Positions 1 to 64,000 of a stretch of DNA of 64,000 bases are shown here, piece after piece. How positions within the stretch are numbered: the first letter of the stretch is position 1; every line of letters starts with the position of its first letter. The DNA lies in assembly GCF_004103825.1 (NCBI RefSeq), contig NZ_RYFI01000006.1, positions 134,743-198,742 of the forward strand, given 5' to 3'. The notes under the pieces were generated by a model, which was not told where the DNA came from, did no database searches, and was given only the letters and a program-made list of their open reading frames with translations. Origin of the DNA: Hansschlegelia zhihuaiae. Lineage in GTDB: Bacteria; Pseudomonadota; Alphaproteobacteria; Rhizobiales; Methylopilaceae. Both the position numbers and the translations under genes were made by a program.

Positions 1-24
1 TCACGCCCCAGTGGATAGACAAAG

Positions 25-52
25 AAAAGGCCCGGATCGCTCCGGGCCTTTT
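25..52. terminator. Bidirectional intrinsic terminator
   Basis: A 12-bp perfect stem (AAAAGGCCCGGA paired with TCCGGGCCTTTT) closes a TCGC loop. T-rich tracts follow on both strands, so it can end leftward transcription from secG and rightward transcription entering from outside the window. Confidence 0.85.
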
Positions 53-84
53 CTGCTTTCTGGATGCCGGCTTCGTCCGGCGGC

Positions 85-801
85 TTATGGTCCGCCGGGC
101 GTCGCGCGCGGGCCGGGCGTGACGTCTGTGGCCGTCGGCCGGTCGCTGCCTTCCGGGGCCTGCGGCTGCGCCGGAGCAAGCTTGGGCTCCTCGCCGCCAT
201 CGGTCGCGTCCTTGGGATCCGAGACCTGCGGCGCGACGGGCGCGGCGTCCTTCGACATCGGAGCGGTCTGGGCGTCCGGCGCCTGACGGTCGCCGCCCTG
301 CGGCGGGCTGTTGACGTCGCCCTGCGGCGGCGCGCCGGCGTCGACGGCCGGCTGCGCGCCGCCCATCGGCGGCTGCGGAGCCGCTCCGGCCGGTGCCTGC
401 GCGGCCGCCGGCGTCGGCTGCGGCGGGGGCTCGAAGCCCTGCCCCTGCTGCTGGCCGCTAGGCTTCAGCTGATCCAGAATGCCGCCCTGCCCGGTGCCGA
501 GCGGCGCCATCGGGCCGCCCGGCGCTGCGGCCGGCTGCGGCGCCGAGGCGCTCGGCTGAAGCCGGTCGAACACCGAGCCGCCGCCATAGCCGGCGATGAT
601 GGTCAGCGCCATGCTGGTCGAGAAGAAGCCGGCTGCGAGGTAGGCGGTCAGCCGCGACAGCGGATTGGACGCGCTGCGGCCAGCCATGAAGCCGCCGCCG
701 CCGCCGATGCCGAGCGCGCCGCCCTCGGACTTCTGGAGCAGCACGACCACAACCAGCGCGAGCACGATCATGAGGTGAATGACGATCAGGACGTTCTGCA
801 T
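85..801 (-). CDS. secG: SecG, preprotein translocase subunit, with long P/A/Q-rich tail
   Basis: SecG is the small non-essential subunit of the SecYEG channel in the inner membrane. Two membrane segments are visible (about residues 3-23 and 52-72), joined by the typical glycine-rich loop (GALGIGGGGGFMAGRSA). The rest, residues 75-238, is a low-complexity tail rich in Pro, Ala, Gln and Gly. The E. coli protein is about 110 residues, so this tail is unusually long. It lies 99 bases downstream of tpiA on the same strand and is followed by a strong terminator. The first 70 residues make the family assignment secure; the tail function is unknown. Confidence 0.93.
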   Translation of the reverse strand: MQNVLIVIHLMIVLALVVVVLLQKSEGGALGIGGGGGFMAGRSASNPLSRLTAYLAAGFFSTSMALTIIAGYGGGSVFDRLQPSASAPQPAAAPGGPMAPLGTGQGGILDQLKPSGQQQGQGFEPPPQPTPAAAQAPAGAAPQPPMGGAQPAVDAGAPPQGDVNSPPQGGDRQAPDAQTAPMSKDAAPVAPQVSDPKDATDGGEEPKLAPAQPQAPEGSDRPTATDVTPGPRATPGGP

Positions 802-900
802 GACGCTCGGTTCGCCGATTGAACTGGAATATGGATGTAGGGCGAGGGGGCGCTTATTACACCCGCACGGCCCGCTCCGCCACAGGGCATGCGAAAGCCC

Positions 901-1662
901 TCACCGAATGGCGGCCTTGGCGATCGCCAGGAAATCGTCCGCCTTGAGGCTCGCCCCGCCGACCAGCGCGCCGTCGACGTCGGCCGCCGCCAGCAGCTCC
1001 TTGGCGTTGTCGGGCTTCACCGAGCCGCCATAGAGCACGCGGATCGCGGCGCCGTCCGGGCCGAAGCGGTTCGACAGCTCGCCGCGGATGAAGCCGTGCA
1101 TCTCGGCGACCTCGTCGACCGTGGGCGTGAGCCCGGTGCCGATCGCCCAGACCGGTTCGTAGGCGACCACCACATGGTCCGCGTCCGCGTTGTCCGGCAG
1201 GGAGCCGGCGAGCTGCCCGCCCACCACCTTCCGGGCGTCGCCTGCCTCCCGCTGCTCGCGCGTCTCGCCGACGCAAACCACCGCGACGAGCCCCGCGCGG
1301 CGCGCGGCCTCAGCCTTGGCGCACACGTCGGCGTCGGTCTCGCCATGGTCGGCGCGGCGCTCCGAATGGCCGACGATGACCGCCTGGCCGCCCGCGTCCG
1401 CGATCATCTCGGCCGAGACGTCGCCGGTATGGGCGCCGGAGGCCTTGGCGTGGCAGTCCTGCGCGCCGACACCGACCCCCGCGCCGCGGGTCGCGGTCGC
1501 GAAGCTCGTGAGCAGGGTGAAGGGCGGGAACACCATCAGGTCGACGCCGGACTTCATGGCGCCCTGATAGGCGCCGACGATCCGCACGAATTCCGGCGCC
1601 GAGGCCGCGAGACCGTTCATCTTCCAGTTGCCCGCGACCAGCTTCTTCCTCGCGTCCGGCAT
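901..1662 (-). CDS. tpiA: Triosephosphate isomerase
   Basis: Cytoplasmic TIM-barrel enzyme interconverting dihydroxyacetone phosphate and glyceraldehyde 3-phosphate in glycolysis and gluconeogenesis. The 253-residue product has the usual family length. Visible signatures are AGNWKMN with catalytic Lys14, the electrophilic His99 in IVGHSERR, catalytic Glu169 in [11 protein letters not shown], and the phosphate-binding YGGSV near the C-terminus. The start was set at the ATG preceded by a GAGAGG ribosome-binding site; a longer open frame upstream runs into the divergent ppiD promoter and is not supported. It is the first gene of a tpiA-secG unit. Confidence 0.97.
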
Positions 1663-1752
1663 GCTCGACCTCTCGTGGCTCAAGGTCCGAGGCGTGCGTC
1701 CCCGGCGCCGGCCACCTATCAGATGCCGCCGCCCTTGCACAATCAGCCCTTC

Positions 1753-1852
1753 GGGAGCTTGCAAATTGCTCCCTTCCTTGCGATTTGGCCCTGCCGCGCG
1801 CCGCCCGCTAATGTCGTACCCTTGTTCTTGGGGACGATCGCAAATCGTTCCC
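1753..1852. promoter_or_regulatory. Repeated CAAATYGY boxes in tpiA/ppiD divergent promoter region
   Basis: The 214-base interval between the tpiA and ppiD start codons holds two similar dyads. GGGAGC(N9)GCTCCC lies at 1753-1773 and GGGACGAT(N5)ATCGTTCCC at 1831-1852; both contain GCAAAT near the centre. The octamer CAAATYGY occurs at 1762-1769 (+), 1780-1787 (-) and 1841-1848 (+). This looks like a binding-site array for one regulator, but that is inference from the pattern only. Confidence 0.35.
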
Positions 1853-1876
1853 GCGCAGAAAGCCGTGTGACCTTCG

Positions 1877-3769
1877 ATGCTCCAGATGCTCCGCAGCAGC
1901 GCCGCCGGATGGGTGGCCAAGATTTTCCTGGGGCTGCTGGTCCTGAGCTTCGCCGTGTGGGGGATCGAGGACATCTTCCGCATCGGCCGCAGCTCCGAAA
2001 ACGCTGCCGTGGTCGGCGAGCGCAAGATCACGGTCGAGGAGTTCCGCACCGCCTACACCAACGAGCTCCGGCGGATCTCGAATCAGGCCAAGCGCATGAT
2101 CACGCCGGAGCAGGCGCGGATGGCCGGCATCGGCCAGAAGGTCCTCGGCGACCTCGTCAACGAGGCCGCGATGAACGCCAAGATCGGCGAGCTCGGCCTC
2201 GCGATCTCCGACGAGGAGGTCGCCCGCGAGATCCAGCAGGACGAGATGTTCCGCGGCGCGAACGGCCGGTTCGACCGCGCCGCCTTCCAGGACATCCTGC
2301 GGCAGAACAACCTCAACGAGGCCGGCTATATCGAGCTGCAGCGGTCGTTCTCGCTCCGCAAGCAGCTTACCGACGCGCTGATGGCGAACGTCGCCGCGCC
2401 GGACGCCTTCCGCCGGGCGATCCACGCTTACAATTCCGACAGCCGGTCGATCTCCTATGTCGCCCTCAGCCCGGAGGCGCCGGCCGCCGTTCCGGCGCCG
2501 AGCGCGGACCAGCTGAAAGCGTTCTATACGGAGCGCAAGGCGAGCTTCGCCGCGCCCGAATTCCGCAAGGTCGCCGTGCTTGCGCTCGATCCCAAATCGG
2601 TCGCGGCGTCGATCGACATCCCGGAGGCGGAGCTCAGGGCCTATTTCGATCAGAACAAGCCGAGCTATTCCGAGCTCGAGAAGCGGTCGATCGAGCAGAT
2701 CCCCTTCCCGACCATCGAGGAGGCCCGCGAGGCGTCCGCGAAGATCAAGAGCGGGACGCTGTTCGAGCAGATCATGATCCAGCGCAAGATGAAGCCGGAG
2801 GACGCCTTCCTCGGCAATCTCGCCAAGTCGCAGATTTTCGACCAGAAGATCGCGGACGCCGCCTTCGCGTTGAATCAGGGCGAGGTGAGCGAGCCCATCC
2901 AGGGGACCTATTCGAACGTGATCCTTCGGGTCACGGGGGTCCAGCAGGAGACGGCCAAGAGCTTCGAGGACGTCAAGGACGAGATCCGCGCTGTCATGGC
3001 CGAGGAGCGCGCCAAGCAGAACGTGCTGTCGATCCACGACAAGATCGACGAGGCGCGGCTCGGCGGCGCGACGCTTGACGAGGTCGCAAAGACCAACGGC
3101 CTTCAGGTCCGCGAAATCGCGGCGATCGACCAGACCGGAAAGACGCCTGACGGCCAGGAGATCGCCGATCTGCCTCTGTCGTCGAAGCTGCTCGAGGCCG
3201 CGTTCCGCACCGAACCGGGCGCCGACGGCGAGACGCTGAACGAGGGTGACGCCTATGTCTGGTACGAGGTCCGCGGCGTGACGCCGCCGCGCGAGCGCAG
3301 CTTCGAAGAGGCCCGCGCGGCCGTCGAGGCGCGCTGGCGCGCCGAGGAGGCGGAGAAGCGGCTCGACGCGCGCGCGGAGACTGCGCTCGCCGAGTTGCAG
3401 AGCGGAAAGACCTTCGAACAGGTCGCCACGGTCCAGAAGACCTCTGTCGAACAGGCCGAGACGACGCGGATGGGCGGCGCCCCCTCGATCACGCCGGCGC
3501 AGGCCAAGGCGATCTTCGAGACCCCGGCCGACGGCTTCGGCCAGACGCCACCGGACGAGAAGGGCGGACGGCTGGTCTACAAGGTCACGGCCGTCAACGA
3601 CCGTCCGTTCGATCCCGCGATGCCCGATGACAGCGGCCAGGTCGAGCGGATCTCGCAGAGCATGGGGTCCGACGTGGTCTCGGCGCTCGTCCGTCAGCTC
3701 CGCGCGAAGCTCGGCACCACTTTCGATCCCGCGGCGATCGCCCAGGTGACGGGCGGCGGCGCGGGGTGA
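1877..3769 (+). CDS. ppiD: PpiD-like membrane-anchored peptidyl-prolyl isomerase / foldase
   Basis: A periplasmic folding chaperone tethered to the inner membrane, expected to assist outer-membrane and secreted proteins leaving SecYEG. It has a short cytoplasmic N-terminus, one membrane anchor (about residues 13-30, [17 protein letters not shown]), a SurA-like N-terminal domain to about residue 180, then a parvulin (PPIC) region around 240-360 and a long C-terminal helical domain. At 630 residues it matches PpiD/SurA_N proteins of rhizobia. The parvulin core is divergent, so isomerase activity is less certain than the chaperone fold. It lies 49 bases upstream of trpE and may be co-transcribed with it. 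Confidence 0.88.
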
Positions 3770-3818
3770 GCCTCCTGCCCGCGCCCCTCGAAGCCTCGCC
3801 ATCCAGAACGCCGCCGCC

Positions 3819-5336
3819 ATGCTGATCGCGCCCGCGCTCGAAGATTTCGCGCCCGCCTATGAGAACGGGCGGCCGCAGCTCGTCTGGACCACGCTGGTCG
3901 GCGACCTCGAGACCCCGGTTTCGGCCTATCTGAAGCTCGCCGAGGGCCAGGCCAACGCCTTCCTCTTCGAGTCCGTCGAGGGCGGCGCGGTCCGCGGCCG
4001 CTATTCGATCATCGGCCTGAAGCCCGACCTTCTGTGGCGCTCTCAAGGCGGCCGCGCAGAGATCAACCGGTCGGCGGCGCGCGACCGCGACGCCTTCGAG
4101 TCGGCGGACGGACGCCCGCTCGAGACGCTGCGCGCTTTGCTCTCCGAATCGCGCATCGAGGTCCCGGAGGCGCTGCCGCCGATGGCGGCCGGGGTGTTCG
4201 GCTATCTCGGCTACGACATGGTGCGCGAGATGGAGGAGCTCGGGCCCCCTAACCCCGATGCGCTCGGCGTGCCGGACGCCATCATGATGCGGCCGACCGT
4301 CATCGTGGTGTTCGACTCCGTGAAGGACGAGATCACCGTGGTGACGCCGGCCCGGCCGGAGCCGGGCGTGACGGCCGCGCAGGCTCATGCGCGCGCGGTC
4401 GACCGCCTGACCGAGATCGTCGAGGGCCTCGACCGCGCCGTCCCGAAGGAGGCCGCGTCGGAGGTCCGCGGGCTCGACGGCTACGACATGACGTCGAACA
4501 CCGCCCCCGCCGAATATGAGGCGATGGTGCTGCGTGCCAAGGAGTACGTCGCCGCCGGCGACATCTTCCAGGTGGTGCTGTCGCAGCGCTTCGAGGCGCC
4601 GTTCGACCTGCCGGCCTTCGCGCTCTACCGGGCGCTGCGGCGGACGAACCCGGCGCCCTTCCTGATCCATCTCGACTTCGGCTCGTTCCAGATCGTCGGG
4701 TCGAGCCCCGAGATCCTGGTCCGCTCGCGCGACGGCAAGGTCACGATCCGGCCGATCGCCGGCACCAGGCCGCGGGGCGCGACGCCGGCCGAGGACAAGG
4801 CGCTCGCGGCCGAACTGCTCGCCGACCCGAAGGAGCGCGCCGAGCACCTGATGCTGCTCGACCTCGGCCGCAACGACGTCGGCCGCGTCTCCGAGATCGG
4901 CTCCGGGGCCGTGACCGACCAGTTCTTCCTCGAGCGCTACAGCCACGTGATGCACATCGTGTCGAACGTCGAGGGCGCGCTCGCGCCCGAGCACGACGCG
5001 CTCGACGCGCTGGCGGCCGGCTTCCCGGCCGGCACGGTGTCGGGCGCGCCGAAGGTCCGGGCGATGGAGATCATCGACGAGCTCGAGCGCGACAAGCGCG
5101 GCGTCTACGCCGGCTGCGTCGGCTATTTCGGCGCGAATGGCGAGATGGACACCTGCATCGTGCTCCGCACCGCGGTGGTGAAGGACGGGCGCATCTTCGT
5201 GCAGGCCGGCGCCGGCATCGTCGCGGATTCCTCGCCGGCTTCCGAGCAGGCGGAATGCGTCAACAAGGCCAAGGCCCTGTTCCGCGCCGCCGAGGAAGCC
5301 CGGCGCTTCGCGAGCGGCGGCCGACGCGGCCAATAA
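3819..5336 (+). CDS. trpE: Anthranilate synthase component I
   Basis: TrpE converts chorismate to anthranilate with ammonia from the TrpG glutaminase, the first step of tryptophan synthesis. The 505-residue protein has the N-terminal feedback-control segment (FESVEGGAVRGRYSIIG) and the chorismate-binding core motifs IAGTRPRG, DLGRNDVGRV, ERYSHVMHIVSNVEG and GTVSGAPKVRAMEIIDELE. It is a stand-alone component I, not the TrpEG fusion of some rhizobia. No trpG, trpD or trpC follows; the next gene is on the opposite strand behind a hairpin, so the partner subunit must be encoded elsewhere. No tryptophan leader peptide was recognised upstream. Confidence 0.97.
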   Translation: MLIAPALEDFAPAYENGRPQLVWTTLVGDLETPVSAYLKLAEGQANAFLFESVEGGAVRGRYSIIGLKPDLLWRSQGGRAEINRSAARDRDAFESADGRPLETLRALLSESRIEVPEALPPMAAGVFGYLGYDMVREMEELGPPNPDALGVPDAIMMRPTVIVVFDSVKDEITVVTPARPEPGVTAAQAHARAVDRLTEIVEGLDRAVPKEAASEVRGLDGYDMTSNTAPAEYEAMVLRAKEYVAAGDIFQVVLSQRFEAPFDLPAFALYRALRRTNPAPFLIHLDFGSFQIVGSSPEILVRSRDGKVTIRPIAGTRPRGATPAEDKALAAELLADPKERAEHLMLLDLGRNDVGRVSEIGSGAVTDQFFLERYSHVMHIVSNVEGALAPEHDALDALAAGFPAGTVSGAPKVRAMEIIDELERDKRGVYAGCVGYFGANGEMDTCIVLRTAVVKDGRIFVQAGAGIVADSSPASEQAECVNKAKALFRAAEEARRFASGGRRGQ

Positions 5337-5340
5337 AGAA

Positions 5341-5366
5341 GGCGGACGCCCCTGGAGGCGCCCGCC
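5341..5366 (-). terminator. Hairpin terminator of the glycine-zipper lipoprotein gene
   Basis: A 10-bp stem (GGCGGGCGCC with GGCGTCCGCC when read on the minus strand, one G-U pair) with a 6-base loop. It is followed on the minus strand by TTCTTTA. It also lies directly after the trpE stop codon, so it may separate both convergent genes. Confidence 0.6.
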
Positions 5367-5394
5367 CGTCATTCCTTCGGAAACGAGCGCCGCG

Positions 5395-5682
5395 TCAGTC
5401 GCAGGGGACGCGGACTTCCTCGCCGTAGCGGTTCTCGGCGTAGCAGCGCGGGCCGCGGCGGCGCGGACGGCTCTCGGAGCCGATGATCGCGCCCGTGCCG
5501 GCGCCGAGCGCGCCGCCGATCAGCGCGCCGCTCGCCTTGCCCGTGGCCGCGCCGCCGATCGCCGCTCCCACGCCGGTGCCGATCAGCGCGCCGCTCAGCG
5601 TGCGTTCGTTGCGGGTCTCGCCGCAGGCCGCGAGACCCAGCGCAATCGCCGAGACCGCGATGAGAGAGCCGATCTTCTTCAT
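5395..5682 (-). CDS. Small glycine-zipper outer-membrane lipoprotein
   Basis: The 95-residue product has a lipoprotein signal peptide ending in the lipobox LAAC with the lipidated Cys at position 20. Residues about 29-67 form a glycine-zipper membrane segment (repeated GxxxG, as in GALIGTGVGAAIGGAATG). A short basic tail holds two cysteines (CYAENRYGEEVRVPC) that could form a disulfide. Proteins of this type (SlyB/OsmB-like) sit in the outer membrane and often respond to envelope stress. The gene is single, between a terminator and the ceramidase-like gene. A precise role cannot be given. Confidence 0.85.
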   Translation of the reverse strand: MKKIGSLIAVSAIALGLAACGETRNERTLSGALIGTGVGAAIGGAATGKASGALIGGALGAGTGAIIGSESRPRRRGPRCYAENRYGEEVRVPCD

Positions 5683-5793
5683 GGGCGTTCATGCTCCGAT
5701 TTTCTGACGTAGCTGGAACTGGGACTGCGCCGCCGCTCGACCAGACTCTTCCGACGGACTCGTTACCCGATTGCAAAGATTGCGGGTTTTACG

Positions 5794-6519
5794 TCACCCG
5801 CTGATTCGGCCGAAATCGCGGCGGGCTCGCGCCAGCATCTCCATCAGGGCGAAAAGCACGACCGCGTTGAGGACGTGCCACACCAGATGCGTGCCCGTGG
5901 GGAGCCCCGAGCAGACCCAGCGGTCCATGGTCCGGAAGACGAGCGAGACGGCGAACAATCCGGCGATGGCGAGCAGCGCGCGCCCCGTCCGGGAGGCCGC
6001 GCCCTCGCGGACGAGCAGCGCCAGCCCGACGCCCACCAGCCCGAACAGCCCGCCGAGATATCCGGAGAGGCCGCGCCAAGGCTCGCCGGCGGGCGCCAGA
6101 TCGGCGAGAAGCCGCGGCGCGAAAGCGGCCGCCGCCATGAAGGCGAGCGTGGCGAGCGCCGCCGCAAGCGCGCCGAGGCCGAACAGCCGGCGCATCGCGA
6201 AGAAGAAATAGGCGGCGATGAAGGCCTGGATGGGCGCGACGTCGGCGATCATCGCGGCGCGGGTCGCGAGCGTGTGGAACAGGAAGCTGCCAATTCCGAT
6301 CGTGATCGCGAGGACGCCGAGCAGCGCGACCGAGCGGTCGCCTCCGTGACGGCGGAGCGCGACTGCGCCCGCGATCAGAAAGCCCGCATTGCTGATCGCG
6401 TTGAGCGGCTCGGCCCAGAGGGCCGGATCGGTCCCACGCTCGCAATAGACGCCAAGGACCTGCGCCGAGAAGCTCACGAGCGGCGCGTCAGGCGGAGGCG
6501 TGGCGGAGCGGGCCGACAT
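5794..6519 (-). CDS. Ceramidase-family (CREST) membrane hydrolase
   Basis: A 241-residue multi-pass membrane protein with the metal-site pattern of the alkaline ceramidase/CREST superfamily: WAEPLNAISN near residue 36, GSFLFHT with Ser78 and His82, Asp93, and HLVWHVLNA with His211 and His215. Known relatives hydrolyse the amide bond of ceramides; bacterial members are mostly uncharacterised, so the substrate here could be a sphingolipid or another membrane amide lipid. Its start codon lies inside the 3' end of the upstream EAL gene (32-base overlap), so the two are probably translationally coupled. The family call is strong, the substrate is inferred. Confidence 0.82.
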   Translation of the reverse strand: MSARSATPPPDAPLVSFSAQVLGVYCERGTDPALWAEPLNAISNAGFLIAGAVALRRHGGDRSVALLGVLAITIGIGSFLFHTLATRAAMIADVAPIQAFIAAYFFFAMRRLFGLGALAAALATLAFMAAAAFAPRLLADLAPAGEPWRGLSGYLGGLFGLVGVGLALLVREGAASRTGRALLAIAGLFAVSLVFRTMDRWVCSGLPTGTHLVWHVLNAVVLFALMEMLARARRDFGRISG

Positions 6520-8128
6520 AGCGCCCGCCCGCCCTCTGGTCCCGCCCCTCGCCTTTGCGGGCCGGGACCATCGCCTCGACCAGGGCGCGGAACGACGACG
6601 CCGGCAAGGGCGGCGCGAACACGTAGCCCTGCGCCATCCGGACGCCCTTGCCCCTGAGATATTCGACCTGCTCGATTGTCTCGACGCCCTCGGCGATCAG
6701 GTCGAGGTTCATGTCCTCGGCGAGCTTGACCAGGCTGTCGACGATCGCGACCGAGTAGCGGTCGGTGCCGATCGCGTCGACGAACATCTTGTCCATCTTC
6801 ATGACGTCCACGCCGAGCTTGAGCAGGTAGCTCAGGCCGCCATGGCCGGTGCCGACGTCGTCGAGAGCGACCCGCGCCCCGAGCGCCTGAAGCTTCGCGA
6901 TGACGAGTCGGGCCCCCGGAATGTTGGGCAGCGGCTGACGCTCGGTCACCTCGAACATCAATTGCGTCATCCGGATCGACGAAGCCGCGAAAATGCGTTC
7001 GACATCCTCCACGATCGACACGTCGTCGAAATGACCGGCGAACAGGTTGAAGCCGAGCTTCAGGTTCGGGCGCTCGGCGTAGAGCGGGCCGAGGTCGTCG
7101 CGCGCAGCTTCCATCAGGGCGATGGTCATCGGGAAGATCTGTCCGCTCGCCTCCGCGAGCGTGATGAACCGTCCCGGCGGCAGGACGCTGCCGTCGGGCT
7201 TCGTCCAGCGAACGAGGACCTCGCAGCCCGCGAGCCGCCCGGACATGATGTCGATCACGGGCTGGTAATAGGGCGTGAACTGGCCGTTCCTGATCGCGTC
7301 GGCGATCTCGCGCACCGGGCCGCCGGACCGCCGACTCACCAGCACGGCGATCGACAGGGCGATCAGCGCCAGCGCGAGTCCGCTGACGTTGGCGTAGAGG
7401 AACAGGCTGGCGTTCGCGGCCGCAAGCGCCGAGCCGGGCGTCGAGATCTCGACCCGGATCGGATAGCGCTGCGAGGCGGCGGCCGCCTCGACGGTCGGCA
7501 GCGCGGAGGGGGCGTCGTCCTCGAGCGACGGGTCGACCAGCTTCCGCGCGATCACCGCGCCGTCGATCGTGACGGCGCGAGCCGCGAAGCCTGCGGTCAG
7601 GCGGCTTTTGAGAAAGAAGGGAAACAGGCTCTCGCCGGGCATCAGGACGCGCAGCCCGACGCCGTCCTGGTATCGCCATTGCAGGCGGATCAATTGGAGC
7701 GAGGTCGATTCGCCGACCCCGACCAGCGACATCTGGACGTCGGGGCTGAGCGTGCCGTGCTCGGGCGAGATCCTGCGCACGACGCGCGGATCGCCGAAGG
7801 CCGCGCACTGCCCCGCCCCCGCGGCGTCCACCACGGCGATCTCCGACACGAACTGCGCCCTCTGGCCCGCGACCCTCATCGCGTCCAGGTCGTTGGCCGA
7901 GCACTCCCTGACGTCGTTCAGGCCGAGCGAGATCAAGGAGGTGGCGGCGGCGTCGAGCCTCGCTTCGGCGAGCGCAAGCGTCTCGGCCGCGAGGCCGTCG
8001 ACCTCCTCCTGGGCCGTCGTGACGATGTTGAGCGCGAGCAGCGCGTTCAGGCCGACGATCGGACCCGCCACGATGACGACCCCAACGAGCAGGGCTCGCC
8101 TCCAGGAATGTCCGCCGTACCGCGTCAA
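6488..8128 (-). CDS. CSS-motif membrane sensor with EAL cyclic-di-GMP phosphodiesterase domain
   Basis: The 546-residue protein has a membrane segment at about 11-37, a periplasmic domain of about 200 residues with two cysteines (Cys76 in RECSAND and Cys108 in GQCAAF) typical of CSS redox sensors, a second membrane segment around 240-262, then an EAL domain. The catalytic motifs are kept: EVLVRW (EVL in place of EAL), GFNLF, FEVTER, LDDVGTG, KMDKMF, AEGVET and QGYVF, so it is probably an active cyclic-di-GMP phosphodiesterase. In characterised CSS-EAL proteins the disulfide state of the periplasmic cysteines controls activity. It overlaps the downstream ceramidase-like gene. Confidence 0.9.
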   Translation of the reverse strand: MTRYGGHSWRRALLVGVVIVAGPIVGLNALLALNIVTTAQEEVDGLAAETLALAEARLDAAATSLISLGLNDVRECSANDLDAMRVAGQRAQFVSEIAVVDAAGAGQCAAFGDPRVVRRISPEHGTLSPDVQMSLVGVGESTSLQLIRLQWRYQDGVGLRVLMPGESLFPFFLKSRLTAGFAARAVTIDGAVIARKLVDPSLEDDAPSALPTVEAAAASQRYPIRVEISTPGSALAAANASLFLYANVSGLALALIALSIAVLVSRRSGGPVREIADAIRNGQFTPYYQPVIDIMSGRLAGCEVLVRWTKPDGSVLPPGRFITLAEASGQIFPMTIALMEAARDDLGPLYAERPNLKLGFNLFAGHFDDVSIVEDVERIFAASSIRMTQLMFEVTERQPLPNIPGARLVIAKLQALGARVALDDVGTGHGGLSYLLKLGVDVMKMDKMFVDAIGTDRYSVAIVDSLVKLAEDMNLDLIAEGVETIEQVEYLRGKGVRMAQGYVFAPPLPASSFRALVEAMVPARKGEGRDQRAGGRYVGPLRHASA

Positions 8129-8206
8129 CTGCGCCCGCTCCGGGTCTCCGGACGGCGTTCGCGCCGCTCCGGCGGCGGATGTTGCAAGAGCCGGCTTAAT
8201 GGCGGC

Positions 8207-10525
8207 CTAAGCCGCCGACCCAGGCCCTGCGACCTGCGACTCCACGACCGCGACGGCCGTCATGTTCACCACCCCGCGCGCGGTCACCGAGGGCGTCAGG
8301 ATGTGGGCGGGCTTCGCGGCGCCGACGAGGATCGGGCCGACGGGCAGCGCGTCGGCCAGCGCCTTGATGAGCTGCGTCGCGATGTTGGCGGCGTCGAGGT
8401 TCGGAAAGACCAGCAGGTTCGCCACCCCCGACAATGTCGAATTCGGCAGCAGCCGATCGCGCAAGATGGGCGTCACCGCCACGTCGCCCATCATCTCGCC
8501 GTCGACCTCAAGTCCCGGCGCCGTGCGACGGAGGATGGCGAGCGCCTCCCGCATCTTCTCCGCCGACGGCGTGTCGTCGGAGCCGAAATTCGAATGCGAC
8601 AGCAGCGCGATCTTGGGCGTCAGCCCGAAGCGTTCGACGCTGCGGGCGCAGAGAATCGCGCAGTCCGCGATGCTCTGAGCGGTGGGGTCGGGGGTCACGT
8701 AGGTGTCGGTCAGGAAATAGGCGCCGCGGCCGCTGATCAGCAGCGACAGAGTGGAATAGTCGGGCGCCTCCGGGCCGAGCCCGATCACCTGGTCGATATA
8801 TCTGAGATGATTGCGGAAGCGGCCTTCGAGGCCGCAGATCATCGCGTCGGCGTCGCCGCGCTGAAGCGCGAGAGCGGCGATCACGGTGGTGTTGGTGCGC
8901 ACGACGGTGCGGGCCCGGTCCGGGTTCACGCCCCGGCGCCCCGCGCGCTCGAGATAGAGCGCGACGTAGTCGCGGTAGCGCTTGTCGTCCTCGGGATTGA
9001 TGATCTCGACGTCGACGCCGGGCTTGAACGTCAGGCCGTATCGGCGCGCCCGGACGTCGATGACGTGCGGTCGGCCGATCAGGACTGGAACCGCTATGCC
9101 CTCCTCGATCGCGACCTGGGCCGCGCGCAGCGCCCGCTCGTCCTCGCCGTCGGCGTAGATCACCCGCTTCGGCGCCGCGCGCGCCGCCGTGAAGACCGGC
9201 TTCATGACGAAGCCGGACCGGAACACGAAGCGGTTCAGCTGGTCCTCATAGGCGCGGAGATCTTCGATCGGCCGCTTGGCGACCCCGCTCTCCATCGCGG
9301 CGCGCGCCACCGCCGGCGCGATCCGGAGGATGAGGCGCGGGTCGAACGGGCTCGGAATCAGCGAGTCCGGGCCGAACAGGCGGGTCTCGCCGCCATAGGC
9401 GCGCGACACGACGTCAGACGACGGTTCGCGGGCGAGCGCCGCGATCGCCCGCACGGCGGCGGCCTTCATCTCCTCGTTGATCTCGCTCGCGGCGACATCG
9501 AGCGCCCCGCGGAAGATGTAAGGGAAGCACAGGACGTTGTTGACCTGGTTCGGGAAATCCGAACGGCCGGTGCAGATCATCGCGCCCGGGCTCGCCTTGC
9601 GGGCCTCGTCCGGCATGATCTCGGGCGTTGGGTTGGCGAGCGCGAGGATCATCGGCTTGTCGGCCATGGACGCCACCATGGCGGGCTTCAGGACGCCGCC
9701 GGCCGAGAGCCCGAGAAAGACGTCGGCGCCGGGAATCACCTCGGCGAGCGTCCGCGCGTCGGTCTTCTGGGCGTAGACGCTTTTCCAGCGGTCCATGAGC
9801 GACTCGCGGCCTTCGAACACCACGCCTTCGATGTCAGTGACCCAGATGTTCTCGCGCTTCGCGCCGAGCGTGACGAGCAGGTTCAGGCAGGCGAGCGCCG
9901 CCGCGCCGGCCCCCGACGTCACGATCTTAACGCTCGGGAGCGCCTTGCCGGCGAGTTCGAGGCCGTTGACGATCGCGGCCGTGACGATGATCGCGGTGCC
10001 GTGCTGGTCGTCGTGGAAAACCGGGATGCCCATGCGGGCGCGGCAGGCCTCCTCGACCTCGAAGCACTCCGGCGCCTTGATGTCCTCGAGATTGATGCCC
10101 CCGAAGGTCGGCTCGAGCGCGCACACCACCTCGATCAGCCGCTTGGCGTCGGTCTCCGCCACCTCGATGTCGAACACGTCGATGCCGGCGAACTTCTTGA
10201 ACAGGACGGCTTTGCCCTCCATCACGGGCTTGCCGGCCAGCGGCCCGATATTGCCGAGGCCGAGCACCGCGGTGCCGTTCGTCAGGACCGCGACGAGGTT
10301 CTGGCGTATGGTGAGTTCCGCCGCCTGGGCGGGGTCGTCGTAGATCGCCTCGCAGGCGGCGGCGACGCCCGGCGAATAGGCGAGCGCCAGATCTCGCTGG
10401 TTGCCGAGCGGCTTGGTGGCCTGGATCTCCAGCTTGCCGGGCCGCGCCCGCGCGCCCGTCGCCGTCGCGCCGCGGTGGTAGACCAGCGCGCCGGTCCTGA
10501 GTTCGTCCGACATATTGCTGGCCAT
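8207..10525 (-). CDS. maeB: NADP-dependent malic enzyme with C-terminal phosphotransacetylase-like domain
   Basis: Oxidatively decarboxylates malate to pyruvate, supplying NADPH and pyruvate during growth on C4 acids. The 772-residue product has the long form of the enzyme: malic N-terminal domain and Rossmann domain over about residues 1-430 ([42 protein letters not shown]), then a phosphate acetyltransferase-like domain to the end that is usually regulatory rather than catalytic. The start at MASNMSDEL is preceded by GAGGAG at proper spacing; a longer upstream frame was rejected. It is a single gene, divergent from the gene at 10701. Confidence 0.96.
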
Positions 10526-10700
10526 CGCGTTCTCCTCAGGCCGGATCTCCGGCTCATTTTTCTGCGTTGATGAGATAGGCAATGGCGCGCCGTCGGCGCG
10601 ACCGTCAAGACAGGCGGCCACGCGCAGGGGACGATCGACGGGCGCGTGTCGACTTTGAGGAAAGCCCGCCGCCCAGCGCGCAGGGGAGGAACTGCCGAGC

Positions 10701-12686
10701 ATGCTGCGGATCATTGCGATCGCGACGGCGGCCGCCCTGTTGATCGGGGCGGCGGCAACGGTCGCCACGCCCTCTCTGGTGCGGGTCTACGCCGAGTCCA
10801 AGGTCGACGCCGCCTTGAAGCGCATCCGCCGCCAGACGACGTCGGTGGTGAACCGCGGAGAAGTATCGGTCGAACTCTCCAAAAGGAGAATCAGGGTCCG
10901 CGATCTTTCGATCGAGGGCGGCAATCGTCAGTCCCGCACCCATGTCGGCGAGTTGATCATCGAGCGGCCGACCACGAACGCCGAAAAGCTGATCGCGCGC
11001 CGGGTGACGTTCCTGGACATCACAATCCGCTCCGCCGGCGAGACGATCACGATTCCGCGCTTCGAGCTCGACAATTATTCCGGCCCCGAGCGGGGGCTGA
11101 CCGCGACGCCCGGCGTCGGCCGAAACGCCCGCAGCCAGGCCGACCTGATCGGTCAGGTGTCGATGGACCGCGCCGTGGCGCCGCTCATCGTTTTCATGGG
11201 CGACGAGACCGGCGTCCGCCGCACGGTGCGGAACGCGACGATCGTCAAGGCCGTCAATGGCGTGATCGGAGAAGCCTCGATCAGCACGGTCGCGATTGAG
11301 GCGCCTTATCTTCCGCCGGACCAGGCGCCGACGACGTCGTCGATCGCGATCAGCGCCGGGCCGATCGTCTATCAAGGGCTGGACCTGCCGACGCTCTGGC
11401 GATTCTACGCGGGCGACGGCTATGGCGACCGCGACGAATTCCTGAAATCCGCGAAACTCTCCAATTTCGCGGCGGCGCTGACGCTGAGGCCCGGCGGCCG
11501 CGCCGAGGCGACCGCCAAGACCGTGCAGGTCGAGAAGGTTGCGCTGAGACCCCTGAAGTTTCCCGTCACGACCTTCGACCCGATCGCGACGAAGCTGCGC
11601 CTCGGTGGACCCCTGACGCCCGCCGAGATCCGCGACCAGCTTCTATTCGGCGTCGATCTCCTGAGAGCAGTTTCGTTCGAGCGGATCGCCGTGGCGGGCG
11701 TGCAAGCCGACATCGCCGTCGAAGGCGAACCGCGCCGCAGCGCCCGGCTGGCTTCGGCCGAGATCGGACCTTACGCCGACGGCCGGATCGAACTCTTCAC
11801 GGCGTCTGAGCTCAACTATCAGCAGGATGATGGCCGCAGGGCGGCGATCGACCTTGCCGAGGCGACGGCGTTCGACGCGCGCGGGTTCCTCGACCATGCG
11901 GATCGCATCGGGCGAGACGAAGCGCTGCTCACGACGTCGCCCACGGCCGAAGAGGTCGTGAGGTCCGCGCCTCGGATCGGAAGCGTCGAGCTGCGCGGGC
12001 TCGACGCCGCGGGCCAAGCTGGTGAGATCAGAATCGCGGGAACGAAGATCGACCTCAACGCACCGCTCGACGCTGTTCCGCAGCGCGTCGCATTCCAGCT
12101 CGACGGGCTAGACATGACGCCCTCGGAGCGAAGTCCGTTGAAAAATTGGTTCGAGGCGGCGCAGCTCGACGCGTTGCGGGGTTCGACGGCGTTCAGCCTG
12201 ACTCTCGATCCCGAACGCTGGACGCTGAGGTTGGACAATCTTATCTACCGCGTCGAACAGTTTGGCTCGCTCACGGCGCGCGGCGATCTGATGTCGGTGG
12301 ACCCACTGCTCGCCATTGCGACCGGCGCCGACCTCGTCGACAAGTTCTCGGCGATCGAGCTCGGCGAATTGCAGTCCTCGTTCAAGGACGACGGCCTGGT
12401 CGACCTGCTGATCCGCCGCGCGGCCACCGAGGCGGGAACGCCGGCCGAAGTCTATCGCGAGCAGATCGCGCGCGAGGCGCAGGCCCAGATCTTCCGGCTG
12501 TTCGGGCCGCCCGCCGAAAACTCCGCCGCATCCGCGGCGCGGTTCATCCGCAATCCCCGGTCGGTCGAGGTCACGGTCACGCCGAGGGGCCCGGACCAGC
12601 GGCTGATCGATCTGATCCGGGCGTTCGACCTTGGCCCCGCCGGGCTCGCTCAGGTCGTCGACGTCTCGATCCTCGGCCGGTTCTGA
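10701..12686 (+). CDS. Large secreted or periplasm-facing envelope protein of unknown function
   Basis: I do not recognise this 661-residue protein. It starts after a GAGGAA ribosome-binding site with an N-terminal hydrophobic segment (about residues 3-24) that is either a signal peptide or an anchor, followed by alternating beta-rich repeats with phrases such as VRDLSIEGG, VTFLDITIRSAGETITIPRFELDNYSGPERG and VEKVALRP. The general look, with many short beta strands behind a membrane anchor, recalls AsmA-like or DUF945-like envelope proteins, but no diagnostic motif was seen. A helical stretch near residues 585-620 precedes a final beta unit. It stands alone between maeB and aspS. Confidence 0.75.
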   Translation: MLRIIAIATAAALLIGAAATVATPSLVRVYAESKVDAALKRIRRQTTSVVNRGEVSVELSKRRIRVRDLSIEGGNRQSRTHVGELIIERPTTNAEKLIARRVTFLDITIRSAGETITIPRFELDNYSGPERGLTATPGVGRNARSQADLIGQVSMDRAVAPLIVFMGDETGVRRTVRNATIVKAVNGVIGEASISTVAIEAPYLPPDQAPTTSSIAISAGPIVYQGLDLPTLWRFYAGDGYGDRDEFLKSAKLSNFAAALTLRPGGRAEATAKTVQVEKVALRPLKFPVTTFDPIATKLRLGGPLTPAEIRDQLLFGVDLLRAVSFERIAVAGVQADIAVEGEPRRSARLASAEIGPYADGRIELFTASELNYQQDDGRRAAIDLAEATAFDARGFLDHADRIGRDEALLTTSPTAEEVVRSAPRIGSVELRGLDAAGQAGEIRIAGTKIDLNAPLDAVPQRVAFQLDGLDMTPSERSPLKNWFEAAQLDALRGSTAFSLTLDPERWTLRLDNLIYRVEQFGSLTARGDLMSVDPLLAIATGADLVDKFSAIELGELQSSFKDDGLVDLLIRRAATEAGTPAEVYREQIAREAQAQIFRLFGPPAENSAASAARFIRNPRSVEVTVTPRGPDQRLIDLIRAFDLGPAGLAQVVDVSILGRF

Positions 12687-12701
12687 CCGGCCGGCCGGTC
12701 A
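12684..12701. repeat. Perfect 18-bp palindrome carrying both stop codons
   Basis: TGACCGGCCGGCCGGTCA is its own reverse complement. Its first three bases are the stop codon of the rightward envelope-protein gene and its last three are the stop codon of leftward aspS. It could fold in both transcripts, but no T-run follows, so termination is uncertain. Confidence 0.8.
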
Positions 12702-14552
12702 GGCCTTCGCGGGACCGGGCTGCGGCAGAGCGGGACGGATATGGAGCTCGCGGAGCTGCTTCGGCCCGACCTCGGACGGCGCGCCCATCAGCAGGTCCTC
12801 GGCGCGCTGGTTCATCGGGAAGGCCACGACCTCGCGCAAATTCTCCTCGCGGCAGAGCAGCATCACGATGCGGTCGACGCCCGGCGCGATGCCGCCATGC
12901 GGCGGCGCGCCGTACTGCAGCGCTTTCAGCATACCGCCGAACTTTTCCTCAAGCACGTCCTGCCCATAGCCCGCGATCTCGAACGCCTTGCGCATGATGT
13001 CCGGCCGATGGTTCCGGATCGCGCCGGATGACAGCTCCACGCCGTTGCAGACGATGTCGTACTGATAGGCGTTGATCCTGAGCGGGTCCTGGGTCTCGAG
13101 CGCCTCGAGGCCGCCCTGCGGCATCGAGAACGGGTTGTGGGAGAAGTCGACGCGCTTCTCGTCCTCGTTCCACTCGAACATCGGGAAGTCGACGATCCAG
13201 CAGAACTCGAAGCCCGAGGTGCGGGACAGGCCGAGCTGCGTCCCGATCTGGGTCCTGGCCTTGCCCGCAAGCGCGGCGGCCTTGTCGGGCGCATCGCAGG
13301 CGAAGAACACGCTGTCGCCGGCCTGAAGCTTCAGCTTGAAGGCGATCTTGCGCTGGATCTCGACCGGCACGAACTTCGCGATCGGTCCCTTGCCCTCGAG
13401 CAGCTTCGCGCCCGAGGGCGGCAGATGCTCGCCGCCGAAGGTCTGGGGCAGCGAGCCGCCCTCCTCGAAGGTGATGTAGCCGAGGCCCGGCGCCCCCTCA
13501 CCGCGCGCCCAGTCGTTGAGCTTGTCGAAGAACGAGCGCGGCTGGCGGCCGGCATGCGGCGCCGGGATCGCCCGCACCACGCCGCCCGCCTCGATCACCC
13601 GCTTGAAGGCGTTGAAGGTGACGGACGGGTCCGAGAATTCGGCGGTGACGTCGGCGATCTCGATCGGGTTCCGGAGATCCGGCTTGTCCGTGCCGTATTT
13701 CAGCATCGCGTCCTTGTAGGCGATGCGCGGGAACACCTGCGTCACCGGCTCGCCGTCCGCGAACTCCTCGAAGACGCCGCGCATCACGGGCTCGACCGCC
13801 TGGAAGACGTCCTCCTGCTCGACGAAGCTCATCTCGATGTCGAGCTGGTAGAACTCGCCGGGCGAGCGGTCGGCGCGCGGGTCTTCGTCGCGGAAGCAGG
13901 GCGCGATCTGGAAGTAGCGGTCAAAGCCCGACATCATCAGCAGTTGCTTGAACTGCTGGGGCGCCTGCGGCAGCGCGTAGAACTTGCCCGGATGGAGCCG
14001 CGACGGCACCAAGAAGTCGCGCGCGCCTTCGGGCGAGGACGCGGTCAGGATCGGGGTCTGGAACTCGAAGAAGCCCTGGTCGCGCATCCGCCGGCGCAGG
14101 CTGTCGATGATGGCGCCGCGCTTCATGATGTTGCGGTGGATGCGCTCGCGCCGGAGGTCGAGGAAGCGGTAGCGCAGCCGCGTGTCCTCCGGATAGTCCT
14201 GGTCGCCGAACACTGGCAGCGGCAGCTCAGCCGCGGGCCCGAGAGTTTCGACCTCGGTCGCGAACACCTCGATCTTGCCGGTCGGCAGCTCGGAATTCTC
14301 GGTGCCCTCTGGGCGCGTGCGGACCAGCCCGTCGATCCGGACCACCCATTCCGCGCGCGCCTTCTCGATCGCCGCGAAGGCGGGCGAGTCCGGGTCGGCC
14401 ACCACCTGGGTCACGCCGTAGTGGTCACGCAGGTCCACGAACAGCACGCCGCCATGGTCGCGCACCCGATGCACCCAGCCCGAGAGCCGGACGGTCTGGC
14501 CGACATGCTCCGGACGGAGCGCGGCGCAGGTGTGGGAGCGGTAGCGATGCAT
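12699..14552 (-). CDS. aspS: Aspartyl-tRNA synthetase, probably non-discriminating (Asp/Asn)
   Basis: A class II synthetase of 617 residues with the bacterial layout: N-terminal OB anticodon-binding domain, catalytic core (motif 2 near [10 protein letters not shown], the flipping-loop region, and [12 protein letters not shown] as motif 3) and an inserted GAD domain. His33 in [10 protein letters not shown] occupies the place of His31 in the non-discriminating Pseudomonas enzyme, where E. coli has Leu in RRRDLGSLIF. This predicts that it also charges tRNA-Asn with Asp for GatCAB amidation. The start MHRYRSHTC was chosen over an upstream extension because it matches the family N-terminus and has AGGA upstream. 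Confidence 0.95.
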
Positions 14553-14737
14553 GGCGGCAGTCCTGGCTTCGGGGCGCGGGGCGCTGAGGCTCCGGCGGCG
14601 CGCGGAAAACCGCATGGCGTCGCCTCCATTGTCAAGGAGCGTGCTGCTCACGCCCCGCGCCGCATTCTGGTCTCTGCGGGCCTGATATCCTCCTCGCGCG
14701 CAAGACACTGCCGCCGTCCTCGGCTATAGCGCTCCTG

Positions 14738-15973
14738 ATGATCACGACCACCGAAGCCCTCGCGAAAGCCTGCGCGCGCCTGAGGCAGGCGCCTTACGTC
14801 ACCGTCGACACCGAGTTCCTGCGCGAGACGACCTTCTGGCCGAAGCTCTGCGTGGTGCAGCTCGCCGACGCCGAAGGTCCCGAAGTGGTCGACGCGCTCG
14901 CGCCGGAGCTCGACCTCGCGCCGCTGTTCGAGCTCATGGCCGACGAGGCGGTGCTCAAGGTGTTCCATTCGGGACGCCAGGACATCGAGATCTTCCATCA
15001 TCTGGCGGGCAAGGTGCCGCATCCGGTGTTCGACACCCAGGTCGCCGCCATGGTGCTCGGCTTCGGCGACTCGATCTCCTACGACCAGCTCGTTCAGCGC
15101 ACCGCCGGCGTCGCGCTCGACAAGTCGTCGCGCTTCACCGACTGGAGCCGGCGTCCGCTGTCCCAGGAACAGGTCGATTACGCGATCGCCGACGTCACCC
15201 ATCTCAGGACCGTCTTCGAGAAGCTGTCGGCCGACCTCGACCGCCGCGGCCGCTCCGGCTGGGTGAGCGAGGAGATGGAGGTGCTGACCTCGCCCGCGAC
15301 CTACGAGTCGCATCCTGAGCAGGCGTGGCAGCGCTTCCGTTCGCGGCTGAGGAAGCCGCGCGACCTTGCGGTGATGATCGAGGTCGCGGCGTGGCGCGAG
15401 CGCGAGGCGCAGACGCGCGACGTGCCGCGCTCGCGCGTGCTGAAGGACGACGCGCTGGTCGAGGTCGCAACGCGTGCGCCGAAGACCGTCGACGCGCTTG
15501 GGTCGCTGCGCGCTTTCCCGCGAGGCTATGAGCGCTCGCGGGCCGGACAGGAAATCCTCGACGCCGTCACCCGTGGGCTCGACCGCGATCCGGCGAACCT
15601 CCCGGCGCTCGACCGGGAGCGGGCGGGCGGCGGCAATCCGGCGACGGTCGAGCTTCTCAAGGTGCTGCTGCGGATGATCGCCGAGCGCCACGCCGTCGCG
15701 GCCAAGGTGATCGCCAATGTCGACGACCTCGAGCGGATCGCTGCCGAAGACGAGGCCGAGGTCGCGGCCCTCAGCGGCTGGCGCCGCGAGCTATTCGGCG
15801 AGATCGCGCTGAAGCTGAAGGCCGGCACGCTCGCGCTCGCAGTCGAGCGGGGCCGCGTCGTCACGCTCGACCGCGAGCCGGGCGAGGACGGCCCGCTGCC
15901 CGCTCCCCGGCCGCGGCGCAGGCGGAACGGACGCGACCGCGGCTCGGGCGAAGGCGCTCCGGTCTCCGACTGA
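14738..15973 (+). CDS. rnd: Ribonuclease D
   Basis: A 3'-5' exoribonuclease that trims tRNA precursors and other stable RNAs. The 411-residue product has the DEDDy exonuclease domain first: VDTEF with Asp24 and Glu26, [10 protein letters not shown] with Asp82, and [10 protein letters not shown] with the final Tyr/Asp pair. An HRDC RNA-binding domain follows at about residues 205-290, then a basic C-terminal tail ([12 protein letters not shown]). It is divergent from aspS and convergent with a small membrane-protein gene, in the order common among Rhizobiales. Confidence 0.95.
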
Positions 15974-15989
15974 TCCTCATATCCGAGGC

Positions 15990-16364
15990 TCACACGACCT
16001 CGAACGCGAAGCCTCCCGCGAGAATGACGAGGCTGAGGAGCCCCGCCAGGAAGAACGCGTCCGCGACGCGCTCCAATCGCCGGGCGAGGCTCGGCCGGAC
16101 CTTCGCCAAACGGATCGCGACGTAGGACAGCGCCGCGCTCGCGAGGAACGCCACCGCGACCAGCGCGCCATATTCGTCGACCTGCGTCTGGTCGCGGATG
16201 CTCTCGTTGATCTTCACGAGGCCGATCAGCGTCGTGCAGATGCCGATCATCGTGCCGGAAATCGGCAGGATGCTGCGCGCGATCTCGGTGGTCACGCCGT
16301 CGGCGGGCGTCGGCGCCGTCCGCAGCAGGTCGCCTTCCCTCGGCTCCTCGGACCCTTGCTCCAT
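15990..16364 (-). CDS. Small three-helix membrane protein of unknown function
   Basis: The 124-residue protein has a polar N-terminus of about 30 residues and three predicted membrane helices (around ILPISGTMIGICTTLIGLV, LVAVAFLASAALSYVAI and AFFLAGLLSLVILAGGFAF). I do not recognise a named family. It begins 9 bases after the ppx stop codon on the same strand and is therefore probably the last gene of the ppk1-ppx unit. A role in polyphosphate or phosphate metabolism is a guess from position only. Confidence 0.75.
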   Translation of the reverse strand: MEQGSEEPREGDLLRTAPTPADGVTTEIARSILPISGTMIGICTTLIGLVKINESIRDQTQVDEYGALVAVAFLASAALSYVAIRLAKVRPSLARRLERVADAFFLAGLLSLVILAGGFAFEVV

Positions 16365-16373
16365 CGCGCCAGT

Positions 16374-17927
16374 CTACACGAGCTCGATCTGGGTCGGCCG
16401 GGCGAGCAACCGCCCGAGCCTGTTCAGCCTGTTCTTCAGCCGGTCGCTCGCAAGGTCGCCGAGCTCGGCCGGAAGCTTCAGCGTGAGCACATCGCGCTTC
16501 AGCGTCAACGGCGTCCTCGGCAGCGTTCCCGCCACCGCGGCCGACACCAGATAGGCGATGCGCATCGCGCCGCCGAGCGTGCGGGCGCGGTCGAGGATTC
16601 GGGTCGAGGCGAGCTCACGGATGCGCGGCGACGCCTCGTCGTCCAGCAGGCCCATATGGCGGTAGAAGATCGCGAGCGCCATGAAGGCGCGGCCCGGATG
16701 GTCGACGCCCATGAAGGCCGCATGGGCGATCACGTCGAGGGCCTGCTCGCCGCGATAGTCCGGATGGGCGCGCCAGGCGAGGTCGGCAAGGTGGCAGGCC
16801 GCGTGGCGCCAGCGGCGCTCCTCGGCGGTTTCGTCGATGTCGACGCTGCGGAACAGCCGGTCGGTCCATTCGATCAGGTCGTCGCCATGGCGAGGCGCCC
16901 GCGCGCGCAGCCAGCCGAGATCGCGGGCCGAGACCAGTAGCGCGTCCTCGCGCCGCGCCTCCTCGTCGAGCAGCTCGTAGAGCAGGCCTTCGCGCACGCC
17001 GAGCCCCGACATCACGATCTCGGTCGGCTTGCCGATGCGGATGATGTGCTCGAGCACCAGCGCCCCATAGGCGAGCAGCGGGCGGCGGTCGGACGACACG
17101 ATGCCGACCGAGGGCAGCGTGTCGGGATCGACGCGCCGCACCAGCCGACAGAACTCGAGCGCCTCCTTGACCGGGATCGTGTAGCCGTGGAGGACGTGCA
17201 GCGGATAGTTCTTCTGCACCATGTGGAGATGGGCGAGCGCCCGCCACGTCCCCCCGACGGCGTAGAAGGCGCGGCCCTTCAGCTTGGCGAGCGAGGCCGC
17301 GCCCTCGAGCGCGTCGCGGACGATACGGTCGGCCTTCTTGATGGACCGCTCCGAGACGTCCTGAAGGCGGATGCCGCCGAGCGGGAAGGTCACGCCGGCG
17401 CCGACCCGCTTTTTCGCGACGTCGACCAGTTCGAGGCTGCCGCCGCCGAGATCGCCGACGACGCCGTCAGGCCGGAAGAAGCCCGACAGGACGCCGAGCG
17501 CCGACAGATGCGCTTCGCGCTTGCCCGAGAGCAGTTCGACGGGCGAGCCGCAGATCGACTCGGCGTCGCGGATGAAGTCGGGCCCGTTCGCGGCGTCGCG
17601 CGCGGCCGCGGTCGCAAGCACGTGCATGCTGCCGACCTTCATGACGTCGGCGAGCTTGCGGAACCGCTTGAGCGCCGACAGAGCTCTCGCGACCGAATCG
17701 TCCGACAGGCGGCCCGTCACGGCCACCGACCGGCCGAGCGCGCACAGCTCCTTCTCGTTGAACATCGCGGCCGGCGCGCGCGAGAGCCCCTCGTAGACCA
17801 CGATGCGCACGGAGTTCGAGCCGATGTCCACGATCGCGACCGGGGCGCCGTAAGGCAGGCGGCCCGGCGGTAGCTCCCTCCTGCCCTCCAACCGGGCCGG
17901 AGGCGGCGCGGGTTGTCGTTTAGCCAC
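16374..17927 (-). CDS. ppx: Exopolyphosphatase (Ppx/GppA family)
   Basis: Releases phosphate from the ends of polyphosphate and, in some relatives, hydrolyses pppGpp. The 517-residue protein shows the actin-like ATPase-fold signatures [14 protein letters not shown] and [13 protein letters not shown] that mark the Ppx/GppA family, followed by an HD-like helical C-terminal region ([14 protein letters not shown]). Its start codon overlaps the last 8 bases of ppk1, a clear sign of translational coupling between polyphosphate synthesis and breakdown. Whether this copy prefers polyphosphate or pppGpp cannot be told from the sequence; the ppk neighbour favours polyphosphate. Confidence 0.94.
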
Positions 17928-20118
17928 GCTTCGCGAGCCGCCGCGGCGAGCTGGTCTTCACGGACTTGCCGCGCCCCGAGAGACTCGGATTCGTCATGAA
18001 ATACTGGTGGGCGTTGAACGGCTCCTCGCCCTCGGCCGGCGCGATGCGCCGCGAGTCGCCGTTCGGCAACAGCGTCCAGCTCTGCTGGTTGTCTTTCAGG
18101 TTGGCCACCATGATCTGGTCGAGCACCTGTTCATGCACGGTCGGATTGAGGATCGGCAGCAGCGCCTCGACGCGGCGGTCGAGATTGCGCTGCATGAGGT
18201 CGGCGGACGAGATGTAGACGTGGGCCTGCGGCGAAGGAAGCCCGTGCCCGTTGCCGAAGGCGTAGATCCGGCTGTGCTCGAGGAAGCGACCGACGATCGA
18301 CTTCACCCGGATGTTCTCCGACAGCCCGGGCACGCCCGGCCTCAGCGAGCACATGCCGCGCACCACGAAGTCGATCTGCACGCCCGCCTGCGAGGCCTCG
18401 TAGAGCGCGTCGATCGATTGCGGGTCGATCAGGCTGTTGCACTTGCCCCAGATCGCAGCCGGACGCCCCGCCTTGGCGTGCGCGATCTCCTCGCGGACAT
18501 GCTGCAGGAAGCGCTTGCGCAGCGTATGCGGCGAGGCCGCCATCACCTCGAGCTCGTCCGGCTCGGCGTAGCCGGTGATGAAGTTGAACAGGCGGCCGAC
18601 GTCCCGGCCGATGACGGGATCGGCGGTGAAGAAGGACAGGTCCGTGTAGATGCGCGCCGTGACCGGATGATAATTGCCGGTGCCGACATGGCAGTAGGTG
18701 GTGAGCCCCGCCCCCTCGCGGCGCACAACGAGCGAGAGCTTCGAATGCGTCTTCAGCTCGATGAAGCCGAACACGACCTGCGCGCCGGCCCGCTCGAGGT
18801 CGCGCGACCAGCGGATGTTGGCCTCCTCGTCGAAGCGGGCCTTGAGCTCGACAAGGGCAGTCACCGACTTGCCGGCCTCGGCGGCCTCGGCCAGCGCCCG
18901 CACGATCGGGCTGTCGGACGAGGTCCGATAGAGCGTCTGCTTGATCGCCACCACGTTGGGGTCACGCGCGGCCTGGTACAGGAACTGAACGACCGCGTCG
19001 AAGCTTTCATACGGGTGATGGACGATGAAGTCCTTCTCCCGAATCGCCGCGAAGACGTCGCCCGCATGTTCGCGGATGCGTTCCGGGAAACGCGGATTGT
19101 ACGGCTTGAACTTGAGGTCGGGCCGGTCGATCGAGACGATCTGGCTGAGGTCGCCGAGCGCCAGCACGCCGTCGACCACGAAGACCTCGTCGTCCGCAAC
19201 GTTCAACGCCGCGACCACGAAGGCGCGCAGCTCCGGCGACATGGTGTTCTCGATCTCGAGGCGGATCACCGAGCCACGGCGGCGGCGCTTGAGCGCGCTT
19301 TCGAAGGTGCGGACGAGGTCCTCGGCCTCCTCCTCCACCTCAAGGTCACTGTCCCGGATAACGCGGAACGCAGCCTGCGCGACGACAGCGTAGCCGGGAA
19401 ACAATCGCCCGATGAAGAGGCCGATGATCTGCTCCAGGCTGATGAAGCGGGCGCCCCTGTCGCCGTCGGGCAGCCGCGTGAAGCGTTCGCTCTTGGCCGG
19501 CATGCGGATCAGCGCGTTCAGCGGCCGGCCGTCCGACTGACGGGCGAGCTGGAGCGCGATCGTGAAGCCGAGATTGGGGATGAAGGGAAAGGGATGCGCC
19601 GGGTCGACCGCGAGCGGCGTCAGCACCGGGAAGACATAGTTGAGGAAGTAGTCCTCGAGCCAGACCATCTCCGATTTGGTCAGCTGCGGTCCTTCGACCA
19701 GAAACACCTTGGCGTTGGCGAGCTGATCGCGGAGCTCGAGCCAGCGGATCTGTTGGTCGTGGGCGAGCGAGGAGACCAGTTCGCCGATGCGCGCCAGCTG
19801 TTCGGCCGGCGTCAGCCCGTCGGGGCTGAGCTCGGTGAGGCCGGTCCGGAGCTGACCGCGCAGGCCCGCGACGCGCACCATGAAGAATTCGTCGAGATTG
19901 TTGGCCGAAATCGACAGGAAGCGCAGCTGTTCGAGAACCGGATGGTTGAGGTTCGAAGCCTCCTCCAGCACCCGTCGGTTGAAGCCGATCCAAGAGGCTT
20001 CCCGGTTGACGAAGCGCGACGGATCCCCGGCCGGCAGCGTCGCCTCGGCCGAGGCGGGCGTCTCGAGCTGCGCCTCGGCGATCGCGGCGCGCGGCGGCAC
20101 GCGGACGTTCTCGGTCAT
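17920..20118 (-). CDS. ppk1: Polyphosphate kinase 1
   Basis: Transfers the gamma-phosphate of ATP to growing polyphosphate chains. The 732-residue protein opens with the family N-terminal domain ([38 protein letters not shown]). It has the [17 protein letters not shown] middle region and both histidine motifs of the phospholipase-D-like core, [12 protein letters not shown] and [18 protein letters not shown]. The start at MTENVRVPP precedes a short variable region and fits the family; a longer frame upstream overlaps noncoding sequence. It lies 97 bases downstream of hdaA and overlaps ppx by 8 bases. Confidence 0.96.
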
Positions 20119-20215
20119 CTCATCGCTCCCGTGGTCGACAGGCGGCCGGACCGGGCGCCTGCGTCGTGGCGCGCGCTGGATACGACGGTCATATGACGGC
20201 TTCGCTACGTCGGTC

Positions 20216-20896
20216 TCAGTCACCCTCAGCCTCCATCCGCGCAAGAACGTCCGCCGCGAGCCCGCGCCCGACCGCTCTGCCCCGCGCCAGCGACTCTCGG
20301 TCAAGCTCGGCGACCAGCGACCGGATCGCGCCGAGCGAGCGCTCGGCGCGGCGCGCCAGGAACTCCACCACCCCGGTCTCGACGCGCAACTGCCTGTCGT
20401 CAAGCAGCTTCACGAGCACCGCCGTCACGGTCGCCTCATCGGGCGGATCGAGCCTCGCGACCGGCAAGGCGCGCAGGCGGGAGGCAAGGTCCGGAAGCCT
20501 GGGCCAGAGCAGCGTCGGCGTCGTCCGAGCGGCGAGCAGCAGAAAGCCGCGGCGCTCGCGCATGGCGTTCAGCAGGTGGAAGAGCGTCGTCTCATCGGCG
20601 CGGTCGCCATCGTCGAGGAAGACGAACGGCTCGTCCGAGCCCAGCGTCGCCGCAAGAGCGTCGTCGACGTCGCGCGCCCCATGCGCGCCGACCTGGCGCC
20701 GCCAGATCGCGCCGAGATGGCTCTTGCCCGACCCTTCCGGTCCGACCAGCAGGAGAATGCGGTCCGGCCAGTTCGGCCAGCCCGTCGTCAGGCGGTGGGC
20801 GCCCGCGTTGTGCAACGCCACGAGGAAGTCCTCGGCGCCGAAGCGCGTCTCGACCGGCAGGTCGAGCGGGAACTGGCGCGGCGCCTCCCGCGGCAT
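20216..20896 (-). CDS. hdaA: HdaA, DnaA-related regulator of replication initiation
   Basis: HdaA binds the DNA polymerase sliding clamp and promotes hydrolysis of DnaA-bound ATP, preventing over-initiation. The 226-residue AAA+ protein carries a clamp-binding hexapeptide QFPLDL at residues 8-13, Walker [10 protein letters not shown] at 52-60 and a Walker B-like FVFLDDGD. It lacks the DNA-binding domain IV of DnaA. It begins 2 bases after perM ends, and ppk1 follows, so replication control and polyphosphate synthesis share a transcript here. This neighbourhood is common in the order. Confidence 0.93.
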
Positions 20897-20898
20897 GC

Positions 20899-22074
20899 TC
20901 AGACGCCCGGGCCAGACAGTTTCGCGGCGGGCGGAGCGATCTTCGGCTCCGAGGCGTCGCCGCGCAGCGGGGCCGCGCCCTCCGGGCCTCCGGGCAGCAC
21001 CGGCGGCTCGTCCGTCTCCTCGCCGGTGTAAAGCGGGCTCTCGCGGTAGCGCTCGACCGCGAAGCGCGCCAGCACGCCGACCGCCGCCGCAACCGGCACG
21101 GCGACCAGCAGGCCCACGAAGCCGAACAGATAGCCGAACGCCACCAGCGCGAACATCAGCCAGACCGGATGCAGCCCGACCGAGCGCCCGACCAGCCGCG
21201 GCTGCAGGATGTTGCCTTCGACAAACTGCCCGCCGACGAAGATCGCGAGCACGACCGCGACCATCGTCCAGTCCGGCCAGAACTGGACGATCGCGACCCC
21301 GACGGAGACGAGCAGCCCGGTGATCGAGCCGACATAGGGGATGAAGCCGATGAGCCCGGCGCCAAGGCCGATGACGAGGCCGAAATTCAGCCCGACGATC
21401 GACAGCGCGATCGCATAGAAAGTCCCGAGGATCAGGCAGACCAGCGCCTGCCCGCGCACGAAGCCCGCGATGCTGAGGTCGATCTCATGGGCGAGACGGC
21501 GGATCGTCTGCTTGTGGCGGAGCGGCGCGCAGTCGTCGATCGCCGCGACCATCCGGTCCCAGTCGATCAGCATGTAGAACGCGACCACGGGCGCGAGCAC
21601 CAGCAGGCTCAGCACCGAGGCGAGCGCCTGGCCGCCGGTCCAAACCGAGGCGAGGAAGCTGGTCAGCCAGCTCACGCCCTGGCTCACGACCTGCCCGAAC
21701 GACGACTTGATCTGGCCCATGCCCTGGCCGAGCAGCCGTTCGACCCACTCCTTGTTCTGCGCGGCGACCAGTTCCTGGAGCTTCGCGACCGTCTCGGGCA
21801 GCCTTTCGATGAAGTTCGCGAGCTGGCCGCCGAGCACCGGGACGATCAGCACGATCAGCAGGACCATGATGAGGACCGAGGAGGCCAGGATCACGACCGT
21901 GGCCAGGACGCGGGACAGGCCGACGCGCTCCAGCCGGTCGGCGAGCGGATCGAGCAGATAGGCAAGCGCCAGCCCCGCCACGAAGGGCAGCAGAATGCCC
22001 GAGAACAGATAGAGGAAGTAACCGAGCGCCAGGAGGGCGCCGAGCCAGAACAGGGCCTGGCGTTGCAGCGTCAT
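20899..22074 (-). CDS. perM: AI-2E/PerM-family membrane transporter
   Basis: A 391-residue integral membrane protein with about eight hydrophobic segments and the family pattern: an N-terminal helix pair (FLYLFSGILLPFVAGLALAYLLDP), a long amphipathic stretch around residues 85-140, and the conserved GLGAGLIGFIPYVGSITG motif. Family members export AI-2 or exchange ions; the substrate cannot be deduced. The C-terminal 45 residues are Pro/Gly-rich and probably cytoplasmic. It lies between the CDP-alcohol phosphatidyltransferase gene (35 bases upstream) and hdaA (2 bases downstream). Confidence 0.9.
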   Translation of the reverse strand: MTLQRQALFWLGALLALGYFLYLFSGILLPFVAGLALAYLLDPLADRLERVGLSRVLATVVILASSVLIMVLLIVLIVPVLGGQLANFIERLPETVAKLQELVAAQNKEWVERLLGQGMGQIKSSFGQVVSQGVSWLTSFLASVWTGGQALASVLSLLVLAPVVAFYMLIDWDRMVAAIDDCAPLRHKQTIRRLAHEIDLSIAGFVRGQALVCLILGTFYAIALSIVGLNFGLVIGLGAGLIGFIPYVGSITGLLVSVGVAIVQFWPDWTMVAVVLAIFVGGQFVEGNILQPRLVGRSVGLHPVWLMFALVAFGYLFGFVGLLVAVPVAAAVGVLARFAVERYRESPLYTGEETDEPPVLPGGPEGAAPLRGDASEPKIAPPAAKLSGPGV

Positions 22075-22109
22075 AGCCCGGGCTCCCTCGGTATCCCGCG
22101 CATTCGCCT

Positions 22110-22637
22110 TCAGGCCATGTGCCGGATGAAGGCTGCGAGATAGGCGCCCGCCGACGCGAGCGTCAAGGCGCCGACCAGATAGGCTCCGATCTCTTCGACA
22201 GTATGAAGATCGAGCGCGAAGCCGCTCGAGGCCAGCACCGCGCCCGCGAACAGGATCTGCGCCAAGGTGTTGAGTTTGCTGATCTTCAGCGGCTCGATCG
22301 GAACCGGCCTGTCGATCAGCCAGGTCAGGATCACCGCGCCGATAATGACGAGGTCGCGGGACACGACAGCGATCGCCAGCGCGCGTGGGATCTCCTCGTA
22401 GATCGCGAGCGTCACATAGATCGAGACCAGAAGCGCCTTGTCGGCGATCGGGTCGAGATAGGCGCCGAGTTCGGTGCGCTGGTCGAAGGCGCGGGCGAGC
22501 GCGCCGTCCAGCCCATCGGTCACGGCCGCGAGCGAGAACAGCCAGAAGGCCGCGAGATGCTCCCCGCTGGCGATCAGCCAGACGACGAGGGGAACGGCGA
22601 AGATCCGGCCGATGGTCAACAGGTTCGGCAGGTTCAC
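22110..22637 (-). CDS. CDP-alcohol phosphatidyltransferase (PgsA-like)
   Basis: Membrane enzyme that moves a phosphatidyl group from CDP-diacylglycerol to an alcohol. The diagnostic motif DG(x2)AR(x8)G(x3)D(x3)D is complete at DGALARAFDQRTELGAYLDPIADK. I placed the start at a GTG codon (VNLPNLLTIGR) because GGAGGA sits 5 bases upstream and this is the normal N-terminus of the family; the upstream frame lacks support. At 175 residues it resembles phosphatidylglycerophosphate synthase, but Rhizobiales carry several such genes, so the acceptor alcohol is uncertain. It heads the leftward run to ppx. Confidence 0.88.
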   Translation of the reverse strand: MNLPNLLTIGRIFAVPLVVWLIASGEHLAAFWLFSLAAVTDGLDGALARAFDQRTELGAYLDPIADKALLVSIYVTLAIYEEIPRALAIAVVSRDLVIIGAVILTWLIDRPVPIEPLKISKLNTLAQILFAGAVLASSGFALDLHTVEEIGAYLVGALTLASAGAYLAAFIRHMA

Positions 22638-22789
22638 GCTGGTCCTCCGGAGGCGCCGCCTTGCGTCGCCGGCTATGAGATAATCACCGGCCGGCGCCCT
22701 GGAAAGCGCGACCTCCGGGGGATTTCGCGCCGGTTGCGCGCGTTTCCGCGCCGGTCTAAGGGGGCGCGAGCTTTCCACACGAGGCGGAC

Positions 22790-23872
22790 ATGGCCGGAGA
22801 CGATGTGACTGCAGCCGGCCTGACCTATGCCGATGCGGGCGTCGACATCGACGCCGGCAACGCGCTTGTCGAGCGCCTGAAGGCGCTGGTGCGCGCGACC
22901 CGCAGACCCGGCGCCGACGCCGAGATCGGCGGCTTCGGGGGCCTGTTCGACCTCAAGGCCGCGGGCTACGCCGACCCGATCCTCGTCGCCGCCAATGACG
23001 GCGTCGGCACCAAGCTCAAGATCGCGATCGAGACCGGCATCCACGACACGGTCGGCGTCGACCTCGTGGCGATGTCCGTCAACGACGTCGTCGTGCAGGG
23101 CGCCGAGCCCCTGCTGTTCCTTGACTATTTCGCCTGCGGCAAGCTCGCCGGCGACACCGCCTATGAGGTGGTGAAGGGCATCGCCACGGGCTGCATGGAG
23201 GCCGGTTGCGCGCTGGTCGGCGGCGAGACCGCCGAGATGCCGGGCATGTATCCGGACGGCGACTATGACCTTGCGGGCTTCGCGGTCGGCGCCGCCGAGC
23301 GCGGCCGCCTGTTGCCGCGCCGCGACGTGAAGGCCGGGGACGTGCTGCTGGCGCTCGCATCTTCGGGCGTCCACTCGAACGGCTTCTCGCTCGTGCGGCG
23401 GATCGTGGCTCGCTCGGGACTTAGGCTCGACGGCCCCTGCCCCTTCTCCGCCGACCAGACGCTCGGCCGCGCGCTGCTGCAGCCGACCAGAATTTATGTC
23501 CGCCCGCTGCTCGCGGCGCTGAAGGCCGGCCGCGACGTCAAGGCGCTCGCCCACATCACCGGCGGTGGTCTGCCCGACAACCTGCCGCGCGTCTTGCCGG
23601 ACGGGCTCGGCGCCGCGATCGACCTGTCGGCCATCACGCCGCCCCCGGTCTTCGGCTGGCTGGCGCAGGCCGGCGGCGTCGAGGAGGCGGAGATGCTGCG
23701 CGCCTTCAACTGCGGGGTCGGGATGGTGGCGGTCGCAGGCGCAGCTGACGCCGACCGCGTCGCCGAAATGCTGAGCGGCGAAGGCGAGACGGTGACGCGC
23801 ATCGGCGAGATCACGCCGATCTCCGCCGCCGACGACCCGGTGCGCTTCTCCGGGCGGCTCGCCTTCGCATGA
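22790..23872 (+). CDS. purM: Phosphoribosylformylglycinamidine cyclo-ligase (AIR synthase)
   Basis: Fifth step of purine synthesis: ATP-dependent closure of FGAM to aminoimidazole ribotide. The 360-residue protein has the PurM-fold signatures [68 protein letters not shown] and [11 protein letters not shown]. It is divergent from the CDP-alcohol phosphatidyltransferase gene (152-base gap) and overlaps purN by four bases (ATGA), so the two are coupled. Confidence 0.97.
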
Positions 23873-24516
23873 GCCGGAGCCGCGTCGCGATCCTGGTCTC
23901 GGGCCGCGGCTCCAACATGGCGGCGCTGATCGACGCCGCCGCGGAGCCCAGCTTTCCGGCCGAGATCATCGGCGTCATTTCGAACCGGCCTTCTGCGGGC
24001 GCGCTCGCCATCGCGGAGCGTGCGGGCGTCGCGACTACGGTCGTCGACCACAAGGCCTTTCCGTCCCGCGAGGCGTTCGACGACGCCCTCCACGCCGAAC
24101 TCGTGCGGCTCGCACCCGACGTCGTCTGCTTCGCGGGCTTCATGCGGCTGTTGACGGCAGGCTTCATCGAACGTTGGGAGGGCCGGATGCTGAACATCCA
24201 CCCTGCTTTGCTGCCGAGCTTCAAGGGGCTCGACACGCACGCCCGCGCGCTCGAGGCGGGCGTCAAGCTCCATGGCTGCACGGTGCATCTCGTCACCGCC
24301 GAGATGGATGCGGGGCCGATCGTCGCCCAGGCGGCGGCGCCGGTGCTCGACGGCGACGACGAGCCGACGCTCGCCGCCCGCGTTCTCGCGCTGGAGCACA
24401 GGCTCTACCCGCGCGCCCTCGCGATGTGGGCGCGCGGCGAGGCGCGGCTTGCCGGCGGCCGGGTGCGGACCGATGGTCGGGACGGCGAGCCGCCGGCGGC
24501 GCTGATCTGGCCCTGA
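23869..24516 (+). CDS. purN: Phosphoribosylglycinamide formyltransferase
   Basis: Third step of purine synthesis: formyl transfer from 10-formyl-tetrahydrofolate to GAR. The 215-residue product has the nucleotide-binding N-terminus [18 protein letters not shown] and the catalytic motif [20 protein letters not shown] with the catalytic His. A later conserved Asp lies in [13 protein letters not shown]. The ATG overlaps the purM stop. The C-terminal part from about residue 185 is variable. Confidence 0.97.
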
Positions 24517-24539
24517 CGCGGCCGGACGTCATGCCTCCG

Positions 24540-24818
24540 TCAGTTGCAAGGCTTCGGCGTGACGTGCTCGATCATGTTGCCGGAGGCGTCGAGCGTCGTG
24601 GTGACGGTCTCGCCGCAATTGACCGGCCCCCACTCGCGCGGCTTATCCCGGTCGGGGTTCGCGCCGAGCGGGACGGTGACGCCTAGGCCCTTGTCGAGTT
24701 CGCCGGGATTATCGCCGGCGTCGACGCCCGCCGGGTCGAGTCTGTCCCGCGCCACGGCGGGAAGAGCGGCAAGCGACGCGACCAGCGCGAGCAGAAGAAC
24801 GCCGTTCCGAACAACCAT
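24540..24818 (-). CDS. Small periplasmic protein of unknown function
   Basis: A 92-residue product beginning MVVRNGVLLLALVASLAALPAVA, a convincing signal peptide with a likely cut after PAVA. The mature part is acidic and short, with one cysteine in GPVNCGETVTTTLDASGN and another in the last residues (KPCN), which could form a disulfide. I do not recognise a family. The upstream extension of the open frame lacks a ribosome-binding site and was left out. It is convergent with purN. Confidence 0.65.
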   Translation of the reverse strand: MVVRNGVLLLALVASLAALPAVARDRLDPAGVDAGDNPGELDKGLGVTVPLGANPDRDKPREWGPVNCGETVTTTLDASGNMIEHVTPKPCN

Positions 24819-24935
24819 GACAAATCCCCCGTAGCCGACGCAGCGTAAGGCGCGATCTTCGACGCGAAGGTGCCCCTCGAAGACGCCCTCCGTCGGGCGA
24901 AGCGCCGGCTCCCAGCCTATCACGACCGCGCAACG

Positions 24936-24962
24936 AAAAAGGGCGCGGCGTTCGCCGCGCCC
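24936..24962 (-). terminator. Intrinsic terminator downstream of the first TerC gene
   Basis: On the minus strand GGGCGCGG and CCGCGCCC pair around a short loop and are followed by TTTTT. It lies 22 bases beyond the stop codon of the TerC gene at 24985. Confidence 0.8.
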
Positions 24963-24984
24963 TCCCGACCCTGTCGCGACGTCC

Positions 24985-25752
24985 TCACGACGCGTCGCGG
25001 ATCGTGCCCTCGACGGTCGCGTGTTTCCGACGCTTCAGGACGAAGGCGATCGCGATCACGATCGCCGCGCCCAGCGCCGCCGCCGCGTAATGCAGCCAGC
25101 CGACAGCCGTGAACTGACCCTGGGTCTCCGGATCGGCCATCACATAGGCCGGGTCGAAGCTCTGCAACCAGCCGATGACGAGCACGTCGTCCACGATCAT
25201 CTCGCCGGCGATCCAGCCGAGCAGCGCAGCGCCGAGCCAGATCAGGAACGGATATTTCTGCAGAATCGCCGACAGCAGCGTGGAGCCGGCGATGATCAGG
25301 GGAATGGTCAGCAGCAGGCCGAAGATGAAGAGCTCCGGATGGCCCTTCGCGGCGGCCGCGATGGCCACGACATTGTCGAGGCTCATCACCGCGTCGGCGA
25401 TCGCGATGGTGCGGACCGCGCCCCAGAGGTTCTCGCTGGCCGCGACGTCCTCGTGCTCTTCTTGCTCGTCGGTGGCGAGCTTGACCGCGATCCAGAACAG
25501 CAGGAGGCCGCCGGCGATCTTCAGGAACGGCACGCCGAGCAGGAAGGTGATGAAGAAGGCGAAGATGATGCGCAGGCCGACCGCGGCGCCGGCGCCGAGC
25601 AGGATGCCCACCTTGCGCTGGTCCTGCGGCAGCTTGCGGCAGGCCAGCGCGATGACGACGGCGTTGTCGCCCGACAGCAGCAGATCGATCCAGATGATCT
25701 GCATCAGCGAAACCCAGAAGGCCGGCTGATCGAAAGCGAAGCTGAATTCCAT
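24985..25752 (-). CDS. TerC-family integral membrane protein (YjbE-like), copy 1
   Basis: A 255-residue membrane protein with seven or more helices and the two acidic membrane motifs typical of TerC proteins, WIDLLLSGDNAVVIALACRKLP near the N-terminus and ADAVMSLDNVVAIAAAAKG in the middle. The charged loop DEQEEHED lies between them. Relatives are implicated in manganese or other metal export and metalation of exported enzymes; the substrate here is unknown. It ends at an intrinsic terminator and follows a second TerC gene by 72 bases. No manganese (yybP-ykoY) riboswitch was recognised upstream. Confidence 0.9.
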   Translation of the reverse strand: MEFSFAFDQPAFWVSLMQIIWIDLLLSGDNAVVIALACRKLPQDQRKVGILLGAGAAVGLRIIFAFFITFLLGVPFLKIAGGLLLFWIAVKLATDEQEEHEDVAASENLWGAVRTIAIADAVMSLDNVVAIAAAAKGHPELFIFGLLLTIPLIIAGSTLLSAILQKYPFLIWLGAALLGWIAGEMIVDDVLVIGWLQSFDPAYVMADPETQGQFTAVGWLHYAAAALGAAIVIAIAFVLKRRKHATVEGTIRDAS

Positions 25753-25824
25753 GCCGTCCTCCGAAGCGCCGGCGCGTCGTCGCGGCGCGTCAACGATCTA
25801 GGGCGATGTCTCTGACGGACGAAC

Positions 25825-26526
25825 TCAGCCCGCCGGATGCTCCACCTTGTCCCGGACCCGCATTCGTCGCATCAGCCAGCCGATGAGCACCACGGCGACC
25901 GCAAGCGTGATCGCGGCTGTGGTCTCCCAGCTGTGGACGTACTCGCCGCCGAAGCGGTCCTCGAGCGCCCGATCGGACACCAGCATCTCGCCGGCCACAT
26001 AGCCGAGCAGCGCCGCGCCGGCCCAGATGATGAGCGGGAACCTGTCCATTATGGCGAGAATCACGGCGCTGCCCGCGACGATCATCGGAACCGAGATCAC
26101 AAGTCCGAGAATGAGCAACCCGAAGTGGTCGCCCGCGACGCCCGCGATCGCGATCACATTGTCGAGGCTCATCACCACGTCGGCGATCGCGATGGTCATG
26201 ATGGCCCGCCAGAGGCTCTCATGGCTCTTCACGCCGTGCTCGTCCTCGGCGCCCTGAGGGCCCACGAGGTCGACGGCGATGTAGAGCAGCGCGAGAGCGC
26301 CCAGAATCTTCAAGTATGGCACGCCCAGAAGGCGCACGATGATCAGCGTGAAGAGCACGCGCAGCCCGATGGCGACGCCCGCCCCCGCCACCATGCCGAC
26401 CGTGCGCTGGCGCGCCGGCAGCGACCGGCAGGCCATCGCGATGACGACCGCGTTGTCGCCGGACAGCAGCGCGTTGATCCAGATGATTTCACCGAGCGCA
26501 AGCCACTCGGCCGACCCAAAGCCCAT
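25825..26526 (-). CDS. TerC-family integral membrane protein, copy 2
   Basis: A 233-residue paralogue of the neighbour at 24985, with the same pair of motifs (INALLSGDNAVVIAMACRSLP and ADVVMSLDNVIAIAGVAGDHF) and the same order of helices. The start MGFGSAEW is preceded by GGGAGG; the longer frame upstream is low in coding character. The two copies have clearly diverged (loop GPQGAEDEHGVKSHES here), so this is an old tandem duplication rather than an assembly repeat. Function is presumed metal ion transport as for other TerC proteins. Confidence 0.88.
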   Translation of the reverse strand: MGFGSAEWLALGEIIWINALLSGDNAVVIAMACRSLPARQRTVGMVAGAGVAIGLRVLFTLIIVRLLGVPYLKILGALALLYIAVDLVGPQGAEDEHGVKSHESLWRAIMTIAIADVVMSLDNVIAIAGVAGDHFGLLILGLVISVPMIVAGSAVILAIMDRFPLIIWAGAALLGYVAGEMLVSDRALEDRFGGEYVHSWETTAAITLAVAVVLIGWLMRRMRVRDKVEHPAG

Positions 26527-26696
26527 GGCTCGCGCCTCCCGCTTCCCCCTCCGAGGAGCGACGCTTGGCTCCCGTCGGGAAGCGCGCGTCGTCAATTTTC
26601 TGGAGCGCGCGGCCCTCGGTTCAACCGCGCGCATGAGACGGAGCGGAGGCGCCGCATCGGCACCGCCCGCCAGCCATGTCGCCACGGCCGGCGCTT

Positions 26697-26711
26697 GGTA
26701 TCATGTATACC
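26697..26711. promoter_or_regulatory. Possible operator palindrome GGTATCATGTATACC
   Basis: Five-base arms GGTAT/ATACC around a five-base spacer, in the otherwise featureless 225-base gap upstream of the second TerC gene. The shape resembles GntR-type operators, and minus-strand TTGCTT and CATGAT hexamers overlap it as a weak promoter. Function is a guess. Confidence 0.25.
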
Positions 26712-26751
26712 GGATGTCACAAAGCAATTTGAGCGGCGACGCCCAGGGTGA

Positions 26752-27174
26752 TCAGCCGACGATCTCTTCCTCTTTGAAGAAATAGGCGATCTCTTGCTTG
26801 GCGGTCTCCGGAGCGTCCGAACCATGCACCGAATTCGCCTCGATCGATTCGGCGAAATCCTTGCGGATCGTGCCGGCGGCGGCGTTGGCCGGGTTGGTCG
26901 CGCCCATCACCTCGCGGTTCTTGGCGATCGCGTCCTCGCCTTCCAGCACCTGCACCACGACCGGGCCGGAGGTCATGAAGGTCACGAGGTCGGAGAAGAA
27001 CGGCCGTTCCTTGTGGACGGCGTAGAACCCCTCGGCCTGCTCCTTGGTCATGTGGATGCGCTTCTGCGCGATCACCCGGAGACCGGCGGCCTCGAGATAG
27101 GACAGCACCTTGCCCGTAATGTTGCGGCGGGTCGCGTCCGGCTTGATGATGGAGAAGGTGCGCTCGATGGCCAT
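26752..27174 (-). CDS. ndk: Nucleoside diphosphate kinase
   Basis: Balances nucleoside triphosphate pools by phosphate transfer through a phosphohistidine. The product is 140 residues, the normal length, beginning [21 protein letters not shown]. It has [23 protein letters not shown] in the middle and the phosphorylated His117 in [10 protein letters not shown]. The start was set at the family N-terminus; the longer open frame upstream is noise. It is divergent from the DinB-fold gene. Confidence 0.97.
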
Positions 27175-27345
27175 GGGATGGCGGATCCTGTGGTTTTGCG
27201 CGGGCGCTCGATCGACGCCGGCACGCTCTGGAATTGCGGAAAGCGGGCGGCTTATAGCGCGGCCCCGAGGACCGGGAAAGGTCGCCCCTCGCGACGCCGT
27301 CGCGTCCCGGGCGATCGGCTGGCCGTCAGCGAGGAGGAGGCGCCT

Positions 27346-27858
27346 GTGCCAGGCCGATGGACGACGTTCGCGGGCTACAACGCCTGGGCCAACGCCCGCC
27401 TCTACGCCGCGGCTCGCGCGCTGCCGCCGGAGCGTCTCCACGAGGACGCCGGCGCTTTCTTCGGCTCGCTCCTCGCGACGCTGAACCATCTCCTGGTCGC
27501 CGACCGGATCTGGATGAGACGCTTCACCGGCGGAGGCGACGCCCCTGCACGGCTCGACGCGATCCTCCATGACGACCTCCACACGCTCTCCGCGGCGCGC
27601 ATCGCCGAGGACAGGCGGATTTCGGACTGGGTCGCGTCGCTGTCGGACGACGATCTGGCAGGCGTCCTGCGCTACCGGCGGATCACTGCGCCGGACGACA
27701 TCGGGCAGCCCCTCGTCGAGGCGCTCGCGCATTTCTTCAACCACCAGACCCATCACCGCGGCCAGGCGCATGCGCTGGTCACGCGGTTTGGCGGACGGAA
27801 GGCCGGACCGGTCCTCGACCTGCTCGTCTTTCAGAAGGAGGCGGTCGCGGCGCGATGA
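27346..27858 (+). CDS. DinB-family four-helix metal-binding protein
   Basis: The 170-residue product begins at a GTG codon preceded by GAGGAGG at good spacing ([20 protein letters not shown]). The DinB/YfiT fold is marked by YNAWAN at the N-terminus, His48 in [12 protein letters not shown] and the [12 protein letters not shown] motif with His133 and His137, giving a likely three-His metal site. Members include thiol S-transferases and damage-inducible proteins of unknown activity; nothing here points to a substrate. It is convergent with the transglutaminase-like gene. Confidence 0.85.
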
Positions 27859-27877
27859 GCGCCGCGGCCGGTCCGGA

Positions 27878-28966
27878 TCACGCGGTCACTTCGCGTGCGG
27901 TGATCGAGTAGCGGAAGTTGTCGGGGTCGAGGCAGTCGAGCAGCCCCGCCACCGTCTCGGCCTGCGGATACATGAAGAAGCCGAGCGGGGCCGCCTGCGA
28001 GCCCGGCAGCTTCACGTCGTGGGCGTCGTTATAGGCGAGCCAGTTGGTCTCCCACGAGCCGAACAGCGCCTTGCGGGCGGCCGTGACCTTGGGGTCGTCC
28101 ATCGCGAGCTTGGTCGGGGGCTCCTCGAGCGCGACCTTGCGGACGTCCGCAGGGTCGACCGGCAGCCAGCCGATCCCGTCGAGCCAGACCTCGGCGCGGC
28201 AGTGCTGGGCCTTGGTGATGGTCTCGCTGTTCGCCCCGAGGCTCTTGTAGCCGAACTGCGAGGGCGCGACCCGGATGCCGTAGACGTCGCGGGCGGGAAG
28301 CCCCGCGGCGCGGGCGAGCCCGACATAGAGCGCGTTGATGTCGGCGCATTTGCCGCCGAGATTGCCGCTCTCGAGCATCGTGGCGATGTCGCCGAGGCCG
28401 CAGCCGCGCACCTTGGCGTCGCGGAAGGTGTTCTCCACCACCCATTCGTAGATCGCCTTCGCCTTGGCGCGGTCGTCGGTCGCCGACTTGACGATCTCGT
28501 CGGCGCGGACCTTCACGATGCCGTCGGTCGGGATGAGCTTGCTCGGCGCGAGGTATTTGGCGCGCTCGTCGGCCGATAGGGTCGCGGACCCGCCCTCGAG
28601 CGGGACGGCGCGGTCGCGGGTCGAGACCCGGCTCACCACCTCGAGCTTCGGCGCATCCGAGCCCTTCCACTCGGCCATCACCATGCCGGCGGGCAGCGCC
28701 ACCAGCTCGGCCGTCGCGGCGTTGCCCTCGAAGCGGGTGTCGCCGGGCTTCGTCCAGTCGTCGGCCGAAAAGCTCGGGACCGGCACCCAGGCGCGCGCCT
28801 CGCCCTTGGCGGCGGCGAGCTCGATCTTCGTGCGGATCTCGAAGCTGCGCCACGCGCCGGGCTTCGGCGCGAAGCCGGTTTCGGCCTGCGCGCTTCCCGC
28901 GCGGCCCATCGCGGCGACGGCGACGGCCGCGCCGGCGCCCTTCAGTATCGTGCGTCGATGAAACAT
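27878..28966 (-). CDS. Exported transglutaminase-like cysteine protease-fold protein
   Basis: A 362-residue protein with a twin-arginine-like export signal ([17 protein letters not shown], cleavage near residue 28). The transglutaminase-core catalytic triad is complete: Cys207 in [23 protein letters not shown], His255 in QHCRAEVWL and Asp271 in WLPVDPAD. Bacterial proteins with this core are proteases, peptidases or amidases of the envelope; the substrate is unknown. It starts 19 bases downstream of the thioredoxin-like gene, so the two exported proteins are probably co-transcribed. Confidence 0.88.
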
Positions 28967-28985
28967 CTTTTTCTCCCTAGTCTTC

Positions 28986-29501
28986 TCACTGTTTCTTCAA
29001 GCGATTGATCGCATCGCCCACCGCGGGCGAAGTCCAGTCCAGGGGTCCCGCCGCGGCGAGCGCCGCTCCGCCGCCGGGCGCCAGAACGACGGTCGCGGGC
29101 AGGCCGCGTCGCAGGAAGGCGGCCGCGATGTTCTTGTCTTCATCGAGCGCGACAGGCGCCGCGAATCCGAGCGTCCGGACGAAGGCGCGGGCGCGCGACG
29201 CCGGCTCGCCGACGTCGACGCCGATCAGCCGGACGGCGTCGCCCTGGCCCTTCATGAACGCCATCAGCCCCGGGAACTCCTCCCGGCAGGGCTCGCACCA
29301 GCTCGCGAAGAAATGCAGGATCACCGGACGGTCCGGGTCGGACCCGATCGGGAACGCGCGTCCCTCCAGGTCGCTCGCCTCGATCGTGGCGGACGGCGCG
29401 CCGGCGAACGGCGCGAGGGTCGCGGCTTCCAGCGCGGAGGCAGGCGCAGCTGCGAGCGCGGCCACGGCCGAAAGGACGGCGCGAAAGGGCAAGCTGGCCA
29501 T
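28986..29501 (-). CDS. TlpA-like periplasmic thioredoxin
   Basis: The 171-residue product has a signal peptide (MASLPFRAVLSAVAALAAAPASA) and one thioredoxin-fold domain with the active site WCEPC (Cys69 and Cys72) and the cis-proline loop RRGLPATVVL. This layout matches TlpA/ResA reductases that keep periplasmic cysteines reduced, for example in cytochrome maturation. Being upstream of a cysteine-dependent exported enzyme, it may keep Cys207 of that protein reduced; this link is inferred from gene order only. The start was set at the signal peptide methionine. Confidence 0.87.
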   Translation of the reverse strand: MASLPFRAVLSAVAALAAAPASALEAATLAPFAGAPSATIEASDLEGRAFPIGSDPDRPVILHFFASWCEPCREEFPGLMAFMKGQGDAVRLIGVDVGEPASRARAFVRTLGFAAPVALDEDKNIAAAFLRRGLPATVVLAPGGGAALAAAGPLDWTSPAVGDAINRLKKQ

Positions 29502-29670
29502 GATCGCCGTCACGCGGCAGATCCTCGCAAACAGACACTGCCTCGAACGATGTCCCGCGCCGGGACGCCGGTCAAGCCGCCGACTTGCGGGGACGCGCGC
29601 CACGCACCAACTCTTGATGGCGGCCGCATCAGACGACCCGCGATCGACTTGGCCAGGAGCCGACGCAACG

Positions 29671-30174
29671 ATGACGACCTCCGCCCCTCTCTATCCCGCG
29701 GCCCAGCCGCCCCGCGAGTTCATCGACCCGCTGGTCGAGCCGCGGCTCTATGACGGCGTGCTCGGCCGCCGCGTGCTCGCCTTCTGCGTGGATTTCTGCG
29801 TCGCCGTCACCCTGACCGCGATCGCGATCCCGATCGTCGGCGTGCTCGGGTTGCTGACGCTCGGCCTCGGCTGGCTGGTCTATCCGTTCCTGTTCCAGGC
29901 GATCGCGATTCTCTACACCGGCGCGACGCTCGGCGGCGACAGGGCCGCGACCTGGGGCATGCGGCTCACCGGGCTGACCTGCCGGATCTGGCACGGGGCG
30001 AAGCCCGGCTTCGTGATCGCCGCCGCCCATGTGGTGTTCCTCTACATGTCGGTGACGTTCCTCACCCCCTTCATCCTGCTGGTCGGCCTGTTCACGCGCC
30101 GCAAGCAGCTGTTGCACGACCTTGTGCTCGGCACGTTGTTCGTCGACCGGGGAACGCTCGAGGGCCGGCGCTAA
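29671..30174 (+). CDS. RDD-family membrane protein
   Basis: A 167-residue inner-membrane protein. The RDD signature is visible as [12 protein letters not shown] at the start of the first helix, followed by helices around [36 protein letters not shown] and [28 protein letters not shown], with [14 protein letters not shown] at the end. Function is unknown for most members; some act in cation exchange. The ATG at MTTSAPLYP has CAGGAG upstream. The downstream gene bpt follows on the same strand. Confidence 0.87.
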
Positions 30175-30256
30175 GCTCGCTTGCCGCGCGACCGGCCGGT
30201 GCTATCCTGACGTTCAGGCGCCGCGACGGGACCGGGGCGCTCCGCCGGACGACGCC

Positions 30257-31009
30257 TTGACCGCGCACTCACGAGACACGCCGCAGTTCTACCTGACCGC
30301 GCCGTCGCCCTGCCCCTATCTCAAGGGACAGTTCGAGCGGAAGGTGTTCACCCACCTGGTCGGCGAGGACGCCGCGACCCTCAACGACCTTCTGACCCAT
30401 GGCGGCTTCCGCCGCAGCCAGACCATCGCCTATCGGCCGGCCTGCGAGAGCTGCCGGGCGTGCGTATCGATCCGGGTCAGGGTCGGCGAGTTCGCCTGGA
30501 CCAAGGCGTTCCGCCGCAACCGCGCGGTGAACGCCGATCTGGTCCGCGAGGCGATCGGCGCGACCCCGACCTCGGAGCAATATTCGCTGTTCCGCGCCTA
30601 TCTCGACGCCCGCCACGCAGAGGGCGGCATGGTCGACATGACGGTGCTGGACTACGCGACGATGGTCGAGGACAGCCATGTCCGCACCGAGCTCGTGGAA
30701 TACCGCCGCCGCGGACCGGACACGGCGATCAACCGCCGCGGGGACGGCCCCCTGCTCGCGGTCGCGCTCGTCGACCGGCTCTCCGACGGGCTCTCGCTCG
30801 TCTACAGCTTCTATGATCCGGAAGAGAGCGAGCGCGGCCTCGGCACCCATGTGATCCTCGACCATGTCGAGCGGGCGCGGGAGCTCGGCCTCCCCTACCT
30901 CTATCTCGGCTACTGGGTCGATGGCTCGCCAAAGATGGACTACAAGCGCAGGTTCAGACCGCAGGAATATTTGGCGCCGACCGGGTGGACATTGCGCGAG
31001 GGGGAGTAG
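30257..31009 (+). CDS. bpt: Aspartate/glutamate leucyl-transferase (Bpt)
   Basis: N-degron pathway enzyme that transfers Leu from Leu-tRNA to proteins with N-terminal Asp or Glu, marking them for ClpS/ClpAP degradation. The 250-residue protein has the ATE-type N-terminal domain with its cysteine cluster ([17 protein letters not shown]) and the acyltransferase-like C-terminal half ([48 protein letters not shown]). No ATG is available; the start is a TTG codon giving [22 protein letters not shown], which is the family N-terminus. The companion transferase aat lies at 48807. Confidence 0.94.
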
Positions 31010-31019
31010 CCGTCTGGCT

Positions 31020-31223
31020 GTCATCCCGGCCGAGCGAAGCGAGAGCCGGGATCGTTATCAGAATGAAGCTTCAGAACCGCCGTTGTCCTCCGGCTTGACC
31101 CGGAGGACCCATGGTCGGCGCGGAGCGCGACGACTGAGATGGATGGTCCGGTCAAGCCGGGACCATGACGGCCCTCAGTTCTGAAGACGATCCCGGCTCT
31201 CGCTTCGCTTCGGCCGGGATGAC
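31020..31223. repeat. Large nested inverted repeat between bpt and parC
   Basis: Outer arms at 31020-31055 and 31187-31223 are complementary over about 36 bases with a single one-base gap. Two inner hairpins, at 31085-31108 (GTCCTCCGG with CCGGAGGAC) and 31144-31167 (ATGGTCC with GGACCAT), are nested inside. The inner block matches, in reverse complement, the element at 48664-48743. It separates two convergent genes. Confidence 0.9.
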
Positions 31224-31228
31224 GCGCT

Positions 31229-33469
31229 TCATCCCCCGAACCTGTTCGACTTCGGGAACCCGTGCGGCGGCAGCCGTCCCGCCTCGGCCCTATTCCCCAA
31301 CCAGTCGCGCAGCTCCTCGCCCAACACGCGCCGCGCGACGCCGCCATTGGTGGTGAAGCTCAATCCCTCCGCCAGCGCGAAGACCTTGACGTCCGAGACG
31401 CCGCCTTCCTTGTAGCGCTGCAGACGGACGCCCGAACCGCGCGCCATCTCGGCGACCTGCGAGATCGGGAACAGCAGCAGTTTTCGGTTCTGTCCGACGA
31501 TCGCGACCGTGTCGCCGGCGGCCTCGGCGAACAGCAGCACTTGCGCGTCGTCGAGATTGACGACCTGCCGTCCCTTGCGGGTCGAAGACAGAAGCTGGTC
31601 CTCGCCAACCACAAAGCCGCGCGCCGCAGTCGTCACCACGAGGCGCCTCGCGCCCGCCTTGTGCGGGAAGGCGCCGACGATGTCCGCGCCGTCGTCGAAA
31701 TCGACCATCAGCCGGATCGGCTCGCCCATGCCGCGGCCGCCCGGCAGCTTCGCGGCGTCGAGCGTGAAGGCCTTGCCGTTCGACGTCACCACGATGAGCT
31801 TCGCGGTCGTCTCTGTCGGGAAGGCGAATTTCAGCCGGTCGTCGGCCTTGAAGGCGAGGCCGGACACGTCCGCGACATGGCCCTTCAGCGCCCTGATCCA
31901 GCCCTTCTCCGACACCACGACGGTGATCGGCTCGCGCTCCACGAAGGCGTCGGCGACGTCCGCCGCGGCCGTCGCGGGCGGCGCCTCGAAGGTCGTGCGG
32001 CGCTTGCCGAGCGGCGTGTCCGGCCCGAAGGACTTGGCCAGCCCGTCGAGCTCCTTGCCGACGCGCTTCCACTGCTTCGCCTCGGAGGCCAGCAGCCCGC
32101 GGAGGTCCTCGCCCTCCCTGGTCAGCTTCTCGTGCTCGCGGCGGATCTCGATCTCCTCGAGCTTGGCGAGCGAGCGCAGCCGCATGTTGAGGATCGAGTC
32201 GGCCTGCAGCTCGGTCAGCGAGAACGCCGCCATCAGCTCGGCCTTCGGATCGTCGGCCTGCCGGACGATGCGGATCACCTCGTCGACATTGAGGAAGGCG
32301 ATCAGCAGGCCGTCGAGGATCTCGAGCCGCCGGACGATCGCGGCGAGCCGGTGCTGCGCGCGGCGCTGGATGACCTCGCGGCGGTGATCCAGCCAATGCC
32401 GCAGCGCGTCCTTCAGCCCCATGACGATCGGGGTCGCGCCGCGCGCCAGCACGTTCATGTTGAGCGGGATGCGGGTCTCGAGCTCGGTGAGCTTGAACAC
32501 CGACTCCATCATGACGACCGGGTCGACCTGCCGGGCGCGCGGCTCGATCACCAGCCGGATCTCGTCGGTCGACTCGTCGCGCACGTCCACGACCAGCGGC
32601 AGCTTGCGCTCGTTGATCAGCTCGGCGAGGCGCTCGACCAGTCGGCTCTTCGGCACGAGCCAGGGAATCTCGGTGACGACCGCGACCCATGTGCCGCGGC
32701 CGAGATCCTCGACCTGCCAGCGCGCCCGGGTGCGGAACGCGCCCCGGCCCGTGCGATAGCTCTCGGCGATGACCGAAGCAGAATCCACGATCACGCCGCC
32801 GGTCGGGAAGTCCGGCCCCTTCACATGGGCGAGCAGCTCGTCGGTCTCGGCCTGCGGGTTCGCGAGCAGCACGCGGGCGGCGTCGACGAGCTCCGCGACA
32901 TTGTGCGGCGGGATCGCGGTCGCCATGCCGACCGCGATGCCCTGGCTGCCGTTGGCGAGCAGGTTCGGGAAGGCGCCGGGCAGCACGATCGGCTCTTCTT
33001 CCGAGCCGTCATAGGTCGGGCGGAAGTCGACCGCGTCCTCTTCGAGCCCGTCGAGCAGCAGGCGGGCGACCTCGGTGAGGCGCGCCTCGGTGTAACGCAT
33101 GGCCGCGGCGTTATCGCCGTCGACATTGCCGAAATTGCCCTGCCCCTCGACCAGCGGCCAGCGCTGCGCGAAGTCCTGCGCGAGCCGCACCAGCGCGTCA
33201 TAGACCGACTGGTCGCCATGCGGATGGTACTTGCCGATGACGTCGCCGACGACGCGGGCGCATTTCTTGAAGGCCGCGCCGGGGTCGAGCTTCAGCTCCC
33301 GCATCGCCCAGAGCACGCGGCGATGCACGGGCTTCAGCCCGTCGCGGACGTCCGGCAGCGCGCGCTGGGTAATGGTCGACAGCGCGTAGGCGAGATAGCG
33401 CTCCTCGAGCGCCGAGCGCAGGTCGACGGGGAGGACGCCGTCCTCGGGCGGGGGGACGAGTTCGCTCAT
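31229..33469 (-). CDS. parC: DNA topoisomerase IV subunit A
   Basis: Breakage-reunion subunit of the decatenating type II topoisomerase. The 746-residue protein has the opening [32 protein letters not shown], the quinolone-resistance region [20 protein letters not shown], and the catalytic tyrosine Tyr126 in [12 protein letters not shown]. The C-terminal part carries degenerate beta-pinwheel repeats ([32 protein letters not shown]). Gln87 stands where E. coli ParC has Ser80, a known quinolone-contact position. The QS pair is, as far as I recall, normal in alphaproteobacterial ParC, so it is not evidence of selection. Confidence 0.95.
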
Positions 33470-33629
33470 GCCGTCTGGTTAGGCCGGGAGCCGATTCGGT
33501 TCAAGAAACGCTTGGGATGCGCCCACAGCCCTGCGCTCCGCGGGAGGCTCGTCTACGGCCGGGCGCCCTTGCAGAACGCGGGCGGCGCCCTGACCTTACG
33601 ATCGACATCGAACTATCCGGAGGCCCCCG

Positions 33630-34643
33630 ATGGCCGATCTTTCCGTCCTCGACCTCGCCTTCATCCCTGAAGGCGGCGACGCAGCCGAGGCGCTCCACCG
33701 CTCGCTCGAACTCGCGCGCCATGTCGAGGCGCTCGGCTATCGTCGTTTCTGGCTCGCCGAGCACCACAACATGGAGGGGATCGCGAGCGCGGCGACCGCG
33801 GTCGCGGTCGGGTATGTGGCGGGCGGGACGAAGACGATCCGCGTCGGCGCCGGCGGGATCATGCTGCCGAACCACGCGCCGATCGTGATCGCCGAGCAGT
33901 TCGGCACGCTGGAGACGCTCTATCCCGGCCGCATCGATCTCGGCCTCGGCCGGGCGCCCGGGACCGACCAGCAGACGCTCAGGGCGCTCCGCCGAGACGC
34001 CATGGCGGCCGACACGTTCCCGCAGGACGTGCTGGAGCTGCAGACCCTGCTCGGCCCGCTCGACGAGGGCCGCACGGTCCAGGCGGTGCCGGGGACAGAC
34101 ACCAACGTGCCGTTGTGGATCCTCGGTTCGAGCCTGTTCGGCGCGCAGCTCGCGGCGGCGCTCGGCCTGCCTTACGCCTTCGCGTCGCATTTCGCGCCGG
34201 ACGCGCTCGACCAGGCGATCGCGGTCTACCGCGAGCGGTTCCAGCCGTCGGAGCAGCTGTCGCGGCCGCATGTCGCCGTCGGGGTCAACGTCTTCGCGGC
34301 CGAGACGGACGCGGCGGCGCGTCGGCTCTTCACCTCGGCCCAGCAGAAATTCGCGATGATGTTCCGCGGACAGCGCGGAAAGCTTCCCGTGCCGATCGAC
34401 GACATCGAGACCTTCTGGACGCCGCGCGAAATGCTGCAGGCCTCAGCGATGCTCGCCTGCTCAGTCGTGGGTTCGCCAGCGACCGTTCGGCGCGGCCTCG
34501 ACCACATCCTCGATCGGACGGCGGCCGACGAGCTGATCGTCGCGTCCGCGATCTGGGACCGGCAGGCGAGGCTCGACTCCTACGAGATCCTGGCCGAGGC
34601 GGCGCGGCCGGAGGTCAGCGCTCCGGTCGCGGCCTGCGGGTGA
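33630..34643 (+). CDS. LLM-class flavin-dependent oxidoreductase (YhbW-like)
   Basis: A 337-residue bacterial-luciferase-like TIM barrel. The family marks are [48 protein letters not shown] near the N-terminus and [31 protein letters not shown] in the middle. A later signature is [28 protein letters not shown]. Such enzymes use reduced FMN or F420; YhbW-type members have no assigned substrate. It is divergent from parC and ends at a hairpin next to a small convergent gene. Confidence 0.9.
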
Positions 34644-34665
34644 GCCGCGCCCAAGCGGGCGCGGC
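34644..34665. terminator. Hairpin between LLM gene and small secreted-protein gene
   Basis: A 9-bp GC-rich stem (GCCGCGCCC with GGGCGCGGC) and AAGC loop immediately follows the rightward stop codon and lies 11 bases beyond the leftward one. T-tracts are weak, so efficiency is uncertain. Confidence 0.5.
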
Positions 34666-34676
34666 CCCTTGACCCG

Positions 34677-34940
34677 TCAGTTCTGGTTGGCGTTGCGCGA
34701 GCTGCTCGTGCCGTCGCCGACGCCCGGCGTACGCTCGCGCGCCTGGGTGTTGAGTTCGTAGCGCGGCGCGTAGGGGCTGCGCTCTTCGACCACCGCGCCG
34801 CGCTCCTCGACCACCGTTCCGGTGGTCGACGGCTCCACGACCGTCCGCTCGCTCGAGCCCGGCCGCACCACGACGGTGTCGGCGAGGGCAGGCGTCGCGA
34901 TGACGGCCGCCGCGGCGGCCGCAAACAGAACGTTCTTCAT
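34677..34940 (-). CDS. Small secreted repeat-rich protein A
   Basis: An 87-residue product with a clear signal peptide (MKNVLFAAAAAAVIATPALA). The mature part is low-complexity and rich in Thr, Val, Glu and Arg, with VVEERGAVVEERSPYAP as an internal repeat. The C-terminus is polar (GTSSSRNANQN). AGGAG stands 8 bases before the ATG; a GTG directly upstream is an alternative start. It lies 36 bases downstream of a gene for a similar small protein, and both probably share a transcript. No family recognised. Confidence 0.68.
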   Translation of the reverse strand: MKNVLFAAAAAAVIATPALADTVVVRPGSSERTVVEPSTTGTVVEERGAVVEERSPYAPRYELNTQARERTPGVGDGTSSSRNANQN

Positions 34941-34976
34941 CACAGGATCTCCTGTCTTTGTCCGAAGCCCGAAAGG

Positions 34977-35246
34977 TCAGTCCGACGTTCGGACCTTCGT
35001 CCGCGACTCGACCGCGACCCCCGAGCTTCCCCGCTCCTCGATCACCGTCGTGCGGGGCTCCGTCACGGTGGTGCGCTCGCGCTGCTCCAGCATCGTGGTG
35101 CCGGGCGACGGATTTTCGCGGGCCTGCGGGGTCGCGCCGGCGATGGGCGCGGACCGGACGCCGGATTCCTGGGTCGTGACGGCGCTCTGGGCGTGCGCCG
35201 CCGCGGCGAACGCCAGCGCGCCGGCGGCCAGCATCAGGGCTCTCAT
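34977..35246 (-). CDS. Small secreted repeat-rich protein B
   Basis: An 89-residue product with signal peptide MRALMLAAGALAFAAAAHAQ and a mature part containing ERTTVTEPRTTVIEERGSSGVAVESRTKV. The VIEERG phrase resembles VVEERG in the downstream neighbour, so the two look like diverged relatives. An AGAGGA ribosome-binding site precedes the ATG. The upstream part of the open frame (MAAPVAAGQNAKRIQP) is probably untranslated. No function can be given; extracytoplasmic and intrinsically disordered is the safest statement. Confidence 0.68.
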   Translation of the reverse strand: MRALMLAAGALAFAAAAHAQSAVTTQESGVRSAPIAGATPQARENPSPGTTMLEQRERTTVTEPRTTVIEERGSSGVAVESRTKVRTSD

Positions 35247-35372
35247 CGGTTGAATCCTCTTCGCATTTTGTCCGGCGGCGACGGGCGCCGCCATGCGCCT
35301 CTCGCCAGAACAAGGCCTCGGCGCGCCGGATCGTTCCCTCGGAAGGGTTTGCGGCGGCCGCTCGCGGGCCCC

Positions 35373-36104
35373 TCACCCGGCCAGCGCGAGGAGGCCCTTC
35401 AGGTAGGCGGCGCGGACGTCCGGAGGCTTCAGGCCGCGCGGCTCCCAGACCCGCGAGGCGAGGAAGAAGCCGGTCAGCGCGAAGCCCGCCAGCACGTCGT
35501 CTTCCGTCGGGGCGGCGTTCGGCCCATGCGCGATCAGGAAGGGCGGCAGCGCGAACAGCTTCTCGGCATAGGGAGCCCCGGCCTCCCGGCTGACCGCCCG
35601 CCCGGACTTCGGGGAGACATAGACGAGGTCCTCGGTCGCGCCCGTCGCCGCGCAGGAGCCGAGATCGAGCCCGAAGCCGAGCTCGGAGAGCACCGCGAGC
35701 TCGAGCCGCACCAGCAGGGCCGGGGCGCTGGCGGCGTCGTCGAGATGCTCGGCGACGATCTCCGCGGTCTCGTAGAGCGCCTCATGCGGGTCGCGCTCCG
35801 CCATCAGGCGGAGAAGGCCCGCGAGGTGCGCGACGCCGTGCAGCGCGTCGGCGCGCTCCATCAGCCGTCCGGCGCGCGAGGCCAGCGGCTCGACCGCATA
35901 GGCCCCGAGATGGTCGTCGAGCCGCGCCCGCCAGACGGCCCGCACCGTGTTGCCGGGCTGAAGCGTCGGCCGCAGCCTCTGCGACCGCCCTCCCCGCACC
36001 AGGCCGAGATGCCGGCCATGCGCGCGTGTGAAGAGCTCCAGCACCACCGAGGTCTCGCCATGCCGGCGGACGCCGAGGATCAGGCCGTCATCGGTCCATT
36101 GCAT
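35373..36104 (-). CDS. recO: DNA repair protein RecO
   Basis: RecO helps load RecA on SSB-coated single strands in the RecFOR pathway. The 243-residue protein begins with the OB-fold signature MQWTDDGLILGVRRHGETSVVLELFTRAHGRHLGLVRGG. It continues with the helical domain containing ALLVRLELAVLSELGFGLDLGSCAATGATEDLVYVSPKSGRAVS. Many RecO proteins carry a four-cysteine zinc site here; only one Cys is left in GSCAATG, as in other rhizobial forms. No good ribosome-binding site was seen before the ATG. The AT-rich island starts about 70 bases upstream of this start codon. Confidence 0.92.
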   Translation of the reverse strand: MQWTDDGLILGVRRHGETSVVLELFTRAHGRHLGLVRGGRSQRLRPTLQPGNTVRAVWRARLDDHLGAYAVEPLASRAGRLMERADALHGVAHLAGLLRLMAERDPHEALYETAEIVAEHLDDAASAPALLVRLELAVLSELGFGLDLGSCAATGATEDLVYVSPKSGRAVSREAGAPYAEKLFALPPFLIAHGPNAAPTEDDVLAGFALTGFFLASRVWEPRGLKPPDVRAAYLKGLLALAG

Positions 36105-36174
36105 GGGGAGAAGATGGCGCCGAGAAAAAGGATCACACAAGCGCAGACGGTCGGAATCCACGCAAGCGCTGTTG

Positions 36175-36995
36175 CAGGGAATTGGAACCGAACTTACATT
36201 TACGCGCAACGCTCCGTTATTGGCTAGAATACGTAGACATGCGATGTCTAATAGATAACTCGGTTATAAGTTATGGACTTTTTGCACGTACAATCAGCGT
36301 GCCTATTTCTGGTTTCAGCAACCGACTTCTTTTAATAGAAGCGAAACCGGAGAAACGACAGAATGAGCAATGGCTGAAATCTCAGATTGAAGCATTGCCA
36401 ACGATTGCCCGGCTCGCAAAGGACGAAATCATAAAACCATTTAGCTATAGCGAACTTACACATGAGGCAATGCGACGACCTGGAAGTTTTCCTCCAAGTT
36501 TATTTGGAGATGTATTTAGATCTACAAACATAATAGATATGCCTTCGGCAATAGAAAGGAGCAAGATTTTCTCTTTGGGTTATGAACAGCTGCGTGACAG
36601 TAGTGGCCTAAACAATTACGTAGGATTTTTAATTAACGGCGGTGCCTCGCGCTTATTAAGAAATGAGTATATCAAAAATCGACTTACCGAATTTGAAATT
36701 GAAAGCATAAATCAAATTAGCGATTTAAAAAATATATGCTCGGGGCTGTCGAAGATACAATATTCTGACGCATTCCATTTTTGGAGTGCAATACGAAATA
36801 AAATGGATTATTTCGTCCTAATAGACAAAAAGTTCGTTAATGCCGTCACCGCGAACGGCAGCGCGCGCTTTCCGTGCACGCTTATTTATCCATCGGATTT
36901 ATTAAGTATCCTTGAGATTAGAGAGCGTGATCCACTCCCTTATCTTTATGGTCGCCGGTATCTTCTCAATGGACGTCTTTATGAGTAAGCTTTTT
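36175..36995. other. AT-rich foreign DNA island between recO and eno
   Basis: Base composition changes abruptly from about 70 percent GC on both sides to roughly 40 percent within this block, judged by eye. It contains one rightward gene (36239) and nothing else. No integrase, transposase, flanking direct repeat or tRNA gene was found at its edges, so the mode of entry is not visible. Confidence 0.8.
36239..36988 (+). CDS. PIN-domain-like putative ribonuclease on AT-rich island
   Basis: I infer a PIN nuclease fold from the spacing of acidic residues in this 249-residue protein: Asp6 in the hydrophobic first strand MRCLIDNSVIS, Glu72 in FSYSELTHEA, Asp177 in YSDAFHFWSAI and Asp196 in YFVLIDKKFV, with the usual closing IYPSDLLSIL. 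The 19-residue step between the last two acids is typical. Compared with VapC toxins (about 130 residues) it has an extra helical segment at about 80-165. The codons are A/T-ending, unlike every neighbour. No antitoxin-sized frame accompanies it. The ATG is the first in the frame but has no clear ribosome-binding site; a TTG at 36182 is an alternative. Confidence 0.6.
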   Translation: MRCLIDNSVISYGLFARTISVPISGFSNRLLLIEAKPEKRQNEQWLKSQIEALPTIARLAKDEIIKPFSYSELTHEAMRRPGSFPPSLFGDVFRSTNIIDMPSAIERSKIFSLGYEQLRDSSGLNNYVGFLINGGASRLLRNEYIKNRLTEFEIESINQISDLKNICSGLSKIQYSDAFHFWSAIRNKMDYFVLIDKKFVNAVTANGSARFPCTLIYPSDLLSILEIRERDPLPYLYGRRYLLNGRLYE

Positions 36996-37002
36996 TAGTC
37001 GC

Positions 37003-38854
<1,852 letters not shown>

Positions 38855-39044
38855 GCCGGCTTTCGACATGGCCCAAATGGGGCGGCGGCCGTCATGCGGG
38901 AGTCATGCGCGGGGCGGTCGCGAGTCCTCGCGCCGAGAGCCCGTAAGCCAAGGACTCGTGAGCGCGGTCCGCCCCGGAAACGCCCCACGCCCCGCTCACC
39001 TTCGTCGGCCTCGAATCGACGCATGACCGAGCAAGGCCGCCGCC

Positions 39045-40070
39045 ATGAGCACCAAGAGCACGCCGGACCAACGACCCGACGATGTCCTCGTCATCACCAA
39101 TGGCGACAGCGCGGTGGCGCGGCTCGAGGAGGCGGGCGTCGCGGGGCTGATCACGCCGTGGCGGGACGTGCTGCATGACGGGCCGGTGCCGGCTATGGCC
39201 GAGCTCGAAAGCCTGTCGGCGATCCGCGCCACCTTCATCGCCGCCGATCTCGGCCTTGGGGCCGAGGAGGTCGCGACCGAGTTCCGCAGCCGCGACGCCA
39301 CGATCCGCCGGCACGCGAGCTTTCCGCGGGTCGAGATCTGGCTCGAGCACGATCTCTACGACCAGCTGCAACTTCTTCAGATCCTCGATTTCTTCAGGAG
39401 CGAGCAGCGGCTCGAAGGCCTCTATCTCGTGCAGGCCGACGACTATCTCGGTCATCAGCCGCCCGACGCCATGCGCCGCCTTGCGGACAGCGCCGCGCCG
39501 GTCACCGACGAGCAGCAGCGCCTGGCGAGCGACGTCTGGGCCGCGTTCACCAGCGCCACGCCGCACGCGCTCGCGAGGTTCGCGGCGGCCGACACCAGCG
39601 CGCTGCCGCATCTGGCGCCCGCGCTGAAACGCCTGCTGGCCGAGTTGCCGGACCCGGTGCGGGGCCTGACGCTGACGGAGGAACGTGCGCTCGCCCATCT
39701 CGCCCGCGAGGAGATCACCACGGGCGAGCTGTTCCGCCGCGTGACGGAGGAGGACCAGGCCCAGTTTCTCGGCGACGCCAGCTTCTTCCGGCGGCTCGAC
39801 GGCCTCGCCTTCGCGGAGCGGCCGTTGATCGACGGGCTGCCGGCGCCCTCGAAGGAGTGCTGCGGCCTCGGCCGCGCGCCGGACCGGGGCTATGCGGAGT
39901 TCGCCCGCGCCCGCCTGCGCCTGACCAAGACCGGCCGCGACGTGCTTTCCGGGCGCCTCGACCACCGCGTCGTCAACCGCGCGGACCACTGGGTCGGCGG
40001 CGTCCACGTCTCGCCCGCGGCCCTGATCCGCTACGATCGGGCGGGCGGGCAGCTGGTCGCGCCGATGTGA
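39045..40070 (+). CDS. DUF1835-domain protein
   Basis: The 341-residue protein matches the DUF1835 pattern: VLVITNGDSAVARLEEAG at the N-terminus, then the hallmark WRDVLHDGPVPA, followed by RVEIWLEHDLYDQLQLLQIL. The C-terminal half (from about 205) is helical with winged-helix-like stretches such as LTLTEERALAHLAREEITTGELFRRV and LRLTKTGRDVLSGR. Members of this family are uncharacterised in bacteria. It stands alone between queF and kdsA on the plus strand. The family assignment is reasonable, the function unknown. Confidence 0.8.
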   Translation: MSTKSTPDQRPDDVLVITNGDSAVARLEEAGVAGLITPWRDVLHDGPVPAMAELESLSAIRATFIAADLGLGAEEVATEFRSRDATIRRHASFPRVEIWLEHDLYDQLQLLQILDFFRSEQRLEGLYLVQADDYLGHQPPDAMRRLADSAAPVTDEQQRLASDVWAAFTSATPHALARFAAADTSALPHLAPALKRLLAELPDPVRGLTLTEERALAHLAREEITTGELFRRVTEEDQAQFLGDASFFRRLDGLAFAERPLIDGLPAPSKECCGLGRAPDRGYAEFARARLRLTKTGRDVLSGRLDHRVVNRADHWVGGVHVSPAALIRYDRAGGQLVAPM

Positions 40071-40078
40071 CGAGCGCC

Positions 40079-40124
40079 GCAGAGGAGAACGGGTCCCGGC
40101 ACAAGGCTGGGACGCGACGCTTCA
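40079..40124. repeat. Partial copy of the GGGTCCCGG repeat next to kdsA
   Basis: The order GAGGAGAAYGGGTCCCGGC, an AAGGCYGGGAC arm and a GCTTCA end is shared with the right half of the element at 62153-62268. This copy is a single half and is degraded. It fills the gap between the DUF1835 gene and kdsA and touches the kdsA stop codon. Confidence 0.65.
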
Positions 40125-40970
40125 GCCGGCCTTCGCCAGCCTGTCGAACGCCATCAGGCGCTCAAGCAGCGCCGGCATGTCCTTCAGCGCCACCATGTTC
40201 GGCCCGTCGGAGGGCGCGTGGTCGGGGTCCGGATGGGCCTCGATGAACACGCCCGCGACGCCGACCGCGACCGCGGCGCGCGCCAGCACGGCGACGAACT
40301 CGCGCTGGCCGCCCGACGACGTCCCCTGCCCGCCCGGCTGCTGGACCGAATGGGTGGCGTCGAAAATCACCGGCGCGCCGGTCTTCGCCATCTCGGGCAG
40401 CGCGCGCATGTCGGAGACGAGCGTGTTGTAGCCGAACGAGGCGCCGCGCTCGGTCAGCAGCACGTTGGGGTTTCCGGCGCTGGTGAGCTTCGCCACCACG
40501 TTCTTCATGTCCCAGGGCGCGAGGAACTGGCCCTTCTTGACGTTGACCGCACGGCCTGTAGCGGCGGCCGCGAGCAGCAGATCCGTCTGACGGCACAGGA
40601 AGGCCGGGATCTGCAGCACGTCCACGGCTTCGGCGACCGGCGCGCACTGGGCTGCGTCATGGACGTCGGTCAGCGTCGGAAGCCCGAGGCTATCGCGGAT
40701 CTCGGCGAAGACCGGCAGCGCCGCCTTCAGCCCCATGCCTCGCTGCGCGTTCGCGCTGGTGCGGTTCGCCTTGTCGAACGAGGTCTTGAACACGAGGCCG
40801 ATCCCGAGGCCCGAGCAGAGCTCCTTGAGCGCCGACGCGACCTCGAGCGCGTGGTCGCGGCTCTCCATCTGGCAGGGGCCTGCGATCAGCGCGAGCGGCA
40901 GATCGTTGCCGAAACGGACGGAGCCGATCTCGACGACCGGGTTCGGGCGGTTCTGCAAGGGTGCGTTCAT
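40122..40970 (-). CDS. kdsA: 3-deoxy-8-phosphooctulonate (KDO8P) synthase
   Basis: Condenses arabinose 5-phosphate with phosphoenolpyruvate to make KDO 8-phosphate for lipopolysaccharide. The 282-residue barrel has [86 protein letters not shown] and [17 protein letters not shown]. Cys33 in AGPCQMES stands where the E. coli metal-free enzyme has Asn, and the other ligands (His of ATHSVQ, Glu of IEAHPD, Asp of PSDGPN) are kept. This is the metal-dependent class of the enzyme. It lies downstream of the VOC gene and pyrG. Confidence 0.96.
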
Positions 40971-41010
40971 CGCGACGGGCTCTGTCGGGTTCGCTTCTTG
41001 CGCCTGCCTA

Positions 41011-41832
41011 TCAGCCCGGGGCGGCGGCTTCCAGCAGAAGCGTCAGGCCGAAGAGGTCTTGGGCCGAAACGACGCGGCTCTCGGGAGCCGCGATCCGGAT
41101 CGCCGAAAGCCTGAGCCCCCCGCCCCCCGGCGCCGAGACGCCCGCGCGCCGCGCGAAAGCGTCGGGCGTCAGCACGTCGATCGCGCCGCCCGCGAGCGGG
41201 ATCGAGAGTCCGAGGGAGGTCGCGCGGAAGTCGCGGACGCCCGTGAAGGTCGAGAGGAAGGCCGCGTGGTCGGACGGGTTCTCGGCAGTCAGCACGGGGC
41301 CGAGCACGCCGGTCGCGCCGTTCGGATGGCGCTCCGCGGCCGCGCTCCAGAAGTTCTCCGGATGCTTGTGCTCGCAGGCGAAGAACGCCGTGTCGGGCGA
41401 GGCCGCGTCCTCGGCGAAGGCGAGTTCGAAGGCGACATGGACCTCCGATCCGTCCGGCCGGCGGCCGTGGCGTTCGAAGAAGAAGGGATCGAACTCGCCG
41501 ATGCCTGCGCGGGCGTAGGCCGTGGCGTCCGCCTTGGCGTCGCGGCTCGCCAGCACGAGCGCGGAGCCGCCCTCGCCCGCCCGCGCGAGGCGGTCGCGAT
41601 GGAAGGCGGCGAAGGAGAAGCTCTTCGGTCCATGCTCCGGGATCGGCGCGTGGTCGCCGACGGCGAGGAGCTCGATGAAGACTCCGGGGAACTGGACGAT
41701 GCGGTTCCTGGTGCCGAAGGGGTGGCGGTTCTCGTCGCCGACCTGGAAACCGAGATGCTCGTAAGCCGCGCCCGCGGCGTCGAGGTCGCGGACGAGGTGG
41801 ATCAGGTGGTCGATGCGGCGGGGCGTGGTCAT
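41011..41832 (-). CDS. VOC/glyoxalase-like domain protein
   Basis: A 273-residue protein whose N-terminus, [53 protein letters not shown], is a clear glyoxalase-like (VOC) half with the metal-site His and Glu. The second half ([34 protein letters not shown]) looks like a second, diverged VOC module. Proteins of this form are annotated only as glyoxalase-like; substrate unknown. It sits between pyrG and kdsA on the same strand, 40 bases ahead of kdsA, and is an insertion into that otherwise conserved pair. Confidence 0.82.
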
Positions 41833-41843
41833 GTCAGTAGGGG

Positions 41844-41968
41844 GCGAACTGCGTGCTTCGAGACGCCCGCTGACGCGGGCTCCTCAGCATGAGGACCGTT
41901 GGGGCTGCGCAAACTGTCCTCATGCTGAGGAGCGGCCGCACGGCCGCGTCTCGAAGCACGCAGTTCGT
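41844..41968. repeat. Large nested inverted repeat upstream of the VOC gene
   Basis: Outer arms (about 22 bases, 41845-41866 and 41946-41967) contain CTGCGTGCTTCGAGACGC and its complement. Second arms CTCCTCAGCATGAGGAC (41880-41896) and its perfect complement (41917-41933) lie inside. Short hairpins GCCCGCTGACGCGGGC and GCGGCCGCACGGCCGC sit between the two sets. It occupies the gap between pyrG and the VOC gene. Confidence 0.9.
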
Positions 41969-41981
41969 CACCGCATCGTCC

Positions 41982-43915
<1,934 letters not shown>

Positions 43916-45322
43916 ATGAGCTTCATCGCGACCACGAGATCGATCCTGCGCGGCGGCGTGCGGCGGGCCACGGCCTTGCTCGCCGCCGCCGCGATCGCCG
44001 TGGCGGGCGCGACGCCTCCGGCCGGCGCGCAGTCGACCCGCGGACTCCCGGTCATCCGCGACGCCGAGATCGAGGGGCTGCTGCGCGATTACATGACGCC
44101 GATCTTCCGCGCCGCGGGGATCAACGAGGGCGTCGTCGAGATCACGCTGATCAATTCGCGCGAGTTCAACGCCTTCGTGGCCGACGGGCGGCGCATCTTC
44201 GTCAATATCGGCACGCTGATGGACGCCAAGACGCCGAACGAGGTGATCGGCGTGCTGGCGCACGAGACCGGGCACATCGTCGGCGGCCATCTCGCGCGCC
44301 TGCGCCTGCGGCTCGAACAGGCCCAGACCATGTCGATCGTCGCCATGCTGCTCGGCATCGGCGGCGCGGCCGCCGCGATCTCGAGCGGCGGCCAGCACGA
44401 CGGCGGCGCGGTGATGGGCGCGGCCATGGCCCCGCAGGAGGCGATCCGGCGCTCGCTGCTCTCCTATCAGCGCGGCGAGGAGGAGGCGGCCGACCGTGCG
44501 GCGGTCGGCTATCTCAGCAAGTCCGGCCAGTCGGCCAAGGGCATGCTGACCACCTTCAAGCGCTTCGAGGACCAGATCGCGTTCTCCAAGCGCTTCATCG
44601 ACCCTTACGCCCAGAGCCACCCGATGCCGGCCGACCGCATCGCCAATCTCGAGGCGATCGCGAAGAAGAGCCCGTTCTTCGACAAGCTCGACCCGCCGGC
44701 GCTGCAGGCGCGCCACGACCTGATGCGCGCCAAGCTGTTCGGCTTCGTGGACACGGCCCAGGGCGTCGGCCGGCGCTATCCGCCCGGCGACAACAGCCTG
44801 CCGGCCCGCTACGCCCGGGCGATCGCCTCCTATCGCTCCTCCTCGCTCGACGGCGCGATCGCGCAGATCGACGGGCTGATCAGGGAGCAGCCCAACAATC
44901 CGTGGTTCAACGAGCTCAAGGGCCAGGCCTATCTCGAGAACGGTAAGCCGCAGCAGGCGATCCCGCCGCTGAAGCGCGCGCTGGCGCTCGCGCCCAACGC
45001 GCAGCTGGTCCGCACCATGCTCGGCCAGGCGCTCAACGCGGGCGGCGGCAAGACGGGCGGCGACGCCGTCGCGGAGCTCACCCGCGCGACGGCGCGCGAC
45101 CCGAAGAACGCCGACGGCTTCCGCGAGCTCGCCATCGCGCTCGCCAAGAAGGGACGCATCCCCGAGGCCGACCTCGCCACCGCGCAGGCGGCCTTCGCGT
45201 CCGGCGACTACGGCACCGCGCGGCAGATCGCGAACCGCGCCAAGGCGGGCCTGAAGCCCGGCACGCCGAACTGGCTGAAGGCCGACGACATCGCGACCTA
45301 CACGCCGCCGAAACGGGACTGA
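43916..45322 (+). CDS. M48-family metalloprotease with TPR repeats (BepA-like)
   Basis: An exported protein of 468 residues (signal peptide to about residue 39, GATPPAGAQ). The zinc site is HETGH at 116-120 and the third ligand is in RGEEEAADRAAVGYLSK. The C-terminal half, from about residue 300, is TPR-like (ARYARAIASYRSSSLDGAIAQIDGLIREQPNNPWFNELKGQAYLENGKPQQAIPPLKRALALAPN). This is the layout of BepA/YfgC, which degrades stalled outer-membrane proteins and helps LptD assembly. A DsbA-like gene follows on the same strand after 92 bases, which fits a shared role in envelope protein quality control. Confidence 0.9.
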   Translation: MSFIATTRSILRGGVRRATALLAAAAIAVAGATPPAGAQSTRGLPVIRDAEIEGLLRDYMTPIFRAAGINEGVVEITLINSREFNAFVADGRRIFVNIGTLMDAKTPNEVIGVLAHETGHIVGGHLARLRLRLEQAQTMSIVAMLLGIGGAAAAISSGGQHDGGAVMGAAMAPQEAIRRSLLSYQRGEEEAADRAAVGYLSKSGQSAKGMLTTFKRFEDQIAFSKRFIDPYAQSHPMPADRIANLEAIAKKSPFFDKLDPPALQARHDLMRAKLFGFVDTAQGVGRRYPPGDNSLPARYARAIASYRSSSLDGAIAQIDGLIREQPNNPWFNELKGQAYLENGKPQQAIPPLKRALALAPNAQLVRTMLGQALNAGGGKTGGDAVAELTRATARDPKNADGFRELAIALAKKGRIPEADLATAQAAFASGDYGTARQIANRAKAGLKPGTPNWLKADDIATYTPPKRD

Positions 45323-45414
45323 GTTCCTCGCCGCGATTTCGACACCGATCGCCACGACAAGAGACGCCGGGATTCGCAGGCGGCTCGCCGCGGCCCGAAG
45401 GGAGACGACCCGGA

Positions 45415-46170
45415 ATGACCCTCTTGCCCCGCATCGCGCTCGCCGGCGCCCTCTTCGCCGCCGCGTCCGCGCCGGCCCTCGCTTTCGACGAGGCCCAGAA
45501 GAATGAGATCCGAGGCGTCGTCCGGGAATATCTCATCCAAAACCCCGACGTGCTCTACGAGGCGCAGCAGGAGTGGAACCGCCGCCAGCAGGCCAAGCTC
45601 GCCGAGAAGCGCGACGCGACGCTCAAGAACTATGTGGCGAAGCTCGACCAGTCGAAGCTTCACGCCGTGCTCGGCAACCCGAAGGGCGACGTCACGCTAC
45701 TCGAGTTCTTCGACTACAATTGCGGCTTCTGCCGCCGCGCCATCAAGGACATCGACAAGCTCGTCGACAGCGATCCGAAGCTCCGGGTCGTGGTGATGGA
45801 GCTGCCGGTGATCCGCGAGGAGTCGGTGGGCGCCGCGCAGGTTTCGATCGCGGTGAACCGCATCGCGCCGGAGAAATTCCGCGCGTTCCATGACAAGCTG
45901 CTCGGCCAGCAGGCGCTCGCCACCCGCGACAAGGCGATGGCGGTGGCGAAGGAGCTCGGCGTCGACCCGGCGAAGCTCACCGCGGCCATGACCGCCCCGG
46001 AGGTCGAGGCGACGCTGATGGAGTCGAAGGAGCTCGCCGACGATCTCGGCGTCGAGGCGACTCCGACCTATGTGATCGGCGACGCCGTCGTGCCGAACAC
46101 GACGCGCGTCGTCGACGACCTCACCGGCCGCATCGCGGCGCTGCGCAAATGCGGCAAGGCGATGTGCTGA
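45415..46170 (+). CDS. DsbA-family periplasmic thiol:disulfide oxidoreductase
   Basis: A 251-residue exported protein (signal peptide MTLLPRIALAGALFAAASAPALA). A helical N-terminal segment of about 60 residues resembles the ScsC/Com1 oligomerisation region (YLIQNPDVLYEAQQEWNRRQQAKLAEKRDATL). The thioredoxin-fold DsbA domain has active site CGFC at Cys103/Cys106 and the cis-proline loop VEATPTYVIGDAVV. Two further cysteines close the chain (RKCGKAMC, Cys246 and Cys251) and might form an accessory disulfide. It probably introduces or isomerises disulfides in envelope proteins. Upstream is the BepA-like protease gene. Confidence 0.9.
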   Translation: MTLLPRIALAGALFAAASAPALAFDEAQKNEIRGVVREYLIQNPDVLYEAQQEWNRRQQAKLAEKRDATLKNYVAKLDQSKLHAVLGNPKGDVTLLEFFDYNCGFCRRAIKDIDKLVDSDPKLRVVVMELPVIREESVGAAQVSIAVNRIAPEKFRAFHDKLLGQQALATRDKAMAVAKELGVDPAKLTAAMTAPEVEATLMESKELADDLGVEATPTYVIGDAVVPNTTRVVDDLTGRIAALRKCGKAMC

Positions 46171-46314
46171 AGCACGCCGCGTCGGATGTTCGTGGATCGC
46201 TCCGGAGACAGGCGGTCCGGAATCGCTTGGGGTTTCGGCCCGGCTTTCCTATAAGGGCCGCCCGTCGGCCGGCGTTTGTACGGCCTCATCCCGTTTCCCC
46301 GAGCGAGCCGCTCC

Positions 46315-46782
46315 TTGAATCCCGTCGTCTTCATCCTCAACGGTCCGAACCTCAATCTCCTCGGCGTGCGCGAGCCCTCCGTCTACGGCTCCGCGACGCT
46401 GTCCGACGTCGAGGCTCGGACCCGCACGGTCGGAGAGAGCCTCGGGCTCGCGGTCGATTTCCGCCAGACCAATCATGAGGGCGTGCTGGTCGACTGGATC
46501 CAGGAGGCGCGCACCGCGGCGAAGGGGATCATCCTGAACGCCGGCGGCCTGTCGCACACCTCCGTCTCGATCCAGGACGCGATCCGCTCGGCGGGCGTCA
46601 GGACCATCGAGGTTCATGTCTCGAACATCCACGCCCGCGAGAGCTTCCGCCACCATTCCTATGTCTCGGCGGTCGCCGACGGCGTCATCGTGGGCCTCGG
46701 CGTCGAGGGCTACGAGTTCGCCTTGCACGCGCTTGCGCGCCGCATCGGCCGCGAGGCCCCATCCGACACGATCGCGATCTGA
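46315..46782 (+). CDS. aroQ: Type II 3-dehydroquinate dehydratase
   Basis: Third step of the shikimate pathway. The 155-residue product has [17 protein letters not shown] with the catalytic Tyr/Arg/Asn set, [18 protein letters not shown] and [20 protein letters not shown] with the catalytic His. I placed the start at a TTG ([10 protein letters not shown]), which gives the normal family length; a second TTG at 46276 would add 13 residues. accB follows after 37 bases, the same aroQ-accB-accC order found in many alphaproteobacteria. Confidence 0.94.
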
Positions 46783-46819
46783 ACGCGACGCCCTGCGCAC
46801 CGGAGAACGAGCCGATCCC

Positions 46820-47284
46820 ATGAGCAAGTCCCCCGTCCGCGTGAATGACGACCACGCGTTGGTCCGCGACCTCGCCGAACTTCTCGAGGAGAAGGGCCTG
46901 AGCGAGATCGAGATCGAGCGCGGCGACTTCCGGGTGCGCGTCGCGCGCCAGCTGGTGGCGGCCGCCGCTCCGTCGGTCCACGCGGCGCCGCCGCCGGCGG
47001 CCGTGGTGGTCGGCGCCACGCCGGCGGCGGGCGCCGATCCCGCCAGCCATCCGGGCGTCGTCACCTCGCCGATGGTCGGCACCGCCTATCTCGCGCCGGA
47101 GCCCGGCGCGCGCGCCTTCGTCGAGATCGGCGCCACGGTCCGGCAAGGCCAGACGGTGCTGATCGTCGAGGCCATGAAGACCATGAACGCGATCCCCGCC
47201 CCGCGCGCCGGCACGGTGCGCGAAATCCTCGTCGCGGACGGGCAACCCGTCGAGTTCGGCGAACCGCTCCTGATCGTCGACTGA
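46820..47284 (+). CDS. accB: Biotin carboxyl carrier protein of acetyl-CoA carboxylase
   Basis: Carries biotin between the carboxylase and carboxyltransferase parts of acetyl-CoA carboxylase, the first step of fatty acid synthesis. The 154-residue product has an N-terminal domain (VRDLAELLEEKGLSEIEIERGDFRVRVAR), an Ala/Pro-rich linker of about 35 residues, and the biotinyl domain with VTSPMVGTAYLAPEPGA and the modified lysine in VEAMKTMNAI. accC follows 8 bases downstream. Confidence 0.96.
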   Translation: MSKSPVRVNDDHALVRDLAELLEEKGLSEIEIERGDFRVRVARQLVAAAAPSVHAAPPPAAVVVGATPAAGADPASHPGVVTSPMVGTAYLAPEPGARAFVEIGATVRQGQTVLIVEAMKTMNAIPAPRAGTVREILVADGQPVEFGEPLLIVD

Positions 47285-47292
47285 CCCCTGAC

Positions 47293-48651
47293 ATGGCCGG
47301 CTTCGACAAGGTCCTGATCGCCAATCGCGGCGAGATCGCGCTCCGCATCCTTCGCGCCTGCAAGGAGCTCGGCATCGCGACCGTCGCGGTGCACTCCACC
47401 GCCGACGCCGACGCCATGCATGTCCGCCTCGCCGACGAGAGCGTGTGCATCGGCCCGCCGCCGGCGCGCGACAGCTATCTCAACATCCCGGCGCTGCTCG
47501 CGGCCTGCGAGATCACCGGCGCGGACGCGGTCCATCCGGGCTACGGCTTCCTCTCCGAGAACGCCCGCTTCGCCGAAATCCTCGAGGAGCACGACCTCGT
47601 CTTCATCGGGCCGAAGCCCGAGCACATCCGCGTCATGGGCGACAAGATCGCCGCGAAGCAGACCGCTAAGCGCCTCGGCATTCCGGTGGTTCCGGGCTCC
47701 GAGGGCGGGATCACGGACGACGTCGAGGCGATGCTGGTCGCCAGGGAGATCGGCTTCCCGGTCCTCGTGAAGGCCGCGGCCGGCGGCGGCGGGCGCGGCA
47801 TGAAGGTCGCGCGGACCGAGGACGATCTCGTCGAGGCGCTGCAGACCGCCCGGTCGGAAGCCAAGGCCGCGTTCGGCGACGACGCGGTCTATCTGGAGAA
47901 ATATCTCGGCCGCCCGCGCCACATCGAGGTGCAGGTGCTGGGCGACGGCGAAGGGGCGGCGATCCATCTCGGCGAGCGCGACTGCTCCCTTCAGCGCCGC
48001 CACCAGAAGGTCTGGGAGGAGGCGCCGTCGCCCGCGCTGAACGCCGAGGAGCGCGAGCAGATCGGCGAGACCGTCGCTGCCGCGATGCGCGAGCTGAAAT
48101 ATCGCGGCGTCGGCACGATCGAGTTCCTCTATGAGGACGGGCGGTTCTACTTCATCGAGATGAACACCCGCATCCAGGTCGAGCATCCGGTGACCGAGAT
48201 GGTCACGGGAATCGACCTCGTGAACGAGCAGATCCGCATCGCGGGCGGCGCGCGGCTCGCGATCGCGCAGGAAGACGTGATCTTCCGCGGCCACTCGATC
48301 GAATGCCGGGTCAACGCCGAGCACCCAGAGACCTTCCGACCGTCGCCCGGACGGATCGCCTATTACCATGTGCCCGGCGGCCTCGGCGTGCGCGTCGATT
48401 CGGCGGCCTATCAGGGCTATTCGATCCCGCCGAACTACGACAGCCTGATCGGCAAGCTCATCGTCCACGGCCGCAACCGCACCGAATGCCTGATGCGGCT
48501 CAGGCGCGCGCTCGACGAGTTCGTGGTCGACGGCGTCGAGACCACGCTGCCGCTGTTCCGCCGCCTGGTGCGCAACCCTGCGATCCAGGACGGCGACTAC
48601 GACATCCACTGGCTGGAGAAGATGCTGGCCGAAACGCCGGTCGAGGCTTGA
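47293..48651 (+). CDS. accC: Biotin carboxylase subunit of acetyl-CoA carboxylase
   Basis: ATP-dependent carboxylation of the AccB biotin. The 452-residue protein has the start FDKVLIANRGEIALRILRACKELGI, the family motif VHPGYGFLSENARFAEI, and the ATP-grasp glycine-rich loop VKAAAGGGGRGMKVAR. The metal-binding region FYFIEMNTRIQVEHPVTEMVTGIDLV and the C-terminal HSIECRVNAE complete the set. Its length is normal. It closes the aroQ-accB-accC unit and is followed by a repeat element. Confidence 0.97.
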   Translation: MAGFDKVLIANRGEIALRILRACKELGIATVAVHSTADADAMHVRLADESVCIGPPPARDSYLNIPALLAACEITGADAVHPGYGFLSENARFAEILEEHDLVFIGPKPEHIRVMGDKIAAKQTAKRLGIPVVPGSEGGITDDVEAMLVAREIGFPVLVKAAAGGGGRGMKVARTEDDLVEALQTARSEAKAAFGDDAVYLEKYLGRPRHIEVQVLGDGEGAAIHLGERDCSLQRRHQKVWEEAPSPALNAEEREQIGETVAAAMRELKYRGVGTIEFLYEDGRFYFIEMNTRIQVEHPVTEMVTGIDLVNEQIRIAGGARLAIAQEDVIFRGHSIECRVNAEHPETFRPSPGRIAYYHVPGGLGVRVDSAAYQGYSIPPNYDSLIGKLIVHGRNRTECLMRLRRALDEFVVDGVETTLPLFRRLVRNPAIQDGDYDIHWLEKMLAETPVEA

Positions 48652-48663
48652 GGAAAGATCGTC

Positions 48664-48743
48664 ATGGTCCAGCTTGACCGGACCATCCATGTCGAAGGCG
48701 GAGCTCAACGCCTCCGATGGGTCCTCCGGTCAAGCCGGAGGAC
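48664..48743. repeat. Inverted-repeat element between accC and aat
   Basis: Two hairpins, ATGGTCC(N9)GGACCAT at 48664-48686 and GTCCTCCGG(N5)CCGGAGGAC at 48721-48743, flank a 34-base spacer. The whole block is the reverse complement of the inner part of the repeat at 31085-31167, with the same hairpins and spacing. It lies between two genes of the same direction. Confidence 0.88.
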
Positions 48744-48806
48744 GACGTCGCGCCTGGGTCGTCTTCCGAGCTTCTCCTTGCCGCGCGCGCGCCGTAACGT
48801 GTTCCC

Positions 48807-49496
48807 ATGACGCGCATCAACGACGTGCTGGTCGAGATCACGCCGGAGGTCCTGCTCAAGGCCTACGCCTGCGGGATCTTTCCGATGGCCGAAAGCGCCA
48901 ACGATCCGGGCCTCTACTGGATCGAGCCGGAGCTGCGCGGCGTGCTGCCGCTCGACGGCTTCCGCATCTCCGACCGGCTCGCCCGCACGGTGCGCTCCGA
49001 CCGTTTCGAGGTGCGCATCGACACGGCGTTCGACGCGGTGATCGACGGCTGCGCGGCCCCTGCGCCGGGGCGGCCCAAGACCTGGATCAACACCCGCATC
49101 CGCCGGCTCTATCGCGAGCTCCACCAGATCGGCCGTTGCCACAGCGTCGAGGTCTGGCGCGACGACCGGCTTGTGGGCGGTCTCTACGGCGTCCGGCTCG
49201 GCGGCGCGTTCTTCGGCGAGAGCATGTTCCACCTGGAGCGGGACGCCTCGAAAGTCGCGCTGACCCACCTCGTCGCGCGCCTCAAGGCGGGCGGGTTCCT
49301 GCTGCTCGACACCCAGTTCGTGACAGACCATCTGAAGCGCTTCGGAGCCGTCGAGACCTCGCGGCGCGACTACCACCAGCTGCTCGAACGGGCGCTCGAG
49401 GCGCGGCCCGATTTCTTCCCTTGGCCGAAGGACAAGATCGTCTCCGGAAACGATGTCCTGCAGGCGCTCGGACGGGCTCCGGTAACCGTTCGGTAA
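48807..49496 (+). CDS. aat: Leucyl/phenylalanyl-tRNA-protein transferase
   Basis: N-degron enzyme adding Leu or Phe to proteins with N-terminal Lys or Arg. The 229-residue protein has the signature [44 protein letters not shown] and the acyltransferase core [41 protein letters not shown], ending with [18 protein letters not shown]. With bpt at 30257, both N-degron transferases of the cell lie within this window, about 18 kb apart. The ATG follows the accC-aat repeat. Confidence 0.96.
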
Positions 49497-49543
49497 GCAA
49501 GACGATGGTTACTGAAAGGTAGCAACCCTTCGAGGGTCTACCG

Positions 49544-50557
49544 ATGACCGAAGCCCTTCCGCAGCCCTCCGACTCCGAACCGTCCTTCGCCCGCGCCCTC
49601 ACCCTCTGGCGCGACCATCAGCGCCGCGAGGCGCCCTTCCCCGAGGCCGGCGAGCGGCCCTATTCGCCGGGCTCCGAGCGGACCCTTTCGAGCTACGCGC
49701 CCTACGCCGTCGCGCTGGCGCTCGCGCTCGGCGCCGGCGCCGCCTTCGCGTCGCTCGCCACGGCCCCGGCGCTGGACGATTCGATCGACACCGTCGCCGC
49801 CCTCGACGCCCGCACCATGGGCCTCGCCCGAAACCTCGATTCGAGCGGCCAGCAGACCAAGGCCGCGACCCTCAACCGCGACGTCAGCACCATGAAGTCC
49901 GAGATCGCCCGGCTGCAGCGGGCGCTCGACCAGGCGCGCTCGAACCAGGCGGCCCAGTCCAAGGCGGTCGCCGGACAGGCCGCCTCGAACCAGGAAGAAG
50001 TGAGATCTCTCAAGGCCGAGATCGCAAATCTTCAGAGGACGCTCGAGACGGCCCGCGACGGCGCCTCCGCCAGAATCGAGCAGCTTTCGACGAAGCTCGA
50101 TCAGTCGAAGGAGGACGCCGCCCGCGTCGCCGAACTGCGCGAGCGTCTCGACCGGATGGAGAAGCAGGCGTCGGCCCAGAATGCCCCCGCCCCCGCGGAA
50201 AGCCGCCGCGACGTCGGGCCCGAGATCACCGGCAGCCTGAGCCAAGCTCCCCGCGGAGAAGAGCCGCGCTCGCTCGACGCGCGCGCGCAGGAGCTCGACG
50301 GGCGGAACCTGGCCGCCCGCGAACCGGCTCAGCCCGAGGTCGCCAGCCGGGACGCCGGCGGCCAGATCATCCGCAACTGGACGGTTCGAGAGGTCTATCG
50401 CGGCGTCGCCTTGCTCGAAGGCCGCCGCGGAATGATCGAAGTGGTGCGCGGAGCGCGCGCCCCCGGCATCGGCCGCGTCCGCTCGATCGAGCGCCGCGAC
50501 GGACAGTGGGTCGTCGTGACCGATCGGGGCCTCGTGCTGGAGCGGCAGGAGCTCTGA
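49544..50557 (+). CDS. Membrane-anchored coiled-coil protein with C-terminal beta domain
   Basis: The 337-residue protein has a cytoplasmic N-terminus of about 45 residues, one membrane segment (YAPYAVALALALGAGAAFASLA), then a coiled coil over about residues 105-210 (heptads in VSTMKSEIARLQRALDQARS and EEVRSLKAEIANLQRTLETARD). A disordered Pro/Ala stretch follows, and a small all-beta C-terminal domain (IIRNWTVREVYRGVALLEGRRGMIEVVRGARAPGIGRVRSIERRDGQWVVVTDRGLVL) that resembles a pilus-assembly or SH3-like fold. Similar proteins are common but unnamed in Rhizobiales. Function unknown. Confidence 0.8.
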   Translation: MTEALPQPSDSEPSFARALTLWRDHQRREAPFPEAGERPYSPGSERTLSSYAPYAVALALALGAGAAFASLATAPALDDSIDTVAALDARTMGLARNLDSSGQQTKAATLNRDVSTMKSEIARLQRALDQARSNQAAQSKAVAGQAASNQEEVRSLKAEIANLQRTLETARDGASARIEQLSTKLDQSKEDAARVAELRERLDRMEKQASAQNAPAPAESRRDVGPEITGSLSQAPRGEEPRSLDARAQELDGRNLAAREPAQPEVASRDAGGQIIRNWTVREVYRGVALLEGRRGMIEVVRGARAPGIGRVRSIERRDGQWVVVTDRGLVLERQEL

Positions 50558-50699
50558 GAAGCCGGCGAGCGGCAAGGGGACCCTCAACAACGGCTTAAGC
50601 CCGGCTTAAGCACGCTCGTGCGAGGCTTCGCGGCGTGACGCCCAAGCCGAGAGCGCCGGCGCGACCTGTCCCTTCCCGTCCCCGTCCGGACCCACGCCT

Positions 50700-51665
50700 A
50701 TGCGCCAGGTCGTTGAACGCCTCCGCGACGCGCCCGTCGCAGACGCCCCCTCGCCCCTCAAGGTCGCGGTCCTGCTGCCCTGCTTCAATGAAGAGGCGGC
50801 GATCGCGGAAGTGGTGCGGGGCTTCCGCGCGGCGCTGCCGGCGGCCGACATCTATGTCTACGACAACAACTCCACGGACGAGACCGTCGAGCGCGCGCGA
50901 GAAGCGGGCGCGATCGTCCGGACCGAGCGGCGCCAGGGAAAGGGCGCGGTGGTGCGCCGGATGCTCGCCGACGTCGAGGCCGACGTCTATCTGATGGCCG
51001 ACGGCGACCTCACCTACGATCCGCTCGCGGCCCCCCTGCTAATCGACCGCCTTGTCTCCCGGCAGCTCGACATGGTGGTGGCGACGCGCGAGGGCGACGG
51101 CATGCTGGCCCGCAAGGGCCACGCCGCCGGCAACCGGATGTTCAACCGGATCATTGCGCGGCTGTTCGGGGCGGGCTTCACCGACATACTGTCGGGCTAC
51201 CGCGCCTGCTCGCGCCGTTTCGCCAAGTCCTTCCCGACGGCCTCAGATGGCTTCGAGATCGAGACGGAGCTGTCGATCCATGCGCTCGACCTGCGCCTCG
51301 CGGTCGATGAGTTGCCGGTTCGCTACGGCCGGCGGCCCGACAATTCGGCTTCGAAGCTGTCCACGGTCCGCGACGGCCTCCGCATCCTCTGGACCATCGC
51401 GATGATGTACCGGGCCGTGAAACCGTTCCGCTTCTTCGGCGCGATCGGCCTCGGTCTCGCCGCCCTGTCGGTCGCGCTTGGCGCGCCGGTCGTCGTCGAG
51501 TTCGTGGAGACCGGGCTCGTGCCGCGGCTGCCGACCGCCGTGCTCGCCGCGAGCGTCATGCAGCTCGCGGTGCTGAGCGTCGTCTGCGGCGTGATCGTCG
51601 AGGCCGTGGCCGAAGCCCGGCGCGAGGCCAAGCGGCTGCGCTATCTCGAGCTCAGGCGCGCCTGA
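50700..51665 (+). CDS. Family 2 glycosyltransferase with C-terminal membrane helices
   Basis: The 321-residue protein starts with a GT2 nucleotide-sugar domain: VAVLLPCFNEEAAIAEVV, YVYDNNSTDETVERAREAG, the metal-binding MADGDLTYDP, and the acceptor motif TDILSGYRACSRRFAKSFP. Two hydrophobic helices end it (about 240-262 and 275-297). This resembles polyprenyl-phosphate sugar transferases of the DPM1/GtrB type, so a lipid-linked sugar product is likely; donor and acceptor are unknown. Its last 14 bases overlap the last 14 of cbiD on the other strand. Confidence 0.88.
   Translation: MRQVVERLRDAPVADAPSPLKVAVLLPCFNEEAAIAEVVRGFRAALPAADIYVYDNNSTDETVERAREAGAIVRTERRQGKGAVVRRMLADVEADVYLMADGDLTYDPLAAPLLIDRLVSRQLDMVVATREGDGMLARKGHAAGNRMFNRIIARLFGAGFTDILSGYRACSRRFAKSFPTASDGFEIETELSIHALDLRLAVDELPVRYGRRPDNSASKLSTVRDGLRILWTIAMMYRAVKPFRFFGAIGLGLAALSVALGAPVVVEFVETGLVPRLPTAVLAASVMQLAVLSVVCGVIVEAVAEARREAKRLRYLELRRA
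51652..51665. repeat. Perfect 14-bp palindrome formed by two overlapping stop ends
   Basis: TCAGGCGCGCCTGA is self-complementary. It contains the rightward TGA of the glycosyltransferase gene and the leftward TGA of cbiD, so both proteins end in the same RRA-stop codons read from opposite strands. Confidence 0.85.
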
Positions 51666-52770
51666 ACGCGTCGTCGGCCGCGCGTCCCACGACCGCTCCT
51701 TCCCGATCGACCGCCAGCACCTCGATCGAGACCTCCGAACCGTGCAGCGCCTCGATCGCGGTCGCGCGCGCCTGCGCCGCGACAGCGTCCGCGAGGCCGA
51801 TCTCATGTCCGAGCCTGAGCGCCGCGAGCCCGGTCGGGGCCGCTGCGATGCGCGCCACAAGCTCCTCGCTTGCGCCGCGCTCCGCCGCGAGCGCGGAAAG
51901 AAAGCCGGCGTCGACCTGGCTGCGCCCCGAATGCAGGTCGAGACGGCCCGCCGCAAGCTTCGAGATCTTGGCGAAGCCGCCCGCGATGGTCAGCCGAGGC
52001 AGCGGATGCGCCCGCAGATACTTGAGCAACCCGCCCACGAAATCGCCCATGTCGATCAGCGCCGTCTCGGGCAGGCCGTAGAGGCGCTGCAGCGCGGCCT
52101 CCGAGGTCGCGCCGACCGCGGCGCCGACATGCGGGTAGCCGGCGGCCCGCGCGACGTCGACGCCGCGATGGATCGAGTGGATCCAGGCCGAGCAGCTATA
52201 TGGCACCACGACCCCGGTCGTGCCGAGCACGGAGAGGCCGCCGACGATCCCGAGGCGCGGATTCCAGGTCTTCTGGGCGAGCGCCGCGCCGTCGCGGATC
52301 GAGACCTCGATCTCGACGTCGCCGGCTGCGCCCTCCTCTGCCGCGACCTCGGCGATCGCGGCGCGCATCATCTCGCGCGGCTTCGGGTTGATGGCGGGCT
52401 CGCCCGGCGCGAGCGGCAGCCCGGGAAGCGTCACGGTTCCAACGCCCTCGCCGGCCCGGAACGAGACCCCCGAACCGGGAGCGGCGAGCCGCACGCAGGA
52501 CATCACCAGCGCGCCATGCGTGACGTCCGGGTCGTCGCCGGCGTCCTTGACGATCCCGGCGCGCGCGAAGCCTTCGCCCCGCTCCTCGAGCGCAAGCGCG
52601 AAGGACGGGCGCTCGCCCTTCGGCAGCACGATCTCGACCGGGTCCGGGAAAGCGCCGGTGAGCAGCGCCCGGTAGGCGGCCTTGGCGGCCGCGGTCGCGC
52701 AGGCGCCGGTGGTCCAGCCGCGCCTCAGCGGCCGGCCGGGCTCGGGCGGCGCGTCGGGTCCCTCGTCCAT
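51652..52770 (-). CDS. cbiD: Cobalt-precorrin-5B C1-methyltransferase (CbiD)
   Basis: Methylates C-1 of the corrin ring with S-adenosylmethionine. CbiD is the anaerobic-route enzyme; many aerobic cobalamin makers use CobF for this step. The 372-residue product has the signature RRGWTTGACATAAAKAAYRALL at its start and VTLPGLPLAPGEPAINPKPREMM. It also has GTTGVVVPYSCSAWIHSIHRGVDVARAAG and FAKISKLAAGRLDLHSGRSQVD. It is the last gene of the leftward cobalamin unit, 9 bases downstream of the cbiG-cobJ gene. Confidence 0.95.
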   Translation of the reverse strand: MDEGPDAPPEPGRPLRRGWTTGACATAAAKAAYRALLTGAFPDPVEIVLPKGERPSFALALEERGEGFARAGIVKDAGDDPDVTHGALVMSCVRLAAPGSGVSFRAGEGVGTVTLPGLPLAPGEPAINPKPREMMRAAIAEVAAEEGAAGDVEIEVSIRDGAALAQKTWNPRLGIVGGLSVLGTTGVVVPYSCSAWIHSIHRGVDVARAAGYPHVGAAVGATSEAALQRLYGLPETALIDMGDFVGGLLKYLRAHPLPRLTIAGGFAKISKLAAGRLDLHSGRSQVDAGFLSALAAERGASEELVARIAAAPTGLAALRLGHEIGLADAVAAQARATAIEALHGSEVSIEVLAVDREGAVVGRAADDAFRRA

Positions 52771-52779
52771 CGGGCGAAA

Positions 52780-54486
52780 CTAGCCGATGTCCTCGGTCAG
52801 CGCTTCGGTTTCGAGCTCGTAGACGCGCGGCGTGTACATCCATTGCCGGCCGTCCGCGCGCGCGAAAACGCGGCTGCGCGACGAGCCGACGATGATGAGA
52901 GTGCGCATGTCCACCACCGCGGGGTCGATCTCGCCGAGCGTGGTCAAGGTCACGGATTCGCCCTTGCGGCCAACATTGCGGGCGAGCGCGACCGGGGTCG
53001 CGTCCGAGCGGTGGCGACGGATCACCTCCAGGGCGTCGACGAGCTGCCGGCGCCGGCGCAGCGACGCCGGGTTGTAGAGCGCGAGCGCGAAATCCGCGCC
53101 AGCGGCCGCTTCGAGCCGCGCCGCGATGACCGCCCACGGCTTCAGCTGGTCGGAGAGCGAGATGGTCGCGAAGTCGTGCCCAAGCGGCGCCCCGAGCCGG
53201 GCGGCGGCGGCCTGCATGGCGGAGACGCCCGGCGTCACCTCGATCGTGACGCTCGGCCAGCGGACGGGCTCGGCGGCTACGGCCTCCATTACGGCCGCCG
53301 CCATGCCGAATACGCCGCTGTCGCCCGACGAGACGACCGCCACTTCGCGGCCTTGTCCCGCGAGCGCGAGCGCGGCGCGGGCCCGCTCGATCTCGACGCG
53401 ATTGTCGGAGCCGTGCCGGCGCTGGCCGGGGCGCTCCGGCACCATGGCGAGATAGCCCTCATAGCCGACGAGGTCGTCCGCGCGGTCGAGCGCGGCCGCG
53501 GCCTCCGGCGTGAGCCAGCCCTTGGCGCCCGGGCCAAGGCCGACGACCGTCACTCGGCCGGGCGCGCGGCCGAGCTCCAGCGGATCCTGCGGCTCGGCGT
53601 AGCGGTGGAGCCGCAGGCCGGGCTCGCCATGGACCAACTCCCCGCCCTCGACGCGATGCTCGACGAGCCGGAGCGGGACGCCCTTCGCCGCGAGGCCGCC
53701 CGTGAACAGGTGGTGGATAGGCGCCCCCTCGGGCGCCGTCGAAAAGGCGATCGCGGACTGCGACAGGCCAAGCGTGTCGACCGCCTGCGTCATGCGCTCC
53801 AGCATCGCGGCGTCGGGCCGATCGAACTCGGCGACCAGGATCTTGGGATGGTAGAGAAGCCCGCCCTCCGGCGGCGCGCCGGCTTCCGCCGAGATTCTCA
53901 GAACCACCTCGCCATCGGGGGCGAGCGGGAGGTTCGAGTTTTCGAGCCATGCGGCGGACCCTTCCAGCCGCGCCTCCGCCCCGGACAGGAGCGCGGCGGT
54001 CACGGTCTTGGCGTCGTCGGGGTTGTCGAGCGCGTAGCCGGGCGGCGGCGCCTCCAGGATGACGCCGAACCGGCGCGCGCCGGCGCCGGTGAGCGCCGGC
54101 GTCCCGCCAAGCGCCGCAGCGAGCCGGCGGGCAAGCGGATCGGCTCCCGTCAGGCCTCCGAGCAGCGGCACGACAGTCGCGCCGTCGTCGCTCACCGCAA
54201 GCACCGGCGGCTCGGCGCGCTTGTCCTTGAGAAGCGGCGCGAGCAGGCGGATCAGGATGCCCGAAGCGCAGATGCCGATGATGGGACGCCCGGCGCGGAA
54301 CAGGTCGCGGGTCTGCGCAGCGGCGTCCTCGAAAGCGCTGTCGAGACCGTCGGCGCGGCCCGCTAGGCCATAGGAGTCCCCGCCGATCGCGTCGACGATT
54401 CGGCGCGCGAGCTCCACGCCCGCGAGGTTGAAGGCGAGCACGGCGGGCCGGGCCGCGCACGGCCTGTCGGCGGCAGGGCGGCTCAT
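52780..54486 (-). CDS. cobJ: Fused CbiG-like / precorrin-3B C17-methyltransferase (CobJ)
   Basis: A two-part protein of 568 residues. Residues about 15-135 form a CbiG N-terminal domain (GICASGILIRLLAPLLKDKR and VSDDGATVVPLLGGLTGADPLARRLAAALGGTP). A middle stretch to about 300 includes a degenerate CbiG_C/CobE-like segment (LVAEFDRPDAAMLERMTQAVDTLGLSQSAIAFSTAPEG). Residues 311-556 are CobJ, with RVTVVGLGPGAKGWLTPEAAAAL, VSSGDSGVFGMAAAVMEAV and TPGVSAMQAAAARLGAPLGHDFATISLSD. CobJ methylates C-17 and drives ring contraction; CbiG opens the lactone in the anaerobic route. The start overlaps the cobI stop by four bases. Confidence 0.92.
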   Translation of the reverse strand: MSRPAADRPCAARPAVLAFNLAGVELARRIVDAIGGDSYGLAGRADGLDSAFEDAAAQTRDLFRAGRPIIGICASGILIRLLAPLLKDKRAEPPVLAVSDDGATVVPLLGGLTGADPLARRLAAALGGTPALTGAGARRFGVILEAPPPGYALDNPDDAKTVTAALLSGAEARLEGSAAWLENSNLPLAPDGEVVLRISAEAGAPPEGGLLYHPKILVAEFDRPDAAMLERMTQAVDTLGLSQSAIAFSTAPEGAPIHHLFTGGLAAKGVPLRLVEHRVEGGELVHGEPGLRLHRYAEPQDPLELGRAPGRVTVVGLGPGAKGWLTPEAAAALDRADDLVGYEGYLAMVPERPGQRRHGSDNRVEIERARAALALAGQGREVAVVSSGDSGVFGMAAAVMEAVAAEPVRWPSVTIEVTPGVSAMQAAAARLGAPLGHDFATISLSDQLKPWAVIAARLEAAAGADFALALYNPASLRRRRQLVDALEVIRRHRSDATPVALARNVGRKGESVTLTTLGEIDPAVVDMRTLIIVGSSRSRVFARADGRQWMYTPRVYELETEALTEDIG

Positions 54487-55208
54487 GGGACCTCCCGGCT
54501 CGGAACCACGATGATCGAGAAATACGGCGCCGACTCCGGCGCGACTTCGGCGGCCCGCATCACGCGCTCTCCCGGCTGGCTCGCCCGCTCGACATAGAAG
54601 GCGCGGTCGAGCGCGCCCGCGGTCTCGAGCGCGGCCCGGACCTTCCCGAAGGTCCGGCCGAGCTTCATCACGACCGCGGCGTCGGCGGCGGCGATCCGTA
54701 GGACCAGCTCGTCCTCCGGCAAGGTGCCGGGGATGACCGTGACCGTGTCCTTGCGCAGGCAAAGCGGACGTCCGAGCGCCGCGGGGCCCGCCATGATCGA
54801 CGACACGCCGGGCGCGACGGTCGTGTCGTAGCGATCCTTCAGCCGCGCGTGCCAGTAGATGAACGAGCCGTAGAAGAACGGGTCGCCCTCGCACAGCACG
54901 CAGACGTTCTGGCCGCGGTCGAGCCGTGCAGCGATCTGGGCCGCGGTCTCGTCGTAGAAGGCGCGCATCACGGACGGGTAGGACGGCAGGTCCGCCTCCG
55001 GGCTAGCCGTCACCGGATAGACCAGCGGCAAGAGCTCCTGGCCGTCGCGCAGATGCGGCCGCGCGGCCGACAGCGCGACGCCGGAGCCCGCCTTGGCGGC
55101 CGGGTAGGCGACGACGTCGGCCTCCCCAATCAGCCGCACGGCCTTCAGCGTGAGAAGCTCGGGGTCGCCCGGCCCGACGCCGACGCCGGAGAAGCGGCCA
55201 GCGGTCAT
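54483..55208 (-). CDS. cobI: Precorrin-2 C20-methyltransferase
   Basis: Methylates precorrin-2 at C-20 to precorrin-3A. The 241-residue product has the methyltransferase starts FSGVGVGPGDPELLTLKAVRLIGEADVVAYP and VCVLCEGDPFFYGSFIYWHARL. TTVAPGVSSIMAGPAALGRPLC and VVMKLGRTFGKVRAAL follow. Its ATG overlaps the cobH stop codon by four bases, and its own stop overlaps the cobJ start the same way, so cobH-cobI-cobJ are translationally coupled. Confidence 0.95.
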   Translation of the reverse strand: MTAGRFSGVGVGPGDPELLTLKAVRLIGEADVVAYPAAKAGSGVALSAARPHLRDGQELLPLVYPVTASPEADLPSYPSVMRAFYDETAAQIAARLDRGQNVCVLCEGDPFFYGSFIYWHARLKDRYDTTVAPGVSSIMAGPAALGRPLCLRKDTVTVIPGTLPEDELVLRIAAADAAVVMKLGRTFGKVRAALETAGALDRAFYVERASQPGERVMRAAEVAPESAPYFSIIVVPSREVP

Positions 55209-55828
55209 TCCCGCGCGTCCGCGACGGCGTTGAGGGCCGCGACCGCCATGGCGCTGCCGCCCCGGCGGCCGAGCAGCGTCAGGAACGGCGTCCCGCGCGG
55301 ATTGCGGGAAAGCTCCTCCTTGGACTCGGCCGCGCCGATGAAGCCGACCGGAAGCCCAAGGATCGCGGCCGGCCTCGGCCAGCCGTCGTCGAGCCGGTCG
55401 AGCAGATGGAACAGCGTGGTGGGCGCATTGCCTATCGCGACCACCGCGCCATCGAGGCGGTCGCGCCAGAGCTCGACGGCAGCGGCCGAGCGCGTCGTTG
55501 AAAGGTTTCGGGCGAGGTCCGCGACCTCCGGCTGGTCGAGGAAGCACAGCACCTCGTTGGCGGCAGGCAGCCGCGACCGGGTGACGCCCGACGCGACCAT
55601 CTTGGCGTCGCAGATGATCGGGGCGCCGTCCTGCAGGGCGGCGCGCGCGGCGGCGACGACGTCAGCCGAATAGCGTGTCTCGGCGGGAAGGTCGGTCATG
55701 CCGCAGGCGTGGATCATGCGGACCATGACGCCGGCCACGTCCTCTGGCAGGGCCGACAGGTCCGCCTCCGCGCGGATCGTCGCGAAGGAGCGACGATAGA
55801 TCTCCGCGCCGTCCTTGATGTAGCGCAT
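55205..55828 (-). CDS. cobH: Precorrin-8X methylmutase
   Basis: Moves a methyl group from C-11 to C-12, giving hydrogenobyrinate. The 207-residue protein has IYRRSFATIRAEADLSALPEDVAGVMVRMIHACGMTDLP, with the catalytic His of MIHACGM. ICDAKMVASGVTRSRLP and AIGNAPTTLFHLL follow, then ILGLPVGFIGAAESKEEL. It starts 99 bases after cobG and overlaps cobI by four bases. Confidence 0.96.
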   Translation of the reverse strand: MRYIKDGAEIYRRSFATIRAEADLSALPEDVAGVMVRMIHACGMTDLPAETRYSADVVAAARAALQDGAPIICDAKMVASGVTRSRLPAANEVLCFLDQPEVADLARNLSTTRSAAAVELWRDRLDGAVVAIGNAPTTLFHLLDRLDDGWPRPAAILGLPVGFIGAAESKEELSRNPRGTPFLTLLGRRGGSAMAVAALNAVADARE

Positions 55829-55927
55829 GCCTGCCTTTCAAAGCCCGAGAAGGCCACCCGTCCGTCGTGCGTCAGCCTTGTGACGGCGGCGGGGGCGCAA
55901 GGCAAGGCGTAGTTTCCTTCCATGCGG

Positions 55928-57169
55928 TCAACGGGTTGTCGCAAGCAGCGCGAGCGCCTCGGCCGCGCCTGGCGCTTCGAGCCGGCCGAGTTCTTGGCCC
56001 GGCCTCCGGGGGGCCGCGTCGCGATGCGCCGACCAGCCCGCGCGTTCGCTCGATCCGAGCAGGAGAAGGTCGGCCGGAACCGCGCCGCCGCAACCCTTCG
56101 GACAGCCGGAGAGATGCAGGCTCGCCCTGCGCTCCGGCAACCGGGCGGGGTCGGAAGCCGCGAGCGCCAGAATCTCGCGGCCGAGCGCCTTGGCGGGCTC
56201 GTGCGCCCGCTCGCACGCCGGCGCGCCGGCGCAGGCGACGACGGCGAGCCGCTCCGCGACGGCGAGCGGGGGGAAGCCGACAGCGACGGATGGCGCCAGC
56301 AGCGCGGCGGCGCGGCTCTCGGCGAGGCCGGGAATCACGACGGCGGACCATGGCGTAAGGACCAGCCGACCTTCGCCGTCGCGCTCGGCTATGTTGGCCA
56401 GGAAGTCCAGCATCGCCTGGTCGAGCCGGCCAACCGGAACCGGGAGACTGAGCGCCACACCGCCGGCGCGCATCGCCACAAGGCCCAAGCGAGGCTCGAC
56501 CGCATTGGCCCGCGGTGGGGGAGTGGCGAGGACGGCGCCGCCGCTCGACGTCAGGGCTTTCCGGATCATGGGCTCAGACAGGCCGCCGGCCCGCATGTCG
56601 CCGCCCTCGGCTGCGGCGGCCGCGGCGATCGATAGCAGCGCATCGACGGCGCCGTCCTCCGACCCGAAGGCGGCCGAGACTTGGCCGGCGGTGACGACCA
56701 GGCCGTCACGCGCCGCGACGACCGCCACGTCGGACGGCGTCGCGCCAATCCCGATGGGCCCGCCGCCATCCAGCACGAACGAGAATTTCGGCGAGAGGCT
56801 CTCGATCCAAGGCGCGGAAGAGAGCGCCTGGTCCAGCGCGGCGCCGAGACTTCTGAGATCGCGCCTCTCGCCCGGATCGATCCCCGAGAACGGATCGAGC
56901 AGGATGTTCCTTCGGCGCTCCGCCCGGCCAAATCGGAAGCCGGCCGCCTCCAGGCGCGAGGCGAGTTCCGGCCCGGCGTCGGGCGCGAGCCCGCGGATCT
57001 GGAGATTCGCCCGGTTGGTGAGGTCGACGACGCCGGAGCCGAGGCGTTCGGCCGCCTCGCCCACAGCCCGCGCCTGCGCCCCGGTCAGCGCGCCGCCGAG
57101 CGTGCGAATCCGCGCAAGGCCGCCATCGGCCATCGCGGCGAGGTGCAGCACGCCCGGACAATCCGCCAT
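55928..57169 (-). CDS. cobG: Precorrin-3B synthase (CobG)
   Basis: Oxygen-dependent enzyme of the aerobic cobalamin route that hydroxylates precorrin-3A and sets up ring contraction. The 413-residue protein has the sulfite/nitrite-reductase half-domains (ADGGLARIRTLGGALTGAQARAV, VDLTNRANLQIRGL) and the four cysteines of the siroheme-type 4Fe-4S site, CAGAPAC plus SGCPKGCGG. The start MADCPGVLHLAAMADGG was chosen as the family N-terminus. It heads the leftward cobG-cobH-cobI-cobJ-cbiD unit; I saw no cobalamin riboswitch in the 137 bases upstream of it. Confidence 0.93.
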   Translation of the reverse strand: MADCPGVLHLAAMADGGLARIRTLGGALTGAQARAVGEAAERLGSGVVDLTNRANLQIRGLAPDAGPELASRLEAAGFRFGRAERRRNILLDPFSGIDPGERRDLRSLGAALDQALSSAPWIESLSPKFSFVLDGGGPIGIGATPSDVAVVAARDGLVVTAGQVSAAFGSEDGAVDALLSIAAAAAAEGGDMRAGGLSEPMIRKALTSSGGAVLATPPPRANAVEPRLGLVAMRAGGVALSLPVPVGRLDQAMLDFLANIAERDGEGRLVLTPWSAVVIPGLAESRAAALLAPSVAVGFPPLAVAERLAVVACAGAPACERAHEPAKALGREILALAASDPARLPERRASLHLSGCPKGCGGAVPADLLLLGSSERAGWSAHRDAAPRRPGQELGRLEAPGAAEALALLATTR

Positions 57170-57326
57170 TGGGCTTCCTCGCGCCGAACGCGACCGAAGG
57201 CAAGCTGCGCCGCGGGCAGGCGACGTCAAACCCTCGCGGTGTTATAGGAACCGGCCGCCCGGCGGCACGTTGTACTTCGGACGGCGGTGATCCGCCGAAT
57301 CTTCCTTGTCGAAAAGGTATTTTGTT

Positions 57327-57710
57327 ATGGTGGATAGGAGAGCGAGCGGGCTCGCCAGCGACGCAAGCGCCCAGTTGGCGGAGCTGAAGGACACCATCGC
57401 GGACCTCGGCGAGCGGGTCGCGGAGATCGCCTCCCAGCGGGCTCGCGAGGCCCGCAAGCAGGCGCGCTCCGCCGCGAAGTCGATGCGCGGAACGGGCAGC
57501 AGCCTTTATGACGACGGCGCCGAGGCGCTTGGCGCGGCCGGGGACACGGCGCTCTATTACGGCCGGCGCGCGGGCCGCGTGGTGCGGGAAAATCCCGGCC
57601 TGTCATTGCTCGGCATTGCGGTCGGCGTCGGCGTCATCGCCGCGATCGTCTACGCCTCTCAGGAGGACGACCGCCGCTGGTATGAGCGCCGCCGCGGCGG
57701 GTGGTTCTGA
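57327..57710 (+). CDS. DUF883/ElaB-like membrane protein
   Basis: The 127-residue product has an N-terminal amphipathic helix with many Ala, Arg and Glu (LKDTIADLGERVAEIASQRAREARKQARSAAKSMRG), then GDTALYYGRRAGRVVRENPGLSLLGIAVGVGVIAAIVYAS, one membrane helix preceded by the RENPGLSLLGIAVGVG motif of DUF883/YqjD proteins. The tail is basic (RRWYERRRGGWF). In E. coli such proteins dock ribosomes at the membrane in stationary phase; that is only an analogy here. The ATG has AAAGG 8 bases upstream; a TTG at 57306 is an alternative. Confidence 0.8.
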   Translation: MVDRRASGLASDASAQLAELKDTIADLGERVAEIASQRAREARKQARSAAKSMRGTGSSLYDDGAEALGAAGDTALYYGRRAGRVVRENPGLSLLGIAVGVGVIAAIVYASQEDDRRWYERRRGGWF

Positions 57711-57727
57711 CGGCACGTCAGACGACG

Positions 57728-57757
57728 AAAAAGGGCGGCGCTTGCGCCGCCCTTTTT
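57728..57757. terminator. Strong bidirectional intrinsic terminator
   Basis: A 13-bp perfect stem (AAAAAGGGCGGCG with CGCCGCCCTTTTT) and CTTG loop, with T5 on both strands, between the convergent DUF883-like and TctC genes. Confidence 0.9.
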
Positions 57758-57777
57758 GCAGGAGCTTAGCGAACCCG

Positions 57778-58755
57778 TCAGTCGATCTGGGCGCCCGAGT
57801 CCTTCACGATCGGGGTCCACTTCTCGATCTCCTTCTTCGTGAACTCGCCGAGCTCCTCGGGCGTCGAGCCCACGATCACCGCGGTCGCGTCGGTGAGTTT
57901 CTTTTTCACCGTCTCGTCCTTGAGCGCCTCGACGCCGGCGTCGTGCAGCGCCTTGACGATCTCCGGCGGCGTGCCCGCGGGCGCGAACAGCGCGTTCCAC
58001 GAATAGGTCTCGTAGCCCGGCAGCGTCTCGGCGATCGCCGGCACGTCCGGAAGGTTCGGCACGCGCTGGGCCGTCGTCACGCCGAGCGCGACCAGCCGGC
58101 CGCCCTTGATGTGCTCGATCGAGGACGGGAGGTTGTCGACCTGCAGCGGAACCTGGCCGGCCAGCACGTCGACGAGCGCGGGCCCCGAGCCCTTGTAGGG
58201 GATGTGGACGAGGTCGACGCCCGCCATCTTCTTGAAAAGCTCGCCGGACAGATGCAGCGGCGAGCCGTTGCCCGAGGAGGCGTAGGCGTATTTGGCCGGC
58301 TCCTTCTTGGCGAGCTCGATCAGCTCCTTGACCGACTTCGCCGGGAATTTCGGGTTGGCGGTCAGGACGTTCGGCACGTTCACCAGCAGGGTGATGGGCG
58401 CGAAGTCCTTCACCGGGTCGTATTGCAGCTTCTTGTAGAGCGCAGGGTTCAGCGCGTGGGTCGCGACCGTCGCCATCAGGATCGTGTAGCCGTCGGGCGC
58501 GGCCTTCGCGACCGCGGTCGCCCCGAGGCTGCCGCCCGCGCCGCCGCGGTTCTCCACCACCACGGTCTGCTTCAGGAGCTCGGTCATCTTGGCCGCGACG
58601 ATGCGCGCCACGAGGTCCGTCGAGCCGCCCGGAGCGAAGGGCACGATCAGCGTGATGGGCCGGTCAGGATAGGCCGCGGCCGGCGCGGACAAGGCCGCAA
58701 GCGCGATCGCCGCGGCTCCGAAGGCGCGCGCGGCGCGTGAGAAGGCTTTCAGCAT
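57778..58755 (-). CDS. Tripartite tricarboxylate transporter substrate-binding protein (TctC/Bug family)
   Basis: A 325-residue periplasmic binding protein with signal peptide MLKAFSRAARAFGAAAIALAALSAPAAA and the family start YPDRPITLIVPFAPGGSTDLVARIVAAKM. VVVENRGGAGGSLGATAVAKAAPDGYTILMAT follows, then YKGSGPALVDVLAGQVPLQVDNLPS. Such proteins deliver carboxylates to TctAB permeases; none is nearby, so this is an orphan binding protein, a common situation in this order. GGGAG precedes the ATG; an upstream extension of the frame was rejected. Confidence 0.93.
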   Translation of the reverse strand: MLKAFSRAARAFGAAAIALAALSAPAAAYPDRPITLIVPFAPGGSTDLVARIVAAKMTELLKQTVVVENRGGAGGSLGATAVAKAAPDGYTILMATVATHALNPALYKKLQYDPVKDFAPITLLVNVPNVLTANPKFPAKSVKELIELAKKEPAKYAYASSGNGSPLHLSGELFKKMAGVDLVHIPYKGSGPALVDVLAGQVPLQVDNLPSSIEHIKGGRLVALGVTTAQRVPNLPDVPAIAETLPGYETYSWNALFAPAGTPPEIVKALHDAGVEALKDETVKKKLTDATAVIVGSTPEELGEFTKKEIEKWTPIVKDSGAQID

Positions 58756-58887
58756 CGAGCGTCTCCCGGACGTCTTTTTGCGGTCGCCCGGCGCGGACGG
58801 CCGTGTCACCCGGCGCCAGCCGGCTGGCGCGACTTTGGCATGCCGCATCCGCGCCGTCGACAATGTTTCGGAGACGTCACGCGAGCG

Positions 58888-60126
58888 TCAGCGGCCTATC
58901 TGCTTGACGTCGCTCGGGTCGGGGAAACAGGTCGGCCGGCGGCCCTGCTTCGCCTCCCAGCGGCCGACCGCAACGCGCGTGCGGAACCCCACAAGTCCGT
59001 CTGCCGTGCCGACGTCGTGGCCCGTCGCCTCGAGCCGCCGCTGCATCGCGGCGATGTCGGCGCGCGCCACGCCCTTTGGGGTCGTCCACTTGCCCTGGAT
59101 CGGGCCGCCGCCCTTCAACCGGTCGGCGAGGTGGCCGACGAAAAGGGCGTAGAGGTCGGACTCGTTGTATTCCTTGATGGCGTAGAAATTGTTTGTGACC
59201 AGAAAGGTCGGCCCGGTGCGGCCGGCCGGCGCCATCAGGTTCATGGCGGCGTCGAGCCGCGGCAGCGCGTCGCCGCCGATCCGCCTGACGCCCTGGCGCG
59301 ACCAGTCCGCCGCGGGCTTCTGCTGGTCCGGTCCTTCGATTGTGCAGGCGATCTCAGCCGGCAGTTCGATCTCGACGCCCCAGGGCCGGCCGGGCGTCCA
59401 GCCGTGCTTCCTCATGTAGTTGGCGATCGAGCCCAGAACGTCCGGAACCGAGCCCCAGATGTCCCGCTTGCCGTCGCCGTCCATGTCGACGGCGTTCTCG
59501 AGATATTTAGACGGCAGGAACTGCGGCTGGCCCATCGCGCCGGCCCACGAGCTCTTCATCTCGGCGAGCGGGACATGGTCGCCTTCGAGAATCCTGAGCG
59601 CGGCGACGAGCTCCGGAAAGAACCTCTCCTTGCGCGCGCCGATATAGGCCTCGGTGGCGAGCGCCCGGATCGCGACATGGGGAATCTTCGCGCGGCCATA
59701 GCGCGACTCACGCCCCCAGATCGCCACCACGATCTCGCGCGGCACGCCGAAGCGCCGCTCCACGGCGTCGAGCGTCCTGGCGTGGGCCTTGAGCTCCGCC
59801 TGCCCTTCTTTGGTCAACGCCGCGAAATTCTGCTCGGCCACGTAGCGGCCGGGATCGGCGAACTCCGCCTGCCGCTGGGGTCCCTCCAGCGGCGGAGCGC
59901 CGGGCGGCGCGAGGTCGGGCAGCGTCCAGTCGAGCTCGATGCCGGCCATGGCCCCGTCGAAGGTCTCGGCAGAGACGCCCGCCTTCCGGGCGGCCGGCCT
60001 GACTTCGGTCTCGAGCCATATCCTGAAACCCGCCTCGACGCGCGGCCGGTCGACTGCAGCCTGCGCGGCGCCGGTCCAGACCAGGGCCGCAAGCCCCAGC
60101 ACGGCAATGATTGAGCGTTCGATCAT
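58888..60126 (-). CDS. Lytic murein transglycosylase with peptidoglycan-binding domain (MltB-like)
   Basis: Cleaves the glycan strands of peptidoglycan. The 412-residue exported protein has a signal peptide (MIERSIIAVLGLAALVWTGAAQA). The SLT-2 domain has the catalytic Glu in VAIWGRESRYGR, then SSWAGAMGQPQFLPSKYLENAVDMDGDGKRDIWGSVPDVLGSIANYMRKHGW. A C-terminal PG_binding_1 domain closes it (IAAMQRRLEATGHDVGTADGLVGFRTRVAVGRWE). It lacks a lipobox, so it is soluble periplasmic rather than MltB's lipoprotein form. Two more upstream ATG codons are possible starts. Confidence 0.92.
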   Translation of the reverse strand: MIERSIIAVLGLAALVWTGAAQAAVDRPRVEAGFRIWLETEVRPAARKAGVSAETFDGAMAGIELDWTLPDLAPPGAPPLEGPQRQAEFADPGRYVAEQNFAALTKEGQAELKAHARTLDAVERRFGVPREIVVAIWGRESRYGRAKIPHVAIRALATEAYIGARKERFFPELVAALRILEGDHVPLAEMKSSWAGAMGQPQFLPSKYLENAVDMDGDGKRDIWGSVPDVLGSIANYMRKHGWTPGRPWGVEIELPAEIACTIEGPDQQKPAADWSRQGVRRIGGDALPRLDAAMNLMAPAGRTGPTFLVTNNFYAIKEYNESDLYALFVGHLADRLKGGGPIQGKWTTPKGVARADIAAMQRRLEATGHDVGTADGLVGFRTRVAVGRWEAKQGRRPTCFPDPSDVKQIGR

Positions 60127-60325
60127 TCGACTTTTCCACGCATTCAGGAAGGCCAGCGTCATCCCGGCGTTACGGTCGAAAAACATTCTTGCGACCCGGA
60201 ACCAACGCCCTGAGTCGCGCGTCTCCGGTCCGCCGGGGCCTTTCGCCGGCGGCTAGCGTTAACCATCGGCTAAGACAATCGGCACACGATTTCTTAATCG
60301 GTAGGACCCTCGGGAATTCCAGCCA

Positions 60326-60526
60326 ATGCCCCTCGTCTCCGCCATCGCTCCGGTCCCCGCCAAGCAGGCGGGCGTATTGGCGACGTCCCAGGCCCGCGCG
60401 ATCGCCGACATGCGCGCCTTCCTGGCGCGGCGGGCGCCGCTGAGCGCCTCCGAATCGCTTCGTCTGCTCCGCTCGGCCTTTCCGGACGCGCCGCTCAGCC
60501 TGCGAGTCGCCGCCTGCGGCGCCTGA
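60326..60526 (+). CDS. Possible small protein of unknown function
   Basis: A 66-residue open frame with a GGGAATT stretch just upstream and normal codon bias for this genome. The product (MPLVSAIAPVPAKQAGVL at its start, then a helix rich in Ala, Arg, Leu, Ser) has no membrane helix or known motif. Its stop codon lies 4 bases before the leftward pssA stop. Its reality rests on codon use and its fit in the gap; treat as hypothetical. Confidence 0.45.
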   Translation: MPLVSAIAPVPAKQAGVLATSQARAIADMRAFLARRAPLSASESLRLLRSAFPDAPLSLRVAACGA

Positions 60527-60530
60527 CGAC

Positions 60531-61367
60531 TTAAGACGCCGGTTCGCTGGTCTGGGCCTGCGCCGCCGCGTCGCGCGCGGTCAGCCGGCGGTGGTGCATG
60601 AAGGCTAGCGGCATCAGCCCGAGATAAACCAGCACGACGGCGGTCAGCACGAACCACGGATAGCTGACGAGCAGCGCCACGAAGAGCGCCGCGCCGATCA
60701 GCGCCGGCGCCACATAGGCGCGGCTGACCCGCGCGCCGAGCTGCTTGCCGGACCATGTCGGGAGCGGGCTCACCATCAGCAGAGCTACGCCGATCACATA
60801 GGCCAGCACCAGCGGCGTTCCGATCGGGGTGCGGGGGAAGCCCAGAAATTCGAGATAGATCGGCAGCAGCGCGCCGATCGCGCCGGCGGGCGCCGGCACC
60901 CCCGTGAAGAACGCCGAGGACCAGGCCGGCTTGTTCGGGTCGTCCAGCGCGACGTTGAAGCGCGCGAGCCGCAGAGCGCAGGCGATCGCGAGGATCAGAG
61001 CGCCGATCCAGCCGACATGGCCGAGCCCGTTCAGGCCCCACATGTAGAGGATGAGGGCCGGGGCCACGCCGAAATTGACGAAGTCCGTCAGGCTGTCGAG
61101 CTCTGCGCCGAAGCGCGAGGCGCCCTTCAGGAGCCGCGCGAGCCGGCCGTCGACGCCGTCGAGCGCGGCCGCCAGCACCACAAGATAGACGGCCATTTCA
61201 AGCCGCCCCTCGATCGCCATGCGCACGCCCGTCAGCCCGACGCAGAGCGCGAGCAGCGTGACGAGGTTCGGCAGCAGCAAGCGGAACGGCACGCGCCGCA
61301 GCCGCTTGCGCTTCTGGATCGGCTCGCCGATCGACTCGGCGTCGCGCTCGTGCAGCGGATCGATCAT
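60531..61367 (-). CDS. pssA: CDP-diacylglycerol-serine O-phosphatidyltransferase
   Basis: Makes phosphatidylserine in the membrane. The 278-residue protein has a basic N-terminus followed by LLLPNLVTLLALCVGLTGVRMAI. The CDP-alcohol motif is complete as DGVDGRLARLLKGASRFGAELDSLTDFVNFGVAPALI. About eight helices follow in type II PssA style. It starts 7 bases after the psd stop codon on the same strand, so psd-pssA form a two-gene unit for phosphatidylethanolamine, with the order opposite to the pathway. Confidence 0.95.
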   Translation of the reverse strand: MIDPLHERDAESIGEPIQKRKRLRRVPFRLLLPNLVTLLALCVGLTGVRMAIEGRLEMAVYLVVLAAALDGVDGRLARLLKGASRFGAELDSLTDFVNFGVAPALILYMWGLNGLGHVGWIGALILAIACALRLARFNVALDDPNKPAWSSAFFTGVPAPAGAIGALLPIYLEFLGFPRTPIGTPLVLAYVIGVALLMVSPLPTWSGKQLGARVSRAYVAPALIGAALFVALLVSYPWFVLTAVVLVYLGLMPLAFMHHRRLTARDAAAQAQTSEPAS

Positions 61368-61374
61368 GAGCGCG

Positions 61375-62082
61375 TCACCCTTTCCGGAAGCCGCGGGTCT
61401 CTCCAGGATGCGAAAGGTCGGCGATCACGGTCTCGCCCGCGACCGTCCGCTGTCCGACGCCGACCAGCGGGACGGTCCCGGTCGGCAGGTAATGGTCGAC
61501 CCGGCTGCCGAACCTGATCAGGCCGAAGCGCTGGCCGGGCGCGAGCTGCTCCTGCTCGCGGACGAAGCAGACGATGCGGCGCGCGATCAGCCCGGCGATC
61601 TGCACGACCCCGACAGTCCCATACGGGCTTTCGACCAAGAGCGCATTGCGTTCGTTGTCCTCGCTCGCCTTGTCGAGATCAGCGTTGAGGAACTTGCCCG
61701 GCGTGTAGGCGATCCGCGCGATCCGCCCGCCGACGGGCGCGCGGTTCACGTGGACGTCGAAGACGTTCATGAACACCGCGACCCTCGGCAGCGGCGCGCT
61801 CCCAAGTCCGAGCTCCGGCGGCGGAATGGCTGACTTCACGTCGCACACCACGCCGTCCGCGCCGCTGACCACGAGGCCGTCGGCGAGCGGCGTGACGCGG
61901 TCCGGATCGCGAAAGAACAGCGCGCACCAGACGGTCGCGGCGGCGCCGATCCAGCCGAGAGGCTGCCAGATCAAGAACAGGATGAAAGCGACGATCGCAA
62001 AGGCCGCGATGAAGATCCGACCCTCGGGGTGGATCGGAACCATCGCGTTGCGGATCGAGGTCGTGACGTCGTCGAGGGCCAT
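61375..62082 (-). CDS. psd: Phosphatidylserine decarboxylase
   Basis: Converts phosphatidylserine to phosphatidylethanolamine through a pyruvoyl group made by self-cleavage. The 235-residue proenzyme is the short membrane-anchored form: helices near [35 protein letters not shown]. The family signature [46 protein letters not shown] follows. The cleavage motif is GS in [15 protein letters not shown], where the Ser becomes pyruvate. It is followed by pssA at 7 bases. Confidence 0.95.
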
Positions 62083-62152
62083 GGAGCGGGTCTTTACGCG
62101 ATCGGAAGGTCATAACCAAGCGAGGCCGACCTCACGTTCGCGTCCCACCGTG

Positions 62153-62268
62153 CATGTCCCGGCCTTGAGCCGGGACCCGTTCGGCGCTTCAGGGGGTGGA
62201 TGGAGCGGGCCTGAGCGCATTTGCGCAGCGGCTGAGGAGAATGGGTCCCGGCTGAAGGCCGGGACATG
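62153..62268. repeat. Large inverted repeat between psd and the ABC exporter gene
   Basis: Arms of 26 bases at 62153-62178 and 62243-62268 are complementary with one mismatch, and each arm is itself a hairpin (GTCCCGGC with GCCGGGAC). A single-half relative lies at 40079-40124. It occupies the gap upstream of psd. Confidence 0.88.
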
Positions 62269-62277
62269 GGTCGAGCT

Positions 62278-64000
62278 TCACTGCGCAGCGTCGCGCGGCT
62301 CCTCGTCGTCCTCGAAGCGCTCGAGCTCGGGGTCGCGCAACAGATCGTCCTCGCCCATCCTCGCCAGCGTCTCGCGCGCTTCGTCGGCCTCGCGCTGGCG
62401 GTTCCAGAGGCTGGCGTAGAGCCCGCCGCGCGCGAGCAGCTCGCCATGGGTCCCGTGTTCGATGATGCGGCCCGCCTCCACGACCAGGATGTCGTCCGCG
62501 GCCACGATGGTGGAGAGCCGGTGCGCGATCACGATCGTGGTGCGGCCGCGCGAGACGCGGTCGAGGGCGTCCTGGATCTCCTTTTCGGTGGCGCTGTCGA
62601 GCGCCGAAGTGGCCTCGTCGAGGATCAACAGCGGCGGCCCTTTCAGGATCGTGCGGGCGATTGCGACGCGCTGCTTCTCGCCGCCCGAGAGTTTCAGGCC
62701 GCGTTCGCCGACCTCGGTCTCGTAGCCCTTTGGCATCTGGCGGATAAAGCCGTCGATCTGAGCGAGCCGCGCGGCTTCTTCGACCTCTTGGTCGGTCGCG
62801 TCCCACCGGCCGTAGCGGATGTTGTAGCGGACCGTATCGTTGAACAGCACGGTGTCCTGCGGGACCATGCCGATCGCCTCGCGCAGCGAATCCTGCGTCA
62901 CGCCCCGGATGTCCTGGCCGTCGATCGTGATGCGGCCGGACTGGATGTCGTAGAAGCGGTAGAGCAGCCGCGACACCGTCGACTTGCCCGCGCCCGACGG
63001 CCCCACGATCGCGACCGTCTTGCCGGCCGGAACCTCAAAGCTGACGTTCTTGAGGATCGGCCGGTCGGGATCATAGGCGAAGGACACGTTCTCGAACCGG
63101 ATCGCGCCGCCCGACACTTCGAGCGCCTTAGCGCCTGGCCGGTCCTCGATCTCCGGGTCCTCGGCGAGCAGGCGGAACATCGCCTCGAGGTCGGCCACCG
63201 CCTGCTTGATCTCGCGATAGACGAAACCCATGAAGTTCAGCGGAACGTAGAGCTGGATCATCATGGCGTTGATCAGCACGAAGTCGCCGACCGTGTTGCG
63301 GCCGGCCCGGACGTCCTCCACCACCATCGCCATGCAGGCCGTGAGCCCCGCGGTGAAGATCACGGCCTGGCCGAAGTTCAGCCAGGCGAGCGAGGTGTAG
63401 GTGCGGATCGCGGCCTTCTCGTAGCCCGCCATCGAGCGGTCATAGCGGTCGGCCTCGCGGGCCTCGTTGCCGAAATACTTCACCGTCTCGTAGTTCAGCA
63501 GGCTGTCGATCGCCTTGGAGCTCGCCTCCGTGTCGTTCTCGTTGAGCGCGCGGCGATGGGCGATGCGCCGTTCGGTCGCGAGATAGGTGAAGGTCAGGTA
63601 GAGCCCGACCATGACGGCCACGACCGCCGAATAGCGCCAGTCGAACTGCCAGCCGAGCACGCCGATCACCAGCGCGAATTCAAGAATGGTGGGGACGACG
63701 GTCAGCAGCGCGGTGCGCGTCAGGGTCTCGATCGCGAGCCGCCCGCGGTCGACAGTGCGGCTGACGGCGCCGGTGCGCCGCCCCAGGTGGAAGCGCAGGC
63801 TCAGCCGGTGCATGTGCCGGAACACCATGAGCGAGAGGCGCCGCACGGCGTGCATCACGACCGGCGCCGTGATGCCGTCGCGGGCCTGCGCGAACGCGAC
63901 CATCAGGATGCGGCCGAACCCGTAGGCCAGCACCATCAGGATGGGCGCGCCGAGCGCGACGGCGCGCCAGTCGAGCTCGCCTCCCGCCGCGGGCGCCGCG
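62278..64000 (-). CDS. Atm1-type ABC exporter, permease fused to ATPase (5' end outside window)
   Basis: The frame stays open through the right edge, so the N-terminus is missing; 574 residues are present. The membrane part carries ERRIAHRRALNENDTEASSKAIDSLLNYETVKYFGNEAREADRYD and GVLGWQFDWRYSAVVAVMVGLYL. The ATPase follows from about 62278-63110, with Walker A VGPSGAGKSTVSRLLYRFYD, the ABC signature LSGGEKQRVAIARTIL and Walker B PPLLILDEATSALD. The NYETVKYFGNE block is the mark of Atm1/HMT1 transporters, which export glutathione-linked metal or sulfur species. The acidic tail is variable. Confidence 0.94.
   Translation of the reverse strand, partial: AAPAAGGELDWRAVALGAPILMVLAYGFGRILMVAFAQARDGITAPVVMHAVRRLSLMVFRHMHRLSLRFHLGRRTGAVSRTVDRGRLAIETLTRTALLTVVPTILEFALVIGVLGWQFDWRYSAVVAVMVGLYLTFTYLATERRIAHRRALNENDTEASSKAIDSLLNYETVKYFGNEAREADRYDRSMAGYEKAAIRTYTSLAWLNFGQAVIFTAGLTACMAMVVEDVRAGRNTVGDFVLINAMMIQLYVPLNFMGFVYREIKQAVADLEAMFRLLAEDPEIEDRPGAKALEVSGGAIRFENVSFAYDPDRPILKNVSFEVPAGKTVAIVGPSGAGKSTVSRLLYRFYDIQSGRITIDGQDIRGVTQDSLREAIGMVPQDTVLFNDTVRYNIRYGRWDATDQEVEEAARLAQIDGFIRQMPKGYETEVGERGLKLSGGEKQRVAIARTILKGPPLLILDEATSALDSATEKEIQDALDRVSRGRTTIVIAHRLSTIVAADDILVVEAGRIIEHGTHGELLARGGLYASLWNRQREADEARETLARMGEDDLLRDPELERFEDDEEPRDAAQ

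Follow-up and report, generated by a model that had tools for sequence, protein, structure and literature searches.

How an operon headed by cobG, the gene for an oxygen-dependent precorrin-3B synthase, comes to contain both cbiD and a CobJ fused to part of a CbiG is the question raised by this locus, which lies within a 64,000-nucleotide stretch (the window) of a Methylopilaceae genome. CbiD and CbiG both belong to the oxygen-free route. Our preferred reading, to which we assign a probability of roughly 0.7, is a CobG-type operon where CbiD would replace CobF and where the part fused to CobJ would be the decayed CbiG of an older, CobG-less enzyme.

The operon and the genomes compared

The genes run in the order cobG-cobH-cobI-fusion-cbiD on the minus strand, from 57169 to 51652, and internal stops are absent from all five. 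The five-gene operon claimed in the first-pass annotation is confirmed, each gene being present, uninterrupted and matched by profiles over their cut-offs. The features are as follows.

55928–57169, minus strand: cobG, oxygen-dependent precorrin-3B synthase (TIGR02435, PF03460, PF01077)
55205–55828, minus strand: cobH, precorrin-8X methylmutase (PF02570, 231.5 bits; NF006136, 337.5 bits against a cut-off of 276)
54483–55208, minus strand: cobI, precorrin-2 C20-methyltransferase (NF004647, 304.8 bits against a cut-off of 271)
52780–54486, minus strand: the fusion, 568 residues in a single open frame, putative decayed CbiG part plus CobJ (PF11760 and PF00590, TIGR01466)
54082–54312, minus strand: CbiG_N domain of the fusion (PF11760, 83.6 bits, cut-off 25; residues 51–127 of the 560-residue reading from 54462)
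54151–54159, minus strand: GGL of the fusion, replacing the GGH/SGH of the intact CbiGs examined (alignment and motif table)
53647–53847, minus strand: CbiG_C/CobE-like remnant, lacking both GxGC and the SVAEAAAL half (alignment; predicted fold similar to CobE, 2w6l)
52816–53559, minus strand: CobJ domain, for ring contraction and C17 methylation (TIGR01466, NF004648, PDB 3nut)
51652–52770, minus strand: cbiD, probable C1-methyltransferase in the stead of CobF (TIGR00312, 402.8 bits against 200; NF000849, 489.4 against 348)

In the profile scans the reading of cobI began at 55232, eight codons ahead of the ATG, and that of the fusion at 54462, eight codons inside its ATG. ATGA overlaps join cobH to cobI and cobI to the fusion, and the fusion stop is separated from the cbiD start by 9 nt. 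The cobG-H-I-fusion order is kept in all ten family loci, with cobG first in each, and cobM, a cobL-type gene, cobA and cobB form one cluster on the same contig as the operon. No Rfam family reached its gathering score in the window.

The survey covered 80 genomes with CobJ, a hand-made selection from 156. The set with CobG beside CobJ comprises 45 genomes, 36 over the CobG model cut-off and 9 below it, and adjacency was checked by coordinates in 44 of the 45, the exception being G345.

The CbiG part of the fusion

The CobJ half is matched by TIGR01466 (cobJ_cbiH) with 293 bits against a cut-off of 246.35 over residues 304–549, by NF004648 from residue 302, and by PDB entry 3nut with an E-value of 7.9e-60. 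For the protein as a whole the best CbiG model, NF005441, gave 58.4 bits against a cut-off of 358. PF01890 (CbiG_C) had no match in the fusion at E 0.001 and none in the window genome at E 0.01, so that no separate CbiG_C/CobE protein was found there with this model; about 70 residues of CbiG_C can still be aligned in the fusion and the second half is absent, which bears out the earlier description of an incomplete C-terminal domain. Profile searches and alignment found no intact CbiG in the window genome.

The histidine of the GGH/SGH motif, a conserved residue that is not a proven active-site residue, occurs in 24 of 24 intact CbiGs examined (17/17 fusions and 7/7 separate CbiGs examined, of 15 found) and in 0 of 24 CobG-linked fusions. 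It is replaced by leucine in all 20 decayed fusions, 9 from outside the family and 11 from within it, including that of the window, and in four named plasmid records the position holds leucine in three and threonine in one. The GxGC/S/A and SVAE-type motifs, conserved but not proven to be catalytic, are present in 17/17 intact fusions and absent from the 20 decayed ones. Matches to 'TGAGA' in the window's family belong to a different, N-terminal stretch and not to the C-terminal motif. The CbiG part is best read, from these alignments, as a decayed CbiG rather than as a new enzyme.

When the CbiG part was modelled alone with AlphaFold, the prediction was modest (pLDDT 70.1, pTM 0.42, the five models ranging from 70.1 down to 43.1), and that of the full-length fusion was poor (mean pLDDT 57.4, pTM 0.31), its PDB matches being CobJ and related methylases. 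CbiG of Sulfolobus solfataricus (3eeq) matches the modelled CbiG part along its whole length (Foldseek E 1.1e-13, Z 15.2 over 185 residues), but with a TM-score of only 0.33 and an rmsd of about 16, so that the domain arrangement is not reproduced; the conserved motifs are also lost in the fusion. The end of the model resembles CobE (2w6l and 3by5; for 2w6l, Z 8.5 and rmsd 2.6 over 89 residues). The first-pass annotation had named loss of the fold as a finding that would count against its proposal, and the predicted fold appears to have remained CbiG-like. Residues 1–159 also gave weaker fold matches to other proteins, with Z below 7.

The CbiG-CobJ fusion, for which KEGG entry K13541, a term present in at least three papers, is presumably the name, is neither new nor peculiar to the window genome. 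At first pass it had been allowed that the fusion might prove universal and already explained in relatives; it is indeed widespread among them, but a printed explanation of the fused CbiG part was not found in the portions of the literature covered, a scope outside which most subscription journals lie. In the topology of the CobJ tree the decayed fusions group with plain CobJs, apart from the intact fusions, the exceptions in the tree being an intact fusion (G018) among separate CbiHs and a separate CbiH (G162) among intact fusions.

Comparison of the window with ten relatives gave pN/pS values, from a crude count by pairs in which pS was 0.27–0.68, of 0.22–0.43 for the CbiG_N core and 0.17–0.40 for CobJ, and of 0.51–0.71 for the CbiG_C remnant and 0.41–0.78 for the stretch before CobJ. 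The core also contains long invariant runs across 11 aligned family sequences, the alignment rows being 10 family loci. The leading half of the CbiG part looks constrained, with crude signs of purifying selection, and may keep a non-catalytic role; the new role in shielding or channelling suggested at first pass is conjectural, these crude signs being what the comparison gave. The remnant and the stretch before CobJ have the relaxed look expected if the CbiG part were simply a fossil that came along with the fusion and is tolerated although useless to the cell; the CbiG part is shorter still in Kovacikia, and CbiG_N is absent from 34 of the 45 genomes with CobG beside CobJ, which argues that it is dispensable. 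However, a useless relic accords poorly with a CbiG_N core about as constrained as CobJ, with its invariant runs, and with persistence of the decayed fusion across alpha-, beta- and gammaproteobacteria and a cyanobacterium, and we consider this explanation rather unlikely.

CbiD, CobF and the oxygen step

The CbiD of the window is full length, covering positions 1–345 of the 346 in TIGR00312, and CobF, the precorrin-6A synthase, had no match in the window genome (assembly 97.54% complete) at E 1e-10 or 1e-20. TP_methylase domains number seven in each of three CbiD-bearing members of the genus and eight in the CobF-bearing congener G095, where the extra one is CobF, and the count leaves none to spare. 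In the 80 CobJ genomes CobF exceeded its cut-off in 33 and CbiD in 47, and the exclusion between them is nearly complete: both occur in one (G058), CobF alone in 32, CbiD alone in 46 and neither in one (G084). Within the window's family of 18 genomes the counts are CobF 10, CbiD 3, both 0 and neither 5, and within its genus 10 of 13 members have CobF and 3 of 13 CbiD, none having both and every member having one. The earlier suggestion that CbiD replaces CobF in this genome is supported by its gene content. The CbiD-bearing members of the genus do not form one clade in the CobJ tree, and the CobF flanks are not common to all members.

A 22-row CobE profile at E 1 had no match in the window genome (150 of 160 candidates scored), and five of the 18 family genomes gave weak partial matches of only 11.6–15.5 bits. 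Among the 80 CobJ genomes CobE is absent only from the window's genus, so that CbiD is the only recognisable C1 enzyme in the window genome; since CobE is present in 12 of the 13 CobG genomes that have CbiD and lack CobF, a helper role for it is excluded for the window's genus only.

CobF is described, in the available passages of PMC8123684, as performing both deacetylation and methylation, and those of PMC7242693 give CbiD no role beyond that of a methyltransferase, at a step that follows CbiG. A CbiG part with altered chemistry might accordingly deacetylate precorrin-5 and leave C1 methylation to CbiD, the pair replacing CobF. The fusion and cbiD adjoin here, and CobG genomes with the fusion have CbiD somewhat more often than those lacking it (5/10 versus 8/34), a difference that is not significant (Fisher p 0.13). 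But the 11 CobG-fusion genomes have CobF alone in five, CbiD alone in five and both in one, and because the decayed fusion is as frequent with CobF as with CbiD, the CbiG part is not CbiD's helper. Furthermore, CbiG_N is missing altogether from eight CobG genomes in which CbiD is present, and in a genus where most members have CobF the fusion of G095 carries a GGL identical to that of the three CbiD-bearing members. We hold such a joint replacement very unlikely; the joint occurrence of the CbiG part and CbiD noticed at first pass is not a requirement, which contradicts that first reading in part.

CobG passes TIGR02435 by a thin margin of about 2 bits (236.9 against 234.8), and its four 4Fe-4S cysteines (313, 319, 356 and 360, spaced C-x5-C and C-x3-C) are intact, as had been noted before. 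In 11 of 11 decayed-fusion genomes CobG lies 3.1–3.6 kb from CobJ, start to start, and the 32 genomes whose CbiG is intact are without any TIGR02435 match that exceeds the cut-off or lies near CobJ. That the cobalt-early route is really used and CobG is a spectator, as the presence of CbiD and a CbiG_N domain and the 2-bit margin might suggest, is scarcely credible given the intact cysteines, the place of cobG at the head of every family locus and the failure to find an intact CbiG in the window genome. A second, stronger CobG candidate in the same genome (G000:C1:462116, 407 bits) was rejected because it belongs to the NirA family (963.9 bits, cut-off 523), and CobZ was rejected as the source of the oxygen step, the window genome having no TIGR02485 match at 1e-20 (18 of 28 candidates scored). 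Candidate CobZ matches over the TIGR02485 cut-off occur in 17 of the 80 CobJ genomes.

Proposed explanation and known systems

In the reading that we prefer, a CobG-type operon with CbiD and a decayed CbiG, an ancestor would have combined a complete CbiG-CobJ fusion with CbiD, CobG being absent. With the arrival of CobG, which took over the oxygen-dependent function at C20, the product of ring contraction would cease to be the delta-lactone that CbiG, the cobalt-precorrin-5A hydrolase, opens with release of acetaldehyde, and the ring would still be cobalt-free at that stage; the CbiG reaction is described as cobalt-dependent in the accessible part of PMC8305020. With no delta-lactone and no cobalt yet, we propose, the CbiG hydrolase would not be needed and its motifs would be lost. 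We infer the loss of hydrolase activity and this direction of change from sequence comparison. The remnant would have become a non-catalytic part of CobJ, probably aiding folding, association or product holding; from most other CobG genomes surveyed it is absent. C1 methylation and acetyl loss would fall to CobF in most congeners and here to CbiD, which would then remove the acetyl group as well as add the methyl group.

A more specific form of this reading is put forward only tentatively, and we regard it as possible but doubtful: that precorrin-5, its ring free of cobalt, is deacetylated as well as C1-methylated by CbiD alone, CobF, CobE and an intact CbiG all being absent, the dead CbiG serving as a non-catalytic holder or chaperone of CobJ or of its unstable product. 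If true, a pseudoenzyme would have been retained inside a working enzyme.

A genome reconstruction paper divides the B12 routes, in the text available, into CbiD plus CbiG versus CobF plus CobG (PMC6593275), a rule that misfiles 13 of the 45 genomes with CobG beside CobJ, since these have CbiD and no CobF. A CbiG_N match in a CobG genome need not imply hydrolase activity. In the window's genus the same operon has either CobF or CbiD at its side, which makes for a clean comparison, set up by nature, of how CbiD works without CbiG, and the cluster itself is a natural test of what CbiD and the worn-out CbiG part still do.

The portion of PMC3621897 available proposes a CobF substitute role for the plasmid-borne cbiD of Methylobacterium extorquens CM4, which accompanies an incomplete aerobic set; a chromosomal cobF is also present in that strain, whereas none was found here. 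A table for Pseudomonas putida, in the accessible part of PMC11596459, gives EC 3.7.1.12 under CbiG/CobJ. CbiG-CobJ fusions beside cobG are also found in Azotobacter chroococcum, where the fusion is annotated cobJ, and in Caballeronia. These records share with the window the cobG-H-I-fusion order, a GGL or GGT and the absence of the SVAE motif, but in Azotobacter, unlike the window, cobF lies directly downstream. All nine surveyed genomes with a decayed fusion outside the window's family have a separate CobE, which members of the window's genus lack. The older type of fusion is still seen today in CobG-less bacteria of the window's class: the 17 intact CbiG-CobJ fusions surveyed in genomes that lack CobG, 16 of them in that class, have the same domain order as the fusion of the window, and CbiD is present in 17/17, but these genomes have no CobG over cut-off and their fusions, unlike that of the window, retain GGH/SGH and a complete CbiG_C with the GxGC/S/A and SVAE-type motifs.

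Operon layout and the CbiG part of the fusion

The genes form a single run in the window:

57169-51652, minus strand: cobG, cobH, cobI, the CbiG part-CobJ fusion (568 residues; 54486-52780) and cbiD

The cobH/cobI and cobI/fusion junctions are ATGA overlaps, and 9 nt separate the fusion stop from the cbiD start. Ten fusion loci were found in Hansschlegelia, Methylopila, Chenggangzhangella and one strain labelled Chelatococcus, all of the Methylopilaceae group to which the window's genome belongs, and the order cobG-H-I-fusion is kept in all ten. The arrangement described in the first-pass annotation is real and conserved. Besides the window, cbiD follows the fusion in two of the ten (H. beijingensis and H. 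plantiphila). The genes 3' of cbiD in these two species are common to three Methylopila loci that have no cbiD (L057, L058 and L059). This sharing suggests the gain or loss of cbiD alone, as a single gene, at that place. Downstream neighbours differ in the window and the remaining five loci.

The CbiG part was aligned with 16 intact fusions, and a 17th was added later. Its CbiG_N core is kept, with Leu replacing the His of the GGH motif. This His is present in 17/17 intact fusions and in all seven separate CbiGs examined (of 15), and is Leu in 20/20 decayed fusions, including that of the window; among four named records it is Leu in three and Thr in one. The C-terminal CbiG domain, already reported as incomplete by the first-pass annotation, is reduced to about 70 residues and has lost the GxGC/S/A and SVAE-type motifs, which 17/17 intact fusions retain. 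In a structure model of modest confidence, the predicted fold of the CbiG part matches CbiG 3eeq with a Foldseek E of 1.1e-13 but a TM-score of 0.33, and in a second comparison with a Z of 15.2 over 185 residues but an rmsd of 16.3; the end of the part matches CobE 2w6l (Z 8.5, rmsd 2.6, 89 residues). Because the predicted fold still resembles 3eeq and, at its end, 2w6l, the part is CbiG by descent. Pairwise pN/pS values between the window and ten relatives were 0.22-0.43 for the CbiG_N core and 0.17-0.40 for CobJ; the linker gave 0.30-0.49, the stretch before CobJ 0.41-0.78 and the CbiG_C remnant 0.51-0.71. From these substitution ratios, the first half of the CbiG part looks constrained and the remainder less so.

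Related forms occur elsewhere. A plasmid of the cyanobacterium Kovacikia minuta (L133:3956-5380) carries cobG-H-I-fusion with a still shorter CbiG part in a 474-residue frame. Caballeronia sp. M1242 (L132:707-1822 and 5929-7635) has GGT rather than GGL in its CbiG part, with cbiD near cobG on the opposite strand.

Distribution of CobG, CobF and CbiD

A TIGR01466 search of 398 Pseudomonadota genomes (E 1e-30) found CobJ/CbiH in 156, of which 154 were over the cut-off; 80 of the 156, each at least 90% complete and together covering 72 genera, were chosen by hand for the survey. CobF was over the cut-off in 33/80 and CbiD in 47/80, with both in one genome and neither in one. In the genome with both (G058:C1:2562208-2562987), CbiD and the fusion operon's cobG are about 2 kb apart. 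The other, G084 (contig C71), has CobJ/CbiH and a CbiG_C match; CobF, CbiD and CbiG_N are absent, there is no CobG near CobJ, and no C1 enzyme is recognised.

CbiG_N was present in 43 genomes: 17 with intact fusions (in frame with intact CbiG_C and CobJ), 15 with a separate CbiG and 11 with decayed fusions, defined as CbiG_N in frame with CobJ and no intact CbiG_C (within one of these fusions, that of G286, CbiG_C still matches weakly and in part, at 27.1 bits). All 32 intact-CbiG genomes have CbiD and none has CobF, and in all 32 there was no CobG match over the cut-off and none near CobJ. CobG lies 3.1-3.6 kb away in 11/11 decayed-fusion genomes, five of which have CobF alone, five CbiD alone and one both. 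Among the 37 genomes without CbiG_N, CobG is near CobJ in 34 (33 placed by coordinates, 24 of these over the cut-off, and G345 placed by its contig alone); CobF is present in 27, CbiD in nine and neither in one. CbiD without CobF occurs in 13 of 45 CobG genomes, the CobG match being below the cut-off in two of the 13 (G063 and G046).

Exchange of CobF and CbiD in the genus, and CobE

Among all 13 genomes of the window's genus, CobF is present in ten (once split over two frames), CbiD in three and both in none. The split CobF (L096, G406:C1:4112406-4113148) is likely a sequencing error, since that genome is rated 88% complete. Five family genomes from two other genera have neither protein and may lack the pathway. 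A genome search found no CobF match in the window's genome; the three CbiD-bearing members have seven TP_methylase genes each, and the CobF-bearing congener G095 has eight, CobF being the extra one. A cluster on the operon's own contig (G000:C56) holds cobM (293.3 bits against a cut-off of 259.65), a cobL of CbiE/CbiT type, cobA and cobB. Elsewhere in this genome a NirA-family protein (L095, G000:C1:462116-463330) scores 407 bits with the CobG model TIGR02435, against 236.8 for the true operon CobG, which is an annotation hazard.

The family's three CbiDs form one clade (support 1.0), nested in a larger one made up of CbiDs of the same class (0.954). The CbiD-bearing members do not form one clade in the CobJ tree, so that more than one gain or loss likely underlies the exchange.

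A CbiG_C/CobE match was found in 78/80 genomes and is missing from the window's genome and G095, both of this genus. A CobE profile built from 22 sequences had no match in the window's genome and only weak partial matches in 5 of the 18 family genomes. The shortened CobE-like end of the fusion might replace CobE, but the nine decayed fusions from outside the family are truncated in the same way, in genomes that keep CobE.

Course of events and known pathways

The CobJ tree (17/17 intact fusions, 20 decayed fusions, 17/37 plain CobJs and 6/15 separate CbiHs) groups decayed fusions with plain CobJs and sets them off from the intact fusions and the separate CbiHs, on a branch without a support value. 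Together with gene content, it fits a course in which CbiG would have decayed, and then been lost, once CobG arrived. According to the portions available of the respective papers, CbiH makes a delta-lactone that CbiG opens (PMC7242693), the CbiG reaction is cobalt-dependent (PMC8305020), the CobG-route ring carries an acetyl group at C1 (PMC7242693), and cobalt enters that route late, by CobN (PMC6593275). Given the acetyl group and late cobalt, CbiG would have no substrate in the CobG route, by reasoning rather than measurement.

CbiD as a stand-in for CobF has been suggested for Streptomyces and M. extorquens CM4, its role in the latter being said to await investigation (PMC3621897, in the section available); the available parts of reviews, among them PMC7242693 and PMC8123684, list CobF, and not CbiD, in the aerobic route. 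The literature searched, available in part, yielded no discussion of the decayed CbiG domain. The system is an aerobic pathway of hybrid type in which CobJ carries a fused, decayed CbiG, an arrangement that is real, conserved and ordinary in kind. Of interest are the clean alternation of CobF and CbiD within one genus, the presence of CbiD without CobE or intact CbiG, and the retention of a motif-less CbiG domain. In Azotobacter chroococcum the fusion is publicly annotated as cobJ, and cobG, cobH- and cobI-type genes, cobJ and cobF lie side by side.
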